Translations under genes and position numbers: made by a program
Shown: in pieces, positions 1-64,000 of the stretch
Numbering within the stretch: position 1 is the first letter of the stretch
Layout of the letters: each line of letters opens with the position of its first letter
Notes under the pieces: generated by a model
The model's input: the letters and a program-made list of their open reading frames with translations, nothing else
Told to the model about the DNA's origin: nothing
Databases searched by the model: none
Assembly: GCF_013408425.1 (NCBI RefSeq)
Contig: NZ_JACBYV010000001.1
Location: forward strand, 372,001 to 436,000
Reading direction: 5' to 3'
Origin: Pseudomonas flavescens
GTDB taxonomy: Bacteria; Pseudomonadota; Gammaproteobacteria; Pseudomonadales; Pseudomonadaceae
DNA: 64,000 bases

Positions 1-852
1 TCATTTAATTTTCCGCTGTTGCTGGTCATCGCCGTCGCCGTGTGCGGCGCTCTGGCTCTGTTCGATCTGGTCTTTCTGGCGCCCCGGCGTCGCGCGGCGA
101 TCGCCAGCTATCAGGGCAAGGTCGAGCAAGCCGACGAGGCAGTGGTCGAGAAACTCAACAAGGAGCCGTTGCTGGTCGAATACGGCAAGTCGTTCTTTCC
201 GGTACTGGCCATCGTGCTGGTGCTGCGCTCCTTCTTGGTCGAGCCGTTTCAGATCCCGTCCGGCTCGATGATTCCGACCCTCGAGGTCGGCGATTTCATC
301 CTGGTCAACAAGTTCGCCTACGGCATTCGCCTGCCGGTGCTGGACACCAAGGTGATCGAAGTGGGTGACCCGCAGCGCGGCGACGTCATGGTGTTCCGCT
401 ATCCGAGCGACCCCAACGTCAACTACATCAAGCGCGTGATCGGTCTACCGGGCGATCATGTGCGCTATAGCAGCGAGAAACGCCTGTTCGTCAATGGCAA
501 GCCGGTCGCCGAGCAACTGATCGGCGAAGAGCCGGGCAGCCTGGGCAGCGCCACGCTGTACAGCGAGCATCTGGGTGAAGTGGAACACCGCATCCGCAAG
601 GAAATGAGCCGCTACCGTGCCGAGCCAGGCAAGGAGTGGACGATTCCCGAGGGGCACTACTTCATGATGGGCGACAACCGCGACAACTCCAACGACAGCC
701 GCTACTGGAACGACCCGAGCATTCCCAAGGATGTACTGGGCATGGTTCCGGATCGCAACATCGTCGGCAAGGCGTTCGCCATCTGGATGAGCTGGCCGGA
801 TCCGAAGTTCAAGAGTCTGCCGAACTTCTCCCGCGTTGGGCTCATTCACTGA
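1..852 (+). CDS. lepB: Signal peptidase I LepB, missing only its initiator codon
   Basis: Inner-membrane serine protease that removes signal peptides from secreted proteins on the periplasmic side. The window opens in frame inside the gene, and the first codon seen appears to be residue 2. With that offset the catalytic Ser (in SGSM) falls at about residue 90 and the catalytic Lys (in YIKRV) at about 145, the positions known for E. coli LepB. Two hydrophobic segments near the N terminus (about residues 4-24 and 60-80) anchor the enzyme. The conserved MGDNRDNSNDSRYW box lies near the C terminus. It heads the DUF4845-rnc-era-recO-pdxJ cluster; lepA is expected just upstream, outside the window. 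Confidence 0.96.
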   Translation, partial: SFNFPLLLVIAVAVCGALALFDLVFLAPRRRAAIASYQGKVEQADEAVVEKLNKEPLLVEYGKSFFPVLAIVLVLRSFLVEPFQIPSGSMIPTLEVGDFILVNKFAYGIRLPVLDTKVIEVGDPQRGDVMVFRYPSDPNVNYIKRVIGLPGDHVRYSSEKRLFVNGKPVAEQLIGEEPGSLGSATLYSEHLGEVEHRIRKEMSRYRAEPGKEWTIPEGHYFMMGDNRDNSNDSRYWNDPSIPKDVLGMVPDRNIVGKAFAIWMSWPDPKFKSLPNFSRVGLIH

Positions 853-866
853 TCTGATGAAAATTT

Positions 867-891
867 GCGGCGCCGTTCAATACGGCGCCGC
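867..891 (+). promoter_or_regulatory. Perfect hairpin in the lepB-rnc intergenic leader
   Basis: GCGGCGCCGT, a five-base loop, then ACGGCGCCGC: a perfect 10-bp stem between lepB and the DUF4845-rnc-era genes. No T-tract follows, so it is not a typical intrinsic terminator. It could be an mRNA processing or stability element. E. coli rnc is autoregulated by RNase III cutting its leader, but this stem is short for that enzyme. Confidence 0.45.
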
Positions 892-959
892 CAGCTATCT
901 ATAGTCTTCTCATGCGCCTGACGCGCATGACTGGAACTATCTGGATATTGGGGAAGAAC

Positions 960-1337
960 ATGAAATTCGCACGCTCGCAGCAAGGTCTGTCGATTGTGAG
1001 TTGGCTGGTTGTGCTCGCTGTGGTGGCGTTTCTCGCCAGCACTGCGTTCAAGGTGGTTCCGCACTACCTCGACTACATGTCGATGGAAAAGATCATCACC
1101 TCGGTGGAAACCGACAAGTTGCAGGACGTCAGAACCGTGGGTGATTTCTATGCCCACGTCAGCCGCGGCATGACGGTCAACAGTATTCGTGACCTGAACC
1201 CGCAGGACGTCCTCAAGGTGACAATCGTCAACAATGAGTTTCTCGCCCACCTGAAGTATGAAAAACGCGAATCGCTGATCGAGAACATCGATCTGGTGGT
1301 TAATTTCGATAAAGAATTCCGTGTGCGAATGCCGTGA
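960..1337 (+). CDS. DUF4845 family single-pass membrane protein
   Basis: Small protein of 125 residues with a short basic N terminus, one transmembrane helix at about residues 11-30, and an extracytoplasmic domain of about 95 residues. The fold resembles the DUF4845 family usually encoded between lepB and rnc in pseudomonads. No catalytic motif is visible and its function is not established. The start at 960 is preferred over the in-frame upstream ATG at 912 because a purine-rich GGGGAAG lies just before it and the membrane helix then sits at the usual distance from the N terminus. Its stop overlaps the rnc start, which suggests coupled translation. Confidence 0.85.
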
Positions 1338-2023
1338 GTGTTTCGTTGACCCGCCTCGAGCGCCAGCTCGGGCATAGCTTCAAGGACCAGGATCTGATGA
1401 TCCTGGCGCTGACCCACCGTAGTTTCGCCGGTCGCAATAACGAGCGTCTGGAGTTCCTCGGTGATGCAATCCTCAATTTCGTTGCCGGTGAAGCGCTCTA
1501 CGAGCGTTTCCCCCAGGCCCGTGAAGGGCAGCTTTCGCGGCTGCGTGCGCGTCTGGTGAAGGGCGAGACCCTGGCCATACTGGCCCGTGGTTTCGACCTG
1601 GGCGAATACCTGCGTCTGGGCTCCGGTGAGCTGAAGAGTGGTGGCTTCCGCCGCGACTCCATCCTCGCCGACGCGCTCGAGGCCCTGATCGGTGCCATTT
1701 ATCTGGATGCCGGCATGGACGTTGCCCGCGAGCGCGTACTGGCCTGGTTGACCAACGAGCTGGATGGCCTGACCCTGGTCGACACCAACAAGGACCCCAA
1801 GACGCGTCTGCAGGAATTCCTGCAGTCACGTGCCTGCGAGCTGCCGCGTTACGAGGTGGTCGACATTCAGGGCGAGCCCCATTGCCGGACATTCGTGGTC
1901 GAATGTCAGGTCAATCTACTCAATGACAAGACCCTGGGCCAAGGTGCCAGCCGCCGTATTGCCGAACAGGTAGCGGCGACGGCAGCGCTGATCGCTCTGG
2001 GTGTGGAGAACGGCAATGACTGA
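1334..2023 (+). CDS. rnc: Ribonuclease III
   Basis: Cytoplasmic double-strand-specific endoribonuclease that processes rRNA precursors and structured mRNAs. The 229-residue length is normal. The N-terminal catalytic domain carries the signature [12 protein letters not shown] at about residues 34-45 and the second acidic cluster [15 protein letters not shown] at about 111-125. A double-stranded RNA-binding domain fills about residues 150-225. It starts with GTG inside the stop of the preceding gene (GTGA overlap) and its 3' end overlaps the era start by 8 bases. Confidence 0.97.
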
Positions 2024-2918
2024 TTCGCCTGTAACACGCTGTGGCTACGTCGCCATCGTCGGCCGGCCCAACGTGGGCAAGTCGACCTTGCTCAATCACA
2101 TCCTCGGTCAGAAGCTGGCGATTACCTCGCGCAAGCCGCAGACCACTCGCCACAACATGCTCGGCATCAAGACCGAGGGTGACGTACAGGCCATCTACGT
2201 CGACACGCCCGGCCTGCACAAGAACAACGAGAAAGCGCTCAACCGCTACATGAACAAGAACGCCTCGTCGGCCCTCAAGGACGTCGACGTGGTGATCTTC
2301 GTGGTCGACCGCACGCGCTGGACCGATGAAGACCAGATGGTGCTCGAGCGCATCCAGTACGTCGAGGGCCCGGTGATCCTGGCGGTCAACAAGACCGACC
2401 GTCTGGACGACAAGGCCGATCTGATGCCGCACCTGAAGTGGCTGGCCGAGCAGTTGCCGAATGCCGAAATCGTGCCGGTATCCGCGCAGCAGGGGCACAA
2501 CCTGGATTCCCTGGAAAAGCTCGTCGGTGATCGTCTGCCAGAAGGCGTGCACTTCTTTCCGGAAGACCAGATCACCGATCGCTCCGGGCGCTTCTTCGCT
2601 GCCGAGCTGGTACGCGAGAAGATCATGCGCCAGCTGGGCGCCGAGCTGCCTTACCAGATCACCGTGGAAATCGAAGAGTTCAAGCGCGAGGGACGGATCA
2701 TGCACATCCATGCGCTGATCCTGGTCGAGCGTGACGGGCAGAAGAAAATCATCATTGGCGAGAAGGGCGAGCGCATCAAGCGCATCGGCCAGGAAGCACG
2801 CAAGGACATGGAGTCGATGTTCGACACCAAGGTCATGCTCAATCTCTGGGTCAAGGTCAAAAGCGGCTGGTCCGACGACGAGCGTGCGCTGCGTTCCCTG
2901 GGCTACGACAATATCTGA
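2016..2918 (+). CDS. era: GTPase Era, 30S ribosome assembly factor
   Basis: Essential GTPase that binds the 3' end of 16S rRNA during 30S maturation. All GTP-binding motifs are visible: G1 GRPNVGKS near residue 15, G3 DTPG near 63, G4 NKTD near 125. A C-terminal KH domain carries the [14 protein letters not shown] loop at about residues 242-255. The ATG at 2016 gives 300 residues. An in-frame GTG at 2001 would add five residues inside rnc and is less likely. The rnc-era pairing allows coupled production of two rRNA maturation proteins. Confidence 0.97.
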
Positions 2919-2967
2919 CCCGGCATCCCGCCGCCTCGCGGCTGGCACCGACAGCGAGTGATTCAGC

Positions 2968-3666
2968 ATGCTTGCGCTCAGCCAGCCCGCCTATGTCCTG
3001 CACAGCCGTGCGTACCGTGAAAGCAGTGCGCTGGTCGACTTCCTCACGCCCCAGGGGCGTTTGCGTGCCGTATTGCGCGGTGCGCGGGGCAAGGCCGGCA
3101 GTCTGGCCAGGCCGTTCATACCTCTGGAACTGGAAACCCGTGGCCGCGGTGAGCTGAAGAACGTCGGCCGTCTGGAGGCGGCGGGTATTCCCAATCTGCT
3201 CTCGGGGGATGCGCTGTTCAGCGGCCTGTATCTGAACGAACTGCTGATCCGCGTGCTGCCGGCCGAGGACCCCCATCCGATCATTTTCGAGCAGTACGCC
3301 CTGACCGTTCTGGCACTGGCCCAGGGGCGCGCGCTGGAGCCGCTGTTGCGCGCCTTCGAATGGCGCCTGCTGGACGAACTCGGCTATGGTTTCGCCCTCG
3401 ACAGCGATATACAGGGCGATCCCGTGGTCGCCACCGGGCTGTATCGACTGCAATCCGACAGTGGTCTGCTGCCAATCGGCCATTGGCAGCCTGGCGCCTT
3501 CCTCGGCAGCGAGCTGCTGGCCATGGCCGAGGCGGACTGGACCGCACCGGGTGCGTTGGCGGCTGCCAAGCGCCTGATGCGCCAGGCGCTGGCCCCTCAT
3601 CTGGGCGGTCGACCTCTGGTCAGCCGCGAATTGTTCATGACGCTCAAGGAGCCGACCCGTGACTGA
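2968..3666 (+). CDS. recO: DNA repair protein RecO
   Basis: RecO works with RecF and RecR to load RecA on SSB-coated single-stranded DNA and anneals complementary strands. The 232-residue product begins with the family OB-fold region ([18 protein letters not shown] near residues 9-26), followed by a helical C-terminal domain. The zinc-binding cysteines of some RecO proteins are absent, as is common in gammaproteobacteria. It lies 49 bases after era and its stop overlaps the GTG of pdxJ by 8 bases, so the two are probably cotranscribed. Confidence 0.94.
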
Positions 3667-4402
3667 AGCCAATCGTGTTTTGCTGGGCGTGAATATCGAC
3701 CACGTCGCTACGCTGCGCCAGGCGCGCGGTACGCGCTATCCCGACCCCGTCAAGGCGGCGCTGGACGCCGAGGAGGCCGGTGCCGATGGCATCACCGTGC
3801 ACTTGCGCGAGGATCGTCGGCACATTCAGGAGCGCGATGTGCGCCTGCTCAAGGACGTGTTGCAGACACGCATGAACTTCGAGATGGGCGTGACCGACTT
3901 CATGCTCGATTTCGCTGAAGAAATCCGTCCCGAGCACGTCTGTCTGGTGCCGGAAACCCGGCAGGAACTGACGACCGAAGGTGGTCTGGACGTGGCCGGC
4001 CAGGAGGCGCGAATCGCCGCAGCGGTGCAGCGCCTGGCTGCCGCTGGTAGTGAAGTTTCGCTGTTCATCGACGCCGATCCGCGGCAGATCGAGGCGAGCA
4101 AGCGCGTCGGCGCTCCGGCCATCGAGCTGCACACCGGGCGCTATGCCGATGCGCATGATCCGCAGCAGGCCGCTGCCGAGCTGCAGCGTATTCGTGAGGG
4201 TGTCGCGCTGGGCGTTTCGCTGGGGCTGGTCGTCAATGCCGGTCATGGTCTGCACTACCACAATGTCGAGCCGGTGGCGGCGATCCCAGGGATCAACGAA
4301 CTGAACATCGGCCATGCTCTGGTCAGCCATGCCCTGTTCGTTGGCTTCAAGGATGCGGTGCGGGAAATGAAACAACTGATCGAGAGTGCCGCAGCACGCT
4401 AG
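3659..4402 (+). CDS. pdxJ: Pyridoxine 5'-phosphate synthase PdxJ
   Basis: Condenses 1-deoxyxylulose 5-phosphate with the amino-acetone phosphate derivative made by PdxA to give pyridoxine 5'-phosphate, the last ring-forming step of vitamin B6 synthesis. The 247-residue TIM barrel shows the family N terminus [16 protein letters not shown], the [14 protein letters not shown] segment and HAGHGLxY-like [11 protein letters not shown] near residues 194-204. It starts with GTG overlapping the recO stop. It closes the lepB-pdxJ run and converges on the LysR gene. Confidence 0.97.
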
Positions 4403-4409
4403 TGGCGCG

Positions 4410-5312
4410 TTAGCGGCCTGCTCCGTAGGCCACTGCCACCTGTGCCGCCAGTGCTTCGGCAGCCGCGCCACGGTTGCTGCCGCGCAGCAGTTTGATGTGA
4501 TAGTCGCCCAACGGTGGTAGCCCATGCTCCTGTTGAGAGAGGCGGCGCAGCGGGGGTTTGACCAGGCTGGCCGGGAAGGCTGCGATGGCCAGGTCGGCAA
4601 GCAGCGCCGCTTCCTGGCCAGCGCACTGCTCGCTGGAGTAGGCGATGCGGTAGCTGCGCCCCAGCCTGTCGAGGCCGTCCATGGCTGCACGTCGCCAGGC
4701 GCAGCCGCGGCTGGCGACGGCCAGGGGTAGAGGGTTGCGCTTGACCGCCAGCCCGCCATCACGGCCTGCCCACACCAGCGATTCGCTGCAGATGATCTCC
4801 CCTCGGGAGTCGTCGGCATCGCCGTTGCCGGTGTTCAGCAAGGTAAGGTCCAGCTCTCCGCCATCCAGACGCTCGATCAGCTCGCAGCTGCGACCTACCG
4901 ATACATCGACCTGAACTGCGGGGTGGCTGAGGGCGAACTGCGATAGCAGGTCGGGGAGGGCGCCTACGCCGATGTCGAATGGCGTGCCGAAACGCACGGT
5001 GCCCGCCAGGTTCGGAACCAGAAAGTGCGATACCGCCTCCTCGTTGAGCTTGAGCAGACGCCGCGCGTAGCCGAGCAGAATCTCGCCATCCGCGGTCAGC
5101 CGCACGCGGCGGCTTTCGCGGAGAAACAGCGTGCGCCCGAGGGTTTCCTCCAGGCGCTTGATCTGCTGACTGACAGCCGCCGTGGTACGGAATACCTGGG
5201 CGGCGGTGCGGGTAAAGCTGCCGCTTTCGGCGATGCCGACGAACGTCTTCAGCACGTCGCTTTCCAGTAGTGGCAGTGCGGCGGGCAGGTCGGTGAGCAG
5301 CGTGTTGTTCAT
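4410..5312 (-). CDS. LysR family transcriptional regulator
   Basis: The 300-residue protein has an N-terminal winged helix-turn-helix at about residues 17-75 (FVGIAESGSFTRTAAQVFRT then QQIKRLEETLG), followed by a LysR substrate-binding domain. The effector cannot be told from the sequence. It diverges from the small Arg-rich gene at 5440 across 127 bases, so either its own promoter or that gene is the likeliest target. No strong ribosome-binding site precedes the ATG. Confidence 0.9.
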   Translation of the reverse strand: MNNTLLTDLPAALPLLESDVLKTFVGIAESGSFTRTAAQVFRTTAAVSQQIKRLEETLGRTLFLRESRRVRLTADGEILLGYARRLLKLNEEAVSHFLVPNLAGTVRFGTPFDIGVGALPDLLSQFALSHPAVQVDVSVGRSCELIERLDGGELDLTLLNTGNGDADDSRGEIICSESLVWAGRDGGLAVKRNPLPLAVASRGCAWRRAAMDGLDRLGRSYRIAYSSEQCAGQEAALLADLAIAAFPASLVKPPLRRLSQQEHGLPPLGDYHIKLLRGSNRGAAAEALAAQVAVAYGAGR

Positions 5313-5439
5313 AAGGTCGTTAATATTTTCTTAATCGGTCATTAGGTATTACTCGTTTGTCTTAACGTTAGGCGCAACTCAATCTGTCAGCAAGCGGTCA
5401 CCGATAACCGGCGACCTCAGGCTGTCGAGGAGAGTTGTC

Positions 5440-5715
5440 ATGACGTCGAACGAACGGTATGTCGCCAATACCCAGCGCACCCGCCAGGCAAGGTCGTCGG
5501 GCCTTGTCGCCAATGAGCTGATCCAGTGGCTGGGCGACTGGTATTTCGCCTGGTGCTGGAGGCGCAAGATGCGCCGCCTGCTGAGGCTCGAAAGCGTCGG
5601 GCAGGTGCGCTTGGGGAGTGCCCAGGAGCGAGTCAGCGCAGGGGCGCAAATGCCCCTCGCGACGATCGCCGCGCGGCAGGCCGAGTGGCGCCGCAAGGGT
5701 GATGTGGCTGGCTGA
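5440..5715 (+). CDS. Small basic DUF1127-like protein
   Basis: A 91-residue protein with a good ribosome-binding site (GAGGAGAG). The middle (WLGDWYFAWCWRRKMRRLLRL) is a tryptophan- and arginine-rich helix similar to DUF1127 proteins, which in other bacteria are small RNA-binding or phosphate- and stress-related proteins. The assignment rests on this segment only. It diverges from the LysR regulator, which may control it. It ends nine bases before the convergent stop of cmoB. Confidence 0.7.
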   Translation: MTSNERYVANTQRTRQARSSGLVANELIQWLGDWYFAWCWRRKMRRLLRLESVGQVRLGSAQERVSAGAQMPLATIAARQAEWRRKGDVAG

Positions 5716-5723
5716 CGCTGCTG

Positions 5724-6680
5724 TCAGGGTTTGCGCGCGACCAGCACTGCGCGGCGCGGGGCCGGTAGACCTTCGATGGTGCGGCGATGGTCCAGCGGGT
5801 CGAGGAACTCGGGCAGCGACTGGTAGCGCATCCACTCGGTGCTGCGCTGTTCCTCGATCGAGGTGACGCTGACGTCCACGCAACGCACGTCGACGAAGCC
5901 GGCGCGGCGCAGCCACAGTTCCAGCGCCGGTACCGAGGGCAGGAACCATACGTTGCGCATCTGCGCGTAACGGTCTTCGGGAACCAGCACCTGATAAGCA
6001 TCGCCTTCCACCACCAGCGTCTCCAGTACCAGTTCGCCACCCTTGAGCAGGCAATCCTTGAGTTCCAGCAGGTGATCGATGGGCGAGCGCCGGTGGTACA
6101 GCACGCCCATGGAGAACACGGTGTCGAAGCCCTGCAGCTTTGCTGGCAGTTCTTCGATGCCCAGGGGCAGATGCCAGGCTGGCATCTCTGGCAGGTAATT
6201 TTTCATGGCCAGGAACTGGCAGAGAAACAGCCAGTTGGGGTCGATGCCGACCACGCTCCGGGCGCCATCGCCGAGCATCCGCCACATGTAATAGCCATTG
6301 CCGCAGCCGACGTCGAGTACGCGTTTGCCGGTCAGGTCCAGATGCGGGGATACCCGCTGCCATTTCCAGTCGGAACGCCATTCGGTATCCACGTGCACGC
6401 CGAACAGGTGAAAGGGGCCCTTGCGCCAGGGGATCAGGCCGCGCAGGGCAGTATCCAGAGCTACACGAGTGGTCTCGTCGCGCGCACCGTCGAGCCTGAA
6501 ATCCCCGCTCAGGTCGATTTGCCCGATGTCCAGTGCCGGCAGCGCTTCGACAGCGGCGTACCAACGCTGCAGGTCACCATGACCGATGGCCAGTTTGGCG
6601 TCGATCTGCCCCGGCAGGTCGGCGCTCCATTCCTGCAAGGGAGTGCCGGCGAGTTGTGCCTGCAGGGCATCGAGATCCAT
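5724..6680 (-). CDS. cmoB: tRNA U34 carboxymethyltransferase CmoB
   Basis: Transfers the carboxymethyl group from carboxy-S-adenosylmethionine to 5-hydroxyuridine at tRNA position 34, giving cmo5U that widens wobble decoding. The methyltransferase core is clear: [13 protein letters not shown] (SAM-site motif I), [12 protein letters not shown] (motif II) and [17 protein letters not shown]. The start at 6680 (MDLDAL) matches the N terminus I recall for Pseudomonas CmoB and gives 318 residues. In-frame ATGs at 6692 and 6689, the former overlapping the cmoA stop as ATGA, are real alternatives. It follows cmoA, which makes its cofactor. Confidence 0.96.
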
Positions 6681-6688
6681 ACGGCGCA

Positions 6689-7432
6689 TCATGGCAAGGC
6701 CACCATGGAGGCGAAGTTCAGGCACTGGAACCAGGGCACCACCTTGCTGAAACCGGCTGCCAATAGCCGCTCGCGGTGTTGCTCGAGGCTGTCAGGCAGC
6801 ATGACGTTTTCGATGGCGCTGCGCTTCTGGGCGATTTCCAGTTCGCTGTAACCATTGGCGCGTTTGAACGCGATATGCAGGTCGGTGAGCAGCGCATGTT
6901 GCTGGTCGTCTTCGAAGCGCAGCTTTTCCGACAGGATCAGTGCGCCGCCAGGCAGCAACGCCTGTCGGATACGGGCCAGTAGCGGCTGGCGCTGAGCCGG
7001 CTCGATGAACTGCAAGGTGAAGTTCAGCGCGACCAGTGAGGTCGCCTGGAAGTCCATGGCGAGAATATCGGCCTCCATGACCTCGACCGGCAGAAGCTCC
7101 TGAAACATCGAATCCTGAGCGTGCAGGTACTCGCGGCAGCGTTCGACCATGGCGCTGGAGTTGTCCACGGCGACCACCCGGCAGTCTTCCAGCTGAACGT
7201 GACGGCGCAGCGCCTGGGTCACGGCGCCCAGCGAGCTGCCCAGGTCGTAGAGCACGCTGTGCGGCTGGGCGAACTGACCGGCCAGCACGCCGATGTTCTC
7301 GACGATGGTCGGGTAACCGGGCACCGAGCGCTTGATCATGTCCGGGAACACACGGGCCACGTCTTCGTTGAAGACGAAGTCCGGCACCTGGTCCAGTGGC
7401 TGGGCGAAAAGTTGGTCGGGCTGTCTGGTCAC
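6689..7432 (-). CDS. cmoA: Carboxy-S-adenosyl-L-methionine synthase CmoA
   Basis: Converts S-adenosylmethionine and prephenate to carboxy-SAM, the donor used by CmoB. The 247-residue length from the GTG at 7432 matches the family. The N terminus [19 protein letters not shown], the [13 protein letters not shown] nucleotide loop and [12 protein letters not shown] are typical. A longer in-frame reading up to 7474 adds residues rich in Arg and Pro with no family match and is rejected. It overlaps or abuts cmoB and forms a two-gene operon with it. Confidence 0.96.
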
Positions 7433-7615
7433 GGTCGGTCTGCGCGGCGCTGGAAAGCCGCGCATTTTAGCCAAGTCCGGCGATTAGCCAAACCTTGTCG
7501 GCGGCATTCGTCGGATCGCTGCCGTAGGCGCGCGCTCGCCGGTGATCGACTACAGCACTGCGACGGCCATTTTCGTAGCCTGGGCATCGCGCCGCGCTCC
7601 CCAGGCTGCGGCTTC

Positions 7616-8008
7616 CTAGCGAACGCTAACCCGGCAGTCGAAGGTGTCGGCCGGTTCGGCGCTGGCATCCCAGGGCTGCACATAGGTCAGCAGCAGTTGT
7701 GCTTCACCGCTTTCGGTCGCCTGGAAACGCCAGGTGGAGTGACCGTCGCCGCCAACCAGGTCGGAGTTCTCAGCCGCGCTGTAGACTTCCGGGCCGAGGC
7801 TCTTGAGGACGCTGGCAGCATTCTTGCGGACCACCCAGCGATACCCGGTGGTGGGGTTGCTCGGCAGCGTGAGGATCATCTGCTGGCCGGCGTGCAGGTC
7901 GAGCGGGCATTGCCTCTGTTCCTGCACGGTAACGCTTCTGGACTGGCTCGCGCAGGCACTCAGCAAGGCGACTGCCGCAACGAGCGGCAGGCTGTGGGCA
8001 AAGGTCAT
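7616..8008 (-). CDS. Chagasin-like cysteine protease inhibitor (I42), lipoprotein
   Basis: Predicted exported 130-residue protein of the I42/ICP family, which blocks papain-type cysteine peptidases. A signal peptide ends in a lipobox (ALLSAC at about residues 14-19), so the mature protein should be lipid-anchored. The inhibitory loops are recognisable: NPTTGYRW (first loop), GGDGHSTWRF (second) and QPWD (third; RPW in many relatives). The start at 8008 has a GGAGCC ribosome-binding sequence. An upstream in-frame start at 8044 would put charged residues before the signal peptide. No target peptidase is encoded nearby. Confidence 0.85.
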   Translation of the reverse strand: MTFAHSLPLVAAVALLSACASQSRSVTVQEQRQCPLDLHAGQQMILTLPSNPTTGYRWVVRKNAASVLKSLGPEVYSAAENSDLVGGDGHSTWRFQATESGEAQLLLTYVQPWDASAEPADTFDCRVSVR

Positions 8009-8090
8009 CGGGGGCTCCGGTGGCTGGGAAACGCTCTTCAGCATAGCCGCTGCCGCGCGGCCTGTAACCCGTGCCGGCGAGCGAACAGGG

Positions 8091-8420
8091 TCAGTCGACG
8101 ATGAACAGCCGCGCGCCGCTGCTCGTCGAGCTACGGTGCGCTTCCGCCTGATCGGCGACTTGATAGCTCATGCCAGCGGTCATCACGAAGCGGCGGCCAT
8201 CCTCCAGCTCGGTGTGCAGCTCGCCCTCGAGGCACAGCAGGATATGGCCCTTGCTGCACCAGTGATCGGCCAGGTAACCGGGCGAGTAGTCGACCATACG
8301 CACCCGCAACGTGCCGAACTGGCGAGTTCGCCAGTGGGCCACGCCGGTTTCTCCGGGATGCTCGGTGGCGTCCACCTGGCTCCAGTCGGTAATGCCAAAA
8401 GGGATGTCGGCGATGTTCAT
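8091..8420 (-). CDS. Small DHCW-motif cupin protein
   Basis: A 109-residue single cupin domain. The segment YLADHWCSKGHILLCLEGEL resembles the DHCW-type cupin family, with His and Glu positions suited to metal binding, followed by a second cupin motif around YQVADQAEAH. Function in the family is unknown; binding of a small ligand or redox metal is plausible. It lies 52 bases downstream of the LuxR regulator on the same strand and may share its transcript. Confidence 0.8.
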   Translation of the reverse strand: MNIADIPFGITDWSQVDATEHPGETGVAHWRTRQFGTLRVRMVDYSPGYLADHWCSKGHILLCLEGELHTELEDGRRFVMTAGMSYQVADQAEAHRSSTSSGARLFIVD

Positions 8421-8472
8421 GAGCGTTTCCTGGCGTGTACTGAATCGTGGCGCGGTTGTGGAGGCGATGACG

Positions 8473-9258
8473 TCAGTCCTGCTGGGCCTGGAGGAACAGG
8501 GCGAACAGCTCGGATTGCGACTTTATCCCCAGTTTGGCGTAGATGTGCTTGCGGTGCACCTTGACCGTTTCCGTCGAAATCGACAGCTTGCGGGCGATCT
8601 CCTTGCCCGAGCAGCCACTGAGCATCAGCCGGGCGACATCCAGCTCCCGCGCCGTCAGGGTGTTTTCCATCCAGTGCCCGGCGCTGCCCTGAGGTCGCGG
8701 GCGAGCCGGGCCGGGCGTGCTGTTGCCCAGCAAGTCCTGATCGAAGGCCAGGCGCTGGCGCATCAGGCCGCTTACCCAGGGTTGCACCAGGCCAAGCAGG
8801 GCGAGGTTCTCGGGGCTGAAACGGTGGCGCGCACCCAGCGACAGGCACAAGGTTCGGCCATCCTGCAGCGGAACGTTGAACTGCACTTCGTCGACCACCA
8901 CGTTGAGGCGGAAATAGCGTTGGTAGTAGTCGGTTCGTTCGAAGCGTTCCGGTGCCACGTCAGCCAGGTGCAGCAGGCCGCCCACGGCGCGTTCGCGGCT
9001 GTCGATGTAGAACGGATCGAGCTGGTAGAGGCCCTTGAGGTAATCCAGGAACAGCGTATCGGGGCCACCGTCCAGCCCGGGGCACTCGGCGAGAACCTGG
9101 GGGCGTGCCTCGCTGAAGATCAGCACCACCCAGCTGTCGAACGCGACGTACTGCTCCAGCACGCGCACCAGCGCCGTCCAGAAGGCGGGGCGATCCAGCC
9201 CCTCGATGAGCTTGCCAACCGACTGGTGCCAGGCGATGTGCTGCAACGAAAGTCCCAC
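8473..9258 (-). CDS. LuxR family transcriptional regulator
   Basis: A 261-residue protein with an unassigned N-terminal sensory region (about 1-190) and a C-terminal LuxR/FixJ-type helix-turn-helix at about 198-242 (LTARELDVARLMLSGCSG then TVKVHRKHIYAKL). The N-terminal half lacks a receiver-type Asp pocket and has no obvious autoinducer-binding signature. A GTG at 9258 is the longest start; a TTG a few codons downstream is possible. It diverges from the nitrilase-family gene at 9423, whose promoter it may control through the palindrome at 9273-9282. Confidence 0.87.
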   Translation of the reverse strand: MGLSLQHIAWHQSVGKLIEGLDRPAFWTALVRVLEQYVAFDSWVVLIFSEARPQVLAECPGLDGGPDTLFLDYLKGLYQLDPFYIDSRERAVGGLLHLADVAPERFERTDYYQRYFRLNVVVDEVQFNVPLQDGRTLCLSLGARHRFSPENLALLGLVQPWVSGLMRQRLAFDQDLLGNSTPGPARPRPQGSAGHWMENTLTARELDVARLMLSGCSGKEIARKLSISTETVKVHRKHIYAKLGIKSQSELFALFLQAQQD

Positions 9259-9272
9259 TTCCTACCCCCAAT

Positions 9273-9282
9273 GGGTTAACCC
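9273..9282. promoter_or_regulatory. GGGTTAACCC palindrome between divergent genes
   Basis: A perfect 10-bp palindrome in the 164-base region between the LuxR gene and the nitrilase-family gene. It sits where an operator for the divergent pair would be expected. It is a candidate only, since short palindromes also occur by chance. Confidence 0.3.
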
Positions 9283-9422
9283 GCCCGCGTGATTACCGGC
9301 GCCGATCCTTGCCGCCATACTCGGGGTACGGCATTGGCAGTTCACCGACCTGCCAGGCAAGGAAATACCAGGCCGATTCTGACGCTTTTTATCGGCCCGG
9401 GACAAAACAACAGGATATCGAG

Positions 9423-10241
9423 ATGAAGATCGAACTCGTACAAATGCGCGGCCGTGATGGCGACACCGTCTACAACCTGAGTCGCGCTCTACAGGCTATC
9501 GATGACAGCGCCGAGGGTACCGATCTGCTGGTTTTCTCGGAAACTCATCTGATGGGCTTTCCGACAGCGCTGAACATCGCCGAACTGGCCGAGCCAGTCG
9601 ATGGCCCGACGATTCAGGCCGTGCAGCAGGCGGTTCGCGAGCGCAATGTCTCGGTGGCCATCGGCATGGCGGAAAACGATGCGGGGGTGTTCTACAACAC
9701 CACGTTGCTGATCACCCCGGCGGGGATCGCCATGCGCTACCGCAAGACCCACCTGTGGTCCTCCGACCGTGGCATCTTCACGCCGGGTGACCGCTACGTG
9801 ACGGTGCCCTGGCAGGGAATCCGGGTCGGCATTCTGATCTGTTTCGACATCGAGTTTCCGGAAAGCGCCCGGGCGCTGGCGCAGCTCGGCGTCGACCTGA
9901 TCATCGTCACCAACGGCAACATGGACCCCTACGGTCCCACCCACCGCACGGCGATCATGGCGCGCGCCATGGAAAACCAGGCATTCGCGGTGATGGTCAA
10001 TCGCGTAGGCAGCGGCGATGGCGATCTGGTCTTCGCTGGCGGCAGCAGTGTGGTCGATCCGTTCGGTCAGTTGCTGTGCGAGGCGGGTCGCGAAGAGTGC
10101 CGGCAGATCGTCGAGCTCGACTTCGATCAGCGGCAGGCTGCCTGCAGCGATTACCGCTACCTCGAGGAGCGGCGCCTGACGCTGCCTGGCGAGCGCATCG
10201 ACTACCCGGACGGGCGCCGAGAACTGCTGATTCCACGTTAA
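9423..10241 (+). CDS. Carbon-nitrogen hydrolase, nitrilase superfamily
   Basis: A 272-residue cytoplasmic hydrolase of amides or nitriles. The Glu-Lys-Cys triad of the superfamily is visible: Glu in FSETHLMGF (about residue 40), Lys in YRKTHLW (about 107) and Cys in ILICFDIEFPE (about 140). The specific substrate is not evident; amidase activity is more likely than true nitrilase activity given the length. The ATG at 9423 follows an AGGATATCGAG sequence. An APC permease begins 107 bases downstream, suggesting uptake of an amino acid or amine and hydrolysis of its amide. Confidence 0.9.
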   Translation: MKIELVQMRGRDGDTVYNLSRALQAIDDSAEGTDLLVFSETHLMGFPTALNIAELAEPVDGPTIQAVQQAVRERNVSVAIGMAENDAGVFYNTTLLITPAGIAMRYRKTHLWSSDRGIFTPGDRYVTVPWQGIRVGILICFDIEFPESARALAQLGVDLIIVTNGNMDPYGPTHRTAIMARAMENQAFAVMVNRVGSGDGDLVFAGGSSVVDPFGQLLCEAGREECRQIVELDFDQRQAACSDYRYLEERRLTLPGERIDYPDGRRELLIPR

Positions 10242-10348
10242 GACGGAGGCCAACCTCCGCGTTGCCGCCGGGCCCTGCGCCCGGTGAGCGCTGCTGTGTT
10301 CGCCGACTTCGGCTCTGCCATAAAAATCATAATCTCGGAGTAGCAGTA

Positions 10349-11671
10349 ATGGCCAATCTCAAACGTACCCTGTCACTGGGTTCGGTGGTGCTGTTCGGCA
10401 TCGCCTACATGACCCCGATCATCGTGCTCGGTACCTTCGGCATTCTTGCCGACGTGACCAGTGGGCAAGTGCCCGCCGCCTACCTGGCCGCGACACTGGC
10501 CATGCTGTTCACCGCACTGAGCTACGCGAAAATGGCCGCGGCCTTTCCCGTGGCCGGCTCCGCCTACACCTACGTGCGCAAGTCGATCAACGCCAAGCTG
10601 GGCTTTCTCGCCGGCTGGGCGGTGCTGCTCGATTATCTGTTTCTGCCCATGGCCATCTGGCTGATCGGCGCAGCCTACCTGGGTTCGGCGTTTCCCGAGG
10701 TGCCGCAGGCCATCTGGGTGCTGGGCTTCATCGTGGTGACGTCACTGATCAACGTGGTGGGCCTGCAACTGGCCAAGACGGTCAACGGCCTGCTGATGGT
10801 GGTGCAGCTTCTGGTGCTGGTGGCCTTCGTTGCCCTGTGCGTGCATTACGTGGCGGGGGACGGCAGCAAACCGCTGTGGAGCCTGAAGCCGTTCTTCGAC
10901 GGCAGTTTCAGCCTGCCGCTGGTGATGGGCGGCGCTGCCATTGCCTGTTATTCGTTTCTCGGCTTCGATGCGGTCAGCACGCTGACCGAGGAAACCCGCG
11001 ATCCGCAGAAGACCATTCCCAGAGCGATTCTGCTGATTACCCTGTTCGGCGGGCTGATCTTCATCGTCACCTCCTACTTCGTGCAGCTCGCTCACCCTGG
11101 CGCCGTGTTCACCAGTACCGATTCCGCCGCCTATGAAATCGCCCGCAACATCGGCGGCGATCTGTTCGTGTCGATATTCCTGATCGGCCTGATCGTCGGC
11201 CAATTCACCTCGGGCCTGTCGGCTCAGGCCAGTGCCTCGCGTCTGCTGTTCGCCATGGGCCGTGACGGCGTGCTGCCCAAGCGCCTGTTCGGTACCCTGA
11301 GCAAACGCTTCGGAACGCCGCTGGGAAGCATCCTGCTGTGCGCGGTGGTGGCCTTGCTGGCGCTGAAACTGGACGTGACCACCTCGACCTCGTTCATCAA
11401 CTTCGGTGCTTTCCTGGCGTTCTCGCTGGTCAACCTGTCGGTCATCTTTCACTACTGGATCGGCGGCGCCCGGCGCGGTGCCAGGGCGCTGCTGCAGTAC
11501 CTGCTGTTTCCACTGCTCGGCATGTTCGCCACGCTGTGGCTGATGATCAGCCTGGATCACCTGGCGATCACCCTTGGCCTGTGCTGGCTGGCACTGGGCG
11601 TCGCCTACCTGGCCTGGCTGACCGCAGGCTTTCGGCGCCAGCCGCCGGAGATGCAGTTCGACGCTGCCTGA
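10349..11671 (+). CDS. APC superfamily amino acid permease
   Basis: A 440-residue integral membrane protein with about twelve hydrophobic helices. The start region (LGSVVLFGIAYMTPIIVLG) contains the broken first helix typical of the amino acid-polyamine-organocation superfamily, and FPVAGSAYTYVRK marks the second helix region. The ATG at 10349 has CGGAG upstream. A longer frame reaching back to 10076 overlaps the nitrilase gene in another frame and is rejected. The substrate is unknown. Linkage to the nitrilase-family gene suggests an amino acid or amine used as nitrogen source. Confidence 0.9.
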   Translation: MANLKRTLSLGSVVLFGIAYMTPIIVLGTFGILADVTSGQVPAAYLAATLAMLFTALSYAKMAAAFPVAGSAYTYVRKSINAKLGFLAGWAVLLDYLFLPMAIWLIGAAYLGSAFPEVPQAIWVLGFIVVTSLINVVGLQLAKTVNGLLMVVQLLVLVAFVALCVHYVAGDGSKPLWSLKPFFDGSFSLPLVMGGAAIACYSFLGFDAVSTLTEETRDPQKTIPRAILLITLFGGLIFIVTSYFVQLAHPGAVFTSTDSAAYEIARNIGGDLFVSIFLIGLIVGQFTSGLSAQASASRLLFAMGRDGVLPKRLFGTLSKRFGTPLGSILLCAVVALLALKLDVTTSTSFINFGAFLAFSLVNLSVIFHYWIGGARRGARALLQYLLFPLLGMFATLWLMISLDHLAITLGLCWLALGVAYLAWLTAGFRRQPPEMQFDAA

Positions 11672-11675
11672 GTCA

Positions 11676-12596
11676 TCACTGCCGAGCGACGCTCACCCCT
11701 TCGAGGTTGGCGAAGGAGGTGTCCTTGGCGGTGAGCAGGAAGTCACGCATGAAGGGGGCGTCGAGCATGTCCGTGCGGATGCCCGCGTAAAGCGTGGCGA
11801 ACAGTCCCTTGTCGCCCAGGCGCTTGGCGGTCACGTAGCCACGCGAGCTGTACTCGTGCAGCGCCCAGTTGGGCAGGCCGCAGACGCCACGGCCGCTGGC
11901 CACCAGTTGCATCATCATCACCGTCAGTTCCGAGGTGCGCACCTGGGCGGGCTCGATATCGGCGGGCTCGAGAAAGCGGGTGAAGATATCCAGTCGATCC
12001 CGTTCCACCGGGTAGGTGATCAGGGTTTCCTTGATCAGGTCTTCGGGGCGGATGAAAGGCCGGTTGGCCAGTGCGTGCTGGTTGGCCACCGCCAGCATCG
12101 CCTCATAGGTGAACAGCGGCACGTAGGTGATGCCTGACAGCTCCAGCGGGTCGGAGGTCACTACCAGGTCGAGGTCGCCGCGGGCCAGGGCGGGCAGTGG
12201 CGCGAAGGAGAACCCCGAAGCCAGATCCAGCTCCACTTCGGGCCATGCATCGCGAAACTGATCGATGGTCGGCATCAGCCACTGGAAGCAGCTGTGGCAT
12301 TCGATCGCCATGTGCAGACGACCCGCAGTGCCGCCGGCGAGCCGTGCCAGATCGCGTTCGGCACTGCGCAGCAGGGGCAGCACGTTATCGCACAGTTGCA
12401 GCAGGCGCAGGCCGGCGCTGGTGAACCGCACCGGTTTGGTCTTGCGTACGAAAAGCTGCATGCCCAGGCGCTCCTCCAGCTCCTTGAACTGGTGCGACAG
12501 TGCGGACTGCGTCAGGTGCAGGCGCTCGGCGGCCTCGACCAGGCTGTCGGTCTCGCGCAGCGCGTGGAGGGTTTTCAAATGGCGGATTTCGAGCAT
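11676..12596 (-). CDS. metR: MetR, LysR-type regulator of methionine synthesis
   Basis: LysR-type activator that uses homocysteine as co-effector to control metE, metH and related genes. The 306-residue protein is closely similar along its length to the E. coli MetR I remember: HLKTLHALRETDSLVEAAE with TQSALSHQF in the helix-turn-helix, then AIECHSCFQWLMPT and ITYPVERDRLD in the effector domain. It converges on the APC permease, ending four bases after that stop. No met biosynthetic gene is adjacent. Confidence 0.92.
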   Translation of the reverse strand: MLEIRHLKTLHALRETDSLVEAAERLHLTQSALSHQFKELEERLGMQLFVRKTKPVRFTSAGLRLLQLCDNVLPLLRSAERDLARLAGGTAGRLHMAIECHSCFQWLMPTIDQFRDAWPEVELDLASGFSFAPLPALARGDLDLVVTSDPLELSGITYVPLFTYEAMLAVANQHALANRPFIRPEDLIKETLITYPVERDRLDIFTRFLEPADIEPAQVRTSELTVMMMQLVASGRGVCGLPNWALHEYSSRGYVTAKRLGDKGLFATLYAGIRTDMLDAPFMRDFLLTAKDTSFANLEGVSVARQ

Positions 12597-12803
12597 GGCA
12601 GGCCTGCGAGATATTCAACTGATCGCTTGGGAAGATGAGCGACTTTCATGAAGGCAGTGTCCCTCAGGGCTGGCTCGCTGTCGAGTCATTCATCGATCAC
12701 CCCGCCTGGCGGATTTCATCAAACTGTCACCATTGTGTGGCAGCGCGCTTTCGCCAATCACTGCGACACTTCTCGGCTATCCGGTTTCTCGCTTATGGAA
12801 TGA

Positions 12804-13796
12804 ATGATGCGCGTCGTGGTTTTTCTGGCTGCCTTGCTATGCAGCCTGTCGTCCCTGGCGACTGAAGCATGCAAGGTCGGTTCGGACATCGAGCGCGTAT
12901 CGCTGGGCGAGGTGAGCCTGGCTTACCAGAGCATCGGGCGCAGTGGCGACCCGGCGCTGCTGTTGGTCATGGGCCTGGGTGGGCAACTGATCCACTGGCC
13001 GGATGACGTGGTCGAGCAGTTGTGCGAACAAGGCTTTCGGGTCATTCGCTTCGACAACCGCGATGTGGGCCTGAGCCGCTGGAACGCCGAGGTGCCAACC
13101 GCCAACCTTGCCTATGAAGTGTTGCGCTATCGCCTCGGGCTCTCCGTCGGCGCGCCTTACGGACTGCGTGACATGGCTGGCGATGCGCTGGGCCTGATGG
13201 ATGTGTTGGGCATTCGTCAGTTTCATCTGCTCGGCGCGAGCATGGGCGGCATGATCGCTCAGCATGTGGCCGATATGGCGCCGCAGCGGGTGCGCAGCCT
13301 GACCCTGGTGATGACCAGCTCCGGCGCCCAGGGATTGCCGGCGCCCAGCCCGGCACTGTTGCGGTTGTTGTCGCGACGCGATGCACCCAGTCGCGAGGCG
13401 GCGCTGGAACAGCAGGCCGATCTGCTGGCCGCGCTAGGCAGCCCGACAGTCGTGGATGATCGCGCGATGTTGTTGCACCAGGCCGAGGTCGCCTACGACC
13501 GTGCCTTCAATCCCGCCGGGGTGGAGCGGCAGTTGCTGGCGATTCTCGCCGAAAGCAGCCGAGTCGATCTGCTCAATCGGCTGCAGGTGCCGACTCTGGT
13601 GGTGCACGGCACCGCCGATCCACTGCTGCCGGTCATGCACGGTGTGCACGTGGCGGCGCATGTGCGCGGTAGCGAGCTGCGGCTGATCCCCGGGCTCGCT
13701 CACCGCTTTCAGGAGCGGTTCAAGGCGCCGTTGCTGGCGGCCGTACTGCCGCATCTGCAAGCTCACCGCCAAGATGTGCAACTGGTGCAGATGTAG
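12804..13796 (+). CDS. Exported alpha/beta hydrolase
   Basis: A 330-residue protein with a probable signal peptide (about residues 1-20, ending SSLATEA). It has an alpha/beta hydrolase fold: oxyanion region VMGLGGQ, nucleophile Ser in GASMGG (about residue 147), acid Asp in GTADPLLP (about 273) and His in GLAHRF (about 300). Substrate unknown; such proteins are esterases or lipases of broad type. Two ATGs in tandem (12804, 12807) could start it. Its last 77 bases overlap the 3' end of convergent glpD in another frame. Confidence 0.87.
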   Translation: MMRVVVFLAALLCSLSSLATEACKVGSDIERVSLGEVSLAYQSIGRSGDPALLLVMGLGGQLIHWPDDVVEQLCEQGFRVIRFDNRDVGLSRWNAEVPTANLAYEVLRYRLGLSVGAPYGLRDMAGDALGLMDVLGIRQFHLLGASMGGMIAQHVADMAPQRVRSLTLVMTSSGAQGLPAPSPALLRLLSRRDAPSREAALEQQADLLAALGSPTVVDDRAMLLHQAEVAYDRAFNPAGVERQLLAILAESSRVDLLNRLQVPTLVVHGTADPLLPVMHGVHVAAHVRGSELRLIPGLAHRFQERFKAPLLAAVLPHLQAHRQDVQLVQM

Positions 13797-15321
13797 CCAC
13801 TGCCGCGGTATGCACTTCAGGGGTGATGTAGCGCTGCAGCCTGTTGCGCTGCGTCGCGGACAGGAACAGGCCGAGCTTGCTGCGACGCCAGAGAACGTCG
13901 TCCACTTCCGTGGCCCACTCGTGCTGGCGCAGGTAATCCACCTCGCGGGCATACAGGCCATGGCCGAAATCTTCGCCCATCTGCTCCAGGCTCTCGACCT
14001 TGTCGAGCAGTTGCCAGGTGCGGCTGCCATAGCTGGCGGCCCAGCGGCGGGCCAAGGCGGTATCCAGCCAGCCATGACGCGCACAGAGTGCGTCGACCAG
14101 GCTTTGCCGGCTCTGCATCTGCTCGCCACCGGGCAGCGGTGCCTCGGCGGTCCAGCGGGCACCCAGATTGGGAAAGAAGGGCGCCAGTTGCGCCAGTGCC
14201 GACTCCGCCAGCTTGCGGTAGGTGGTCAGCTTGCCGCCGAACACTGATAGCAGCGGCGGTTCGTCACCCTGGGCCGACAACGACAGCGTGTAGTCGCGGG
14301 TGATGGCCGAAGGTTCGTCCGACTCGTCATCGCAGAGCGGGCGTACACCAGCGTAGCTGTGCAGGATGTCTGCACGGCTGACCGACTTGCGGAAATGGGC
14401 GTTGACCACCTGCAGCAGGTAATCGGTTTCCTCGTCGCTGATGCTGACCGTGGCAGGATCGCCGGTGTATTCACGGTCGGTGGTGCCGATCAGGGTGAAG
14501 CGGTCGAGGTAGGGAATGGCGAACACGATACGGCGATCTTCGTTCTGCAGGATGTAGGCCTGCTCACCGTCGAAAAGCTTTGGCACGATGATGTGGCTGC
14601 CCTGGATCAGTCGGATGCCGTAGGGCGATTGCTGCTTAAGGTCGTCACGAATGAAGCGCGCTACCCACGGACCGGCCGCGTTGACCAGCGCCTTGGCACG
14701 AATCGAGAACAGGCTGCCATCGGCACGCTCCAAGTGGATATGCCACAACCCCTTGCTGCGTCGTGCGCTGACGCAGCGCGTGTGCGTGTGTACATGGGCG
14801 CCATGTTCCCGTGCCGCCATGGCGTTGAGCACCACCAGCCGGGCGTCGTCCACCCAGCAATCGGAATATTCGAAACCCTTGCTGATCTCCGCCTTGAGCG
14901 GGCTGCCTGCGCCGAAACTCACGCCACGGGAGCGCGGCAGGGCCTTGCGCTTGCCGAGGTTGTCGTACAGAAACAGCCCGGCACGGATCAGCCAGGCAGG
15001 GCGCAGGTGCGGGCGGTGGGGCAGGATGAAGCGCATCGGGCTGACGATGTGTGGCGCCTTGGCCAGCAGCACTTCGCGTTCGGCCAGCGCTTCACGCACC
15101 AGACGGAATTCATGGTGCTCGAGGTAGCGCAGCCCTCCATGAATCAGCTTGCTGCTCGCCGAGGACGTATGCCGGGCGAGGTCGTCTTTCTCGCAAAGGA
15201 ACACGGACAGGCCACGACCGGCCGCATCACAGGCGATGCCAGTACCGTTGATGCCACCGCCGACAACGGCGATATCGTAGATCTCGGACAGCGGGCTGGT
15301 GGACAAGCTGGATGTTGGCAT
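13720..15321 (-). CDS. glpD: Aerobic glycerol-3-phosphate dehydrogenase
   Basis: Membrane-associated FAD enzyme that oxidises sn-glycerol 3-phosphate to dihydroxyacetone phosphate and passes electrons to quinone. The Rossmann motif VVGGGINGTGIACDAAGRG is at about residues 19-37; SKLIHGGLRYLE and FGGKLTTYR are family signatures. At 533 residues it is longer than the roughly 500-510 usual. The extra residues are a low-complexity Ala/Pro-rich C-terminal tail that overlaps the convergent hydrolase gene. It lies beyond glpR and has its own candidate GlpR operators upstream. Confidence 0.97.
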   Translation of the reverse strand: MPTSSLSTSPLSEIYDIAVVGGGINGTGIACDAAGRGLSVFLCEKDDLARHTSSASSKLIHGGLRYLEHHEFRLVREALAEREVLLAKAPHIVSPMRFILPHRPHLRPAWLIRAGLFLYDNLGKRKALPRSRGVSFGAGSPLKAEISKGFEYSDCWVDDARLVVLNAMAAREHGAHVHTHTRCVSARRSKGLWHIHLERADGSLFSIRAKALVNAAGPWVARFIRDDLKQQSPYGIRLIQGSHIIVPKLFDGEQAYILQNEDRRIVFAIPYLDRFTLIGTTDREYTGDPATVSISDEETDYLLQVVNAHFRKSVSRADILHSYAGVRPLCDDESDEPSAITRDYTLSLSAQGDEPPLLSVFGGKLTTYRKLAESALAQLAPFFPNLGARWTAEAPLPGGEQMQSRQSLVDALCARHGWLDTALARRWAASYGSRTWQLLDKVESLEQMGEDFGHGLYAREVDYLRQHEWATEVDDVLWRRSKLGLFLSATQRNRLQRYITPEVHTAAVATSAPVAHLGGELADAAVRPPATAP

Positions 15322-15347
15322 CGTCAGGCCTCGTGTTGCTTTGGTAT

Positions 15348-15382
15348 TTGAATTCGAACATCTGTGTTCGCTTTCGAAAATA
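15348..15382 (-). promoter_or_regulatory. Candidate GlpR operators upstream of glpD
   Basis: Two adjacent sites resemble the glycerol repressor operator with TTCG-N4-CGAA core. TGTTCGCTTTCGAAAATA at 15364-15381 keeps both half-sites, and TTTGAATTCGAACAT just before it keeps one fully. They sit 25-60 bases upstream of the glpD ATG. Matching is to the E. coli consensus as I remember it; no footprint is implied. Confidence 0.6.
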
Positions 15383-15603
15383 TTAGCGCATGAATAGACA
15401 CGTATCCAGTGAGATTCGATTGAAAAAACTCATCGTCATACCCTGGAATGAAAATACGTGAACATTTCTACAGATAGCCGTAGCGGCGGAAGGTTCGCTC
15501 TACGTTGCTATGAAAGGCTGAAAAGGCCGGGGCACGCGGGCGATGGAAGGTAGGCATTCCATCGGCCGGGCGTGGAGGAGGGAGGCGCGATATCGAATGC
15601 GGG

Positions 15604-16359
15604 TCAGACCACTTCGAGGCGGATCTTGTGCTGGTCGAGCAGTTGAACGAGGGCCGGCACCGGTTGCTGGTCGGTCACCAGGCAGTCGATCAGGCTGATA
15701 GGGCCGAGGCGGATCATGGCGTTGCGCCCGAACTTGCTCGAGTCGGCAGCGAGGATCACCTTGCGGGCATTGGCGATGATCGCCTGGGAGACCCGTACTT
15801 CCTGATAGTCGAAGTCCAGCAGGCTGCCGTCTTCATCGATGCCGCTGATGCCTACCAGGGCGAAGTCGACCTTGAACTGGTTGATGAAGTCGACACTCGC
15901 CTGGCCCACCAAACCACCATCACGACGCACGTTGCCGCCGGTGAGCAGCACGTCGAAATCATCCTTGGCGCTGAGCATCGAGGCCACGTTGAGGTTGTTG
16001 GTGATGATCTTCAGGTGATTGTGATTGAGCAGGGCGCGAGCAATGGATTCGGTGGTGGTACCGATGTTGATGAACAGCGAGGCGTGATCGGGAATCTGCG
16101 CAGCCACGGCTTCGCCGATGCGTTGTTTCTCATGGCGCATCTGGTCGGCGCGCATGGCGTAAGCGGTGTTCTCGACACTGGAGTCGTAGGCGGCGCCGCC
16201 GTGGTAGCGACGCAGCAGGTTGGCATCGGCCAATTGGTTGATGTCGCGGCGGATGGTTTGTGGCGTGACGACGAACAGGGTGGCCAGCTCCTCGATGCTG
16301 ACATAGCCGCGTTCGCGGATCAGATCGAGGATTTGCTGCTGACGGGGAGGCAGATTCAT
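15604..16359 (-). CDS. glpR: Glycerol-3-phosphate regulon repressor GlpR
   Basis: DeoR-family repressor released from DNA by glycerol 3-phosphate. The 251-residue protein has the N-terminal DeoR helix-turn-helix ([20 protein letters not shown] then [12 protein letters not shown], about residues 7-45) and a sugar-phosphate-binding domain with [16 protein letters not shown] near residue 133 and ADSSKFGR near 207. Its position between glpK and glpD and the operator-like sites at both glpD and glpF support the assignment. It is probably cotranscribed with glpFK (95-base gap to glpK). Confidence 0.95.
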
Positions 16360-16454
16360 GGGGGATCCTTCGGGCTGCCGTGCAGAATTAACCCATGATG
16401 CCGCACGAATCTGCTCTCTGCCAGTTGCAGCCGGGCGCGACCCCGGCTTAGCGC

Positions 16455-18017
<1,563 letters not shown>

Positions 18018-18033
18018 TCATGCGGCGTCGAAT

Positions 18034-18879
18034 TCAGGAAGCTTTGACGTCGCGATTTGCCGACTGTTCTACTTGCGGCTCAATCGCACTGGGCAGGTGC
18101 CGAGCGATCATGCCGCGATAAACCGCTGCGCCGATGCAGGCGCCAAGAATCGGCGCGAAGATCGGGACCAGGAAGTACGGAATATCACGGCCGCCGGTCA
18201 GCGATATCTCGCCCCAGCCGGTCAGGAAGGTCATCAGCTTGGGGCCGAAGTCGCGAGCCGGGTTCATCGCGAACCCGGTCAGCGGGCCCATGGCACTGCC
18301 GATCACGGCGATCAGCAGGCCGATCAGCAGCGGGGCCATCGGACCACGCGGCAGGCCGTTGTTGTCATCGGTCAGGGACATGATCACGCCCATGAGGATG
18401 GCGGTGATCACCACTTCGACCATGAACGCCTGGCCGGTGGACAGCACGGGATTGGGGAAGGTGGAGAATACCGAAGCCAGTTCCAGGCTGGCCTGGGAGC
18501 CACGGACCATCTGGTTGGCCTGTTCGAATTCCAGGAACAGACCACTGTAGAGGGTGTAGACCAGCAGGGCGCCACAGAAGGCACCGGCGATCTGGGCAAG
18601 GATGTAGAACGGCAGCTTGCCTTTCTCGAAGCCGGCGAACAGCCACAGCGCGATGCTCACGGCAGGGTTCAGGTGCGCACCGGAAACACCGGCGGTGAGG
18701 TAGATCGCCATGCTGACGCCTACGCCCCAGATGATGCTGATCTCCCAGAGCCCGAAGCTCGCGCCGGCGACTTTCAGGGCGGCGACGCAGCCGGTGCCGA
18801 AGAAGATGAGCAGTGCGGTGCCCAGGAACTCGGCCATGCATTGGCCCGAGAGCGATGGTTGTCGTAGAGCAGCTGTCAT
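18034..18879 (-). CDS. glpF: Glycerol uptake facilitator GlpF
   Basis: Aquaglyceroporin for glycerol diffusion across the inner membrane. The 281-residue protein has six helices and the two aquaporin half-helices: HLNPAVSIALW (about residue 70) and MNPARDFGPKL (about 207). The start at 18879 (MTAALRQP) has CGAGGT before it. A longer frame up to 19047 adds residues unlike the family and is rejected. It heads the glpFK(R) operon, with operator-like sequence upstream at 19002-19019. Confidence 0.95.
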   Translation of the reverse strand: MTAALRQPSLSGQCMAEFLGTALLIFFGTGCVAALKVAGASFGLWEISIIWGVGVSMAIYLTAGVSGAHLNPAVSIALWLFAGFEKGKLPFYILAQIAGAFCGALLVYTLYSGLFLEFEQANQMVRGSQASLELASVFSTFPNPVLSTGQAFMVEVVITAILMGVIMSLTDDNNGLPRGPMAPLLIGLLIAVIGSAMGPLTGFAMNPARDFGPKLMTFLTGWGEISLTGGRDIPYFLVPIFAPILGACIGAAVYRGMIARHLPSAIEPQVEQSANRDVKAS

Positions 18880-19246
18880 GATGAACCTCGATTTTTTGTT
18901 GTTGTATGGCGCCGCTGCAAAGCAGCTTGGCGAGGCCTCCAGAGCGTCGCCGTTTGCAAGGTCGCCATGGCTGATGTGAGTGACGGTTGTTGCTACCGCA
19001 AATGTTCGTAATCGAAAAAAATATATACGGAGAACACGTATTGTCAAAAAGTGAACGTTAGAAGCGGCTCATTTTTTCGATATCAATCGTGTGCATAGTT
19101 CAATAGGTCAGCGCGGCGCGCGATAGGTTCCCTCACCAGAGAAGATTCGATAGCGGCTTTTCAAGACTGAAGCAGAGCCTTTTGCCCAGCGGCAGCGCTA
19201 GAATCGCTGCAACCTGCATCGCTGCTACCTTTTGCCTGGAGCTGTC
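18880..19246. promoter_or_regulatory. Divergent glpF/ybaK intergenic region
   Basis: This 367-base stretch between divergent glpF and ybaK holds no convincing gene. ATGTTCGTAATCGAAAAA at 19002-19019 has the TTCG-N4-CGAA core of a GlpR operator. A weaker match, TTTTTCGATATCAATC, lies at about 19073-19089. The intervening AT-rich stretch with ATATATAC is a likely promoter for glpF. The rest shows nothing specific. Confidence 0.6.
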
Positions 19247-19714
19247 ATGACCCCCGCACTGGATCTGCTGAAAAAGGTTCGCGCCGAACATCGAATCCAC
19301 AGTTATGAACACGATCCGAAGGCCGCGTCCTACGGTCTGGAGGCCGCGGAGAAGCTTGGTCTCGATCCCGCACAGGTGTTCAAGACGCTGCTGGCCAGCA
19401 GTGAAAAGGGCGAATTGCTGGTAGCCGTGGTGCCGGTGGTCGGCACCCTGGACCTGAAGGCCCTGGCCCAGGCCGCCGGGGTGAAGAAGGTCGACATGGC
19501 GGCAGTCGATGCCGCGCAGCGGGCAACCGGGTATCTGGTCGGCGGCATCAGCCCGCTGGGGCAGAAGAAGCGTCTGCGAACCTTCATCGACAGCAGTGCC
19601 CTGAACTTCCCCAGCATCCATGTCAGTGCCGGGCGCCGAGGCCTCGAGGTCGAGCTGAGTGCCGAGGTACTGGCGCAGCACACCCAGGCGCAGTTTGCCG
19701 CTATCGGTCGTTAG
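19247..19714 (+). CDS. ybaK: YbaK/EbsC-type Cys-tRNA(Pro) deacylase
   Basis: Free-standing editing protein that hydrolyses Cys-tRNA(Pro) made in error by prolyl-tRNA synthetase. The 155-residue product shows the YbaK fold landmarks: EHDPKAASYGLEAAEKLGLD at about 22-41, KTLLASSEKGELLVAVVPV with the catalytic Lys at about 45, and YLVGGISPLGQKKRL at about 97-111. The ATG at 19247 gives the usual length; five extra codons upstream are possible but lack support. Confidence 0.94.
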   Translation: MTPALDLLKKVRAEHRIHSYEHDPKAASYGLEAAEKLGLDPAQVFKTLLASSEKGELLVAVVPVVGTLDLKALAQAAGVKKVDMAAVDAAQRATGYLVGGISPLGQKKRLRTFIDSSALNFPSIHVSAGRRGLEVELSAEVLAQHTQAQFAAIGR

Positions 19715-19883
19715 CCCGGCTCAGTGCCATCGGTCAGCGGCCATGCGTGGGCGAGCATTGCGCGTCCCTGTATGATCGGAGGCAGTTTGCATGATGCCGC
19801 TGATGTACGGGCTGGATGCAGGGCACGGGGAGCAGCGGCGGTAGGTCGCGCTGCGGAAACGGGAGCAGGAGGCTTGGCGGGTG

Positions 19884-20660
19884 ATGAAAGGGTTTCGGTG
19901 GGTGGCGGGCAGTTTGTTGACGGCTGCGCTGCTGGGCAGTGCCTGCGTCAGGGCCGAAACCCTGGTCATGGAGGCGGACGTATGGTGTCCGGTGAACTGT
20001 GCCGAGGGCGCCGAGCGGCCTGGCATCTTCGTCGAGCTGGCCAGGGAGATCTTCGCCGAGGCGGGCATCGACGTGCAGTACCGCGTCACCAATTGGGCGC
20101 GTGCGGTGCAGGATGTGCGCAGTGGCCGCGTCAATGCGCTGGTCGGAGCCGGTCGTCGCGATGCCCCGGACTTCATCTTCGGCGATACCGCCCCGGGTAT
20201 TTCCCGTAACTGTTTCTATGCCCGAGCCGACAGCACCTGGCGCTACAGTGGCCTGGCGTCCCTTGCGCAGATCCGCCTCGGGGTGATCAATGGCTACAGC
20301 TACGGTGAGGCGCTGGACGACTACATCCGCCGCAATCAGAGGAACCTGGACCGTCTGCAGCAGGCTGCAGGCGAGCAGGCGCTGGCGCTGAATATTCGCA
20401 AAGTCGAGCTGGGCCGGGTCGATGCCACGCTGGAAAACACCTGGGTGATGTCCCTGTATCTCGATCAGCACAAGAATGCCGACAATCTCATCGAGGTCGG
20501 TTGCCGGATGCCCGACGTACCTATCTATATCGCCTTTTCCCCGGTGCTGCCCTCCAGCACCCGCTACCGAGACATCTTCGATCACGGCGTACGCCGCTAC
20601 CGCCAGGACGGCCGCCTGGATGCCCTGCTCAAACGTTACGGGATTCACTCGGAGCGTTGA
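19884..20660 (+). CDS. Periplasmic solute-binding protein, family 3 type
   Basis: A 258-residue exported protein (signal peptide about residues 1-24, cleavage after VRA) with the two-lobed SBP family 3 / transporter substrate-binding fold: PGIFVELAREIFAEAGI and WARAVQDVRSGRVNALVGAG. No ABC permease or ATPase adjoins it, so it may work alone as a signalling or orphan binding protein, as many pseudomonad paralogues do. The ligand is unknown. A GTG three bases upstream (19881) is an alternative start; the ATG is better placed after AGCAGGAGG. Confidence 0.83.
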   Translation: MKGFRWVAGSLLTAALLGSACVRAETLVMEADVWCPVNCAEGAERPGIFVELAREIFAEAGIDVQYRVTNWARAVQDVRSGRVNALVGAGRRDAPDFIFGDTAPGISRNCFYARADSTWRYSGLASLAQIRLGVINGYSYGEALDDYIRRNQRNLDRLQQAAGEQALALNIRKVELGRVDATLENTWVMSLYLDQHKNADNLIEVGCRMPDVPIYIAFSPVLPSSTRYRDIFDHGVRRYRQDGRLDALLKRYGIHSER

Positions 20661-20759
20661 GCGCTCACTGTTGCGGCGCTTTGGCGTCTCGCTGTATCGC
20701 AGCGCCCGGTAAGGACGCGGGCATGCTGACCTTTTTCATTCGCTCACAGGAAATAACCC

Positions 20760-21545
20760 ATGCCCCTCGAGTTTCATCAGGTCGATGCGTTCAGCGATAA
20801 GCCTTTCGCTGGCAATCCTGCAGTGGTCTATCGCCTGGACGGGTGGCTCGACGACTCACTGATGCAGCAGATCGCTGCCGAGCACAACCTGGCTGAAACC
20901 GCGTTCGTGGTGAAGGAGGGCGCTGCCTGGCGTATCCGCTGGTTCACGCCGACCACCGAGGCGGCCCTGTGCGGCCACGCGACGCTGGCCAGCGCCCACG
21001 TGCTGTTCGAGTGCTACGACGAACCGGCCGAGCGCATCGAGTTCCTCTATGCCGGTGGCGAGCTGGCCGTGAGCCGGGAAAAGGATCGTCTGGTGCTCGA
21101 TTTTCCCTGCCATCGGCCAGTACCGATCGCCGTACCCGAGGGCTTGGCCGAGATGCTTGGGCAGGTACCGCTCGCCGTGCTGGACGCTCCGCAACTGTTG
21201 GTGCTGCTCGACTCGGAAGCCGCGGTGCGCGCTTGCCGCCCGGATCTGCGCGCATTGGGCAACCTGCCCTGGGATGCCGTGATCATCAGCGCGGCCGGGG
21301 AAACGGTGGATTTCGTGTCACGCAACTTCGCACCGGCAGTGGGAATCGACGAGGATCCGGTGACCGGCTCTGCCCATTGCATCCTCACCCCTTACTGGGC
21401 ACAGAAACTGGGCAAGCGTGAACTGACTGCCTATCAGGGCGGCGAGCGCGGTGGTTTTCTCTGGTGCTGTCTGGATGGGGAGCGGGTGAAGATCGCCGGC
21501 CATGCCCATCTGGTGAGCAGCGGCCGACTGCATTTCGACGGTTAG
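20760..21545 (+). CDS. PhzF family isomerase/epimerase-like protein
   Basis: A 261-residue protein of the PhzF family, with the diaminopimelate-epimerase-like fold. FHQVDAFSDKPFAGNPAVV is at residues 5-23, the catalytic Glu is in NLAETAFV (about residue 46) and DEDPVTGSAHC is at about 200-210. Lack of other phz genes means phenazine synthesis is not implied; most such proteins have unknown substrates. It has a good ribosome-binding site (CAGGAAAT). It converges on the ABC ATPase and overlaps it by four bases. Confidence 0.92.
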   Translation: MPLEFHQVDAFSDKPFAGNPAVVYRLDGWLDDSLMQQIAAEHNLAETAFVVKEGAAWRIRWFTPTTEAALCGHATLASAHVLFECYDEPAERIEFLYAGGELAVSREKDRLVLDFPCHRPVPIAVPEGLAEMLGQVPLAVLDAPQLLVLLDSEAAVRACRPDLRALGNLPWDAVIISAAGETVDFVSRNFAPAVGIDEDPVTGSAHCILTPYWAQKLGKRELTAYQGGERGGFLWCCLDGERVKIAGHAHLVSSGRLHFDG

Positions 21546-22618
21546 CCCAGCAAGGAAGGCGCCGCCACGCTACCTGCGGCGGCGAACGCCACCAGATGAT
21601 CCGCCGCGATGCGAATCCCCACCTGCTCGCCGGGCTGGTGATCGGCATGGCTGGGGAACAGGGCTTCGAGCTGGCTACCGGTTGGCAACTGCAGGCGGTA
21701 TAGCGTCGCCGCACCGAGGAAACTCTTGCCGACGACCAGTGCCTTGCGGGAGCTTGCCGGGTCATGGACGATATCGTCAGGGCGCAGCAGCACGTCCACG
21801 GCACTGCCGAGTGGCCATGCATAGGCACGATTGCCGCGGATGGTGCCCAGTTCGGTCTGTACCTCATCCGGCGCCAGCAACTGGCCGCGAATGAAGTAAC
21901 CCTGACCGATGAAGCTGGCGACGAACGGGGTCTGCGGTTCGTGGTAGAGATTGAACGGCGTGTCCCACTGCTCCAGATGCCCAGCTTTGAACACCCCGAC
22001 CTGATCACTGACGGCGAAGGCTTCTTCCTGATCGTGCGTCACCAGAATCGCGCTGGTACCGCGGGTCTTGAGGATGTCGCGCACTTCATGGCTGAGGCGC
22101 CGGCGCAACTCGCCATCGAGGTTCGAGAACGGCTCGTCGAGCAGCAGCAGTTGCGGGTTGGTGGCGAGTGCTCGAGCCAGTGCCACGCGCTGTTGCTGCC
22201 CCCCGGACAGCTCATGGGGGTGACGCTTGCCCAGATGATCGAGCTTCACCAGCTCCAGCAACTCACGGGTGATCTGCTCGCAGTCGGGCTGCTTGCGGAT
22301 GCCGAAGGCAACGTTCTGCGCCACGCTCAGGTGCGGAAACAGGGCGTAGTCCTGAAACACCATGCCGATGCGACGCTTTTCCGGTGCGAGGGTGAAGCCT
22401 GGGCTGGAGATCACTTCGCCAGTCAGGCGGATTTCACCTTCGAGCACCGGTTCGAAACCGGCAATGGCCCGCAGGGTGGTGGTCTTGCCGCAGCCGGACG
22501 GGCCGAGCAGGCAGCCGATATCACCCGGGTTCAGGTGCAGGTTGAGATTCTGCACGATGCGCTGCTCACCGTAGCCGCAACCCAGGTTACGCAGGCTCAA
22601 CAGCATGGGCTGGCTCAT
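21542..22618 (-). CDS. ABC transporter ATP-binding protein, Fe(III)/FbpC-like
   Basis: A 358-residue ATPase subunit with Walker [10 protein letters not shown] (about 39-47), Q-loop FQDYALFPH, signature LSGGQQQR (about 138) and Walker [13 protein letters not shown], then a C-terminal regulatory TOBE-like domain. Family resemblance is to ferric-iron/polyamine importers (FbpC, PotA). No permease or binding protein is adjacent, so partners must lie elsewhere. Its ATG overlaps the argF stop (ATGA), so it is translationally coupled to argF. Confidence 0.87.
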
Positions 22619-23535
22619 GCGTGGTGGTACGCCGGCTCGACCAGGAATTCGAGCAGTGCCTTCTGCGCGTGCAGGCGGTTTTCTGCCTGATCCCAGGCGG
22701 CCGAGCGGGGGTCGTCGAGCAGGTCCTCACTGATTTCCTCGCCACGGTGGGCGGGCAGGCAGTGCAGGAACAGCACGTTCTCGTCGGCAGCGTCGAGCAG
22801 GGCACGGTTCACCTGATAGGGCGCGAACAGCTTGTGGCGCTCGGCGATTTCCTCTTCCTGGCCCATGGAGGCCCAGACGTCGGTGCTCACCAGGTGAACG
22901 CCGGCCACGGCCTCACGCGGGTCGCGGAAGATCTTCACGCGCTCGCCGGCTTCGGCCAACAGTGCGGCGTCAGGCTCGTACCCTTGCGGGCAGGCGACGT
23001 GCAGGTTGAAGTCGAACTGGATGGCCGCTTCTATATAGGAGTTGCACATGTTGTTGCCGTCGCCGATCCAGGCTGCGGTCTTGCCGACGATGCTGCCGCG
23101 CTGCTCATGGAAGGTCTGCATGTCGGCCAGCAGCTGACACGGGTGCAGATCGTCCGACAGGCCGTTGATCACCGGTACCCGGGAGTTGGCGGCGAACTCG
23201 GTCAGGGTGCTGTGGGCGAAGGTTCGGATCATCACCGCATCGAGCATGCGCGACATGACGATGGCCGAGTCGCTGATCGGTTCGCCACGGCCCAGTTGGG
23301 TATCGCGGGGCGACAGGAAGATGGCCTGGCCGCCGAGCTGGATCATGCCGGCTTCGAAAGACAGGCGGGTACGGGTAGAGGCTTTCTCGAAGATCATGCC
23401 CAGTACGCGATTCTTCAGCGGTTCGAACAGCACGCCGCTGTTGCGCAAGCCTTTCAGCTCCATGCCGCGTCGGATCAGGCCCACCAGTTCATCCGGTGTG
23501 CAGTCCTTCAGCGAGAGAAAGTGTCTTGCGCTCAT
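22615..23535 (-). CDS. argF: Anabolic ornithine carbamoyltransferase
   Basis: Makes citrulline from ornithine and carbamoyl phosphate in arginine synthesis. The 306-residue protein shows the carbamoyl-phosphate motif [13 protein letters not shown] (about 50-62), the [11 protein letters not shown] segment (about 127) and the ornithine-site HCLPAHRG (about 267). The presence of this form rather than ArcB is inferred from context and length; no arc genes are near. A long imperfect hairpin lies in its leader at 23561-23600. Confidence 0.95.
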
Positions 23536-23560
23536 CGTTAACTACCTTTTGACAACAGGG

Positions 23561-23600
23561 CGCAGGTTCGTTTTTTCACGGAAAAACGGGAGAACCTGCG
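23561..23600 (-). promoter_or_regulatory. Long imperfect hairpin in the argF leader
   Basis: CGCAGGTTC at 23561-23569 pairs with GAACCTGCG at 23592-23600. Inside, CGTTTTTTC pairs with GAAAAACG, so nearly the whole 40-base stretch can fold with small bulges. It lies 26-65 bases upstream of the argF ATG. Without a terminal T-tract it is more likely an operator or mRNA structure than a terminator. ArgR control is plausible, but the consensus was not checked. Confidence 0.4.
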
Positions 23601-23825
23601 GCTGGGGGCCGCACAGTGCGACGAAACGGGGAAGCCGCCGATCTTATAAGTAAATGACGCCTACGCGCAAATCCGCCCAGATTGCCAAGTGTAACGCCCT
23701 GAAAGGCTGGCCAGAGCCGCCGGATGCATGGCCCTGATGGTCGGGGATTCACGACGAATAGGCAGCTGGTGTGCTGACCCCGAGGCGCCCATGATGATCG
23801 CCTGAACAAGAAGACGAGGCTGGCC

Positions 23826-25934
23826 ATGACCACGACCCTCCACCACCGTGCGTGCCATTTGTGCGAGGCCATCTGCGGCCTGACCCTGGAAGTCGAGCGC
23901 GGCGCCGACGGTGAGCCGCAGATACGTTCCATCAAGGGGGATCGTGATGATCCGTTCAGCCGCGGCCATATTTGCCCCAAGGCCGTTGCGCTGCAGGACA
24001 TCCAGAACGATCCCGATCGCCTGCGCCAGCCGATGCGGCGTATCGGCGATCGCTGGGAGGCGATCGGCTGGGACGAAGCCTTCACCCTGGCGGCAGAGCG
24101 TCTGGCTGCGGTGCAGGCTGCATACGGGCAGAGTGCGGTAGCCGTCTATCAGGGCAACCCCAGCGTGCATAATTACGGGCTGATGACCCACAGCAATTAC
24201 TTTCTCGGCCTGCTCAAGACCCGCAATCGTTATTCCGCCACGTCGGTGGACCAACTGCCGCATCACCTGACCAGCCACCTGATGTACGGCCATGGTTTTC
24301 TGATCCCCGTGCCGGATATCGACCACACCGATTTCATGCTGATCCTCGGCGGCAACCCGCTGGCCTCCAATGGCAGCATCATGACCGTCCCCGACGTGGA
24401 GAAGCGCCTGAAGGCGATCCAGGCGCGTGGCGGCCGACTGGTAGTGGTCGATCCGCGACGCAGCGAGACCGCTGCCATCGCCGATCAACATCTGTTCGTT
24501 CGCCCCGGGCAGGATGCCGCGTTGCTGCTGGCGATGCTCAGCACCCTGTTCGAGGAACGGCTGTGTCGAGCCAGTCACTTGCAGGTTGCCGGCCTCGATG
24601 ACGTGGAGCGGACCGTGCTGCCCTTCACCGCCGAGTTGATGGCGGCGCGGTGTGGTATTCCGGCTTCGGCCATACGCCAGTTGGCACGGGATTTCGCGGC
24701 AGCGGATAGGGCGGTGTGCTATGGCCGCATGGGCGTATCCACCCAGGCATTCGGCACGCTGTGTCAGTGGCTGGTGCAGGTGATCAATCTGGTGACCGGC
24801 AACCTCGACCGGGTGGGTGGGGTGCTGTGCACCGAGCCGGCGGTCGATCTGGTCGGTGCGACGTCCGGCGGGCATTTCGATCGCTGGCAAAGCAGGGTTT
24901 CCGGTTTGCCCGAGTATGGCGGCGAGTTGCCGGTCAGTGCTCTGGCCGAGGAAATGCTCACTGCCGGGGACGGCCAGGTGCGCGCACTGATTACCGTCGC
25001 AGGCAATCCGGTGCTATCGACGCCCAATGGGCGGCAGCTGGAGCAGGGGCTCGAAGGCCTGGACTTCATGCTCAGCGTGGATCTTTACATCAACGAAACC
25101 ACCCGCCATGCCGACCTGATCCTGCCATCCACCGCGCCGCTGGAGCACGACCATTACGACACCACCTTCAATCTGTTCGCGGTGCGCAACGTCACCCGTT
25201 TCAATGAGGCGGTGCTGCCGAAGCCGGAAGGCGCGCTGGACGACTGGGAGATGTTCGTCGGCCTGGCCAAGGCCTTCGCCGCGCAGACCGGCGTCGCGCT
25301 GAAACCCACGCAGACACCTCAGCAGATGATCGACCTGGGGCTGCGTTTCGGCGCCTATGGTGACCAGTCGCCACTCAAGCTTTCGCTGCAGACCTTGCGG
25401 CAACACCCCCATGGCCTGGATATCGGCCCGCTTGGCCCGAACCTGGCAGCACGTCTGAAAACAACGGATGGCCGTGTCCAGGCCGCACCGGCGCTGTTGC
25501 TCGGCGATGTACAGCGTTTCGCCATGCAAGCGGCAGTCGATCCCGGGCAGTTGCTGCTGATCGGCCGCCGGCATGTGCGCAGCAACAACTCATGGATGCA
25601 CAACTATCACCGACTGGTGAAGGGCAAGCCGCGTCACCAATTGTTGATGAGCGTCCAGGACATGCAGCAGCGCGGGCTCAGCGATGGCCAGCGTGTCAGC
25701 GTCAGCTCGCGGGTCGGCGTGGTCGAGGTCGAAGTGCTCGGCAGTGAAGAGATGATGCCGGGCGTGGTCAGCTTGCCGCATGGCTGGGGGCATGGGCGGC
25801 CCGGTGTGCAGATGAGCATCGCCAGCGCCACGCCGGGTGCCAGCGCCAATGACCTGACCGATGAACGTCAGCTTGATCGGCTGTCGGGCAACGCGGTACT
25901 CAATGGGGTTCCGGTGCAGGTGGTCGCGGCCTGA
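23826..25934 (+). CDS. Molybdopterin-dependent oxidoreductase with N-terminal [4Fe-4S] site
   Basis: A 702-residue enzyme of the DMSO reductase superfamily. An N-terminal CHLCEAICG with a later HICPKA supplies four Cys for one [4Fe-4S] cluster (about residues 11-49). The central domain binds the molybdopterin cofactor (GGNPLASNGS, VVVDPRRSETA), and the C-terminal beta-barrel has NDLTDERQLDRLSGN. No twin-arginine signal peptide is present, so it is probably cytoplasmic. Substrate is unknown; no small subunit, cytochrome or maturation gene is adjacent. It diverges from argF. Confidence 0.88.
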   Translation: MTTTLHHRACHLCEAICGLTLEVERGADGEPQIRSIKGDRDDPFSRGHICPKAVALQDIQNDPDRLRQPMRRIGDRWEAIGWDEAFTLAAERLAAVQAAYGQSAVAVYQGNPSVHNYGLMTHSNYFLGLLKTRNRYSATSVDQLPHHLTSHLMYGHGFLIPVPDIDHTDFMLILGGNPLASNGSIMTVPDVEKRLKAIQARGGRLVVVDPRRSETAAIADQHLFVRPGQDAALLLAMLSTLFEERLCRASHLQVAGLDDVERTVLPFTAELMAARCGIPASAIRQLARDFAAADRAVCYGRMGVSTQAFGTLCQWLVQVINLVTGNLDRVGGVLCTEPAVDLVGATSGGHFDRWQSRVSGLPEYGGELPVSALAEEMLTAGDGQVRALITVAGNPVLSTPNGRQLEQGLEGLDFMLSVDLYINETTRHADLILPSTAPLEHDHYDTTFNLFAVRNVTRFNEAVLPKPEGALDDWEMFVGLAKAFAAQTGVALKPTQTPQQMIDLGLRFGAYGDQSPLKLSLQTLRQHPHGLDIGPLGPNLAARLKTTDGRVQAAPALLLGDVQRFAMQAAVDPGQLLLIGRRHVRSNNSWMHNYHRLVKGKPRHQLLMSVQDMQQRGLSDGQRVSVSSRVGVVEVEVLGSEEMMPGVVSLPHGWGHGRPGVQMSIASATPGASANDLTDERQLDRLSGNAVLNGVPVQVVAA

Positions 25935-26046
25935 GAGCTACCTGGTTCGCGTATGCAGCATGGCCGAGCATTGCGCTCGGCTTTTGGTTACAATGCGTGC
26001 ACCGTATCGACCCGTGAGTCGGATAGTCCAGTTCTGAGGTGCCCCC

Positions 26047-26373
26047 ATGGAAATCATCGAAACGATCAAAGAGCAGATCGCCAGCAACACCGTTCTGCTG
26101 TACATGAAAGGCGCTCCGAACGCGCCACAGTGCGGCTTCTCTGCCCGCGCTGCGCAGGCTCTGATGGGCTGCGGCGAAAAATTCGCCTACGTCGACATCC
26201 TGCAGAACCCGGAAATTCGCACCAATCTGCCGAAGTACGCCAACTGGCCGACCTTCCCGCAGCTGTGGGTCGGTGGTGAACTGGTCGGCGGCAGCGACAT
26301 CATCAGCGAGATGTACGAAAAGGGTGAGCTGCAGACCCTGATCAAGGATGCCGTGCAGAAAGCCGGCGCCTGA
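26047..26373 (+). CDS. grxD: Monothiol glutaredoxin GrxD (Grx4)
   Basis: A 108-residue monothiol glutaredoxin that binds [2Fe-2S] clusters with glutathione and delivers them to target proteins. The CGFS active site is at residues 29-32, followed by WPTFPQLWVGGELVGGSDI, the glutathione-binding region. Length matches E. coli Grx4 closely. It is a single gene followed by an intrinsic terminator. Confidence 0.97.
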   Translation: MEIIETIKEQIASNTVLLYMKGAPNAPQCGFSARAAQALMGCGEKFAYVDILQNPEIRTNLPKYANWPTFPQLWVGGELVGGSDIISEMYEKGELQTLIKDAVQKAGA

Positions 26374-26390
26374 TCGTCTGACGATCCCGA

Positions 26391-26424
26391 AATCCGCAGC
26401 CAGCGATGGCTGCGGATTTTTTTT
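26391..26424 (+). terminator. Intrinsic terminator of grxD
   Basis: AATCCGCAGCCA, loop GCGA, TGGCTGCGGATT, then a run of T: a 12-bp perfect stem with a T-tract, starting 18 bases after the grxD stop. The 3' half of this structure is repeated in each unit of the adjoining tandem array. Confidence 0.9.
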
Positions 26425-27128
26425 ACCTGCATGAAGGTCACGCGGCAGGCCGTGGCTTAACCAGCGTTCGATTTGGTGGGCTAAAGCCCACCCTACCGCT
26501 CGCGCGCGCACTTGGCGTCCTCACCGCAGGACTGGGGTAGGGTGGGCTTCAGCCCACCAACGGGATCGAGCTGCCCGCCTGCGGCCTGACGATAGCGGCG
26601 GATTTTTTGCCTGCACGAAGGTCAGGCGGCAGGCGGTGGCTTAACCAGGGTTCGATTTGGTGGGCTAAAGCCCACCCTACCGCTCGCGCGCGCTTGGCGC
26701 CCTCGCCGCAGGACTGGGGTAGGGTGGGCTTCAGCCCACCAACGGGATCGAGCTGCCCGCCTGCGGCCTGACGATAGCGGCGGATTTTTTGCCTGCACGA
26801 AGGTCAGGCGGCAGGCCGTGGGGTAACCAGCGTTCGATCTGGTGGGCTAAAGCCCACCCTACCGCTCGCGCGCGCTTGGCGTCCTCACCGCAGGACTGGG
26901 GTAGGGTGGGCTTCAGCCCACCAATCGGATCGAGCTGCCCGCCTGCGGCCTGACGATAGCGGCGGATTTTTTGCCTGCACGAAGGTCACGCGGCAGGCGG
27001 TGGCTTAACCAGCGTTCGATTTGGTGGGCTAAAGCCCACCCTACCGCTCGCGCGCGCTTGGTGTCCTCACCACAGGACTGGGGTAGGGTGGGCTTCAGCC
27101 CACCAGCCGGATCGAGCTGCCCGCCTAC
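26407..27128. repeat. Tandem REP array, four units of about 182 bp
   Basis: Fills the grxD/trmO convergent intergenic region; there is no gene. Each unit holds the palindrome GGTGGGCTAAAGCCCACC followed by CTAC, a GC-rich middle (CGCTCGCGCGCGC), an inverted partner GTAGGGTGGGCTTCAGCCC, and a linker with a T6-8 tract. The first palindrome starts at 26475, 26659, 26841 and 27023. The unit edge lies inside the grxD terminator: its GCGGATTTTTT tail recurs in all units. The last unit runs to the trmO stop codon. The same palindrome occurs in the array at 52.3-52.9 kb. Confidence 0.92.
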
Positions 27129-27817
27129 GGCAGGGTGACATCCAGCACGCGAATGCAGCCGGGTTGTGGGTAGTGCCAATGGACCTCGACATCCCACAGG
27201 CGCACGCCGTAGCGGCGCTCCGGCTGGGGTTGCTGGTAGGCGGGGCGCGGGTCCTGCGCCAGGCACTGTTCGATCAGCTCGACCAATGGCTCGTCGAGGC
27301 GCAGGCCGTGTTCGTGGGCCTGGGCCAATGCGCTGTCCTGCCATTGCACCTCGATCCGCACGGGAGCGTGCGCAGCGATATGGTTGTGGGCATCGGGCAC
27401 GCAGTCGGCATAGGGCACGTAGGGTTTGACGTCGAGCACCGGGGTGCCGTCGAGCAGGTCGATGCCCGACAACCACAGGCGTCCGCTCTCGACCCGATCC
27501 AGGCGCACCACCGATTGACCGATCCCGTTGGGGCGATGGGTCGCTCGGGTCGCGAACACGCCGATTGCACGGTTGCCGCCCAAACGCGGAGGGCGCACCT
27601 TGAGCCTGGGCTTGTCTTCCAGCGCCTGGTGGAAGAGAAACAGCAGCCAGACATGGCTGACCTGCTCCAGGCCCTGCACTGCATCGCCCTGATCGAACGG
27701 TGGGCACAGCTCGAGCACGCCGCGTGCAGCGGGTGCCAGCTGTGGCTGGCGCGGTATGGCGAACTTCTCCTTGAAGCAGGAGCGCACATGACCGATGGGC
27801 GAAACCTGGTAGCTCAT
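27125..27817 (-). CDS. trmO: tRNA t6A37 N6-methyltransferase TrmO (TsaA/YaeB)
   Basis: SAM-dependent enzyme that adds the N6-methyl group of m6t6A at position 37 of some threonine tRNAs. The 230-residue protein matches the YaeB family: SPIGHVRSCFKEKFAIPRQP at 6-25, HVWLLFLFH, ATRATHRPNGIGQSVV and DGTPVLDVKPYVPYAD. Its last codons and stop lie in the edge of the tandem REP array. Confidence 0.93.
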   Translation of the reverse strand: MSYQVSPIGHVRSCFKEKFAIPRQPQLAPAARGVLELCPPFDQGDAVQGLEQVSHVWLLFLFHQALEDKPRLKVRPPRLGGNRAIGVFATRATHRPNGIGQSVVRLDRVESGRLWLSGIDLLDGTPVLDVKPYVPYADCVPDAHNHIAAHAPVRIEVQWQDSALAQAHEHGLRLDEPLVELIEQCLAQDPRPAYQQPQPERRYGVRLWDVEVHWHYPQPGCIRVLDVTLP

Positions 27818-27823
27818 GGGCTG

Positions 27824-28285
27824 TCAGTCACGCAGGCGCTGGGTCAGGCCCTTGAGAAAGTTGCGCAGGAACTGATCGCCACAGACGCGATAGTTACTGG
27901 TGCCCTGCTTGCGGAACAGCGCGCTCATTTCCGGTTTCGATACGGGGAAATCGACGCTGCGCATGATGGCATGCACGTCGTCTTCCTTGAGCTCGAAAGC
28001 CACGCGAAGCTTCTTCAGCACCTGATTGTTGCTGACTGGCAGCTCCAGAGCCGGAGCCGGGCGGCTGTCATCCTTGCCACGTTTGAAGTACACCAGGCCA
28101 TCGAGAGCATGGGCCAGCAGATCGTCGCTGCAATCCTTATAGCCCGGCTCGTCATCCTTCTTCAGTACCGCCGCGATTTCTTCAGCGGTTACCGTTTTGC
28201 CACCCAACTGAACGATCTCGGCCAGTTGTGCATCGCTGACGTCGAGCATGTAGCGCAGGCTGCGCAGCACATCATTATTGAGCAT
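27824..28285 (-). CDS. DUF1456 (YehS-like) protein
   Basis: A 153-residue cytoplasmic protein made of two copies of a roughly 70-residue DUF1456 helical repeat. Each begins with a helix like NNDVLRSLRYMLDVSDAQLAEI (1st) or NNQVLKKLRVAFELKEDDV (2nd, about residue 85) and ends with a C-terminal FLKGL-like segment. The family includes E. coli YehS and has no established function. It starts 38 bases before the trmO ATG region on the same strand (6-base gap), so the two are probably cotranscribed. Confidence 0.88.
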   Translation of the reverse strand: MLNNDVLRSLRYMLDVSDAQLAEIVQLGGKTVTAEEIAAVLKKDDEPGYKDCSDDLLAHALDGLVYFKRGKDDSRPAPALELPVSNNQVLKKLRVAFELKEDDVHAIMRSVDFPVSKPEMSALFRKQGTSNYRVCGDQFLRNFLKGLTQRLRD

Positions 28286-28384
28286 GAAGATTCCTGATTG
28301 GAGAGGCCCGCGCCAGATGGCGAGGCCGGAAAATAGTAGTTGGGAGCCGATTGCGACGCCGCGCTAGCTGGCGTCGACAGGTCC

Positions 28385-29095
28385 CTAGAAACGTTCTTTG
28401 GCGCCCAGATAGCGCCACTGCCCCGGTTGCACCTTGGACATCGGTACCGCGCCGATGCGGATGCGCTTCATGCCCAGTACCTTGAGGCCAACGCTGTTGC
28501 ACATGAACACCAACTGACCCGGCAGTGGGTTCTTCAGGGCGAAACGCAGGCGGGTCTCGTTTTGCCAGCTGACCTTGCAGGGCGCCAGCGGCGTGCCGTT
28601 GAACACCAGGCCGTGATTGAGTCGCTTGAGGTCTCGATCCGACAATTCACCGCTGACCTCGACCACGTATTCCTGCTCCAGCTTGCTCAGGTCGTCCTTG
28701 AGCTTGCGCTCGATACGCCAGTCCTGAGTCAGCACATGCAGACCGTCGGCGCCCGCTTGCAGGGGGATACAGGGCGTCAGGTTGGTGAAGTGACCCTTCA
28801 GCGTGCGCTGCTCGGAGCGGTCTTCCGGCCAGCGGCTGTACGGGCCGATTTCTTCGGCTGCACGTTCGGGAAAGCGCCCGCTGGGGATGTGCAGCAGCAG
28901 GGTCACCGGTACCAGAGGTTCAGCGACGGCATCCGGGAGCAGCGCCACCGCTTCGTCGGTCACCTTGCGCTGAGGTTCGTCGACCACTTCGCCGTCGACC
29001 GTGACCCAGCCGCCTTCGATATACAGTTCGGCCTCGCGGCGCGAGCAGCCGGTCAGTTCGATCAGGCGCTTGGAGAGGCGTAAGGGTTCGGTCAT
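28385..29095 (-). CDS. RsuA/RluF-family pseudouridine synthase homologue with altered active site
   Basis: A 236-residue protein with an N-terminal S4 RNA-binding domain (LSKRLIELTGCSRREAELYI, about 7-26) and a pseudouridine-synthase-like domain. In active family members the motif GRLDxxTxGLLLLT carries the catalytic Asp. Here the aligned segment reads PLQAGADGLHVLTQD, with Gln at the Asp position. Either it has lost catalysis and only binds RNA or it uses another residue. Similar sequences occur, from memory, in other pseudomonads, so this looks like a conserved variant rather than a recent mutation. Confidence 0.82.
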   Translation of the reverse strand: MTEPLRLSKRLIELTGCSRREAELYIEGGWVTVDGEVVDEPQRKVTDEAVALLPDAVAEPLVPVTLLLHIPSGRFPERAAEEIGPYSRWPEDRSEQRTLKGHFTNLTPCIPLQAGADGLHVLTQDWRIERKLKDDLSKLEQEYVVEVSGELSDRDLKRLNHGLVFNGTPLAPCKVSWQNETRLRFALKNPLPGQLVFMCNSVGLKVLGMKRIRIGAVPMSKVQPGQWRYLGAKERF

Positions 29096-29167
29096 GGCAG
29101 GACATCGTCAGCGAGTAGATGCCCATTGTACCGCCGTGAGGCGTGTCATGCGCGTGGCATGAACAAA

Positions 29168-29186
29168 GCCGGGCAGGGCGCCCGGC
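29168..29186 (-). terminator. Short hairpin after the 28-residue gene
   Basis: Read on the minus strand, GCCGGGC, a five-base loop and GCCCGGC are followed by TTTGTT. It lies about 16 bases beyond the stop of the small membrane protein gene and probably terminates it. The T-tract is interrupted. Confidence 0.55.
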
Positions 29187-29202
29187 TCGCAGGTTCTGCC
29201 AA

Positions 29203-29289
29203 TCAGAAAATCAGCGAGAAAATGCCGATCACGACCAGCAGGCCGATAAGGAAGATGATACCGATGGTGCTGCCGAGGAACTTCAGCAT
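29203..29289 (-). CDS. 28-residue single-helix membrane miniprotein
   Basis: The product is MLKFLGSTIGIIFL followed by IGLLVVIGIFSLIF, almost entirely one transmembrane helix. An AGGAG sequence lies about eight bases before the ATG at 29289 and a hairpin follows the stop, so it looks like a real translation unit. A longer in-frame reading to 29400 adds residues with no hydrophobic character and skips the ribosome-binding site. Function unknown; possibilities include a membrane stress peptide or regulator of a membrane partner. Confidence 0.6.
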   Translation of the reverse strand: MLKFLGSTIGIIFLIGLLVVIGIFSLIF

Positions 29290-29436
29290 GGGGGCTACTC
29301 CTGTTTTCGTCCGTTCAGTATTGGGACTGGAGTGCCGCCGGCATCGTTCAGGGTAAATCTGCCCGGCGGCCATTGCGGCCGCAGGGCATCGGCAAGACAC
29401 AGGGTGTCGTAAACGTGGATCGTTTCCGAAAGCCTG

Positions 29437-30138
29437 TTAGCCGCCCAGGTAGGCGTCACGCACCTTCGGATCGTTCAACAGATCATGACCACTGCCTTGC
29501 ATGACGATCCGGCCGTTTTCCAGTACGTAGCCACGGTCGGCCAGCTTGAGCGCCTGGTTGGCGTTCTGCTCGACCAGGAACACGGTCACACCGTCCTTGC
29601 GCAGCTGTTCGATGATGTCGAAGATCTGCTGGATGATGATCGGTGCCAGGCCCAGAGATGGCTCGTCGAGCAGCAGCAGCTTGGGCTTGCTCATCAGCGC
29701 ACGGCCGATGGCGAGCATCTGCTGTTCGCCACCGGACATGGTGCCGGCGCGCTGTACAAGGCGTTCCTTGAGGCGCGGGAACAGGTGCAGCACTTTGTCC
29801 AGTTGCTCCTGATTGTCCGCCTTGCTGCCGAAGAAGCCGCCCATGGCGAGGTTCTCCTCGACGGTCAGGCGCGCGAACACGCGGCGGCCTTCCGGCACCA
29901 CGGCGATGCTCTTGCGCATGATCAGCGGGGTTTCCATGCCGACCAGTTCTTCACCCTGATAACGGATGCTGCCGCTGGTGGCCTGGGGAGTACCGCAAAG
30001 GGTCATCAGCAGGGTGGATTTGCCGGCGCCGTTGGCACCGATCAGGGTCACGATCTCACCCTGACGCACTTCCACGCTGACCCCGTGCAGCGCCTGGATC
30101 TTGCCGTAGAAGGTGGAAACGTTGTCGAAATACAGCAT
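29437..30138 (-). CDS. livF: Branched-chain amino acid ABC transporter ATPase LivF
   Basis: One of two ATPase subunits of the high-affinity leucine/isoleucine/valine importer (BraG in P. aeruginosa). The 233-residue protein has Walker A GANGAGKST (about 35-43), signature MSGGEQQML (about 135) and Walker B LLLLDEPSLGLAP. It is the last gene of the liv operon and starts one base after the livG stop. Confidence 0.95.
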   Translation of the reverse strand: MLYFDNVSTFYGKIQALHGVSVEVRQGEIVTLIGANGAGKSTLLMTLCGTPQATSGSIRYQGEELVGMETPLIMRKSIAVVPEGRRVFARLTVEENLAMGGFFGSKADNQEQLDKVLHLFPRLKERLVQRAGTMSGGEQQMLAIGRALMSKPKLLLLDEPSLGLAPIIIQQIFDIIEQLRKDGVTVFLVEQNANQALKLADRGYVLENGRIVMQGSGHDLLNDPKVRDAYLGG

Positions 30139-30906
30139 TTACGCTTCCCCCAGGTAGGCTTTGATCACGTCCGGATTGTCGCGGATCTGCTCCGGCGTGC
30201 CGTCGGCCAGGGGCGTGCCCTGGTTGATCACGAAGATATGGTCGGAAATGCTCATGACCAGCTTCATGTCGTGTTCGATCAGCAGCACGGTCACGTTGTG
30301 CTCGTCACGTAGCACGCCGATCAGCGCTTTCAGGTCGTCGGTTTCCCGTGGGTTGAGGCCCGCAGCCGGCTCGTCGAGCATGAGGATGCTCGGCCGGGTC
30401 ATCATGCAGCGGGCGATCTCCAGGCGGCGCTGCTGGCCGTAGGCCAGGGTACCGGCGGTGCGGTTGGCGAATTCGGTCAGGTTGACCTGTTCCAGCCAAT
30501 GCGCCGCGTAATCCATGGCCTCGCGCTCACTGCGGCGAAACGCCGGGGTCTTGAACAGCCCGGACAGGAAGTTGGTGTTGATGTGGCGGTGTTGGGCGAC
30601 CAGCAGGTTTTCCACCGCGGTCATTTCCTTGAACAGGCGAACGTTCTGGAAGGTACGCACCACACCCTTGCGAGCGATCTTGTGGCCCGGCAGGCCTTCG
30701 ATCTGTTCGCCGTTGAGGCGGATGCTGCCCGAGGTCGGTTTGTAGAAACCGGTCAGGCAGTTGAACACCGTGGTCTTGCCGGCACCGTTCGGGCCGATCA
30801 TCGACACAACCTGTTTTTCATTGACCGAGAGGCTGACCCCGTTGACGGCCAGCAGGCCGCCAAAACGCATGGACAGGCCGCTCACTTCTAGAATCGGGCG
30901 GCTCAT
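30139..30906 (-). CDS. livG: Branched-chain amino acid ABC transporter ATPase LivG
   Basis: Second ATPase subunit of the same importer (BraF in P. aeruginosa), 255 residues. Walker A is GPNGAGKTT (about 38-46), the family-specific long insert after it ([20 protein letters not shown]) is present, the signature is [13 protein letters not shown] and Walker B is [13 protein letters not shown]. Its ATG overlaps the livM stop by four bases. Confidence 0.95.
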
Positions 30907-32158
30907 CGTTGTTTCAACTCCAGGTGTGGGCGCTGCATGGGCATGAGGCCCTGCGGACGCCAGATCATCATCACGATCATGGTCAGACCGAATATCAGCA
31001 TGCGGTACTCGTTGAAGTCGCGCATCTCCTGCAACAGGGTCATCACGATGGCCGCGAATATGATGCCGAGCTGCGAGCCCATACCACCCAGCACGACGAT
31101 GGCGAGGATCATCGCCGACTCGATGAAGGTGAACGACTCCGGCGTCACCAGCCCCTGGCGGGCGGCGAAGAAGCTGCCGGCGAAACCGGCGAAGCTGGCG
31201 CCGATGGTGAAGGCCGAGAGCTTGACCGTGGTCGGGTTGAGGCCCAGGGCACGGCAGGCGATTTCATCTTCGCGCAAGGCTTCCCAGGCGCGGCCGATCG
31301 GCATGCGCATCAGGCGGTTGATCACGAAGATGGCCAACAGCACCAGAAGCAGGGCGATCAGGTAGAGAAAGATCACCTTGTAGGTGGAGTTGTAGGCGAT
31401 GCCGAGGAAGTCATGCAGGGTCTGGCCACCATCCGGTGCGCGACGATCCAGCGACAGGCCGAACAGTTCCGGCTTGGGAATCGAGCTGATGCCGTTCGGG
31501 CCGCCTGTGATGTCGGTGAGGTTGCGCAGCATGATGCGGATGATCTCACCGAAACCCAGGGTCACGATGGCCAGATAGTCGCCGCGTAGCCTGAGTACCG
31601 GGAAGCCCAGCAAGCAGCCGAAGGTAGCGGCCATCAGCCCGGCTATCGGCAATGCCGTCCAGAAGCCGAAGCCTGCGTACTCGGCGAGCAGCGCATAGGT
31701 GTAGGCACCCACCGCGTAGAAGCCGACGTAACCCAGGTCGAGCAGCCCGGCGAGGCCGACCACGATGTTCAGGCCGATGCCCAGCATCACGTAGATGAGG
31801 ATCAGCGTGGCGATGTCCACCGCCGCGCGGGAGCCGAAGAACGGCCAGGCCAGCGCCACCACGAACAGCGCCAGCATGATCCAGCGCTGCACGCTGGGCA
31901 GGGTCAGCGAGTCCTTCAGGTTCTGCGGCACGGCCGGCAGAACGCCTTTGAGCCTGTCACCGCCGAGCAGGCGATCACGCAGCACCAGATGCCAGACGAA
32001 CAGCAGCGCAGCGGCGATGCCGATGGTCCACAGGGTCTTGGCGCTGGCGCCGCTCACCTGCAGGCTGATGCCGACGACGCTGAGCTTGAGGCCGAGAATC
32101 GGGTAGGAGATCAGCAGCAGAAGGATGCTGCTGAACAGGGCGGTCTTGAGGTTCTTGC

Positions 32159-32162
<4 letters not shown>
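30903..32162 (-). CDS. livM: Branched-chain amino acid ABC permease LivM
   Basis: Integral membrane permease of 419 residues (BraE in P. aeruginosa). An N-terminal extension with two or three helices precedes the conserved eight-helix core, in which [30 protein letters not shown] (read in parts) and [21 protein letters not shown] are diagnostic; the latter contacts the ATPase. It overlaps livH and livG by four bases on each side, indicating one polycistronic message. Confidence 0.94.
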
Positions 32163-33082
<920 letters not shown>

Positions 33083-33154
33083 TGCCTAACTCCTGGGTCG
33101 TCGCGCACGGCAGCGCTTGTGGCGCAGCGCGAAACCGGAATTCTTTCAATAAAC

Positions 33155-33182
33155 AAAGCCCACTGCGTGTGCAGTGGGCTTT
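33155..33182 (-). terminator. Terminator or attenuator between livK and livH
   Basis: AAAGCCCACTGC, loop, GCAGTGGGCTTT: a 12-bp perfect stem read on the minus strand, followed by GTTTATTG. It lies 19 bases past the livK stop and upstream of livH. Partial readthrough here would give more binding protein than membrane subunits, a common arrangement in such operons. Confidence 0.8.
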
Positions 33183-33200
33183 AGGCTCAGGCGGGGGGAC

Positions 33201-34322
33201 TTACTTGGCTTCGGACTTGGTGCCGTCCTGGTGCCATTCGTAAACCACGAAGTTGAAGTCCTTCAGGTCACCCTTCTCGTCGAAGCCAAGGGTGCCGGTC
33301 GGGGTGTCGAAGGTGTTGGCGCGCAGGGCGGCCGCTACTTCGGCGGTGTCGGTGCTGCCGGCTTTCTCGATACCACCGGCAATGACCTGAACGGCAGCGT
33401 AGGCCGGGAACACGAATGGACCGGTTGGGTCTTCGTTCTTGGCCTTGAACGCATCAACCAGCGCCTTGTTCTTCGGATCCTGGTCGAAGGATTGCGGCAG
33501 GGTGACCAGCATGCCTTCGGAAGCCGGGCCAGCGATGGCCGAGATTTCCTTGTTGCCTACGCCTTCCGGACCCATGAAGCGAACGTCGAGGCCTTTTTCC
33601 TTGGACTGACGCAGCAGCAGGCCCAGCTCTGGGTGATAGCCGCCGTAGTAGACGAAATCAACGCCCTGTTGCTTGAGCTTGGCGATCAGCGAGGAGAAGT
33701 CCTTGTCGCCGGCATTGATGCCTTCGAACACGCCGACTTTCACGCCTTTGGATTCCAGGGTCTGCTTGACCGCACTGGCGATGCCTTCACCGTACTGCTG
33801 CTTGTCATGGATGACGGCAACGTTCTTCGGCTTGATCTTGTCGGCAATGAAGTTGCCAGCGGTCGGGCCCTGGAGGCTGTCCAGGCCGATGGTGCGGAAG
33901 ATCAGCTCGTAGCCACGGGCGGTGATTTCCGGGCTGGTAGCGGCCGGAGTGATCATCAGAATGCCTTCGTCTTCGTAAATGTCCGAAGCCGGCTGAGTGG
34001 AGCTGGAGCACAGGTGGCCAACGACGAACTTGGCGCCATCGTTGACGATCTTGTTGGCAACGGCCACGGCTTGCTTGGGATCGCAGGCGTCGTCGTAGAC
34101 CACGCCTTCGAGCTGAGCACCGTTGACGCCACCGGCCTTGTTGATCTGTTCGATGGCCATCTTGGCACCGATGAACTGCATCTCGCCGTACTGGGCAACA
34201 GCACCGGTCACCGGGCCAGCCATGGCGATCTTGATGGTGTCTGCGGCGACCGAGTAGCTGGCAGCGCCAGCCAGGGCCATAGCGGCGAACAGCTTGGAAA
34301 TCTGCTTAGTAGCGTTGTTCAT
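33201..34322 (-). CDS. braC: Branched-chain amino acid-binding periplasmic protein LivK/BraC
   Basis: Periplasmic receptor of the importer, 373 residues. A signal peptide spans about residues 1-26 (cleavage SVA/ADTIK). The mature protein has the type I binding fold with IKIAMAGPVTGAVAQYG at its start and GVVYDDACDPKQAVAVANK near residue 80. The start at 34322 has TGGAGC before it. A longer frame up to 34637 would bury the signal peptide and is rejected. It heads the liv operon (livKHMGF). Confidence 0.95.
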   Translation of the reverse strand: MNNATKQISKLFAAMALAGAASYSVAADTIKIAMAGPVTGAVAQYGEMQFIGAKMAIEQINKAGGVNGAQLEGVVYDDACDPKQAVAVANKIVNDGAKFVVGHLCSSSTQPASDIYEDEGILMITPAATSPEITARGYELIFRTIGLDSLQGPTAGNFIADKIKPKNVAVIHDKQQYGEGIASAVKQTLESKGVKVGVFEGINAGDKDFSSLIAKLKQQGVDFVYYGGYHPELGLLLRQSKEKGLDVRFMGPEGVGNKEISAIAGPASEGMLVTLPQSFDQDPKNKALVDAFKAKNEDPTGPFVFPAYAAVQVIAGGIEKAGSTDTAEVAAALRANTFDTPTGTLGFDEKGDLKDFNFVVYEWHQDGTKSEAK

Positions 34323-34410
34323 TAGTGCTCCACTCGTTGTGTTCATTGTTGTAGTTCTGGCAGCCAAAGCAGCAGAACCGGAGTCGACTTTTCCGGCCAT
34401 ACCCCCGGCA

Positions 34411-34426
34411 ACTGTACCGATACAGT
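34411..34426. promoter_or_regulatory. 16-bp perfect palindrome upstream of braC
   Basis: ACTGTACCGATACAGT is a perfect inverted repeat 89-104 bases upstream of the braC ATG, in the 295-base region shared with the divergent DUF2288 gene. It is a good candidate operator for the liv operon. It is not a LexA box: the CTG and CAG are eight, not ten, bases apart. The binding protein is unknown. Confidence 0.5.
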
Positions 34427-34617
34427 GTAGAGCGCTGATTTGCGCCTTGGAAAGTCGGCAGTCGAGGAAGAAGAGTAGGAATGTCGCGTAATTGCAAGAA
34501 ATGTATAGAAAAACGGCGGATTCCTGACTGACGGGTGGTTGACACGGCTTGCCTGTCAGTCGCCCGTCGTTATCATGGCGGCCGTCAGAAATACGACCCT
34601 TCACGATGGAACCTGCC

Positions 34618-34923
34618 ATGAACGAACAACCAAGCACCCTCTATGCCAAATTGCTCGGCGAAACCGCCCCCATCCGTTGGCAGGAGCTGCAACCGTTCTT
34701 CGCGCGCGGCTCGCTGCTATGGGTCGACAGCGATGAGGACCTGATCGCGGTGGCCGAGGCGGTTGCCGAAAATCGTCGCGACGACGTCGCTGCCTGGCTG
34801 GATTCGGGGCGCGTCGCGCTGTTGAACGATGTACGCGCCGAGGATCTGCTCACCCGTGATCCGTCGCTTTGGGCTGTGGTCGTGGCGCCCTGGGTTCTGG
34901 TGCAGGAGCGCGCCGAAAAGTAG
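34618..34923 (+). CDS. DUF2288 family protein
   Basis: A 101-residue soluble acidic protein. LYAKLLGETAPIRWQELQPFFARG near the N terminus and WLDSGRVALLNDVRAEDLL in the middle match the DUF2288 family, which is conserved in gammaproteobacteria and cyanobacteria without known function. The ATG at 34618 is preferred to the upstream in-frame start at 34549, whose extra residues lack family similarity. It diverges from braC. Confidence 0.82.
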   Translation: MNEQPSTLYAKLLGETAPIRWQELQPFFARGSLLWVDSDEDLIAVAEAVAENRRDDVAAWLDSGRVALLNDVRAEDLLTRDPSLWAVVVAPWVLVQERAEK

Positions 34924-35128
34924 CGTCGACTTCGAACGCGCGTTTCAATCGCTCTGGAATGGTGTTCTCGAAGACGGATAAAGCGGCTTTAGTGATTCAT
35001 TTTGGTGCTTTTCATGCACTGATTTGGTTCGCAAGGTGGCTGGGATCATCTCTGAGGCCAGGTGTCTATGCTCAGGAGCCCGGAAGCGGATGACGTTTCC
35101 GACAATCCTTCAGCTCAGGAGACCACTT

Positions 35129-35497
35129 ATGTTCGAGCCCGGCCATTTATTTCGCGGCAACAGCCTGGCGGTGGGTGAGATACCCACCTATGCCATCGAC
35201 CTGCATTACGACGTGCGTCAGGATGCGGCCGAAGGGCCAATGCTGCACATGTCCCTCAAGGGTGAGATCGCTGGAGCGGCTTTCGACGAGTCGTTCGAGC
35301 TGCACCGTGACACCGCCTTCAACTTCGCCAGTGTGGTCAGCCGCCTGGCTCACAAGCATGGTTTGCCGACCAGCGTGGTGCTGATCAGTCACGAGCATGA
35401 AGAGTTCGACCGGATGTTCGAGGATATCCGCCAGCGTCTGGGTGCCCACAGTGGCGATCCGGTAGATCTCGATCATCTCGAGAAGGATGGTCTGTAA
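35129..35497 (+). CDS. DUF5064-like conserved hypothetical protein
   Basis: A 122-residue soluble protein with a good ribosome-binding site (CAGGAG). Its start, MFEPGHLFRGN, and the block HYDVRQDAAEGPMLHM then FELHRDTAFNFASV resemble the DUF5064 proteins common in Pseudomonas; I make this match from memory. No catalytic or membrane motif is visible. The 205 bases before it, back to the DUF2288 gene, hold nothing I recognise. Confidence 0.78.
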   Translation: MFEPGHLFRGNSLAVGEIPTYAIDLHYDVRQDAAEGPMLHMSLKGEIAGAAFDESFELHRDTAFNFASVVSRLAHKHGLPTSVVLISHEHEEFDRMFEDIRQRLGAHSGDPVDLDHLEKDGL

Positions 35498-35615
35498 GCG
35501 CTGCCGATTGCGGTGTCACATCTGATTCATCGCCGCCAGCGCCGCTATGTGGCGAGCTGGTTCATTCATTTCGAGGCCGGTCGGTGCATCGGCTGGCACC
35601 AGTCTGGAGTCGTGC

Positions 35616-36407
35616 ATGAAACTATCCGCCAACCTGACGATGCTGTTCACCGAGCGGCCGTTGCTCGAGCGTATCGTCGCCGCCGCTGCGGCGGGTTTCG
35701 AGGGTGTGGAAATCCAGTTCCCCTACGAAGTCCCTGCGCTTCGCTTGAAGGACGAACTGGCACGGGCGGGCATGCCGCTGGCGCTGATGAATTTTCCGGC
35801 TGGCGACTTCATGGCTGGCGGGCCCGGGCTGGCGGCGGTGCCTGCACGTCAGGCGGCGTTCGACGAAGCGTTGCAGGAGGCGCTGACCTACGCCGCCATG
35901 GTTCGACCGCAGTCCATCAACGTCCTGTCCGGACGGCTGGCTGCAGGGCTCGAGCGGGAGCAGGCGCTGACCACCTTGAGCAACAACATCCGCAAGGCGT
36001 CAGAGGCGTTCCAGACGCTGGGGATCGGCGTGGTCAGCGAGGCGATCAACCCCATCGACATGCCGGGGTTTCTGGTCAACACGCCGGAACACCTGCAAGC
36101 ACTGCTGGAGCAGGTCGACCACGGCAATTTCCGCGCTCAGCTGGATATCTATCACATGGCGCGACAGGGTATCGATCCGCTGGTGGCCGTCGAAGCACTG
36201 GTTGGCCGAATCGGCCATGTGCAATTCGCCGACTGCCCGGGGCGCGGTGCGCCGGGCAGTGGGGATGTCGATTTCGCTAGGGTGCGGCAGGCGCTGGAGA
36301 CGGGAGGGTACCGCGGCTGGCTGGGCGCCGAGTACCGCCCCGAAGAGGGCGATACCCGTGCCAGCCTGGGCTGGTTGCGTGCGTGGCGGATGCCTGCGCT
36401 CAGTTGA
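35616..36407 (+). CDS. Hydroxypyruvate isomerase-like TIM-barrel protein
   Basis: A 263-residue xylose-isomerase-like TIM barrel of the Hyi/OtnI group, which interconverts hydroxypyruvate and tartronate semialdehyde or related keto-sugar acids. Metal-site and signature residues appear in [15 protein letters not shown] (about 140-154), QLDIYHM and [20 protein letters not shown], with a final catalytic Glu in GAEYRP. No glyoxylate or tetronate genes are adjacent, so the substrate is uncertain. It converges on opgH with an 8-base overlap. Confidence 0.88.
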
Positions 36408-38973
36408 CCAGAGGAGCGGTTACGCCAACCTCGGGCAGCTTGAGCGCCAGGTTGCCGCGATCCGCCTGGGTGGGCGTGCTCTGGTTGTAAGCGTGGCGCC
36501 ACAGCGGGTGCTGCTCGGCCTGCTGCCACAACTGCGCATGCAGGCGAGCGAGCAGTACCGGGTCACTGAGCAATGCCAGCTTGCTCTTGCCGTCGAGCTT
36601 TTTGGGGCCCCGTTCCAGTGCTTCACCGAGGGCACGTTGCCGTGCCTGTTCGATCAGCGCGGCGTTGCCGTGACGAGCCGTGGCCATGGCGCATGCCAGT
36701 GCATTGGGGAAGGGGCGCAGCACGGCTTCGATGAAACCGTTTTCCATGGCGTGCTCGCGATTATGCCGGGTATAGGCATAGGTGGAGAGCAGCTCCTGAG
36801 GCGGGTTGGACTCCTCGGGAATCAGGAACAGGTTGCCCTTCTTGCTGCGCAGCCCCAGGCTCAGGCGGCTGGAGAACACCGACACCGGAATCGACAGCAT
36901 CAGCGACACCACGATCGGCGACAGCCACCACAGGAAGTTCGGGTCGAGCCACGCCACGCCCGCTGTCCAGCCCACGCCCAGCAGGGCTTGCCAGCCATGG
37001 CGGCGTACGGCGTCGCCCCAGGTGGTGATGCCGTTGTCACGCTGCGGTGAATTCCAGGTGGCGGACCAGCCCAGGAACGCGGCGCTGACGAACATGGTGT
37101 GGAACAGCATGCGCACCGGTGCCAGCAGCACCGAGAAGAGCATCTCCAGCAGCATGCTCAGGGTCGCCTTGAACGCACCGCCGTAAGCTTTGGCGCCCTT
37201 GATCCAGATGAGGATCACGGCCAGCAGCTTGGGCAGGAACAGCAGGGTCAGAGTGGTGGAGAACAGTGCGATGGCTTTTTCCGGGTTCCACCTTGGCCAC
37301 ACCGGGAACAACTGACCGGGCACCAGGAAGTACTGCGGCTCCATCAGCGTGTGAATGGCCAGCAGGGCAGTGGAGAGCAGCAGGAACATGAACCACAGCG
37401 GTGCCGACAGGTAGGACATCACCCCGGTGAGGAACACCGCACGGTGCACCGGGTGCATGCCCTTGACCAGAAACAGACGGAAGTTCATCAGGTTGCCGTG
37501 GCACCAGCGGCGGTCGCGCTGCAACTCGTCGATCAGGTTCGGTGGTAACTCTTCGTAGCTGCCTTCCAGGTCGTAGGCGATCCACACCCCCCAGCCTGCA
37601 CGTCGCATCAGCGACGCTTCGACGAAGTCGTGGGACATGATCGCGCCGGCGAACGAGCCTGTGCCCGGCAGCGGAGCCAGGGCGCAGTGCTCGATGAATG
37701 GCTGCATGCGGATGATCGCGTTGTGGCCCCAGTAGTGGGATTCACCCAGCTGCCAGTAGTGCAGGCCGGCAGTGAACAGCGGACCGTAGGCGCGCGTGGC
37801 GAACTGCTGCAGGCGCGCGTACAGGGTATTCATGCCCGCCGCCTTGGGCGAGCTCTGGATGATGCCGGCCTGGGGATTGGCTTCCATCAGCCGAACCAGT
37901 TTGGTCAGGCATTCGCCGCTCATCACGCTGTCGGCATCGAGCACGATCATGTAGCGATAATCGCCGCCCCAGCGACGGCAGAAGTCGTCGATGTTGCCGC
38001 TCTTGCGCTTCACGCGACGGCGGCGACGGCGGTAGAAGATAGTGCCGAAACCCTTGGTCTCCTGGCACAGCTCCAGCCAGGCACGCTGCTCGGCCACGGC
38101 GATGTCGGCGTCGCCGGTATCGCTGAGCACGAAGAAGTCGAACTGGTCGAGCTCGCCGGAGGCCTTCACCGACTCGTAGGTGGCGCGCAGGCCGGCGAAG
38201 ACGCGAGGCACGTCCTCGTTGCAGATCGGCATGATGATCGCGGTACGCGCCTTGGCATCGATCGGCTCGTCACCGGCACTGCTGCCGGAAATACCGTAGC
38301 GGTCATAACCACGCAGCAATTCCCAGAAGCCCATCAGCGCCGTCCAGAAACCCGCCGACACCCAACAGAACAACAGCGAGAACAGGGCCAGAATACTGCC
38401 CTGCACCACATAGGGCAGTACCTGCAGCAGGCTTTCCTGCCAGCCTTGCTCCATGACTTCCTGCAGGTTGATCAGCGCCCAGCCCTGATAGGGCAGGATG
38501 CTGTTCATGTACCAGGTAGCGACGGCGGTCTGGCCCAGCATCAGCAGCAGCAACACGTAGCGACGCAGCGAGCCGACCCGGCGCCAGCGTGCTGGCTCGA
38601 GTTCGCGTTTGGGCGGGCGGGGCGGGTTGCTCTTGCCGAACAGGGCGCGCAAGCCACGGGTCAGCAGGTTGGTGCGCCACGGCTCGGGTGTCATCTTGGT
38701 GCGGTTGAGGGGCGGGGCTGCCCGCAGAACCGGTCGGCCGGCGGCATCCAGCGACAGCAGGCCGGTGGATTCCAGTGGTTCTCCGGCGCCCAGTTCGATA
38801 CGTCGGGCAGCCGACTTGTGGACGGCCTCTTCGGCACTCGCGGCCTGCACGCCGCCGAGGCGGCCGTGCAGTTCGGTGAAGTCACGGCAGTCGGCCAGTG
38901 CTTCACGCTCGGTTGCACTCAGCGGCAGGCTGTCCAGGTACTCGTCCAGGGCGGACTGCTCGGTGGTTTTCAT
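36400..38973 (-). CDS. opgH: Osmoregulated periplasmic glucan glucosyltransferase OpgH (MdoH)
   Basis: Inner-membrane family 2 glycosyltransferase that polymerises UDP-glucose into the linear backbone of osmoregulated periplasmic glucans. The 857-residue protein has a cytoplasmic N terminus, membrane helices at about 135-220, a catalytic domain with VLDADSVMS and [10 protein letters not shown] (the (Q/R)xxRW motif), HDFVEASL, and a second helix cluster after it. Its ATG overlaps the opgG stop by four bases. Confidence 0.96.
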
Positions 38974-40553
38974 GGGGCGGTAACCGTATTGGGTGGCAGT
39001 TGATAGCTCCAGGTTTCGCTGAGGGTCTTGTCACCCTCGACCAGAGCCGCGCGCATTTCCACGGCTTTCTTGGGGTCCTTGACCTTGAAGCGCAGCGTCA
39101 GGCGCCAGCCCTTGGTGGACGGGTTGTACTGCAGGCCGTTGTCCAGCAACTCGGCGTTGTCATTGACGCTGAAGTTGGACGTTACCGCCGCATCGGACTT
39201 GAGTTTGGCCAGTGCCGGGCCTTCGAAGTCCACCAGCAGGGCGATGCTGCCATCCAGCTTGCGGGTCAGATTGGGCTGCTTGACTTCGCCGGCACTGCGC
39301 ATGGTCTGCTTGACCCAGGCGGTTTCCGCACCAAGTTGGGCGCGTTCGTCCTTGGTCCAGTGCATGCGGTAATCGAACTCCATCGGTTCGCCCGGTTTGG
39401 GCTGCTCGTCAGGTGTCCAGAACGCCACGATGTTGTCGTTGGTTTCGTCCGGGGTGGGGATTTCCACCAGCTCGACCTTGCCCTTGCCCCATTCGCCCTT
39501 GGGTTCGATCCACGCGCTTGGACGCTGCTCGTAGCGGTCTTCCAGGTCTTCGTATTGAGCGAAGTCGCGACCCCGCTGGAGCAGCCCGAAACCTTTCGGG
39601 TTCTCCACTTCGAAGGTGCTCACTGCAAGGTTCTGCGGGTTGTTCAGCGGGCGCCAGATGTGCTCGTCGTTACCGGTATGGATCGCCAGGCCATTGGAGT
39701 CGTGCAGGGCAGGGCGGTAGTTGGGTTTGCTGGAGCGTTGACTGGAGCCGTACAGGAACATGCTGGTGAGCGGGGCGATACCCAGCTTGTTGACGTTGTC
39801 ACGCAGGAATACCCGCGACTGCACGTCGACCACCGAGTCCTTGCCCGGGCGCAGGATGAAGCGGTAGGCACCGGTGGCGCGCGGCGAGTCGAGCAGCGCG
39901 AAGATCACCAGATGCTTGTCTTCCGGCTTGGGGCGCTCGATCCAGAACTCGCGGAAATACGGAAACTCTTCGCCACTCGGCAGTGCGGTGTCGATGGCCA
40001 GGCCGCGGGCCGAGGCGCCGTACACCTGATCCTTGCCGATCACCCGGAAATAGCTGGCGCCGAGCAGGCTCATGATCTCGTCGGACTTGCCCTTGGCGTT
40101 GATCGGGTACATCACGCGGAAACCGGCGTAGCCAAGATTCTTGACGGCATCCTTGTCGACCTTCAGGTCACCGAAATCGAAACGCGCAGGGTCGTACTTG
40201 ATTTCCTTGACGCTGGTAGCGGTCACTTCGTTGATTTTCACCGGGCTGTCGAAGTGCATGCCCTGGTGATAGAAACTCAGTTTGAACGGGGTTTTGCTGT
40301 CGGCCCATTCGTACTTGTCTTCGAGCGATTTGATCTTCTGGTAGTCGGTGAACGGCAGGGTGCGCAGCTCACTGGGCAGGTTGACGGCTGGAGCAGCGTA
40401 AGGCTTGTCCAACAATTCCTTGGCTTCCGAAGCCACGTCATCGAGTGAAAACGCCAGTACCTGAGTACTGAACAATGAAGTGGTGCAGGCCAGGCACAGC
40501 GCGGCTGGAAGCATGCTGTGACGGACAGATGCCTTGACGGTTTTGAGGATCAC
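38970..40553 (-). CDS. opgG: Periplasmic glucan biosynthesis protein OpgG (MdoG)
   Basis: Periplasmic partner of OpgH needed for glucan backbone synthesis and branching. The 527-residue protein begins with a GTG at 40553 just after GGAGGGATCC; a signal peptide runs to about residue 34 (cleavage VLA/FSL). The mature protein has the beta-sandwich MdoG domain with [15 protein letters not shown] [24 protein letters not shown] and [11 protein letters not shown] segments. It is the first gene of the opgGH operon. Confidence 0.95.
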
Positions 40554-40667
40554 GGATCCCTCCAGAAACAGTAAGAAACAGCGGCACGGTCGGCCGAACA
40601 TCTCCTTCCGACCGTTATCGTTGCAGATGATTCCTGTGAATTTCCCGCCGCTTCGCTCTGAGCCTGT

Positions 40668-40769
40668 TCACGACCTCGCGAGCTGGATCCATACAAGGGC
40701 TGGGCGCCCCCGCAAGAACAGGCGAGGGTGCGGAGGTTGCGAGCTGTAACTGAGCAAACCGAGCCTGTT
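40668..40769. repeat. Degenerate repeat sharing a 22-bp core with the 60-kb MITE
   Basis: Within the 238-base opgG/acyltransferase intergenic region, a stretch bounded by GAGCCTGTTCACGACCT and GAGCCTGTTTTCAACG contains a 22-base segment (40694-40715) identical, in reverse orientation, to 60194-60215 inside the MITE. The outer sequences are only loosely alike. It is either an old relative of the MITE or another element that carries the same core. Limits are approximate. Confidence 0.45.
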
Positions 40770-40791
40770 TTCAACGCGGCAGGGCAGGTTC

Positions 40792-42048
40792 TCAGGCTGT
40801 GCTGCGCTTCACAGGCAGAAACTTGAGGAGCTGCTTGCGGGTCGGCACCACGGCGTTCTCCTGGGCCCAGACGCAGAGGATCACGGTGAGCAGCAGGAAC
40901 AGCGGGTAGAAGGCGATCGACAGGGTTTGCTCACCAGCCTGGACGGCGCATTGCGCCCAGTTGGCGAAGCACTCGGTCGACGCCACGCTGAGCACCTTCT
41001 CCGACCGTGAGAACAGGGTGAAGGCCGGCACGTGCAACACGAAAAGCGGCAGCGAAGCTGCACCCAGGCGTTGCGACCAGCGGCGTACCGGCTCACTGGT
41101 CGGCGATGGCGCCAGGGCGCACAGGTAGATCAGCATCATTTGCGACGGCAGCAGCAGGCCGTTGTGCAGCAGGTAATACCAGTACTGCTCGCCCTCGACC
41201 AACCATGCGGCGCCGAAGAAGCAGGTCAGCACCGTGACGATCATCAGGCCGATACCTGCGCCGCCCGGCGAGCGGCCAGCGTCGCGCATGTCACGGAACA
41301 GGCCGTAGGCGAGGATGCCGGCAAGGAACTCCGGCAGGCGCACCAGGGGGTTGCGGTGCAGGATGCCGGTGAACGGCATGCCGTAGTCACCATTGAGAAT
41401 CACCAAAATCGGCGGAATCATGTAGATCAGGGTGAGCACGCCCAGCCACAGCACCTTGTGCTTCAGGCGCGCCAGGCGTGGGGCCACGAAGGGAAAGGTG
41501 AGGTAGAAGAAGAACAGCGTGGAGATCGACCACAGTGGCGGGTTGAAAGTCAGGTAGAACGGGTTCCAGGCCTGCAGCATGAACAGTTGCAGCACCGTAT
41601 TGACTGCCAGTTCGCCGTTGCCCATGAAATGCTCGAGGGTAGTGCGCGAGATCCCGGTCATGTCTTCGTTGGTGTCGTACACCACGAAACGGATGGTGGC
41701 CTTGGTCTCGTCCGGCGGGATGCCCAGGTTGCTGATGATGAAGATGACCGTGATGGTCAGCAGCAGGGAAAAGATGTGCAGTGGATAGAGGTTGGCGAAA
41801 CGCCGGCTCCAGAAACTCACCGCCGGCTCACGCAGCTCACCGCGCTTGCAGTACACGTGGGCGAGCAGAAAACCGGACAGCACGAAGAACGTACTGGTGG
41901 CGAAGAAGCCGACACCGCTGAGCTGCTTGATGATCGGCAGCTTCTGTTCTGCGTAATTGTGCAGGGTATGGAAGACCACGATGTACAGGCCGAGTATGAA
42001 ACGCAGCCACTCGAGCCCGATGAAATGTTCCTTGTCGGTTCGGGTCAT
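40792..42048 (-). CDS. Acyltransferase 3 family membrane protein (possible glucan-modifying enzyme)
   Basis: A 418-residue membrane acyltransferase with about ten helices. The N-terminal GLEWLRFILGLYIVVFHTLHN contains the family Arg and His, and FFVLSGFLLAHVY and LRHxLHIF-like RRFANLYPLHIFSLLL follow. Such enzymes acylate polysaccharides or lipids with acetyl or succinyl groups. Being next to opgG-opgH on the same strand, an OpgC-like role in substituting periplasmic glucans is a reasonable inference, but it has its own upstream region 238 bases from opgG and might act on another glycan. Confidence 0.82.
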   Translation of the reverse strand: MTRTDKEHFIGLEWLRFILGLYIVVFHTLHNYAEQKLPIIKQLSGVGFFATSTFFVLSGFLLAHVYCKRGELREPAVSFWSRRFANLYPLHIFSLLLTITVIFIISNLGIPPDETKATIRFVVYDTNEDMTGISRTTLEHFMGNGELAVNTVLQLFMLQAWNPFYLTFNPPLWSISTLFFFYLTFPFVAPRLARLKHKVLWLGVLTLIYMIPPILVILNGDYGMPFTGILHRNPLVRLPEFLAGILAYGLFRDMRDAGRSPGGAGIGLMIVTVLTCFFGAAWLVEGEQYWYYLLHNGLLLPSQMMLIYLCALAPSPTSEPVRRWSQRLGAASLPLFVLHVPAFTLFSRSEKVLSVASTECFANWAQCAVQAGEQTLSIAFYPLFLLLTVILCVWAQENAVVPTRKQLLKFLPVKRSTA

Positions 42049-42219
42049 CCCCGTTCTCCTTATATCGACATCTTCCGGGCACGAATCAGCCTGCGCAGAC
42101 AGCTTCGCTGCGCAGCCTTGCGGCAGCCGGGTCAGCGTCTGACAGCGTCAATCGCATTTCGATCTATCTGATTGCCGGTTGCGGCCACCAGCGAGCGTTC
42201 AGACGACCCCGCATTAACT
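42049..42219. other. Upstream region of the acyltransferase gene
   Basis: 171 bases between the acyltransferase ATG and the REP array. A hairpin CTGCGCAG...CTGCGCAG lies at about 42090-42114. The rest holds no recognisable gene and probably contains the acyltransferase promoter. Confidence 0.35.
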
Positions 42220-43897
42220 AGCTCGCTCGCGACAGTGGTGGCGAAATTCACCCCGGTGTCGCGCAAGAAATCGCCTCGCCGGCAAGCTGGCTCCTACGGA
42301 TGGAGGCACGTCCAGGCTTTCCGGGATTGCCCCCAATTCCGACTGTAGGAGCGAGCTTGCTCGCGATGGCGGTTATGAATGCACCCACGGTGTCGCGGTT
42401 GAAATCGCCTCGCCAGCAAGCTGGCTCCTACGGATGGAGGCACGTCAGGCTTTCCGGGATTGCCCCCAATTCCGACTGTAGGAGCGAGCTTGCTCGCGAT
42501 GGCGGTTATGAATTCACCCACGGTGTCGCGGGTGAAATCGCTTCGCCAGCAAGCTGGCTCCTACGGATGGAAGCACGTCAGGCTTTCCGGGATTGCCCCC
42601 AATTCCGACTGTAGGAGCGAGCTTGCTCGCGATGGCGGTTATGAGTTCACCCCCGGTGTTGCGGGTGAAATCGCTTCGCCAGCAAGCTGGCTCCTACGGA
42701 TGGAGGCACGTCCAGGCTTTGCTGGATTGCCCCCAATTCCGACTGTAGGAGCGAGCTTGCTCGCGATGGCGGTTATGAGTGCACCCACGGTGTCGCGGGT
42801 GAAGTCGCTTCGCCGGCAAGCTGGCTCCTACGGATGGAGGCACGTCAGGCTTTGCTGGATTGCCCCCAATTCCGACTGTAGGAGCGAGCTTGCTCGCGAT
42901 GGCGGTTATGAATTCATCCACGGTGTCGCAGGTGAAATCGCTTCGCCAGCAAGCTGGCTCCTACGGATGGAGGCACGTCAGGCTTTGCTGGATTGCCCAC
43001 AATGCCGACTGTAGGAGCGAGCTTGCTCGCGATGGCGGTTATGAATTCACCCACGGTGTCGCAGGTGAAATCGCCTCGCCAGCAAGCTGGCTCCTACGGA
43101 TGTAGGCACGTCCAGGCTTTGCTGGATTGCCCCCAATTCCGACTGTAGGAGCGAGCTCGCTCGCGATGGCTGTTATGAATTTACCCACGGTGTCGCGGGT
43201 GAAATCGCTTCGCCAGCAAGCTGGCTCCTACGGATGGAGGCACGTCAGGCTTTTCGGGATTGCCCCCAATTCCGACTGCAGGAGCGAGCTTGCTCGCGAT
43301 GGCGGTTATGAATGCACCCACGGTGTCGCGGGTGAAATCGCCTCGCCAGCAAGCTGGCTCCTACGGATGGAGGCATGTCAGGCTTTGCTGGGTTGCCCCC
43401 AATTCCGACTGTAGGAGCGAGCTTGCTCGCGATGGCGGTTATGAGTTCACCCACGGTGTCGCGGGTGAAATCGCTTCGCCAGCAAGCTGGCTCCTACGGA
43501 TGGAGGCATGTCAGGCTTTCCGCGATTGCCCCCAATTCCGACTGTAGGAGCGAGCTTGCTCGCGATGGCTGTTATGAATTCACCCACGGTGTCGCGGTTG
43601 AAATCGCTTCGCCAGCAAGCTGGCTCCTACGGATGGAGGCACGTCAGGCTTTCCGGGATTGCCCACAATTCCGACTGTAGGAGCGAGCTTGCTCGCGATG
43701 GCGGTTATGAATTCACCCACGGTGTCGCGGGTGAAATCGCTTCGCCAGCAAGCTGGCTCCTACGGATGGAGGCATGTCAGGCTTTGCTGGATTGCCCACA
43801 ATTCCGACTGTAGGAGCGAGCTTGCTCGCGATGGCGGTTATGAATTCACCCACGGTGTCGCGGTTGAAATCGCTTCGCCAGCAAGCTGGCTCCTACA
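42220..43897. repeat. Long tandem REPIN array, about 12.6 units of 133 bp
   Basis: Fills the lon/acyltransferase intergenic region. Each unit has one REP (GTAGGAGCGAGCTTGCTCGC at 42344, 42477, 42611 and so on every 133-134 bases, 12 copies), a spacer with ATTCACCCACGGTGTCGCG, an inverted REP (GCCAGCAAGCTGGCTCCTAC, 13 copies) and a linker of about 45 bases. Paired inverted REPs are the structure called REPIN in pseudomonads. Units differ by a few substitutions only, mostly single bases. Open frames across it are by-products of the repeat. No RAYT transposase gene lies in the window. Confidence 0.95.
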
Positions 43898-43915
43898 TTG
43901 AGTTGCGTGGCGCGA

Positions 43916-46303
43916 TCAGTCGAACAGCACCTTGGCGACATCGCTGAAGCGTTTGGCGAAATGCACGGTGATGCCTTCCTTGAGGTATTCCGGCAGCTCC
44001 AGGTAGGAACCACGGTTGGCCTCGGGAAGAATCAGTTCGTAGATCTTCTGCCGGCGTGCGGCGATGACCTTTTCGCGTACCCCACCGATCGGCAATACCT
44101 GGCCGGTGAGGGTGAGTTCGCCGGTCATGGCCACGCCTTTTTTCGGCGCCTTGTTGCGAGCCAGGGACAGCAGGGCGCTGGCGATGGTGACACCCGCGCT
44201 CGGGCCGTCCTTGGGGGTGGCGCCTTCGGGGACGTGCATGTGCACGAAGGCCTCGTCGAAGAAGGTCGGGTCGCCCTTGTAAGTCTTCAGGTTGGAGCTG
44301 ACGTAGCTGTAGGCGATCTCCGCCGACTCTTTCATCACCTCGCCCAACTGGCCAGTCAGCTTGAAACCGCGATTCAGGGTGTGAATGCGCGTCGCCTCGA
44401 TCGGCAGCGTGGCGCCGCCCATGCTGGTCCAGGCCAGGCCGGTGATCACGCCGACACCGGACAGCACCTGCTCGCTGCGGAACACCGGCATGCCCAGGTA
44501 ACCTTCGAGATCCTTGGCGGCAATCTTGACCTTGCTCTGCGGATCTTCGAGCAGCTTCACCACGGCCTTGCGCACCAGCTTGCCGAGCTGTTTCTCCAGT
44601 TGGCGCACACCGGCCTCACGGGCGTAACCCTCGATCAGGGCGCGCAGGGCGCTATCGCTGATCGACAGTTGCTTGCTCGACACGCCGGCCTTGTCCAGTT
44701 GCTTGGGCCACAGGTGGCGTTTGGCGATGGCCAGCTTTTCTTCGGTGATATAGCCGGACAGGCGAATCACTTCCATACGGTCGAGCAACGGGCCGGGGAT
44801 CGAATCCAGGGTGTTGGCGGTGCACACGAACAGCACCTTGGACAGGTCCAGGCGCAGGTCCAGATAATGGTCGAGAAATTCGACGTTCTGTTCCGGGTCG
44901 AGGGTTTCCAGCAGGGCCGAGGCCGGGTCGCCCTGGTAGCTGCTGCCCATCTTGTCGATCTCGTCGAGCATGATCACCGGGTTCATCACCTCGACATCCT
45001 TGAGCGCCTGCACCAGCTTGCCGGGCAGGGCGCCTATATAGGTGCGCCGGTGACCCTTGATCTCCGCCTCATCGCGCATGCCGCCCACCGAGAAACGATA
45101 GAAGGGGCGGCCCAGGGACTCGGCGATGGACTTGCCGATACTGGTCTTGCCCACGCCCGGTGGGCCGACCAGCAGGACGATGGAGCCGGCGATCTCGCCC
45201 TTGAAGGCGCCCACGGCGAGGAATTCGGTGATGCGTTCCTTGATGTCGTCCATGCCGGCGTGGTGGTCGTCGAGCACCTTGCGGGCGTGCTTGAGGTCGA
45301 GCTTGTCCTTGCCGAAAACACCCCAGGGCACGCTGGTGGCCCAGTCTAGGTAATTGCGTGTGACGGCATATTCCGGCGAGCCAGTCTCCAGCACCGAGAG
45401 CTTGTTCATCTCGTCGTCGATGCGCTTGCGAGCCTGGTCAGGCAGGGTCTTGCCTTCCAGACGCTGGCTGAACTGCTCGGTATCGGCGCTGCGGTCATCC
45501 TTGGTGATACCCAGTTCCTGCTGGATGATCTTCAGCTGTTCCTTGAGGAAGAACTCACGCTGGTGCTCGCCCACGGAGCGGTTCACCTCGGCGGACAGCT
45601 CGTTCTGCAGGCGCGCCACTTCCACTTCCTTGCGCAGCAGGGGCAGGACTTTTTCCATGCGCTTGAGGATCGGCACGGTATCCAGCACTTCCTGCAGCAC
45701 TTTCGATTGCGCAGTGGTCAGCGCGGCAGCGAAGTCGGTCAGTGGTGACGGATCATTGGGGCTGAAACGATTGAGGTAGTTCTTCAGTTCTTCGTTGTAC
45801 AGCGGGTTGAGCGGCAGCAACTCCTTGATCACGTTGATCAGCGCCATGCCATAGGCCTTGACCTCGTCACGGGAGTCATTGGCGTTGCGTGGGTAATCGA
45901 CTTCCGCCAGATACGGCGGGCGATGGTGCTTGAGCCAGCCGCGGATGCGCACGCGGGTCAGGCCCTGGGCGACGAACTGCAGTTTGCCGTCGTCATTGCT
46001 GACATGGTGGATGCGCACCACGGTGCCGTGTTCCGGCAGGCTGGAGGTGTCGAAATGGCGCGGGTCGGTAACCGGCTGGTCGACGTAGAACAGGGCCAGA
46101 GTGCGGTGCTCGGTCTTGCTGACCAGCTCCAGGGTTTCCGCCCAGTGCTCTTCGTTGACGATCACCGGCAGCACCTGGGCCGGGAAGAACGGCCGATTGT
46201 GAATCGGAATCACATAGAGTTTGTCCGGCAGGTTCTGGCCGGGCAGCATCAGGCTGTGGCTGGTCTGCTCCGAAGCGATCTCGATATCTTGCGGTTCGTT
46301 CAT
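43916..46303 (-). CDS. ATP-dependent Lon protease paralogue (AsrA-like)
   Basis: A 795-residue LonA-type protease: N-terminal substrate domain, AAA+ module with Walker A GPPGVGKTS (about 378-386) and Walker B VIMLDEID, and C-terminal Ser-Lys protease with PKDGPSAG (catalytic Ser about 687) and GGVREKVIAARR (Lys). The N terminus differs from the housekeeping Lon I recall for Pseudomonas. It looks closer to PA0779 (AsrA), linked in P. aeruginosa to aminoglycoside and heat stress. It has ACAGGTG before the ATG. The canonical lon is not in this window. Confidence 0.93.
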   Translation of the reverse strand: MNEPQDIEIASEQTSHSLMLPGQNLPDKLYVIPIHNRPFFPAQVLPVIVNEEHWAETLELVSKTEHRTLALFYVDQPVTDPRHFDTSSLPEHGTVVRIHHVSNDDGKLQFVAQGLTRVRIRGWLKHHRPPYLAEVDYPRNANDSRDEVKAYGMALINVIKELLPLNPLYNEELKNYLNRFSPNDPSPLTDFAAALTTAQSKVLQEVLDTVPILKRMEKVLPLLRKEVEVARLQNELSAEVNRSVGEHQREFFLKEQLKIIQQELGITKDDRSADTEQFSQRLEGKTLPDQARKRIDDEMNKLSVLETGSPEYAVTRNYLDWATSVPWGVFGKDKLDLKHARKVLDDHHAGMDDIKERITEFLAVGAFKGEIAGSIVLLVGPPGVGKTSIGKSIAESLGRPFYRFSVGGMRDEAEIKGHRRTYIGALPGKLVQALKDVEVMNPVIMLDEIDKMGSSYQGDPASALLETLDPEQNVEFLDHYLDLRLDLSKVLFVCTANTLDSIPGPLLDRMEVIRLSGYITEEKLAIAKRHLWPKQLDKAGVSSKQLSISDSALRALIEGYAREAGVRQLEKQLGKLVRKAVVKLLEDPQSKVKIAAKDLEGYLGMPVFRSEQVLSGVGVITGLAWTSMGGATLPIEATRIHTLNRGFKLTGQLGEVMKESAEIAYSYVSSNLKTYKGDPTFFDEAFVHMHVPEGATPKDGPSAGVTIASALLSLARNKAPKKGVAMTGELTLTGQVLPIGGVREKVIAARRQKIYELILPEANRGSYLELPEYLKEGITVHFAKRFSDVAKVLFD

Positions 46304-46517
46304 GCGGCACCTGTCTTTTCACGTTGAGTGTTAGATGGGGTGCTGCTGGCTTTTTTCAATATTTATTCGCTCGGCAGCCCGCGATCTGCGTGCCCGCGGC
46401 TTCTCGAAATGCTTGCCGGGTGTTTCGTGCTGTGGCGGTCATTCCACCTGTCGTGGCCCATACAGTTTTTCCATGCAACGCGGTAGAGTGCGCGCATCGC
46501 CCATCGAGTTGCGAATC

Positions 46518-47270
46518 ATGCTCAACGCCCGCCTCATGCGCCTGGACGATCAGGCCCACGAACACACCCACGACCACCATCAACTGGTGATGTCGGTGTC
46601 GGGGCGTGCCGAGTTCGAAGTGGTCGGGCGGGGTGGCGAGGTGTGCCGGATGCGCGCGTGCCTGGTGCCGGGTGATGCCGACCACCAGTTCGCCGGCATC
46701 GGTGACAATCGCATGCTGATCGTCGACCTCAACGAGCAGGACATGAGCAGCGAAGACCTGCAACTGCTCGGCCATCTGTTCGACACGCCGCGCTATCCGC
46801 AACTGGATGCCGATTTCCAGCACCTGCTGAGCTACGCCGGCGCCGAGCTGGAGCGTTACGGTGGCGATCCGCTGCTGGCCCGTTCGCTGGGTGGCGTGCT
46901 GCTGCGCGCACTGCATCTGCGGGTGTTCGGCGAGCAATCGCTGCGCGGGCATGGCTCGATGGACGTGCAACGCCTCGACGGGTACATCGCCGATAACCTG
47001 GCGCGCCGCATCAGCGTTGCCGAGCTGGCCCACGTGGCCTGCCTCAGCCCCAGTCACTTCCATGCCCAGTTCAAGGACAGCGTTGGCCTTACGCCGCACC
47101 AGTACCTGCTCAAGGCGCGGCTCGACCACGCCACGCGGCTATTGCGTGGCAGTGGCCTGCCGCTGATTCGCATTGCCGAGGAGTGCGGCTTCTCCAGCCA
47201 GAGCGCCTTGACCACAGCCATGCGCCGTTATCTGGGGCTTACGCCCAAGCGCATGCGCGGTAGCGAATAA
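46518..47270 (+). CDS. AraC family transcriptional regulator
   Basis: A 250-residue regulator with an N-terminal cupin-like sensing domain rich in His (HEHTHDHHQL, about residues 13-22) and a C-terminal double helix-turn-helix (ISVAELAHVACLSPSHFHAQF, then IRIAEECGFSSQSALTTAMRRYLG). The start at 46518 is chosen over 46335, whose extra 61 residues lack family character. Target unknown. It precedes the cupredoxin/c-di-GMP operon by 190 bases on the same strand and might control it. Confidence 0.87.
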   Translation: MLNARLMRLDDQAHEHTHDHHQLVMSVSGRAEFEVVGRGGEVCRMRACLVPGDADHQFAGIGDNRMLIVDLNEQDMSSEDLQLLGHLFDTPRYPQLDADFQHLLSYAGAELERYGGDPLLARSLGGVLLRALHLRVFGEQSLRGHGSMDVQRLDGYIADNLARRISVAELAHVACLSPSHFHAQFKDSVGLTPHQYLLKARLDHATRLLRGSGLPLIRIAEECGFSSQSALTTAMRRYLGLTPKRMRGSE

Positions 47271-47460
47271 GCCGCCTCAGCCAGCTGCCTAGCCAATTAT
47301 CACGCTCCCGCCCTCCTGTGATGGCTATTTGCCTTGTCTGGCTTCTGGAAAAGTGTGAACTTATCTACATTGCCGACTAATCTTCCCAGCAGCTCTGCCG
47401 TTATTAGATGGGGGCGTGTTTATGGCCCAAAGAGGCGCGCGTGTTCTGGACGAGTTCATC

Positions 47461-48141
47461 ATGACCAAAGGTTTTCTTTTCGTATTGCATCTGTCGTTGT
47501 TCGCTGCACTGGGCGCCGCTCAGGCCGCCAGCCTGCAGGGCGAACTGGTGGACGCCAAGGGCGCGCCGCTGGCCAACGCCGTCGTCACCCTGCAGGGTCC
47601 TGCAAATGGCGCTGCACCACCGGGCAAGGCGGTGATGGACCAGCAGGACATGCGCTTCGTGCCCACCGTGCTGGCCGTTCGCACCGGCACGGCGGTGACC
47701 TTTCCGAACCGCGACGACATCCGCCATCACGTCTACTCGTTCTCGGCACCCAAGCGCTTCGAGTTGCGCCTGTATCAGGGCACGCCCAGCGCGCCGATCG
47801 TGTTCGACAAGCCAGGGCTGGTGGTGCTCGGCTGCAATATCCACGACTGGATGGTCGGCTACGTGTACATCACCGATGATCCCTGGTTCGCCGTCAGCGA
47901 TGCTCAGGGCAAGCTGTCCATCGACAATCTACCGGCGGGGGACTACCGCGTGACCCTGTGGCATTCCGCCTTGCCGGACATGCTGCCGCAACAGGGCGCT
48001 GCCCTGAAGGTGGAGGCTGGCTCCGTGCAGCAGCGCTTCCAGTTGCCGATCGAGGCACCGAGTGAAACCGACCCGCCTGGCGCACCGCCAAGTGCCTTCG
48101 GGGACGCCTTCAAGAAAGCCGTGGAACATGGTTCGCACTAG
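47461..48141 (+). CDS. Periplasmic cupredoxin-like protein (methylamine-utilisation-type)
   Basis: A 226-residue exported protein (signal peptide about 1-22, ending AQA/ASLQ). A short Ig-like or carboxypeptidase-regulatory fold (GELVDAKGAPLANAVVTLQG) leads into a plastocyanin-like domain: His ligands in DDIRHHVYSF (about 82-91) and Cys-His-Met in CNIHDWMVGY (about 120-129). These residues fit a type 1 copper site. Annotation as methylamine utilisation is by similarity only; no mau genes are near. The ATG at 47461 is preferred over 47416. It overlaps the following gene by 14 bases. Confidence 0.85.
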   Translation: MTKGFLFVLHLSLFAALGAAQAASLQGELVDAKGAPLANAVVTLQGPANGAAPPGKAVMDQQDMRFVPTVLAVRTGTAVTFPNRDDIRHHVYSFSAPKRFELRLYQGTPSAPIVFDKPGLVVLGCNIHDWMVGYVYITDDPWFAVSDAQGKLSIDNLPAGDYRVTLWHSALPDMLPQQGAALKVEAGSVQQRFQLPIEAPSETDPPGAPPSAFGDAFKKAVEHGSH

Positions 48142-50434
48142 CTTCCAGGCGCGCATCGCCAGCGTTCTGATCCTGCTGCTGCTCGTGGTGATCGGCGCGC
48201 TGTATTTCGCCGTCCAGGCGGCGACCACTGCGTCGATTCGCACCCAGGCACGCGAGCAACTGGATGTCGGCACCAGCGTGTTCGGGCAGTTGCTCGACGT
48301 GCACTCACGGCAGCTCAGGGATGCGGTCCAGGTACTGACCACCGATTTCGGCTTCCGCGAGGCGGTGGCCAGTGGTGACGAGGCGACTATCCGCTCGGCG
48401 CTGTTCAACCATGGCGCGCGCATCAATGCCGGTGTGGTGATGATGTTCGACATGGATGGCAAACTGACCTCCAGCACCCTGGCGCCCTTGTCGACGGCGC
48501 GGGCCGAGCAGATCAACACGCAACTGGGTAGCCAGGGGCAGAGTTTCCTGATGCCTTTCGATGGCAGCATCTACCTGCTGGTACAGGCCACCGTCAGTGC
48601 GCCGTTGCCCATCGCGCGACTGGTGATGGGATTTGCCATCGATGAAGGCTTCGCCCGCGAGTTGAACCAGCTGACCCACCTGGAACTGACCCTGACCGGT
48701 AGCATGGAGGGGCAGCCCGACGTGCGCGTGAGTACGCTCGATGACATGCCGATGATCGCCTTCGAGGGTGACAGCGGCGAGGTGCTGCATGGTGGCGAGC
48801 CCTTCCTGGTGCAGCGTCTGGTGCTCGCCAGTGGCGACGGCTTCCGCGTGCAGGCACTGCTGCAACGTTCCCTGGAGCAGGCCCGCGGTTCGGTCGCGGC
48901 GCTCAATCGAAAGATCCTCTTCATCGCCGTAGCCGCGCTGCTGGCCTCACTGGTTGGTGCGCTGTTGCTGGCGCGCAGCCTGTCGCAGCCGATTCGCCGC
49001 CTGGCAGGTGCGGCGGAGCGAGTCGGGCAGGGCGACTACGAGGTGCCGCTGGCGCTCGACCGTGCGGACGAACTGGGCAGCCTGGCCAAGGCCTTTCAAA
49101 GCATGCAGCAGGGTGTCGCCGAGCGTGAGCGGCAACTGGCGCACAATGCGCTGCACGATCCTCTGACCGGCCTGCCCAATCGCAACCTGGCCCTCGAGCG
49201 TCTGGGCAGTGCCATCTCGGCGCAGCGACACATCGCTTTGCTTTACCTGGGCATCGGCAACTTCCGCACGGTCAGCGAGAGCTGCGAAGCGGGGGGGACC
49301 GACCGGGTCATGCAGCAATTGGCCAATCGCCTGAAGGCGGCGCTGCGCCCGGCCGACAGCCTGGCGCGGATGGTCGGCGACGAATTCGTGCTGCTCCTCG
49401 AAGGAAGTGACATGGAGGGGGCGGTGGCTACCGCCGACCGGGTTCAGCAACTCTCCATGAAGCCCTTTCGGGTCGATAATCTGGACATCGCCCTGGATTG
49501 CCGCATCGGTATCGCCGCCTATCCCGCCGATGGCTCTACCCCGGAAGAGTTGCTGCGCCGTGCCGCCATCGCCATGCAGGACGCCGGGCACCTGGCGGGG
49601 CGCATTCAGCTTTACGAAAGTGGCCGCGATGTTGCACAGCAGCGCCAGGTGCAACTGATCCGCGACCTGCGCCGCGCCGCTCATCAGGACGAACTGCTGC
49701 TGCATTACCAACCCAAGCTGGATATCCGCAACCCGGGCAGAATCCAGGCCGAGGGGCTGCTGCGCTGGCAGCACCCGCAATTCGGCATGGTTTCGCCGGG
49801 TGAATTCATTCCGCTGGCAGAGCGCACCGGCAGCATTCAGATGCTGACCGCCTGGGTGATCGAAGAGGGCATCCGCCAGTTGCAGGAGTGGCGTCAGCGT
49901 GGGCAGGTCGTACAGCTCTCGCTGAATATCTCCACCGAGGACCTGATCGACGCCGAGTTGCCGACGCGGGTCGGTCGCCTGCTGACGCATTACCAGATTC
50001 CAGGTTCACAACTGATCTTCGAAATTACCGAGAGCGGCGTGATGCTCAACCCGGCCGTGGCCCTGCAGGTGTTGCATGGCTTGCGCGAAAAGGGCATCGG
50101 CCTGTCGGTGGATGACTTCGGTACCGGCTATTCTTCCTTGGCGCAGCTCAAGCGCATGCCGGTGCAGGAACTGAAGATCGACCAGACCTTTATCCGCGAT
50201 CTGCACGACACCAGCGAAGATGCGGTGATCGTGCGCTCGACCATCGAGATGAGCCACAGCCTGGGGCTCAAGGTGGTCGCCGAGGGCGTCGAGCTGCAGC
50301 GCAGCCTGGATCTGCTCGAGCATTGGCATTGCGACAGCGTGCAGGGTTATCTGATCAGCCGGCCGTTGGCCGCGCGGGCCTTCGAGGCCTGGATGCAGCG
50401 GCCCTTAACTTCTCCCGTTTCCCTGGTGTATTGA
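48128..50434 (+). CDS. Membrane c-di-GMP enzyme with periplasmic sensor, HAMP, GGDEF and EAL
   Basis: A 768-residue protein: helix at about 10-32, periplasmic sensor region about 33-260 (cache-like), second helix about 262-283, HAMP, degenerate GGDEF (MVGDEF, about 415-420), then EAL. The EAL motif reads EGLLRW (Glu about 542), but NIS, EITES, DDFGTGYSS (about 662), KIDQTFI and EGVE are kept. Likely a c-di-GMP phosphodiesterase with an inactive or regulatory GGDEF domain. Start chosen at 48128, where it overlaps the upstream gene. Next gene begins two bases after its stop. Confidence 0.9.
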   Translation: MVRTSFQARIASVLILLLLVVIGALYFAVQAATTASIRTQAREQLDVGTSVFGQLLDVHSRQLRDAVQVLTTDFGFREAVASGDEATIRSALFNHGARINAGVVMMFDMDGKLTSSTLAPLSTARAEQINTQLGSQGQSFLMPFDGSIYLLVQATVSAPLPIARLVMGFAIDEGFARELNQLTHLELTLTGSMEGQPDVRVSTLDDMPMIAFEGDSGEVLHGGEPFLVQRLVLASGDGFRVQALLQRSLEQARGSVAALNRKILFIAVAALLASLVGALLLARSLSQPIRRLAGAAERVGQGDYEVPLALDRADELGSLAKAFQSMQQGVAERERQLAHNALHDPLTGLPNRNLALERLGSAISAQRHIALLYLGIGNFRTVSESCEAGGTDRVMQQLANRLKAALRPADSLARMVGDEFVLLLEGSDMEGAVATADRVQQLSMKPFRVDNLDIALDCRIGIAAYPADGSTPEELLRRAAIAMQDAGHLAGRIQLYESGRDVAQQRQVQLIRDLRRAAHQDELLLHYQPKLDIRNPGRIQAEGLLRWQHPQFGMVSPGEFIPLAERTGSIQMLTAWVIEEGIRQLQEWRQRGQVVQLSLNISTEDLIDAELPTRVGRLLTHYQIPGSQLIFEITESGVMLNPAVALQVLHGLREKGIGLSVDDFGTGYSSLAQLKRMPVQELKIDQTFIRDLHDTSEDAVIVRSTIEMSHSLGLKVVAEGVELQRSLDLLEHWHCDSVQGYLISRPLAARAFEAWMQRPLTSPVSLVY

Positions 50435-50436
50435 CC

Positions 50437-51297
50437 ATGTCCTTGTTCCAACTGACTGGCGGCCTCTTGTTCGCAATGCTCACCACGGCTGCTGTCGCCG
50501 GTAATGGGCGACTGCTGGCCACCGGCGGTGCCAGCAGCCTGGAAGGCGCAGCCGGTGGCGGTATCACCCCCTGGGCGGTGCTGGCCGGTTATGGCGAGCA
50601 GGGCGAGTGGGGCGCTGACGTATTCGCCACGCGGGTGGAAACCGGTGACTACCGCCTCGACGTGGCCGGTGTGGCGGCCGCTTATGACAATCGCATCGAG
50701 CTTTCCTACGCGCGCCAGCGCCTCGACCTGGGCAACCTGGCGCGCAACCTGAGCCTGCCGGAAAACAGCCTCAGCCAGGACATCTTCGGTATCAAGGTGC
50801 GGCTGTTCGGCGATCTGATCTATGACCAGCTACCCCAGGTATCGCTGGGCATTCAGCACAAGCGCCAGAAAGACTTCCTCATCCCCAGCCTGGTCGGTGC
50901 CCAGCGTGACGAAGACACCGAAGGCTACCTGACCGCCAGCCGACTGATTCTGGGCGGCGCCTTCGGCTACAACCTGCTGCTCAACGGTGGCGTGCGCTAC
51001 AGCCGTGCCAACGAGCTGGGCCTGCTGGGCTTCGGCGGTGACCGCCGCGACCGCCATTCGGTGCTCAAGGAAGGCTCCGTGGCGGTGCTGCTCAACCGGC
51101 AGTGGGCAGTGGGCGTCGAGTATCGGGAGAAACCGGACAACCTCAATTTCGCCGGGGAAAGCGACTGGGCCGATCTGTTCATTGGCTACTTCCCCAACAA
51201 GCATCTGGCCGTGGTACTGGCTTACGCGCAGCTGGGCGAGATCGCCACGCTGGATAACCAGAACGGTGCCTATCTGTCCGTGCAGGGGAGTTTCTGA
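50437..51297 (+). CDS. DUF3034 envelope protein
   Basis: A 286-residue exported protein with a signal peptide (about 1-21, ending AVA/GNGR). The mature part has alternating hydrophobic patterns (ADVFATRVETGDYRLDV, AVGVEYREKPDNLNF) and ends in Phe (VQGSF), as in outer-membrane beta-barrels. It matches the DUF3034 family, whose function is unknown. It starts two bases after the c-di-GMP enzyme and ends two bases before the truncated globin gene, so it is translationally tied to both. Confidence 0.85.
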   Translation: MSLFQLTGGLLFAMLTTAAVAGNGRLLATGGASSLEGAAGGGITPWAVLAGYGEQGEWGADVFATRVETGDYRLDVAGVAAAYDNRIELSYARQRLDLGNLARNLSLPENSLSQDIFGIKVRLFGDLIYDQLPQVSLGIQHKRQKDFLIPSLVGAQRDEDTEGYLTASRLILGGAFGYNLLLNGGVRYSRANELGLLGFGGDRRDRHSVLKEGSVAVLLNRQWAVGVEYREKPDNLNFAGESDWADLFIGYFPNKHLAVVLAYAQLGEIATLDNQNGAYLSVQGSF

Positions 51298-51299
51298 GC

Positions 51300-51728
51300 A
51301 TGCTGCGTTCATTCTGCGTGGCGGTCCTGTCGCTGCTGTTGCTGGTCGGTTGCGCACAGCAGCCTGCCAAGGACGACAGTCTGTACCGCGAGCTCGGCGA
51401 GAAGCCCGGCATCACCCGCATCGTCGAGGGCATGCTGCTCAACGTGGCCCGCGATGAGCGCATCGTGCACTTCTTCGCCAAGGTCGACATCGCCGGCCTG
51501 CGCGACAAGCTGGTCGACAAGTTCTGCGTGATCGCGGGCGGGCCGTGCGTCTATACCGGCGACACCCTCGAAGAAAGCCACAAAGGCCAGAAGCTGACGC
51601 CCAGTCACTTCAATGCCCTGGTCGAAAACCTGCAGGTGGCGATGGAAAGCGAAGGCGTGCCAACACCGACCCAGAACCGTCTGCTGGCGCGCCTGGCGGT
51701 TCTGCGGGGGCAGGTCATCGAACAATGA
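51300..51728 (+). CDS. Truncated haemoglobin (group 1-like), predicted lipoprotein
   Basis: A 142-residue protein with a signal peptide and lipobox LVGC (Cys about 18), followed by a 2/2 globin domain of about 115 residues: SLYRELGEKPGITRIVEGML, AGGPCVYTGDTLEESHKG and the proximal His in LTPSHFNALVENL (about 102). Truncated globins are normally cytoplasmic; a lipoprotein signal places this one in the periplasm. Ligand could be oxygen, NO or CO. It ends the four-gene operon. Confidence 0.88.
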   Translation: MLRSFCVAVLSLLLLVGCAQQPAKDDSLYRELGEKPGITRIVEGMLLNVARDERIVHFFAKVDIAGLRDKLVDKFCVIAGGPCVYTGDTLEESHKGQKLTPSHFNALVENLQVAMESEGVPTPTQNRLLARLAVLRGQVIEQ

Positions 51729-51811
51729 ACGGGCCCGGTGCGGCTGTTTTATCCACGATGAAATAGGCTTAGAGTCTGCACCCCTCTCTCAGCCTATTTC
51801 GTGAGCCGATC

Positions 51812-52267
51812 ATGTGCGTTACCTGGCACCTCAAACCCCATTCCGAGCTTAGCAAGACCGAGCTGTACGCGGCCCTGGCGCTGCGCACCCAGGTATTCGT
51901 GGTCGAGCAGAACTGCCCTTATCTGGAAGTCGATGGTCGTGACCTGGACGGTGATACCTGCCACCTGCTGGGCTGGCAGGGCGATGAACTGGTGGCGTAT
52001 CTGCGCCTGCTCGATCCGGCGCTCAATGACGGCGAAGTGGTGATCGGCCGTGTGGTAACCGCTGCAAGCGCACGCGGCACCGGCCTCGGGCACGGCATGC
52101 TGGAGCAGGCGCTGCAGGCCTGCGCCCAGCGATGGCCGGGCGTCCCGGTCTCTATGTCGGCCCAGGCGCATCTGCAGGGTTACTACGGCCGCTACGGTTT
52201 CGTCGCAGTGACCGACGAATATCTGGAAGACGACATCCCGCATATCGGTATGCGCCGCGAGCCATAA
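51812..52267 (+). CDS. elaA: ElaA family GNAT N-acetyltransferase
   Basis: A 151-residue GNAT protein matching the ElaA family: TELYAALALRTQVFVVEQNCPY at the N terminus, the acetyl-CoA loop VVTAASARGTGLGHGML (about 82-98) and YYGRYGFVAVTDEYLEDDIPHIGM at the C terminus. Its natural substrate is unknown. It is probably independent of the upstream operon (83-base gap) and converges on imuC across the third repeat array. Confidence 0.92.
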   Translation: MCVTWHLKPHSELSKTELYAALALRTQVFVVEQNCPYLEVDGRDLDGDTCHLLGWQGDELVAYLRLLDPALNDGEVVIGRVVTAASARGTGLGHGMLEQALQACAQRWPGVPVSMSAQAHLQGYYGRYGFVAVTDEYLEDDIPHIGMRREP

Positions 52268-52303
52268 GCGATAGCCCTGCGGTAATTGGCGATCCGTTTC
52301 TGC

Positions 52304-52866
52304 TGTGGGCTTTAGCCACCACCCAAAACACCTACAGCCCGAAGCTCCGAACCGCATGCTCTGAACCTCCAGCCACCACTGGCGTTGAATGGCTTTGGTG
52401 GGCTAAAGCGCCACCCTACGGTCATGCCCTGGGGTAGGGTGGGCTTCAGCCCACCACAACAGCGCCCACAGCCCGAGGTGCTGAACCGCATGCTTTGAAC
52501 CTCCAGCCACCATTGGCGTTGAATGGCTTTGGTGGGCTAAAGCCCCACCCTACGGCTGATGCCCCTGGGAGTAGGGTGGGCTTCAGCCCACCACAACAAC
52601 GGCCACAGCCCGAAGCTCCGAACCGCATGCTCTGAACCTCCAGCCACCATCGGCGTTGAATGGCTTTGGTGGGCTAAAGCCCCACCCTACGGTTGATGCC
52701 TCTGGGGTAGGGTGGGCTTCAGCCCACCACCACAACGCCCACAGCCCGAAGCTCCGAACCGCATGCTTTGAACCTCCAGCCACCATTGGCGTTGAACGGC
52801 TTTGGTGGGCTAAAGCCCCACCCTACGGTTGATGCCTCTGGGAGTAGGGTGGGCTTCAGCCCACCA
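52304..52866. repeat. Tandem REP array, four units of about 136 bp
   Basis: Fills the elaA/imuC convergent intergenic region; no gene seen. Each unit has GGTGGGCTAAAGC(C)CCACCCTAC (starts at 52397, 52531, 52668, 52804), a short GC-rich loop, the inverted partner GTAGGGTGGGCTTCAGCCC, and a linker beginning CCACAGCCCGAAGCTCCG with CCGCATGCTCTGAACCTC. The first unit is degenerate at its left edge. The palindromic core is that of the 26-27 kb array, but the linker is different, so the two arrays were amplified independently. Confidence 0.9.
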
Positions 52867-52893
52867 ACCGTAAGGGCTTCATCTACTCCAACC

Positions 52894-55800
52894 TCAATGA
52901 AAATCCCGACTGCGCACATCCAGCCCCAGTAGCCAGTCGGTCAGGTCGACCAACCTTCCAGCGATCACGTGTTGCACACCATTGGCGGCCTCCAGATGCC
53001 CATCGATGCGCAGCAAGCGCGCTTGCAGCAGTGTCTTGCGCTGGCGCTCGGCCAGTTCCAGGCGCACCAGCACGTTGATCATGCCGAACTCATCTTCCAG
53101 GGTGACGAAGGTCACGCCGCTGGCGGTCTGTGGGCGCTGGCGGCCGATGACCAGACCGGCCACGCTGACCATGCGTCCGGGCTCTACCTGCTGCAGCTCG
53201 CGCTGGCTGCGGCAGCGGGCCGCCCTGAGCTTGCTGCGCAGCAGCGACAGCGGGTGCGGGCCGAGGGTGGTGCCCAGTGTCGCGTAGTCGGTCAGCAGGT
53301 TTTCGCCAACGCTGGGGCGCGGCAGCTCGATGGCGGTTTCCCTCTGTGCCGGCAGGCTGGCGAACAGCGGCAACTGCGGCTCGACACCGGCGATGGCCCA
53401 GCGCGCCTGATGGCGATGGCCGACCAGTGCCTGCAGGGCGCCAGCATCGGCCAGCCGCGCCCGTGCGGTGTTGTCCAGGCGGGCACGTTGGCACAGGTCG
53501 GCCACATCGCTGAACGGCGCGACGTGGCGCGCGGCAGCCAGGCGCAGGGCGTCGTCCTCACGAAAACCCTTCACCAGGCGCAGGCCGAGGCGAATGGCTG
53601 GCTGCGCCTTGTCGATGGCCTCAAGGGTGCAATCCCACTGGCTGTAGCGCACGTCCACCGGGTGGATGCGCAAGCCGTGGCGGCGGGCATCCTGCAACAC
53701 CTGATCGGGGTTGTAGAAACCCATTGGCCAACTGTTGATCAGCGCACAGGCGAACGCCGCCGGTTCATGGCATTTGAGCCAGCAGCTGGCGTAGGTGAGC
53801 AAGGCGAAGCTGGCCGCATGGGACTCGGGAAAGCCATAGCTGCCGAAGCCCTTGATCTGCTCGAAGATGCGGTTGATGTATTCAAGTGGATAGCTCTTCT
53901 CGAGCATGCGCTCGCTCAGCCGCTGGCGGTGGTGCTCCAGGCCTCCATGACGCTTCCAGGCCGCCATGGAACGGCGCAGCTCGTCCGCTTCACCCGGGGT
54001 GTAATCGGCGGCGATGATCGCCAGCTCCATCACTTGCTCCTGGAACAACGGCACACCCAGAGTGCGCTCGAAGACGGGCTGCAGTTCGTTGGAGGGGTAG
54101 GTGACAGGCTCTTCCTGATTACGCCGGCGCAGGTAGGGATGCACCATGTCGCCCTGAATCGGCCCCGGCCGCACGATGGCCACCTGGATCACCAGGTCGT
54201 AGAAGGTCGCGGGGCGCAGGCGCGGCAGCATGGCCATCTGCGCGCGGGATTCGATCTGGAACACGCCCACGGTGTCCGCGCGGCTGATCATCGCGTAGGT
54301 GGCCTTGTCCTCCGGGGGCAGCGTGGCCAGCGTCCAGCGTTTGCCGCGGTAGTCGGCAAGCAGGTCGAAGCAGCGGCGCAGGGCGCTGAGCATGCCCAGG
54401 GCGAGCACGTCGACCTTGAGCAGGCCGACCGCGTCGAGGTCGTCCTTGTCCCACTGGATCACCGTCCGCTCGGCCATGCTGGCGTTTTCCACCGGCACCA
54501 GCGTGTCCAGCGGGTACTCGGAAATCACAAAACCGCCAGGGTGCTGCGAGAGGTGACGGGGAAAGCCGATCAGCTCACCGGCCAGCACCAGCACGCGGTG
54601 CAGCACCTTGCTCTGCGGGTCGAAGCCGGCTTCGCGCAGGCGCTCGGCATCCGGGATACGGTCGCTCCAGCGGCCACAGCAGGCGGCCAGGGCGTTGATC
54701 TGATCCGGCGGCAACCCCAGGGCCTTGGCCACGTCACGAATCGCCCCGGCACCGTGATAGGTACTGACCACCGCCGTGAGCGCCGCCCGCTCGCGGCCAT
54801 AGCGGCGGAACACGTACTGGATGACTTCCTCGCGGCGGTCATGCTCGAAGTCCACGTCGATATCCGGCGGCTCGTTGCGCTCTCGGGACAGGAAGCGCTC
54901 GAACAGCAGTTTGCTGTGCATCGGGTTCAGCTCGGTGATGCCAAGGGCAAAACACACCACCGAGTTGGCTGCCGAACCGCGGCCCTGGCAGAGGATCGAC
55001 TGCTTGCGGGCGAAGCGGACGATATCGTGCACGGTGAGAAAATAGCTCTCGTAACCCAGTTCGCCGATCAGTTGCAGTTCGTGCTCGATGCGGCCGCGGA
55101 TCGCCTCGCTGAGGCCTGCTGGCCAGCGGCCGGGGATACCATCCTCGACCAGCTTGCGCAGCCAGGAGGCCGCGTCATGACCGGCGGGCACCAGTTCGTG
55201 AGGGTAGTGGTACTCAAGCTCGCCAAGATCGAATCGGCAGCGCTCGGCAATATGCAGGGTTTCGGCCAGTAACCTGGGCGGATACAGCTCGGCCAGCTCC
55301 TCGCGGCGGCGCAGGTGACGCTCGCCATTGGCGAACAGGTGCGCGCCGGCTTCGGCCACCGGCAAGTGATGACGGATCGCCGTCATGCAATCCTGCAGGG
55401 CACGGCGGCCACGGGCGTGCATGTGCACGTCACCACAGGCCACCGCAGCGACACCCAGTTGCCCAGCCAGGCCCAGGCAATGCTGCAGGTGGGCCCGATC
55501 ATCGGCGCCACGGTGCAAGGCTACGCCCAGCCACAGGCGCTCGGCAAAGCGTGCCTGCAGCCAGGCACCGGCTGTGGCGTCGTCACCGGGGCGTGGTAGC
55601 CAGATGGCCAGCAAGCCGTCCGGCGTCGCTGGAACGTCCTCCTCCAGCAGCCGGTAATGACCTTTCTCCGCACGCCGACGGGCCCGGGTGATGAGCCCGC
55701 ACAGCGCCTGGTAGCCGCTCAGGTTCTCGGCCAGGAGGACCAGCCGGGCACCGTTTGGCAGCGTCATCTCGCTGCCAACGATCAGCGCCACCTCATGTTT

Positions 55801-55974
55801 CCTGGCGGCCTGCCAGGCGCGCACGATGCCGGCCAGGGTGCATTCGTCGGTGATCGCCAGGGCGCGATAACCAAGCAGCCTGGCGCGCTCGAACAGCTCT
55901 TCGGCGCTGGAGGCACCGCGCTGAAAACTGAAATTCGACAGGCAGTGCAGCTCGGCGTAGGCCACCTGGTTCAT
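52894..55974 (-). CDS. imuC: Error-prone DNA polymerase ImuC (DnaE2)
   Basis: Alpha-type polymerase subunit for damage-induced mutagenic translesion synthesis with ImuA and ImuB. The 1026-residue protein has an N-terminal PHP domain ([17 protein letters not shown]), the catalytic acidic motif [15 protein letters not shown] (about 398-412), [12 protein letters not shown] and C-terminal helix-hairpin-helix and OB domains. QLPLF at about residue 860 is a candidate sliding-clamp motif. The start at 55974 overlaps the imuB stop by four bases. An upstream reading to 56193 lies inside imuB and is rejected. Confidence 0.95.
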
Positions 55975-57383
55975 GCGAACCAGCCATGCAGCTGCAGCGG
56001 GCCATCTTCGCCGACCGCACGGAACGCCCAGCCACGCTGACCGCTGCGGGTCTCGATCAGGTAATAGTCGCGGCGCACGTCCTCGCCATCCCACCAGCCG
56101 GATTCGATGCGCTCCGGGCCGCTGAGAACGCGCAGCCCGGCTCCCTGCAGCGCCTGAGGTTCCGGCAGCAGCCAGCTGGGCCGGGCCGCGCATTGCCCGG
56201 TAACGGCGCTGCTCATGGTCTGCGTGCGCCAGGCCTTCTCGGGGCGATGATCGGCATGGGCGCTCAGGCCCTGCACAGCGTCGTCACCCAGGCGCGCCCG
56301 CAGGCGTTCGCGCAACTGCTCCCAGCCCAGGGTCTGCTGCGGGCGTTCGTCGAACAGCGCCTGGTGCTGCGGCACGAACACCGGCAGATCACTGGCCACC
56401 AGGCGGATTGCCAGCACCGGCGAGGGCAGTTGCAGCTGTTCCAGGCGGCCACGGGTGAACTCCAGCAGCATCGCCGCTTCCCGTTCGGCACTGAGCAGGC
56501 CCACCGGCAGCAGGCTGGCATCCCCCTCGCGGTGTTCCAGGTGCACCACGAAACGCTGCACGCCGCAGTCCCGGCCCGCCAGGTAGGCGGCCAGGTCGGC
56601 GGTCAGGCGACGCAGCGGAAACAGCAGGGCCTGGGTCGACTCCGCTTCGAAGTGCAGCTCCAGGCGCGTGTCGAACACATCCGGCGGCCGGTAATAATCC
56701 AGCGCCAGTGGGCGCAGGCCCAGCAGGGTATCGAGGCGGCTCAGCAACTCGGCAGGAAAGCGCCGCGCCAGGCTGTCACGGGGCAGCGCCTGTAACTGAC
56801 GCACCTGGCGCAGGCCCATGCGCGTGAGGGCCGTGACCAGCTCGACGGGCAGGCCGATTCGATCCAGAGGCATGGCCGCGAGCTGCTGGTGCAGGGCCTG
56901 TTCGTCCGTCACCGCCAGGCCATCGTGGAGATTGGCGAGCATGCGCGCTGCAGCCGGGTTGTGCGCCAGGGTGATGCGATGACGAAAGCCCAGCGCCGTC
57001 AGCTCCTCGCGCAAGCGCGCCTCGAAGCGCGGCCAGGGACCGAACAGGGCCAGACTGGATTGCACCTCCAGCAGCAGGCAGCGTGGGTAGTGCAGGCTGA
57101 CCTGGGAGCTGAAACCGTAGGCCCAGGCAGCGAGAAAAGTGCGCCAGCGCTCGATATCGGCAGGGTCGTACTCGGCGCTGGCGAACGCGCAGTTCAGCGA
57201 TTGCGCAGCCGTGAGCGTCTGCCCCGGACGCAGGCCAAGCGCCCGGGCCGATGGGGTTACCGCCTGCAACAGGCGCCGCTGCGGTGTGCCGCTGAGCAGC
57301 ACCAGCGGCGTGTCGGCGTCTTCGCGGCCACGCAATACCCCGTCCATGGCCAGTTGTGGCAGCAGAATGCAGGCCCAGCGCAT
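55971..57383 (-). CDS. imuB: ImuB, inactive Y-family polymerase-like clamp adaptor
   Basis: A 470-residue protein that recruits ImuC and ImuA to the sliding clamp. It has the Y-family fold, but the metal-binding acidic residues of active enzymes are replaced ([14 protein letters not shown] instead of a D-containing first motif). HQALFDE at about residue 340 resembles a clamp-binding motif. The C-terminal part ends with the DUF6504-like tail ([18 protein letters not shown]). It is the middle gene, with one base between the imuA stop and its ATG and a 4-base overlap with imuC. Confidence 0.94.
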
Positions 57384-57384
57384 G

Positions 57385-58005
57385 TCATCGACCCCAGGCG
57401 CTCAGGGGAAACGTGCGTGCCGGTGGCTGTCCGCCACGGCACTTGAGCACGCGCACCTGAGCCGGTTGCGCTTCTATGGTCAGGCGCAAGGCCGCCGGCG
57501 AAGGGTTCTGCGCCTCATGCAGCGGGCGGTAGGCGAAGGCCAGGGTCTGCCCGGTTTCCGCAGCGATCTGCAGGCGACGCAAGGCCCGATCATCGGCACG
57601 CTGCGGCCAGAGCACCACCGCCCCGCAACTGCCCGAGCGCAGACACTGCTCGGCAGCCCACATGGCCTCCCGGGCAGACGCCTGGATCAGCGTCAACTGC
57701 TTCAGCTCCACCCCTGCCGCCAGCCAGGCGCCGGGGTAGGGCAGGTAGGGTGGAGCGATCAGCACCACCCGCTCACCGGCAGCGCTCAAACGCGCCAGCG
57801 TCGCCAGCAACAAACGCAGCTCGCCTATACCTGGTGCCGCAACCAGCAGCTCGCTCAACGCCGCTTCCGGCCAGCCACCACCGGGCAGCGATGCATCCAG
57901 CGCCGCGTTACCGGTGGGCTGGTGACCACTGGGCGCGACAACGCTCTGGCCACGCCAGATACGGCGCTCGTTGAGCAAATGATCGAGGGCTACGACAGAA
58001 GACAT
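57385..58005 (-). CDS. imuA: ImuA, RecA/SulA-like translesion accessory protein
   Basis: A 206-residue protein with the RecA-like fold but without a canonical Walker A: the segment GHQPTGNAALDASLPGGGWP then LSELLVAAPGIGELRLLL stands in its place. It works with ImuB and ImuC in SOS mutagenesis. It is the first gene of the operon and has an SOS box 23 bases before its ATG. No lexA2 gene precedes it, unlike operons reported in P. putida. Confidence 0.93.
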   Translation of the reverse strand: MSSVVALDHLLNERRIWRGQSVVAPSGHQPTGNAALDASLPGGGWPEAALSELLVAAPGIGELRLLLATLARLSAAGERVVLIAPPYLPYPGAWLAAGVELKQLTLIQASAREAMWAAEQCLRSGSCGAVVLWPQRADDRALRRLQIAAETGQTLAFAYRPLHEAQNPSPAALRLTIEAQPAQVRVLKCRGGQPPARTFPLSAWGR

Positions 58006-58027
58006 GGCAATCGGCTAGCAGAAAAAA

Positions 58028-58047
58028 TACTGTTCAAATGTACAGTA
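58028..58047. promoter_or_regulatory. LexA (SOS) box upstream of imuA
   Basis: TACTGTTCAAATGTACAGTA fits CTGT-N8-ACAG with extended TA ends, the classical gammaproteobacterial LexA consensus. It lies 23-42 bases upstream of the imuA ATG, so it should repress imuABC until DNA damage. It is not the different box described for LexA2. Confidence 0.9.
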
Positions 58048-58297
58048 TTTTGTTTCTCCAACAAGGGAGTATCCGCCGAGTGGAGCACCCTGCACCCCGA
58101 CCGATCCCAGGCAGACGGCTTACCGGCATCAGGTCGAACAATGCCGCAATGGCCTGCAAGGCTCCGTACTCAAGGCCTGCGGCCCGAAGGAGGGCGGTTC
58201 GCTGCCAGCGAATGAGGCAAGCAATTGAAACCAAGCGAAAAAAATCGCCCGACGGGCTTCGCCAAACCGATTTCTGCTGATATCATGCGCGCCGCCT

Positions 58298-58387
58298 GGG
58301 AAGATGCCGGAGTGGCCGAACGGGACGGATTCGAAATCCGTTGTATCAGCGATGGTACCTAGGGTTCAAATCCCTATCTTCCCGCCA
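58298..58387 (+). tRNA. tRNA-Ser, anticodon CGA
   Basis: A 90-base class II tRNA. The acceptor GGGAAGA pairs with TCTTCCC, followed by discriminator G and encoded CCA. Anticodon stem ACGGA/TCCGT holds CGA at 58332-58334, reading UCG. A long variable arm (TGTATCAGCGATGGTACC) and the T arm AGGGTTCAAATCCCT confirm a serine tRNA. A candidate -10 sequence (GATATCAT) lies about 14 bases upstream. No gene is seen in the 250 bases before it, apart from the imuA SOS box. Confidence 0.96.
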
Positions 58388-58396
58388 TATCTCAAG

Positions 58397-58440
58397 CAAA
58401 AGCCCCCGAAATTCATAGAGTTTCGGGGGCTTTTGCTTTT
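58397..58440 (+). terminator. Terminator of tRNA-Ser
   Basis: AAAAGCCCCCGAAA, a nine-base loop, TTTCGGGGGCTTTT: a 14-bp perfect stem with a T-rich tail, 10 bases after the tRNA CCA. Confidence 0.93.
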
Positions 58441-58479
58441 CAGGGTCTATCTTCTGTCGAAAAGGATGGCGGCATGAGC

Positions 58480-58667
58480 GAAGCAAGCGACCGAACCGTA
58501 GCCTTCATCGCAAACCTTATCCCTCTCTATACGCACATCATGGGAGTGGCAGTCTACGACCCGCTCCCATTTACCCCTGTTGGGAAGAGACCTGAGGGGC
58601 GCTACATTACTGCTGCGGGAGGATTATCGGCAGCGATGTAGCTTCATATAGCGTAACGATCCTGCTC
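58480..58667 (-). pseudogene. Decayed RelE/ParE-type toxin
   Basis: Read on the minus strand just after the antitoxin remnant, the codons give EQDRYAI-stop-SYIAADNPPAAVM-stop (58602-58667). DRxAI followed by YIAxDNPxAA is the N-terminal motif of RelE/ParE family toxins, here broken by two stops. Beyond it and in another frame, RIERDKV (58513-58533) resembles their C-terminal strand. So stops and at least one frameshift inactivate the gene. The left limit is approximate. Confidence 0.6.
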
Positions 58668-58893
58668 AGCTTCGGGCGACCACCTTGGCACGGCGTGCCG
58701 CGAATGCGGCTTCTACGTCTGCATTGGATCGGCCTCGACCGGCTTCGACCGATGCTCTAGCAGCAGCGACCTTGCGCCGAACGAAATCTGCATCTTCCTT
58801 GGTTTGCTGCTGATGGCGGATGTAGTCGTGCATGAGATCGCGCATTACCTGAGAGGCCGGTAGGTGGGCAGCTTGACCGCAGCCATGTAGCTG
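58666..58893 (-). pseudogene. Truncated antitoxin, partner of the decayed toxin
   Basis: An open frame of 59 codons from the ATG at 58845 to 58666, extended upstream without start to 58893, encodes AAHLPASQVMRDLMHDYI and ends in AFAARRAKVVARS. This matches the middle and C-terminal toxin-binding part of small ribbon-helix-helix type antitoxins, as I remember them. The N-terminal DNA-binding half is lost: the frame is blocked by TGA at 58894-58896. The toxin remnant begins at its stop codon, the usual order. Confidence 0.6.
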
Positions 58894-58972
58894 TCACGTC
58901 ATTCAAGCTCCCGTTTTAGGTTGAAGAGCGCTTCTTTGACGATGGCAGTTATACCGTTGTGTGTGTAACGCA

Positions 58973-60034
58973 CTACCCCGGCGTTCGCGGAGCTTGTGCA
59001 ACGGACGTGATGATGCTGGCCAACAGACGATGAAGGTCACTGCGGTGGCCGCTGTGGGCTGCTGAGGCATGCTCGTCCGAGGTCATCGCGACGGTCAAGC
59101 CAAGTCGCGGCACGAGGTAGAGCATCTGTCCGCCGTAGCCCCAGCCGTAGCGGATGTCTTCGCCTGCGATACGGGTCAGGAACCAGGCATAGCCATGCCC
59201 GTCGCCAGTCCAGGGCGACTGCGTGCGCTGCTGCCAGGAGGCATCGATCCATGTCTGCGAGACCAGGCGCTGGCCAGACGCCGTAACGCCGCCGCGACGG
59301 TAGAGTTCGCCAAAGGCGAGCAGGGAGCGCGGGCTCATGGCCATCTCGTTGCCGCCCATGTAGATGCCCTGCGGATCGCGGGTCCAACTGGCGATCTGGA
59401 AGTCGTCCAGAGGCCCGAGCCAATCACGGGCCAATCGTAGCGTCGAGCGCCCGCTCTGGCGGGTCAGTATGGCGGAGAGCAGGTGCGTGGAGCCTGTCGA
59501 GTAGATCATCCGGCCGCCGGGTTCGTCCTCGAAGGGGCGCGCAAGGGCCGCTCTTACCCAGTTGCGGCTGCCGACCCAGGCGCCGTAGTTCCGGCCGGAT
59601 GTGGAGCCCAGCCCGGCCTGCATCGAGAGGAGGTTGCCAACCGTCAGCCGCTGCAGGCGTGGATCGGGATCGGCCGGCAACTCCGCCGTCAGCAGCGATG
59701 CCACTCGCTGGTCGGTGCCCGCGAGAACGCCCTTGTCGATGGCGATGCCGACCAGCGCCGATATCACCAGCTTGGACGCCGACTTTATATTGGTGGCGGC
59801 GGTGGTACGGTGCCCCCGATAGCCGCGCTCGGCGATGATCTGCCCGTCGCGGGCAACCATCACCGTCTCCAGCGGCACCAGCGCGGCAGCTTGATCGAGA
59901 ATGCCGTCCAGCGTGGTGGTTTGCGGTGCGGCCGCGGCATGCACGGGTGTGCCCAGTATCAGGACGAAGGCGAGGGCACCGTACGTCAACACAGCACGTG
60001 CGCGGCTCGATGGGGAGGTGGTGGATACGATCAT
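58973..60034 (-). CDS. Exported class C beta-lactamase-like serine hydrolase
   Basis: A 353-residue protein with a signal peptide or anchor (about 15-35, VHAAAAP). It belongs to the serine beta-lactamase/DD-peptidase/esterase fold: SASK (SxxK, Ser about 86), YST (in place of YxN, about 179) and GYGG (in place of KTG, about 303). Such relatives (EstB-like) are often esterases, so antibiotic resistance should not be assumed. It is a lone gene between decayed sequence and a MITE that sits in its upstream region. Confidence 0.85.
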   Translation of the reverse strand: MIVSTTSPSSRARAVLTYGALAFVLILGTPVHAAAAPQTTTLDGILDQAAALVPLETVMVARDGQIIAERGYRGHRTTAATNIKSASKLVISALVGIAIDKGVLAGTDQRVASLLTAELPADPDPRLQRLTVGNLLSMQAGLGSTSGRNYGAWVGSRNWVRAALARPFEDEPGGRMIYSTGSTHLLSAILTRQSGRSTLRLARDWLGPLDDFQIASWTRDPQGIYMGGNEMAMSPRSLLAFGELYRRGGVTASGQRLVSQTWIDASWQQRTQSPWTGDGHGYAWFLTRIAGEDIRYGWGYGGQMLYLVPRLGLTVAMTSDEHASAAHSGHRSDLHRLLASIITSVAQAPRTPG

Positions 60035-60058
60035 GGCTGGGCTGGCTCCGAGGCTTGC

Positions 60059-60250
60059 CAGGCTGTGTGAAAACTACTGCGCTCGGTTATGCGGCGTTAA
60101 AAGCCAGCTCAAAATGCTCATTTACACCTCTTGAGCTGCGCTTTTGACTCGCTACGTTCGCCCCGCGGGCCAACTGCGCTGCGTTTCGCCGGTTTGCGGG
60201 GGCGCCCAGCCCTTGCCTAACCTTCGCTCGCTACGTTTTCACACAGCCTG
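60059..60250. mobile_element. 192-bp MITE with 16-bp terminal repeats and TTGC duplication
   Basis: The ends are CAGGCTGTGTGAAAAC at 60059-60074 and its exact complement GTTTTCACACAGCCTG at 60235-60250. Directly outside both lies TTGC (60055-60058 and 60251-60254), a 4-bp target-site duplication. There is no transposase gene inside, so it is a non-autonomous element moved by an enzyme encoded elsewhere. It inserted 25 bases upstream of the serine hydrolase ATG and may carry or break its promoter. Confidence 0.8.
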
Positions 60251-60254
60251 TTGC

Positions 60255-60532
60255 GGGCCCTCTTTCAAGCACCGCCGCTGAATGTTGCATAGGTTCTACC
60301 ATCGTCGTGACCTGTCCGGCCAGCTCGGAATCCGACGTTGCCTACCTACTCGTGGGGGGCATCGTTGCAGAGGCGCCGCAAGCGCGATCATCAAACCACG
60401 CCAACGGCCAGGCACCGCTCCGTCAGCGGTGCCATGGGTTTGGTTTTTTCTCCGCCAACGGTGTGCGTCGAAACGTGACGAAATCGTCCCAAACGGTTTC
60501 AAGATCCCTGTTGCCCCGCCATACCCGAAAAC
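60255..60532. other. Gene-free region with a tRNA 3'-end-like sequence
   Basis: No supported gene. At about 60497-60524, TTTCAAGATCCCTGTTGCC then CCGCCATAC resembles the 3' part of a tRNA, with partial similarity to the tRNA-Ser at 58.36 kb, but no matching 5' half lies at a proper distance, so it is not a functional tRNA. The rest shows nothing specific. Confidence 0.4.
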
Positions 60533-60573
60533 ACAAAACCCCAGATTTCAGAACAGAAATCTGGGGTTTGTGT
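60533..60573 (-). terminator. Intrinsic terminator after tctA
   Basis: Read on the minus strand, ACACAAACCCCAGATTTC, a short loop and GAAATCTGGGGTTTTGTG form a long stem followed by a T-containing tail, 47 bases beyond the tctA stop. Confidence 0.85.
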
Positions 60574-60619
60574 CTTTGGCAAAAGCGTTCAGGGCGAATG
60601 TCGGCACGAAGCCTGTACG

Positions 60620-62134
60620 TTAGCCCGCCGTAGTGGCTTGAACGCGACGCACGCGACGACGCCAGCCGCGCCACATCGGCAGGGCGAGCATTACCGCCAC
60701 CAGCACCCAGGTTCCGATGGAGATCGGGCTGGAAAACAGGATGCCCAGCTCACCGTTGGAGATCGACAACGCACGGCGCAGGTTCTGCTCCATCAGGCCG
60801 CCAAGGATGAACCCCAGCAGAACCGGGGACAGTGGGAAGTCCATCTTGCGCATGATGTAGCCGAGGATGCCGATGCCGACCATCAGGAACAGGTCGAAGG
60901 TGGTCGCATGCACCGCGTAGACGCCGATCCCGGTGATGATCGCGATCACCGGCGCCAGCGCCCAGGTGGGTACAGCCAGAATGCGGGTGAACAGGCCGAT
61001 CATGGGGATGTTCAGGACCAGCAGCATGACGTTGGCGATGAACAGCGACGCGATCAGGCCCCAGACGATGTCGGGTTGCTGCTCGAACAGCAGGGGGCCA
61101 GGCGTGATGTTGTATAGCGTGAGCGCACCCAGCATCACCGCTGTGGTCCCCGAACCGGGTACGCCGAGGGTCAGCATCGGTACCAGGCCGCCGCACGTGG
61201 AGGCCCCGATGGCGGTTTCCGGCGCTGCCAAGCCACGGATATCACCCTTGCCGAAGTTGCCGCTGGTCCCTGCAATGCGCTTTTCCGTCATGTAGGCCAC
61301 CGCGCTCGCCAGCGTGTTGCCGGCTCCCGGTAGCACGCCGATGATGAAGCCCGAGAGGCTGCACCGCAGGTTGACCATGGCCACCGAGGCCGCTTCCTTG
61401 AAATTGAACAGCATGCGGCCGGTCGTCTTGACCGCGACATGGCCGTGGTGGGTCTTTTCCAGCAGCAGAAGGATCTCGCTGATGGAGAACAGGCCCAGCA
61501 CCAGCACCACGAACTGGATCCCATCGGCCAGGTGCACGCTGTCACCCGTGAAACGATACACGCCGCTGTTGGCATCGATACCGACCGCCGAGAGGAACAG
61601 GCCGATCAGCGCTGCAACGAACGTCTTCACCGGCTTATCCCCGGCCATGCCTCCCAGGCAGACGATAGCGAAGACCATGAGCACGAAATATTCGGCGGGC
61701 CCGAAGGCCACAGCCCAGGCGGCGAGTAGTGGGGTGAACAGCACCATGCCGCAGGTCGCCAGCAGCGCGCCGATGAAGGAGCTCCAGGCCGACAGCGACA
61801 GGGCGATGCCTGCCTTGCCTTGGCGCGCCATCGGGTAGCCGTCCAGTGCGGTCATGACGGTGGATGCTTCACCGGGGATGTTCAGCAGGATCGAGCTGAT
61901 CCGGCCGCCATACTCGCAACCCAGGTACACCGCCGACAGCAGGATCAGCGCCGACTCCGGCGGCAGGCCGAGGGCGAAAGCGATGGGGATCAGCAAGGCC
62001 ACACCGTTGATCGGCCCCAGGCCCGGCAGCAGACCGACCACGGTCCCGATCAGGGTACCAATCAGGGCGGTGATCAGGTTGTAAGGAGTCAGGGCAATAC
62101 CGAAGCCGTGCCCCAGATAGCTCAAGGTTTCCAT
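60620..62134 (-). CDS. tctA: Tripartite tricarboxylate transporter large permease TctA
   Basis: Large membrane subunit, 504 residues with about twelve helices, of the citrate/tricarboxylate importer driven by ion gradient. GLLPGLGPINGVALLIPI (about 38-55) and GVLPGAGNTLASAVAY (about 263-278) are the two conserved PG-rich repeats. It is last in tctC-tctB-tctA and starts three bases after the tctB stop. A strong terminator follows. Confidence 0.95.
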   Translation of the reverse strand: METLSYLGHGFGIALTPYNLITALIGTLIGTVVGLLPGLGPINGVALLIPIAFALGLPPESALILLSAVYLGCEYGGRISSILLNIPGEASTVMTALDGYPMARQGKAGIALSLSAWSSFIGALLATCGMVLFTPLLAAWAVAFGPAEYFVLMVFAIVCLGGMAGDKPVKTFVAALIGLFLSAVGIDANSGVYRFTGDSVHLADGIQFVVLVLGLFSISEILLLLEKTHHGHVAVKTTGRMLFNFKEAASVAMVNLRCSLSGFIIGVLPGAGNTLASAVAYMTEKRIAGTSGNFGKGDIRGLAAPETAIGASTCGGLVPMLTLGVPGSGTTAVMLGALTLYNITPGPLLFEQQPDIVWGLIASLFIANVMLLVLNIPMIGLFTRILAVPTWALAPVIAIITGIGVYAVHATTFDLFLMVGIGILGYIMRKMDFPLSPVLLGFILGGLMEQNLRRALSISNGELGILFSSPISIGTWVLVAVMLALPMWRGWRRRVRRVQATTAG

Positions 62135-62137
62135 GGA

Positions 62138-62596
62138 TCAGTTCTCCAGCGCGGCCAGCAGGCCAAGGGGAAGGGGGACATCCATTACACGGTCGAACAG
62201 CCAGTACAGCAGTACGCTCATGGCTCCCGCCACCAGGGCGCTGGTCAGCCAGCGGCCGCCGTAAAGCCTGGCCATGGGCACGCCGATGAGTATTGAGCTG
62301 AGAATGAAGCCCAGGGGTTCGAAGGCGGCTGCGAACACCAGCAGCAGCGCGAAACAGGCGATCACCTTGGTCAGCGTCGCACTGTCCAGCTCCGGCTCGT
62401 CTTCCGAGCGCGTGACGGGCGTGGGGCGAATCGCCAGGTACAGCAGCGCCACACCCATCAGGCCGAGCACCAGCAGCGGAAAGGCTCGCGGCCCCACCGG
62501 CTCATAGGAGAACGGGGCTTGATAGGGCCAGGCCATGACGGCCAGAGCCATGCACACCACCAGCAGGGAAACCGCGAAAATGCGTTGCAGGATCAT
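62138..62596 (-). CDS. tctB: Tripartite tricarboxylate transporter small permease TctB
   Basis: Small membrane subunit of 152 residues with four predicted helices; poorly conserved family, recognised by size, hydrophobicity (EPVGPRAFPLLVLGLMGVALL) and position between tctC and tctA. The start at 62596 has GAGGA upstream. A frame extended to 62683 adds residues without hydrophobic helix and is rejected. Confidence 0.92.
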   Translation of the reverse strand: MILQRIFAVSLLVVCMALAVMAWPYQAPFSYEPVGPRAFPLLVLGLMGVALLYLAIRPTPVTRSEDEPELDSATLTKVIACFALLLVFAAAFEPLGFILSSILIGVPMARLYGGRWLTSALVAGAMSVLLYWLFDRVMDVPLPLGLLAALEN

Positions 62597-62714
62597 GGGG
62601 AGAATCCTCGTTATATAGCGCGCAGAGCGCCCCGTGGCGGTGTTGCCTGCCCAGGCAACGGCATCGCCGGTGATCACGGGCAAGCCCGTTGAACAAGGGG
62701 GCGTACGATCGCGC

Positions 62715-63695
62715 TTACTGGGTCAGGCCGAACTCGCGGGCCAGGTTCTTGTACTCGGCGACCTGCTTCTTGACGTATGCATCCAGCTCTTCGCCGGTCA
62801 TGGCAAAGGGATAGAGCTGGCGCTCGGTACGCAGCTTGGCGAAGTCCTCGGAGGCGAGTAGCGTGTCGAAGGCGTTCTTCCACCAGGCATAGGCCTCATC
62901 GCTAACCTTCGGCCCCAGGTAGTAGCCGCGGATTACCGGCCAGGTGACGTCGTAGCCCTGCTCCTTGGCGGTGGGAATGTCCGACACGATGGGACCTTCG
63001 AGACGCGTGTCGGCGAGCACGGCAAGAATGCGCATGTGGCCTGACTCGACATGAGGCACGGAGTCGGCAATGTCCGTGCTCGCCACCTGAATGTGCCCGC
63101 CGAGCAGGGCGGTCGCCAACTCGCCGCCACCTTCCATCGACACGTAGCGCATCTTCTTGGGATCGACGCCGCCGGCCTGGGCGATCAGCGCGGTCTGCAC
63201 CCAGTCCTGGCTGCCCACGGTGCCGCCAGCGCCAATGACCACACTCCCCGGGTTTGTTTTGAGTGCGTTGATGAGATCGCCGAGGTTCTTGTAGGGCGAG
63301 TCGGAACGAACCGCGATCGCCCCATAGCTGGTGCCGACAGCGGCCAGCCACCTGACCGCGTTTTCATCGAAACGGCCAAACTTGCCCTGGGCGAGGTTCA
63401 GCAGCGAGCCGCTGGAGAAGGCCGTGATCGTGCCCGCATCAGCGGGCCGCTGGGCGACCACCGCGTTGTACGCCACGGCGCCGATGCCGCCCGGCATGTA
63501 GGTTACCCGCATCGGCGAGGAGAGCAGCTTCTCCTGCACCAGCGCGCTCTGCGCCAGCTTGCAGGTCAGGTCGAAGCCGCCACCGGGGGCCGCCGGTGCG
63601 ATGCACTCGGGACGGCGTGGCTCCTCGGCCAAGGCATGTCCAGCCACCAGCGCGCAGCAGGCGGACAGGAGCAAACGACGAAACATGGGATTCAT
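62715..63695 (-). CDS. tctC: Tricarboxylate-binding periplasmic protein TctC
   Basis: Periplasmic receptor of the transporter, 326 residues with a signal peptide of about 23 residues (ALA/EEPRR). The segment PECIAPAAPGGGFDLTCKL near the mature N terminus is characteristic of citrate-type TctC proteins and contains two Cys. The ATG at 63695 follows AGAGGTG with proper spacing. In P. aeruginosa the porin gene opdH precedes tctC, but none is seen here. Confidence 0.94.
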   Translation of the reverse strand: MNPMFRRLLLSACCALVAGHALAEEPRRPECIAPAAPGGGFDLTCKLAQSALVQEKLLSSPMRVTYMPGGIGAVAYNAVVAQRPADAGTITAFSSGSLLNLAQGKFGRFDENAVRWLAAVGTSYGAIAVRSDSPYKNLGDLINALKTNPGSVVIGAGGTVGSQDWVQTALIAQAGGVDPKKMRYVSMEGGGELATALLGGHIQVASTDIADSVPHVESGHMRILAVLADTRLEGPIVSDIPTAKEQGYDVTWPVIRGYYLGPKVSDEAYAWWKNAFDTLLASEDFAKLRTERQLYPFAMTGEELDAYVKKQVAEYKNLAREFGLTQ

Positions 63696-64000
63696 GGAAC
63701 GCACCTCTGATTGTTTTTGTAATAGGAGCTAGCTACATCGCAAGCGCTGCGATGGGGGTATGCCGCGCAGCCGCGGTCAGGCAGCGGCCACGGTCAAACC
63801 GGGCGCAGGTGGCCGTGTAGGAATGGCATAGCGGGAAAAGGCAAGGGCACGAATGGCACATCGGTTGGTGACGAGCATGGGATGGCTCTCCACTGATTTT
63901 ATTGTTAGGCGGCCTTTTTTTAATAGCCGTCCGCCGATGGTTCACCGGTTGCAGCAGTAATACGCCAGAAACCTTTCGTAAAGCTTTCATGGCTGCATGC
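63696..64000. other. Region upstream of tctC, no gene recognised
   Basis: 305 bases to the window end. It probably holds the tctC promoter. An 85-codon frame on the minus strand (63733-63990) has no plausible composition or ribosome-binding site. Two imperfect copies of an AATGGCATAGCGG-like sequence lie near 63820-63865; they could be incidental. Confidence 0.4.

Follow-up and report, generated by a model that had tools for sequence, protein, structure and literature searches.

A putative envelope-spanning sensory module of cupredoxin, c-di-GMP receptor, barrel protein and exported globin in Pseudomonas flavescens

The window analysed here is a 64,000-nucleotide stretch of the Pseudomonas flavescens genome, and it contains four genes, all on the + strand, that encode a cupredoxin, a dCache-HAMP-GGDEF-EAL receptor, a DUF3034 protein and an exported globin. 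An earlier note, made from the sequence alone, had described these genes as overlapping or lying two bases apart, and their coordinates confirm it: the start of the receptor gene overlaps the end of the cupredoxin gene by 14 bases, the DUF3034 gene starts two bases past the receptor gene, and the globin gene two bases past the DUF3034 gene. The features are as follows.

46335..47270, + strand: AraC-family regulator, upstream; possible regulator, outside the conserved set
47461..48141, + strand: cupredoxin, predicted exported, 226 aa, with a C-terminal carboxypeptidase-regulatory-like stretch (profile matches)
47725..47853, + strand: type 1 copper ligand set H89, C125, H128, M131 (C-x2-H-x2-M; alignment, n=25)
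48128..50434, + strand: membrane receptor, dCache-HAMP-GGDEF-EAL, 768 aa (Pfam and model)
48215..48895, + strand: periplasmic dCache-type sensor domain, residues 30-256
48965..49114, + strand: HAMP domain (Pfam PF00672, 9e-16)
49148..49588, + strand: GGDEF domain, degenerate motif VGDEF (Pfam and alignment)
49661..50365, + strand: EAL c-di-GMP phosphodiesterase domain, catalytic residues complete (PF00563, 7e-72)
50437..51297, + strand: DUF3034 protein, predicted 12-strand outer-membrane beta-barrel (model)
51300..51728, + strand: group I truncated globin, predicted exported, lipoprotein-type signal in the window (PF01152, 1e-14)
51525..51581, + strand: globin Cys pair C76, C83 and proximal His H94, invariant (30/30 aligned)

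The same note had taken each product to be exported or to carry a periplasmic sensor. Consistent with this, signal sequences that predict export are visible by eye on the cupredoxin and DUF3034, the globin carries LVGC, which we take to be a lipobox (Cys at 51351-51353, by eye), and the receptor model contains a periplasmic-type domain. The AraC-family regulator was rejected as a core member, a relative being found in only 26 of 129 loci (some from the same genome), in three of which it occupies the outermost position. Scanning the window with a motif presumed to represent Anr/Dnr-type boxes gave 23 matches with two mismatches, more than any of 100 shuffles; the sole operon-side match (47455-47468) covers the start codon and was taken as no evidence of operon control.

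In the receptor model, a periplasmic-type domain of approximately 220 residues is flanked by two long helices, and a dCache fold is predicted for it, followed by HAMP, GGDEF and EAL domains assigned by Pfam. Among the structural matches listed for the sensor, LuxQ is at the top, tied by Z with CitA; LuxQ–LuxP complexes appear in the same list, and the CHASE4 domain of IsmP comes next with a Z of 13.2. The window receptor scores 21.2 bits for dCache_3 (cut-off 25.7) and 16.0 for CHASE4 (cut-off 26.2), with dCache_3 exceeding its cut-off in several relatives and CHASE4 in two (L084 and L252). Because Copper-bind, dCache_3 and CHASE4 all fall under the Pfam cut-offs in the window's own proteins, these labels rest on family alignments and models. 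No PAS domain was found in the window receptor by Pfam profile scan. An alignment of 32 sensors has zero invariant columns and three nearly invariant ones (Asp, Leu and Arg); given the nearly invariant Asp, a shared site in the sensor itself keeps a small probability, and lineage-specific metal or haem ligands are possible.

The EAL half carries the complete residue set of a c-di-GMP phosphodiesterase: ten of the eleven marked catalytic and metal-binding positions are invariant in 60/60 sequences and the eleventh is kept in 58/60. This alignment includes three tandem second receptors and three plasmid sequences, and was made without weaker or partial matches and without the receptors of L212, L222 and L239; L252–L257 were fetched later. 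The GGDEF motif is intact in 17 of the 60 receptors, and its degenerate form in the window protein (VGDEF) led us to reject an active cyclase partner there.

The cupredoxin has an H, C, H, M set that is invariant in all 25 aligned sequences, the window protein included, and that we take, by comparison with amicyanin, to be its copper ligands. The protein is thus a predicted type 1 cupredoxin, expected to bind copper. Its relatives are annotated ‘methylamine utilization protein’. Membership of the amicyanin family was rejected at 14.7 bits against an NCBIfam equivalog cut-off of 110.2. The C-terminal match to PF13620 (32.0 bits) lies just below the cut-off of 32.3. In six inspected loci the cupredoxin adjoins a different protein of ~410 residues (barrel hints, below cut-off, in two of five scanned), so the family may have further jobs beyond the receptor.

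DUF3034 is modelled with an N-terminal helix and twelve antiparallel strands, at a mean pLDDT of only 70.7, and its structural matches include outer-membrane barrels. The protein ends in Phe in the window, as it nearly invariably does in one alignment (A5), with Leu or Tyr in some members of the wider set. The envelope partner suggested previously gains support and is sharpened to a predicted outer-membrane beta-barrel. As for literature mentions of DUF3034, one apparently means DUF3037 and another is an actinobacterial list. One alternative is a sensor of copper levels: the cupredoxin would report on copper, the receptor would adjust c-di-GMP to the copper supply, and DUF3034 would be an outer-membrane channel connected with copper. 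PcoB, however, ranks well below the top barrel match among those listed, type 1 sites bind copper so tightly that they suit level reading poorly, and no role is left for the globin; we consider this reading improbable.

The globin matches the Bac_globin profile (PF01152) with 54.9 bits against a cut-off of 21, and its proximal His and Cys pair are invariant in 30/30 aligned sequences, predicting a haem-binding group I truncated haemoglobin. Its nearest solved relatives are HbN, in which B10 Tyr and E11 Gln have established roles. With the distal register taken from alignment to HbN, the pocket is apolar at B10 in 28/30 sequences (L/V/I/M, the others being one Tyr and one Asn), at E7 in 30/30 and at E11 in 30/30 (L/F/I). 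An HbN-type NO dioxygenase was rejected, as B10 Tyr is missing from most of the aligned globins and E11 Gln from all of them, and the mostly apolar pocket would favour NO (or CO) over O2.

In a sample of 396 genomes, all four families occur together in 39 of the 49 genomes with DUF3034, in four gene orders (classes assigned by eye from the locus table). Beyond the window genome, they lie within ~5 kb in 38 of 48 DUF3034 genomes, which is not chance. Membership stays constant while order and strand are reshuffled, and the set is present in Caballeronia, Novosphingobium, Xanthomonadaceae and Pseudomonadaceae; restriction to close relatives, which the earlier note had raised as the outcome that would speak against it, was not what we found. 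Some copies are on large plasmids, and distance-matrix correlations among the four families are only 0.40–0.61 (38 loci, computed without L014 and without the tandem-receptor loci L044, L045 and L047), modest values that we set aside as support. Both observations suit a conserved neighbourhood kept by co-transfer or co-regulation with no mechanistic coupling. We judge this very improbable, as membership is constant despite the reshuffling, partners are kept when unlinked, and family f1 has an all-or-none pattern: wherever DUF3034 is present (12 genomes), the cupredoxin, globin and sensor are found too, and none of these three reaches our thresholds in the 10 genomes that lack it.

The co-occurrence of the cupredoxin with the receptor's sensor domain is nearly complete. 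Among the 396 genomes, 63 have both cupredoxin and sensor, one has the cupredoxin only (G056), one the sensor only (G151) and 331 neither; in G052, G156, G165, G173, G343 and G376 the two genes are present but non-adjacent. A second set of 175 genomes, some of them shared with the first, was searched at thresholds fixed beforehand: 9/9 new cupredoxin genomes have the sensor and 9/13 new sensor genomes have the cupredoxin. Both G151 and G553 (second sample) have a strong receptor and no cupredoxin at threshold; the three other sensor-only genomes of the second sample score 61–65 bits, a range no lower than that of the counted positives G171 (68) and G402 (59). The globin subfamily is present in 49/49 DUF3034 genomes versus 2/347 others; G056 has cupredoxin, DUF3034 and globin with the receptor absent at threshold, and G115 has DUF3034 and globin only. 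The globin's tie to the receptor is looser than its tie to DUF3034. These counts depend on profiles built from linkage-chosen loci, on genomes non-independent by descent, and on cut-offs of which that for the sensor (1e-15) was fixed ahead of its search, whereas those for the globin (130 bits; lowest counted 132, next below 108) and cupredoxin (1e-40, between 4e-46 and 8e-36) were picked after the gap was seen.

The receptor's output is exchanged. Sensor and cupredoxin also occur with a class III cyclase (L218, L258 and L259; three genomes), a Ser/Thr kinase (L064 and L233; two genomes) and a histidine kinase (L215; one genome), and the sensor homology persists with HAMP left out. With the cupredoxin, remote sensors are also found on PAS-hybrid kinases (two genomes), in L234 with a MauG-like gene between and in L235 377 bases away. 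This exchange, and a near one-to-one co-occurrence that holds for unlinked genes as well, suggest that the cupredoxin serves the receptor as its own periplasmic partner. Electron transfer is the classic role of cupredoxins, and in L234 and L237 a gene for a MauG-like dihaem peroxidase lies next to a distant relative of the cupredoxin; together with the globin's invariant proximal His and Cys pair, this would fit an enzymatic or electron-transfer chain for NO, peroxide or copper detoxification, running from cupredoxin to globin or MauG-like peroxidase, with the EAL protein merely co-regulated or sensing otherwise. An unrelated detoxification chain would not lead one to expect the near one-to-one pairing of cupredoxin and sensor, which extends to unlinked genes and to other output domains, and the missing HbN residues of the globin also count against it; we consider it unlikely, if the least unlikely of the alternatives.

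We favour, with a probability of about 0.6, an envelope-spanning sensory module in which a dCache receptor read by the cupredoxin sets c-di-GMP through its EAL domain, with barrel and globin adding input. Reading of the receptor by the cupredoxin is likely, and the contrast between a sensor without an invariant column and a cupredoxin with invariant copper ligands was counted in favour, as was the LuxQ match of the sensor model; the tie of LuxQ with CitA, and the next match IsmP, which binds its ligand directly, were counted against. The cupredoxin would dock on the dCache domain, its docking altered by its copper or redox state or by the state of a complex with the globin; the change would be relayed through HAMP to the phosphodiesterase and so to c-di-GMP, in a direction that we infer. 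DUF3034 and the exported haem globin may work together to add input from the outer envelope. Copper loading of the cupredoxin, haem loading of the globin and the signal itself are likewise presumed steps, and NO or redox as the input is a tentative assignment, less likely than not. Of the path proposed earlier, the step from cupredoxin to sensor has gained support, and the globin, tied more tightly to DUF3034 than to the receptor, is its weakest link.

More broadly, and at somewhat less than even odds, these proteins may represent an undescribed and widespread type of transmembrane receptor with a blue-copper protein as its sensing element. The cupredoxin would be the reader shared by receptors with c-di-GMP phosphodiesterase, nucleotide cyclase, Ser/Thr kinase and histidine kinase outputs, and the system would be extended in many Proteobacteria by an outer-membrane barrel and an NO-selective exported globin into an envelope-spanning redox/NO sensor. 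For many c-di-GMP enzymes, to our knowledge, no input has been described. Roles for four families could be attained at once (cupredoxin and sensor in 63/396 genomes, DUF3034 and globin in 49/396), periplasmic redox/NO control of biofilm signalling becomes testable, and, if the reading is true, a copper protein would act as a signalling subunit, beyond electron carriage.

The four-gene system is undescribed in the literature searched, which comprised open-licence PMC papers only and makes this absence weak; the same literature yielded no described function for DUF3034, the cupredoxin family or the exported globin subfamily. Among the closest parallels are LuxQ, which reads its periplasmic partner LuxP, and NspS–MbaA, in which a binding protein is likewise read by a Cache receptor, MbaA being a GGDEF-EAL protein. 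These also pair a small exported protein with a dCache-type transmembrane receptor, but their partners bind sugar or polyamine, whereas the partner here is of blue-copper type, comes together with a globin and an outer-membrane barrel, and accompanies receptors whose output may be EAL, cyclase, Ser/Thr kinase or histidine kinase. YfiBNR, an outer-membrane lipoprotein, periplasmic repressor and membrane cyclase, similarly places a HAMP-containing c-di-GMP enzyme under three-compartment control, with other protein families and without a copper or haem protein; the output here is a phosphodiesterase. Amicyanin and other type 1 cupredoxins share the ligand spacing H...C-x2-H-x2-M and weak profile matches with the window-type cupredoxin, which differs from amicyanin in its extra C-terminal stretch, a score far below the amicyanin cut-off and its neighbours, mostly receptor, DUF3034, globin and barrel-like proteins (methylamine dehydrogenase genes were outside the search). 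The globin is homologous in sequence to HbN (PDB 1idr and mutants) and shares its proximal His, but it is exported, has an invariant Cys pair and is mostly apolar at B10/E7/E11, where HbN has Tyr33 and Gln58. Haem- or copper-based gas sensing is also linked to c-di-GMP in the NO-responsive enzymes NbdA and NosP. The same link is made by globin-coupled sensors (PMC8846402), but the globin here is separate, exported and unfused to the enzyme. Finally, the Pseudomonas aeruginosa CHASE4 c-di-GMP proteins IsmP (PA2072), PA14_37690 and PA0847/PA14_53310 bind metal or haem directly (PMC10904736, PMC13277305), whereas the sensor here has no invariant column, a separate copper protein alongside and, in the window protein, no PAS domain.

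The cupredoxin, receptor, DUF3034 and globin genes follow one another on a single strand:

47461-48141, + strand: cupredoxin gene, named from family alignments and models
48128-50434, + strand: receptor gene (Pfam EAL 7e-72, GGDEF 2e-27, HAMP 9e-16)
50437-51297, + strand: DUF3034 gene (Pfam DUF3034 1e-113)
51300-51728, + strand: globin gene (Pfam Bac_globin 1e-14)

The receptor gene start overlaps the cupredoxin gene by 14 bases, and the receptor/DUF3034 and DUF3034/globin gaps are two bases each, bearing out the tight packing that the earlier note had claimed. Because the Pfam cupredoxin and Cache matches of the window's own proteins fall below cut-off, both labels rest on family alignments and models.

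In our sample of 396 genomes of the phylum, host included, DUF3034 is present in 49, the host among them. Its flanks in the 48 others (up to 9 kb per side, shorter at contig ends) were searched with profiles that started from the proteins of the window, and the four families lie together in 38. The order cupredoxin-receptor-DUF3034-globin occurs in 29 of the 38; one has DUF3034-globin-cupredoxin-receptor, also found on two Caballeronia plasmids among named records, six have receptor and cupredoxin divergent from DUF3034-globin, as on a named Novosphingobium plasmid, and in two DUF3034 alone is divergent from the other three genes. In 75 of 80 named loci from a separate scan that keeps the closest matches, mostly from Pseudomonas and Xanthomonadaceae, the full set is present and the gene separating cupredoxin from DUF3034 encodes a receptor with an EAL domain. 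The receptor of L138 is so placed but was not scored EAL-bearing, the longest start of the receptor frame precedes the cupredoxin in L164, and the three loci without the full set all lie at contig ends. At nine loci (L129, L130, L131, L133, L135, L137, L141, L142, L143), from Pseudomonas labelled sivasensis, poae, marginalis, viridiflava, cyclaminis, trivialis, syringae and lurida, a second EAL receptor of this family lies just upstream of the set. In one Xanthomonas phaseoli genome, receptor and DUF3034 appear to share a single 1073-residue reading frame (L167:6586-9804).

In ten of the 48 genomes the four families do not all lie together. Missing partners are encoded elsewhere in the genome in seven (G156, G165, G204, G212, G226, G236, G357); G402 has a kinase receptor, with the globin about 10 kb off. 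Genome searches at threshold found no receptor in G056 and neither cupredoxin nor receptor in G115. In G236 the sole DUF3034 frame is a shortened one: at this Pseudomonas relative's locus (L091:7982-9938), the AraC gene and globin are kept and cupredoxin and receptor are absent, a local loss of the module. On a Caballeronia plasmid (L014:7304-8309), only a short Cache piece of the receptor is left, following a cupredoxin that looks intact.

The joint occurrence across many genomes that the earlier note had proposed to check is strong in the 396, which are related by descent and not independent; the profiles behind these counts came from loci picked for linkage. With Fisher values that ignore descent, DUF3034 and the globin subfamily occur together in 49 genomes (globin only, 2; 9e-61), and cupredoxin and sensor in 63 (each alone, 1; neither, 331; 3e-71). 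DUF3034 is paired with cupredoxin in 48 (DUF3034 only, 1; cupredoxin only, 16; 1e-46) and with the sensor in 47 (DUF3034 only, 2; sensor only, 17; 5e-44), again ignoring descent. Within one family of genomes (f1), all 12 with DUF3034 carry every partner and the 10 lacking it carry no partner, at the thresholds used. A further set of 175 genomes, some of them already in the first sample, was searched at thresholds fixed beforehand: the sensor is present in 9/9 new cupredoxin genomes and the cupredoxin in 9/13 new sensor genomes. Of the remaining four, three match the sensor weakly (61-65 bits) and G553 has a strong receptor. Among the 63 genomes with both, G171 (68 bits) and G402 (59 bits) likewise have weak sensor scores; in each of these two the sensor directly adjoins a cupredoxin.

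Retention of the copper protein while the sensor's output changes is what a reader-receptor pair predicts. Besides GGDEF-EAL, the cupredoxin-linked periplasmic domain, matched with a sensor profile restricted to the periplasmic part, HAMP excluded, is joined to a class III cyclase in L218 (5e-61), L258 (2e-57) and L259 (5e-56), to HisKA-HATPase in L215 (5e-48), and to a Ser/Thr kinase in L233 (3e-17) and L064 (3e-14). Remote matches are the PAS-hybrid kinases of L234 (1e-12), where a MauG-like gene lies between kinase and cupredoxin, and L235 (3e-8), where the two are 377 bases apart. Both Ser/Thr kinases (L064:10806-13409, L233:3288-5981) are transmembrane proteins with a dCache-HAMP front, and that of L064 has a weak cyclase-like match (E 0.03) between HAMP and kinase.

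Genes for MauG-like dihaem peroxidases (L234:4973-5983, L237:6547-7659) directly adjoin distant cupredoxin relatives; here the partner is again a haem protein, of another kind than the globin. Elsewhere (L208, L211, L213, L216, L219, L224), the cupredoxin adjoins a gene for a protein of about 410 residues with an apparent signal sequence, and two of the five that were scanned give sub-threshold hints of a barrel; all six genomes encode the family receptor elsewhere.

We infer that the copper protein and globin register an extracytoplasmic redox or gas cue. The cupredoxin would then dock on the dCache domain, and HAMP would pass the change on, altering c-di-GMP breakdown. Direct metal sensing through one shared site is disfavoured because the sensor has no invariant ligand. 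Other haem sensors whose distal pocket lacks hydrogen-bond donors prefer NO to O2. A second host receptor of the same sensor family (L248:5389-6804; C1 about 3390388-3391803) has an intact GGDEF and no EAL, so c-di-GMP synthesis and breakdown might both respond to one cue, and this receptor may answer that cue with the opposite effect to the window receptor. Similar GGDEF-only receptors occur in L250 and L251.

No described system of this four-gene type was found in the literature searched, and a term search of the main text of a c-di-GMP sensing review (PMC8846402) gives zero occurrences of copper, cupredoxin or DUF3034. The set resembles the CHASE4 proteins of P. aeruginosa, which sense iron, haem or copper according to two papers (PMC10904736, PMC13277305).

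LuxP-LuxQ complexes are among the structural matches of the sensor model. The four-gene set would work like LuxP-LuxQ or NspS-MbaA, but, unlike in either, its reader would be a blue-copper protein.
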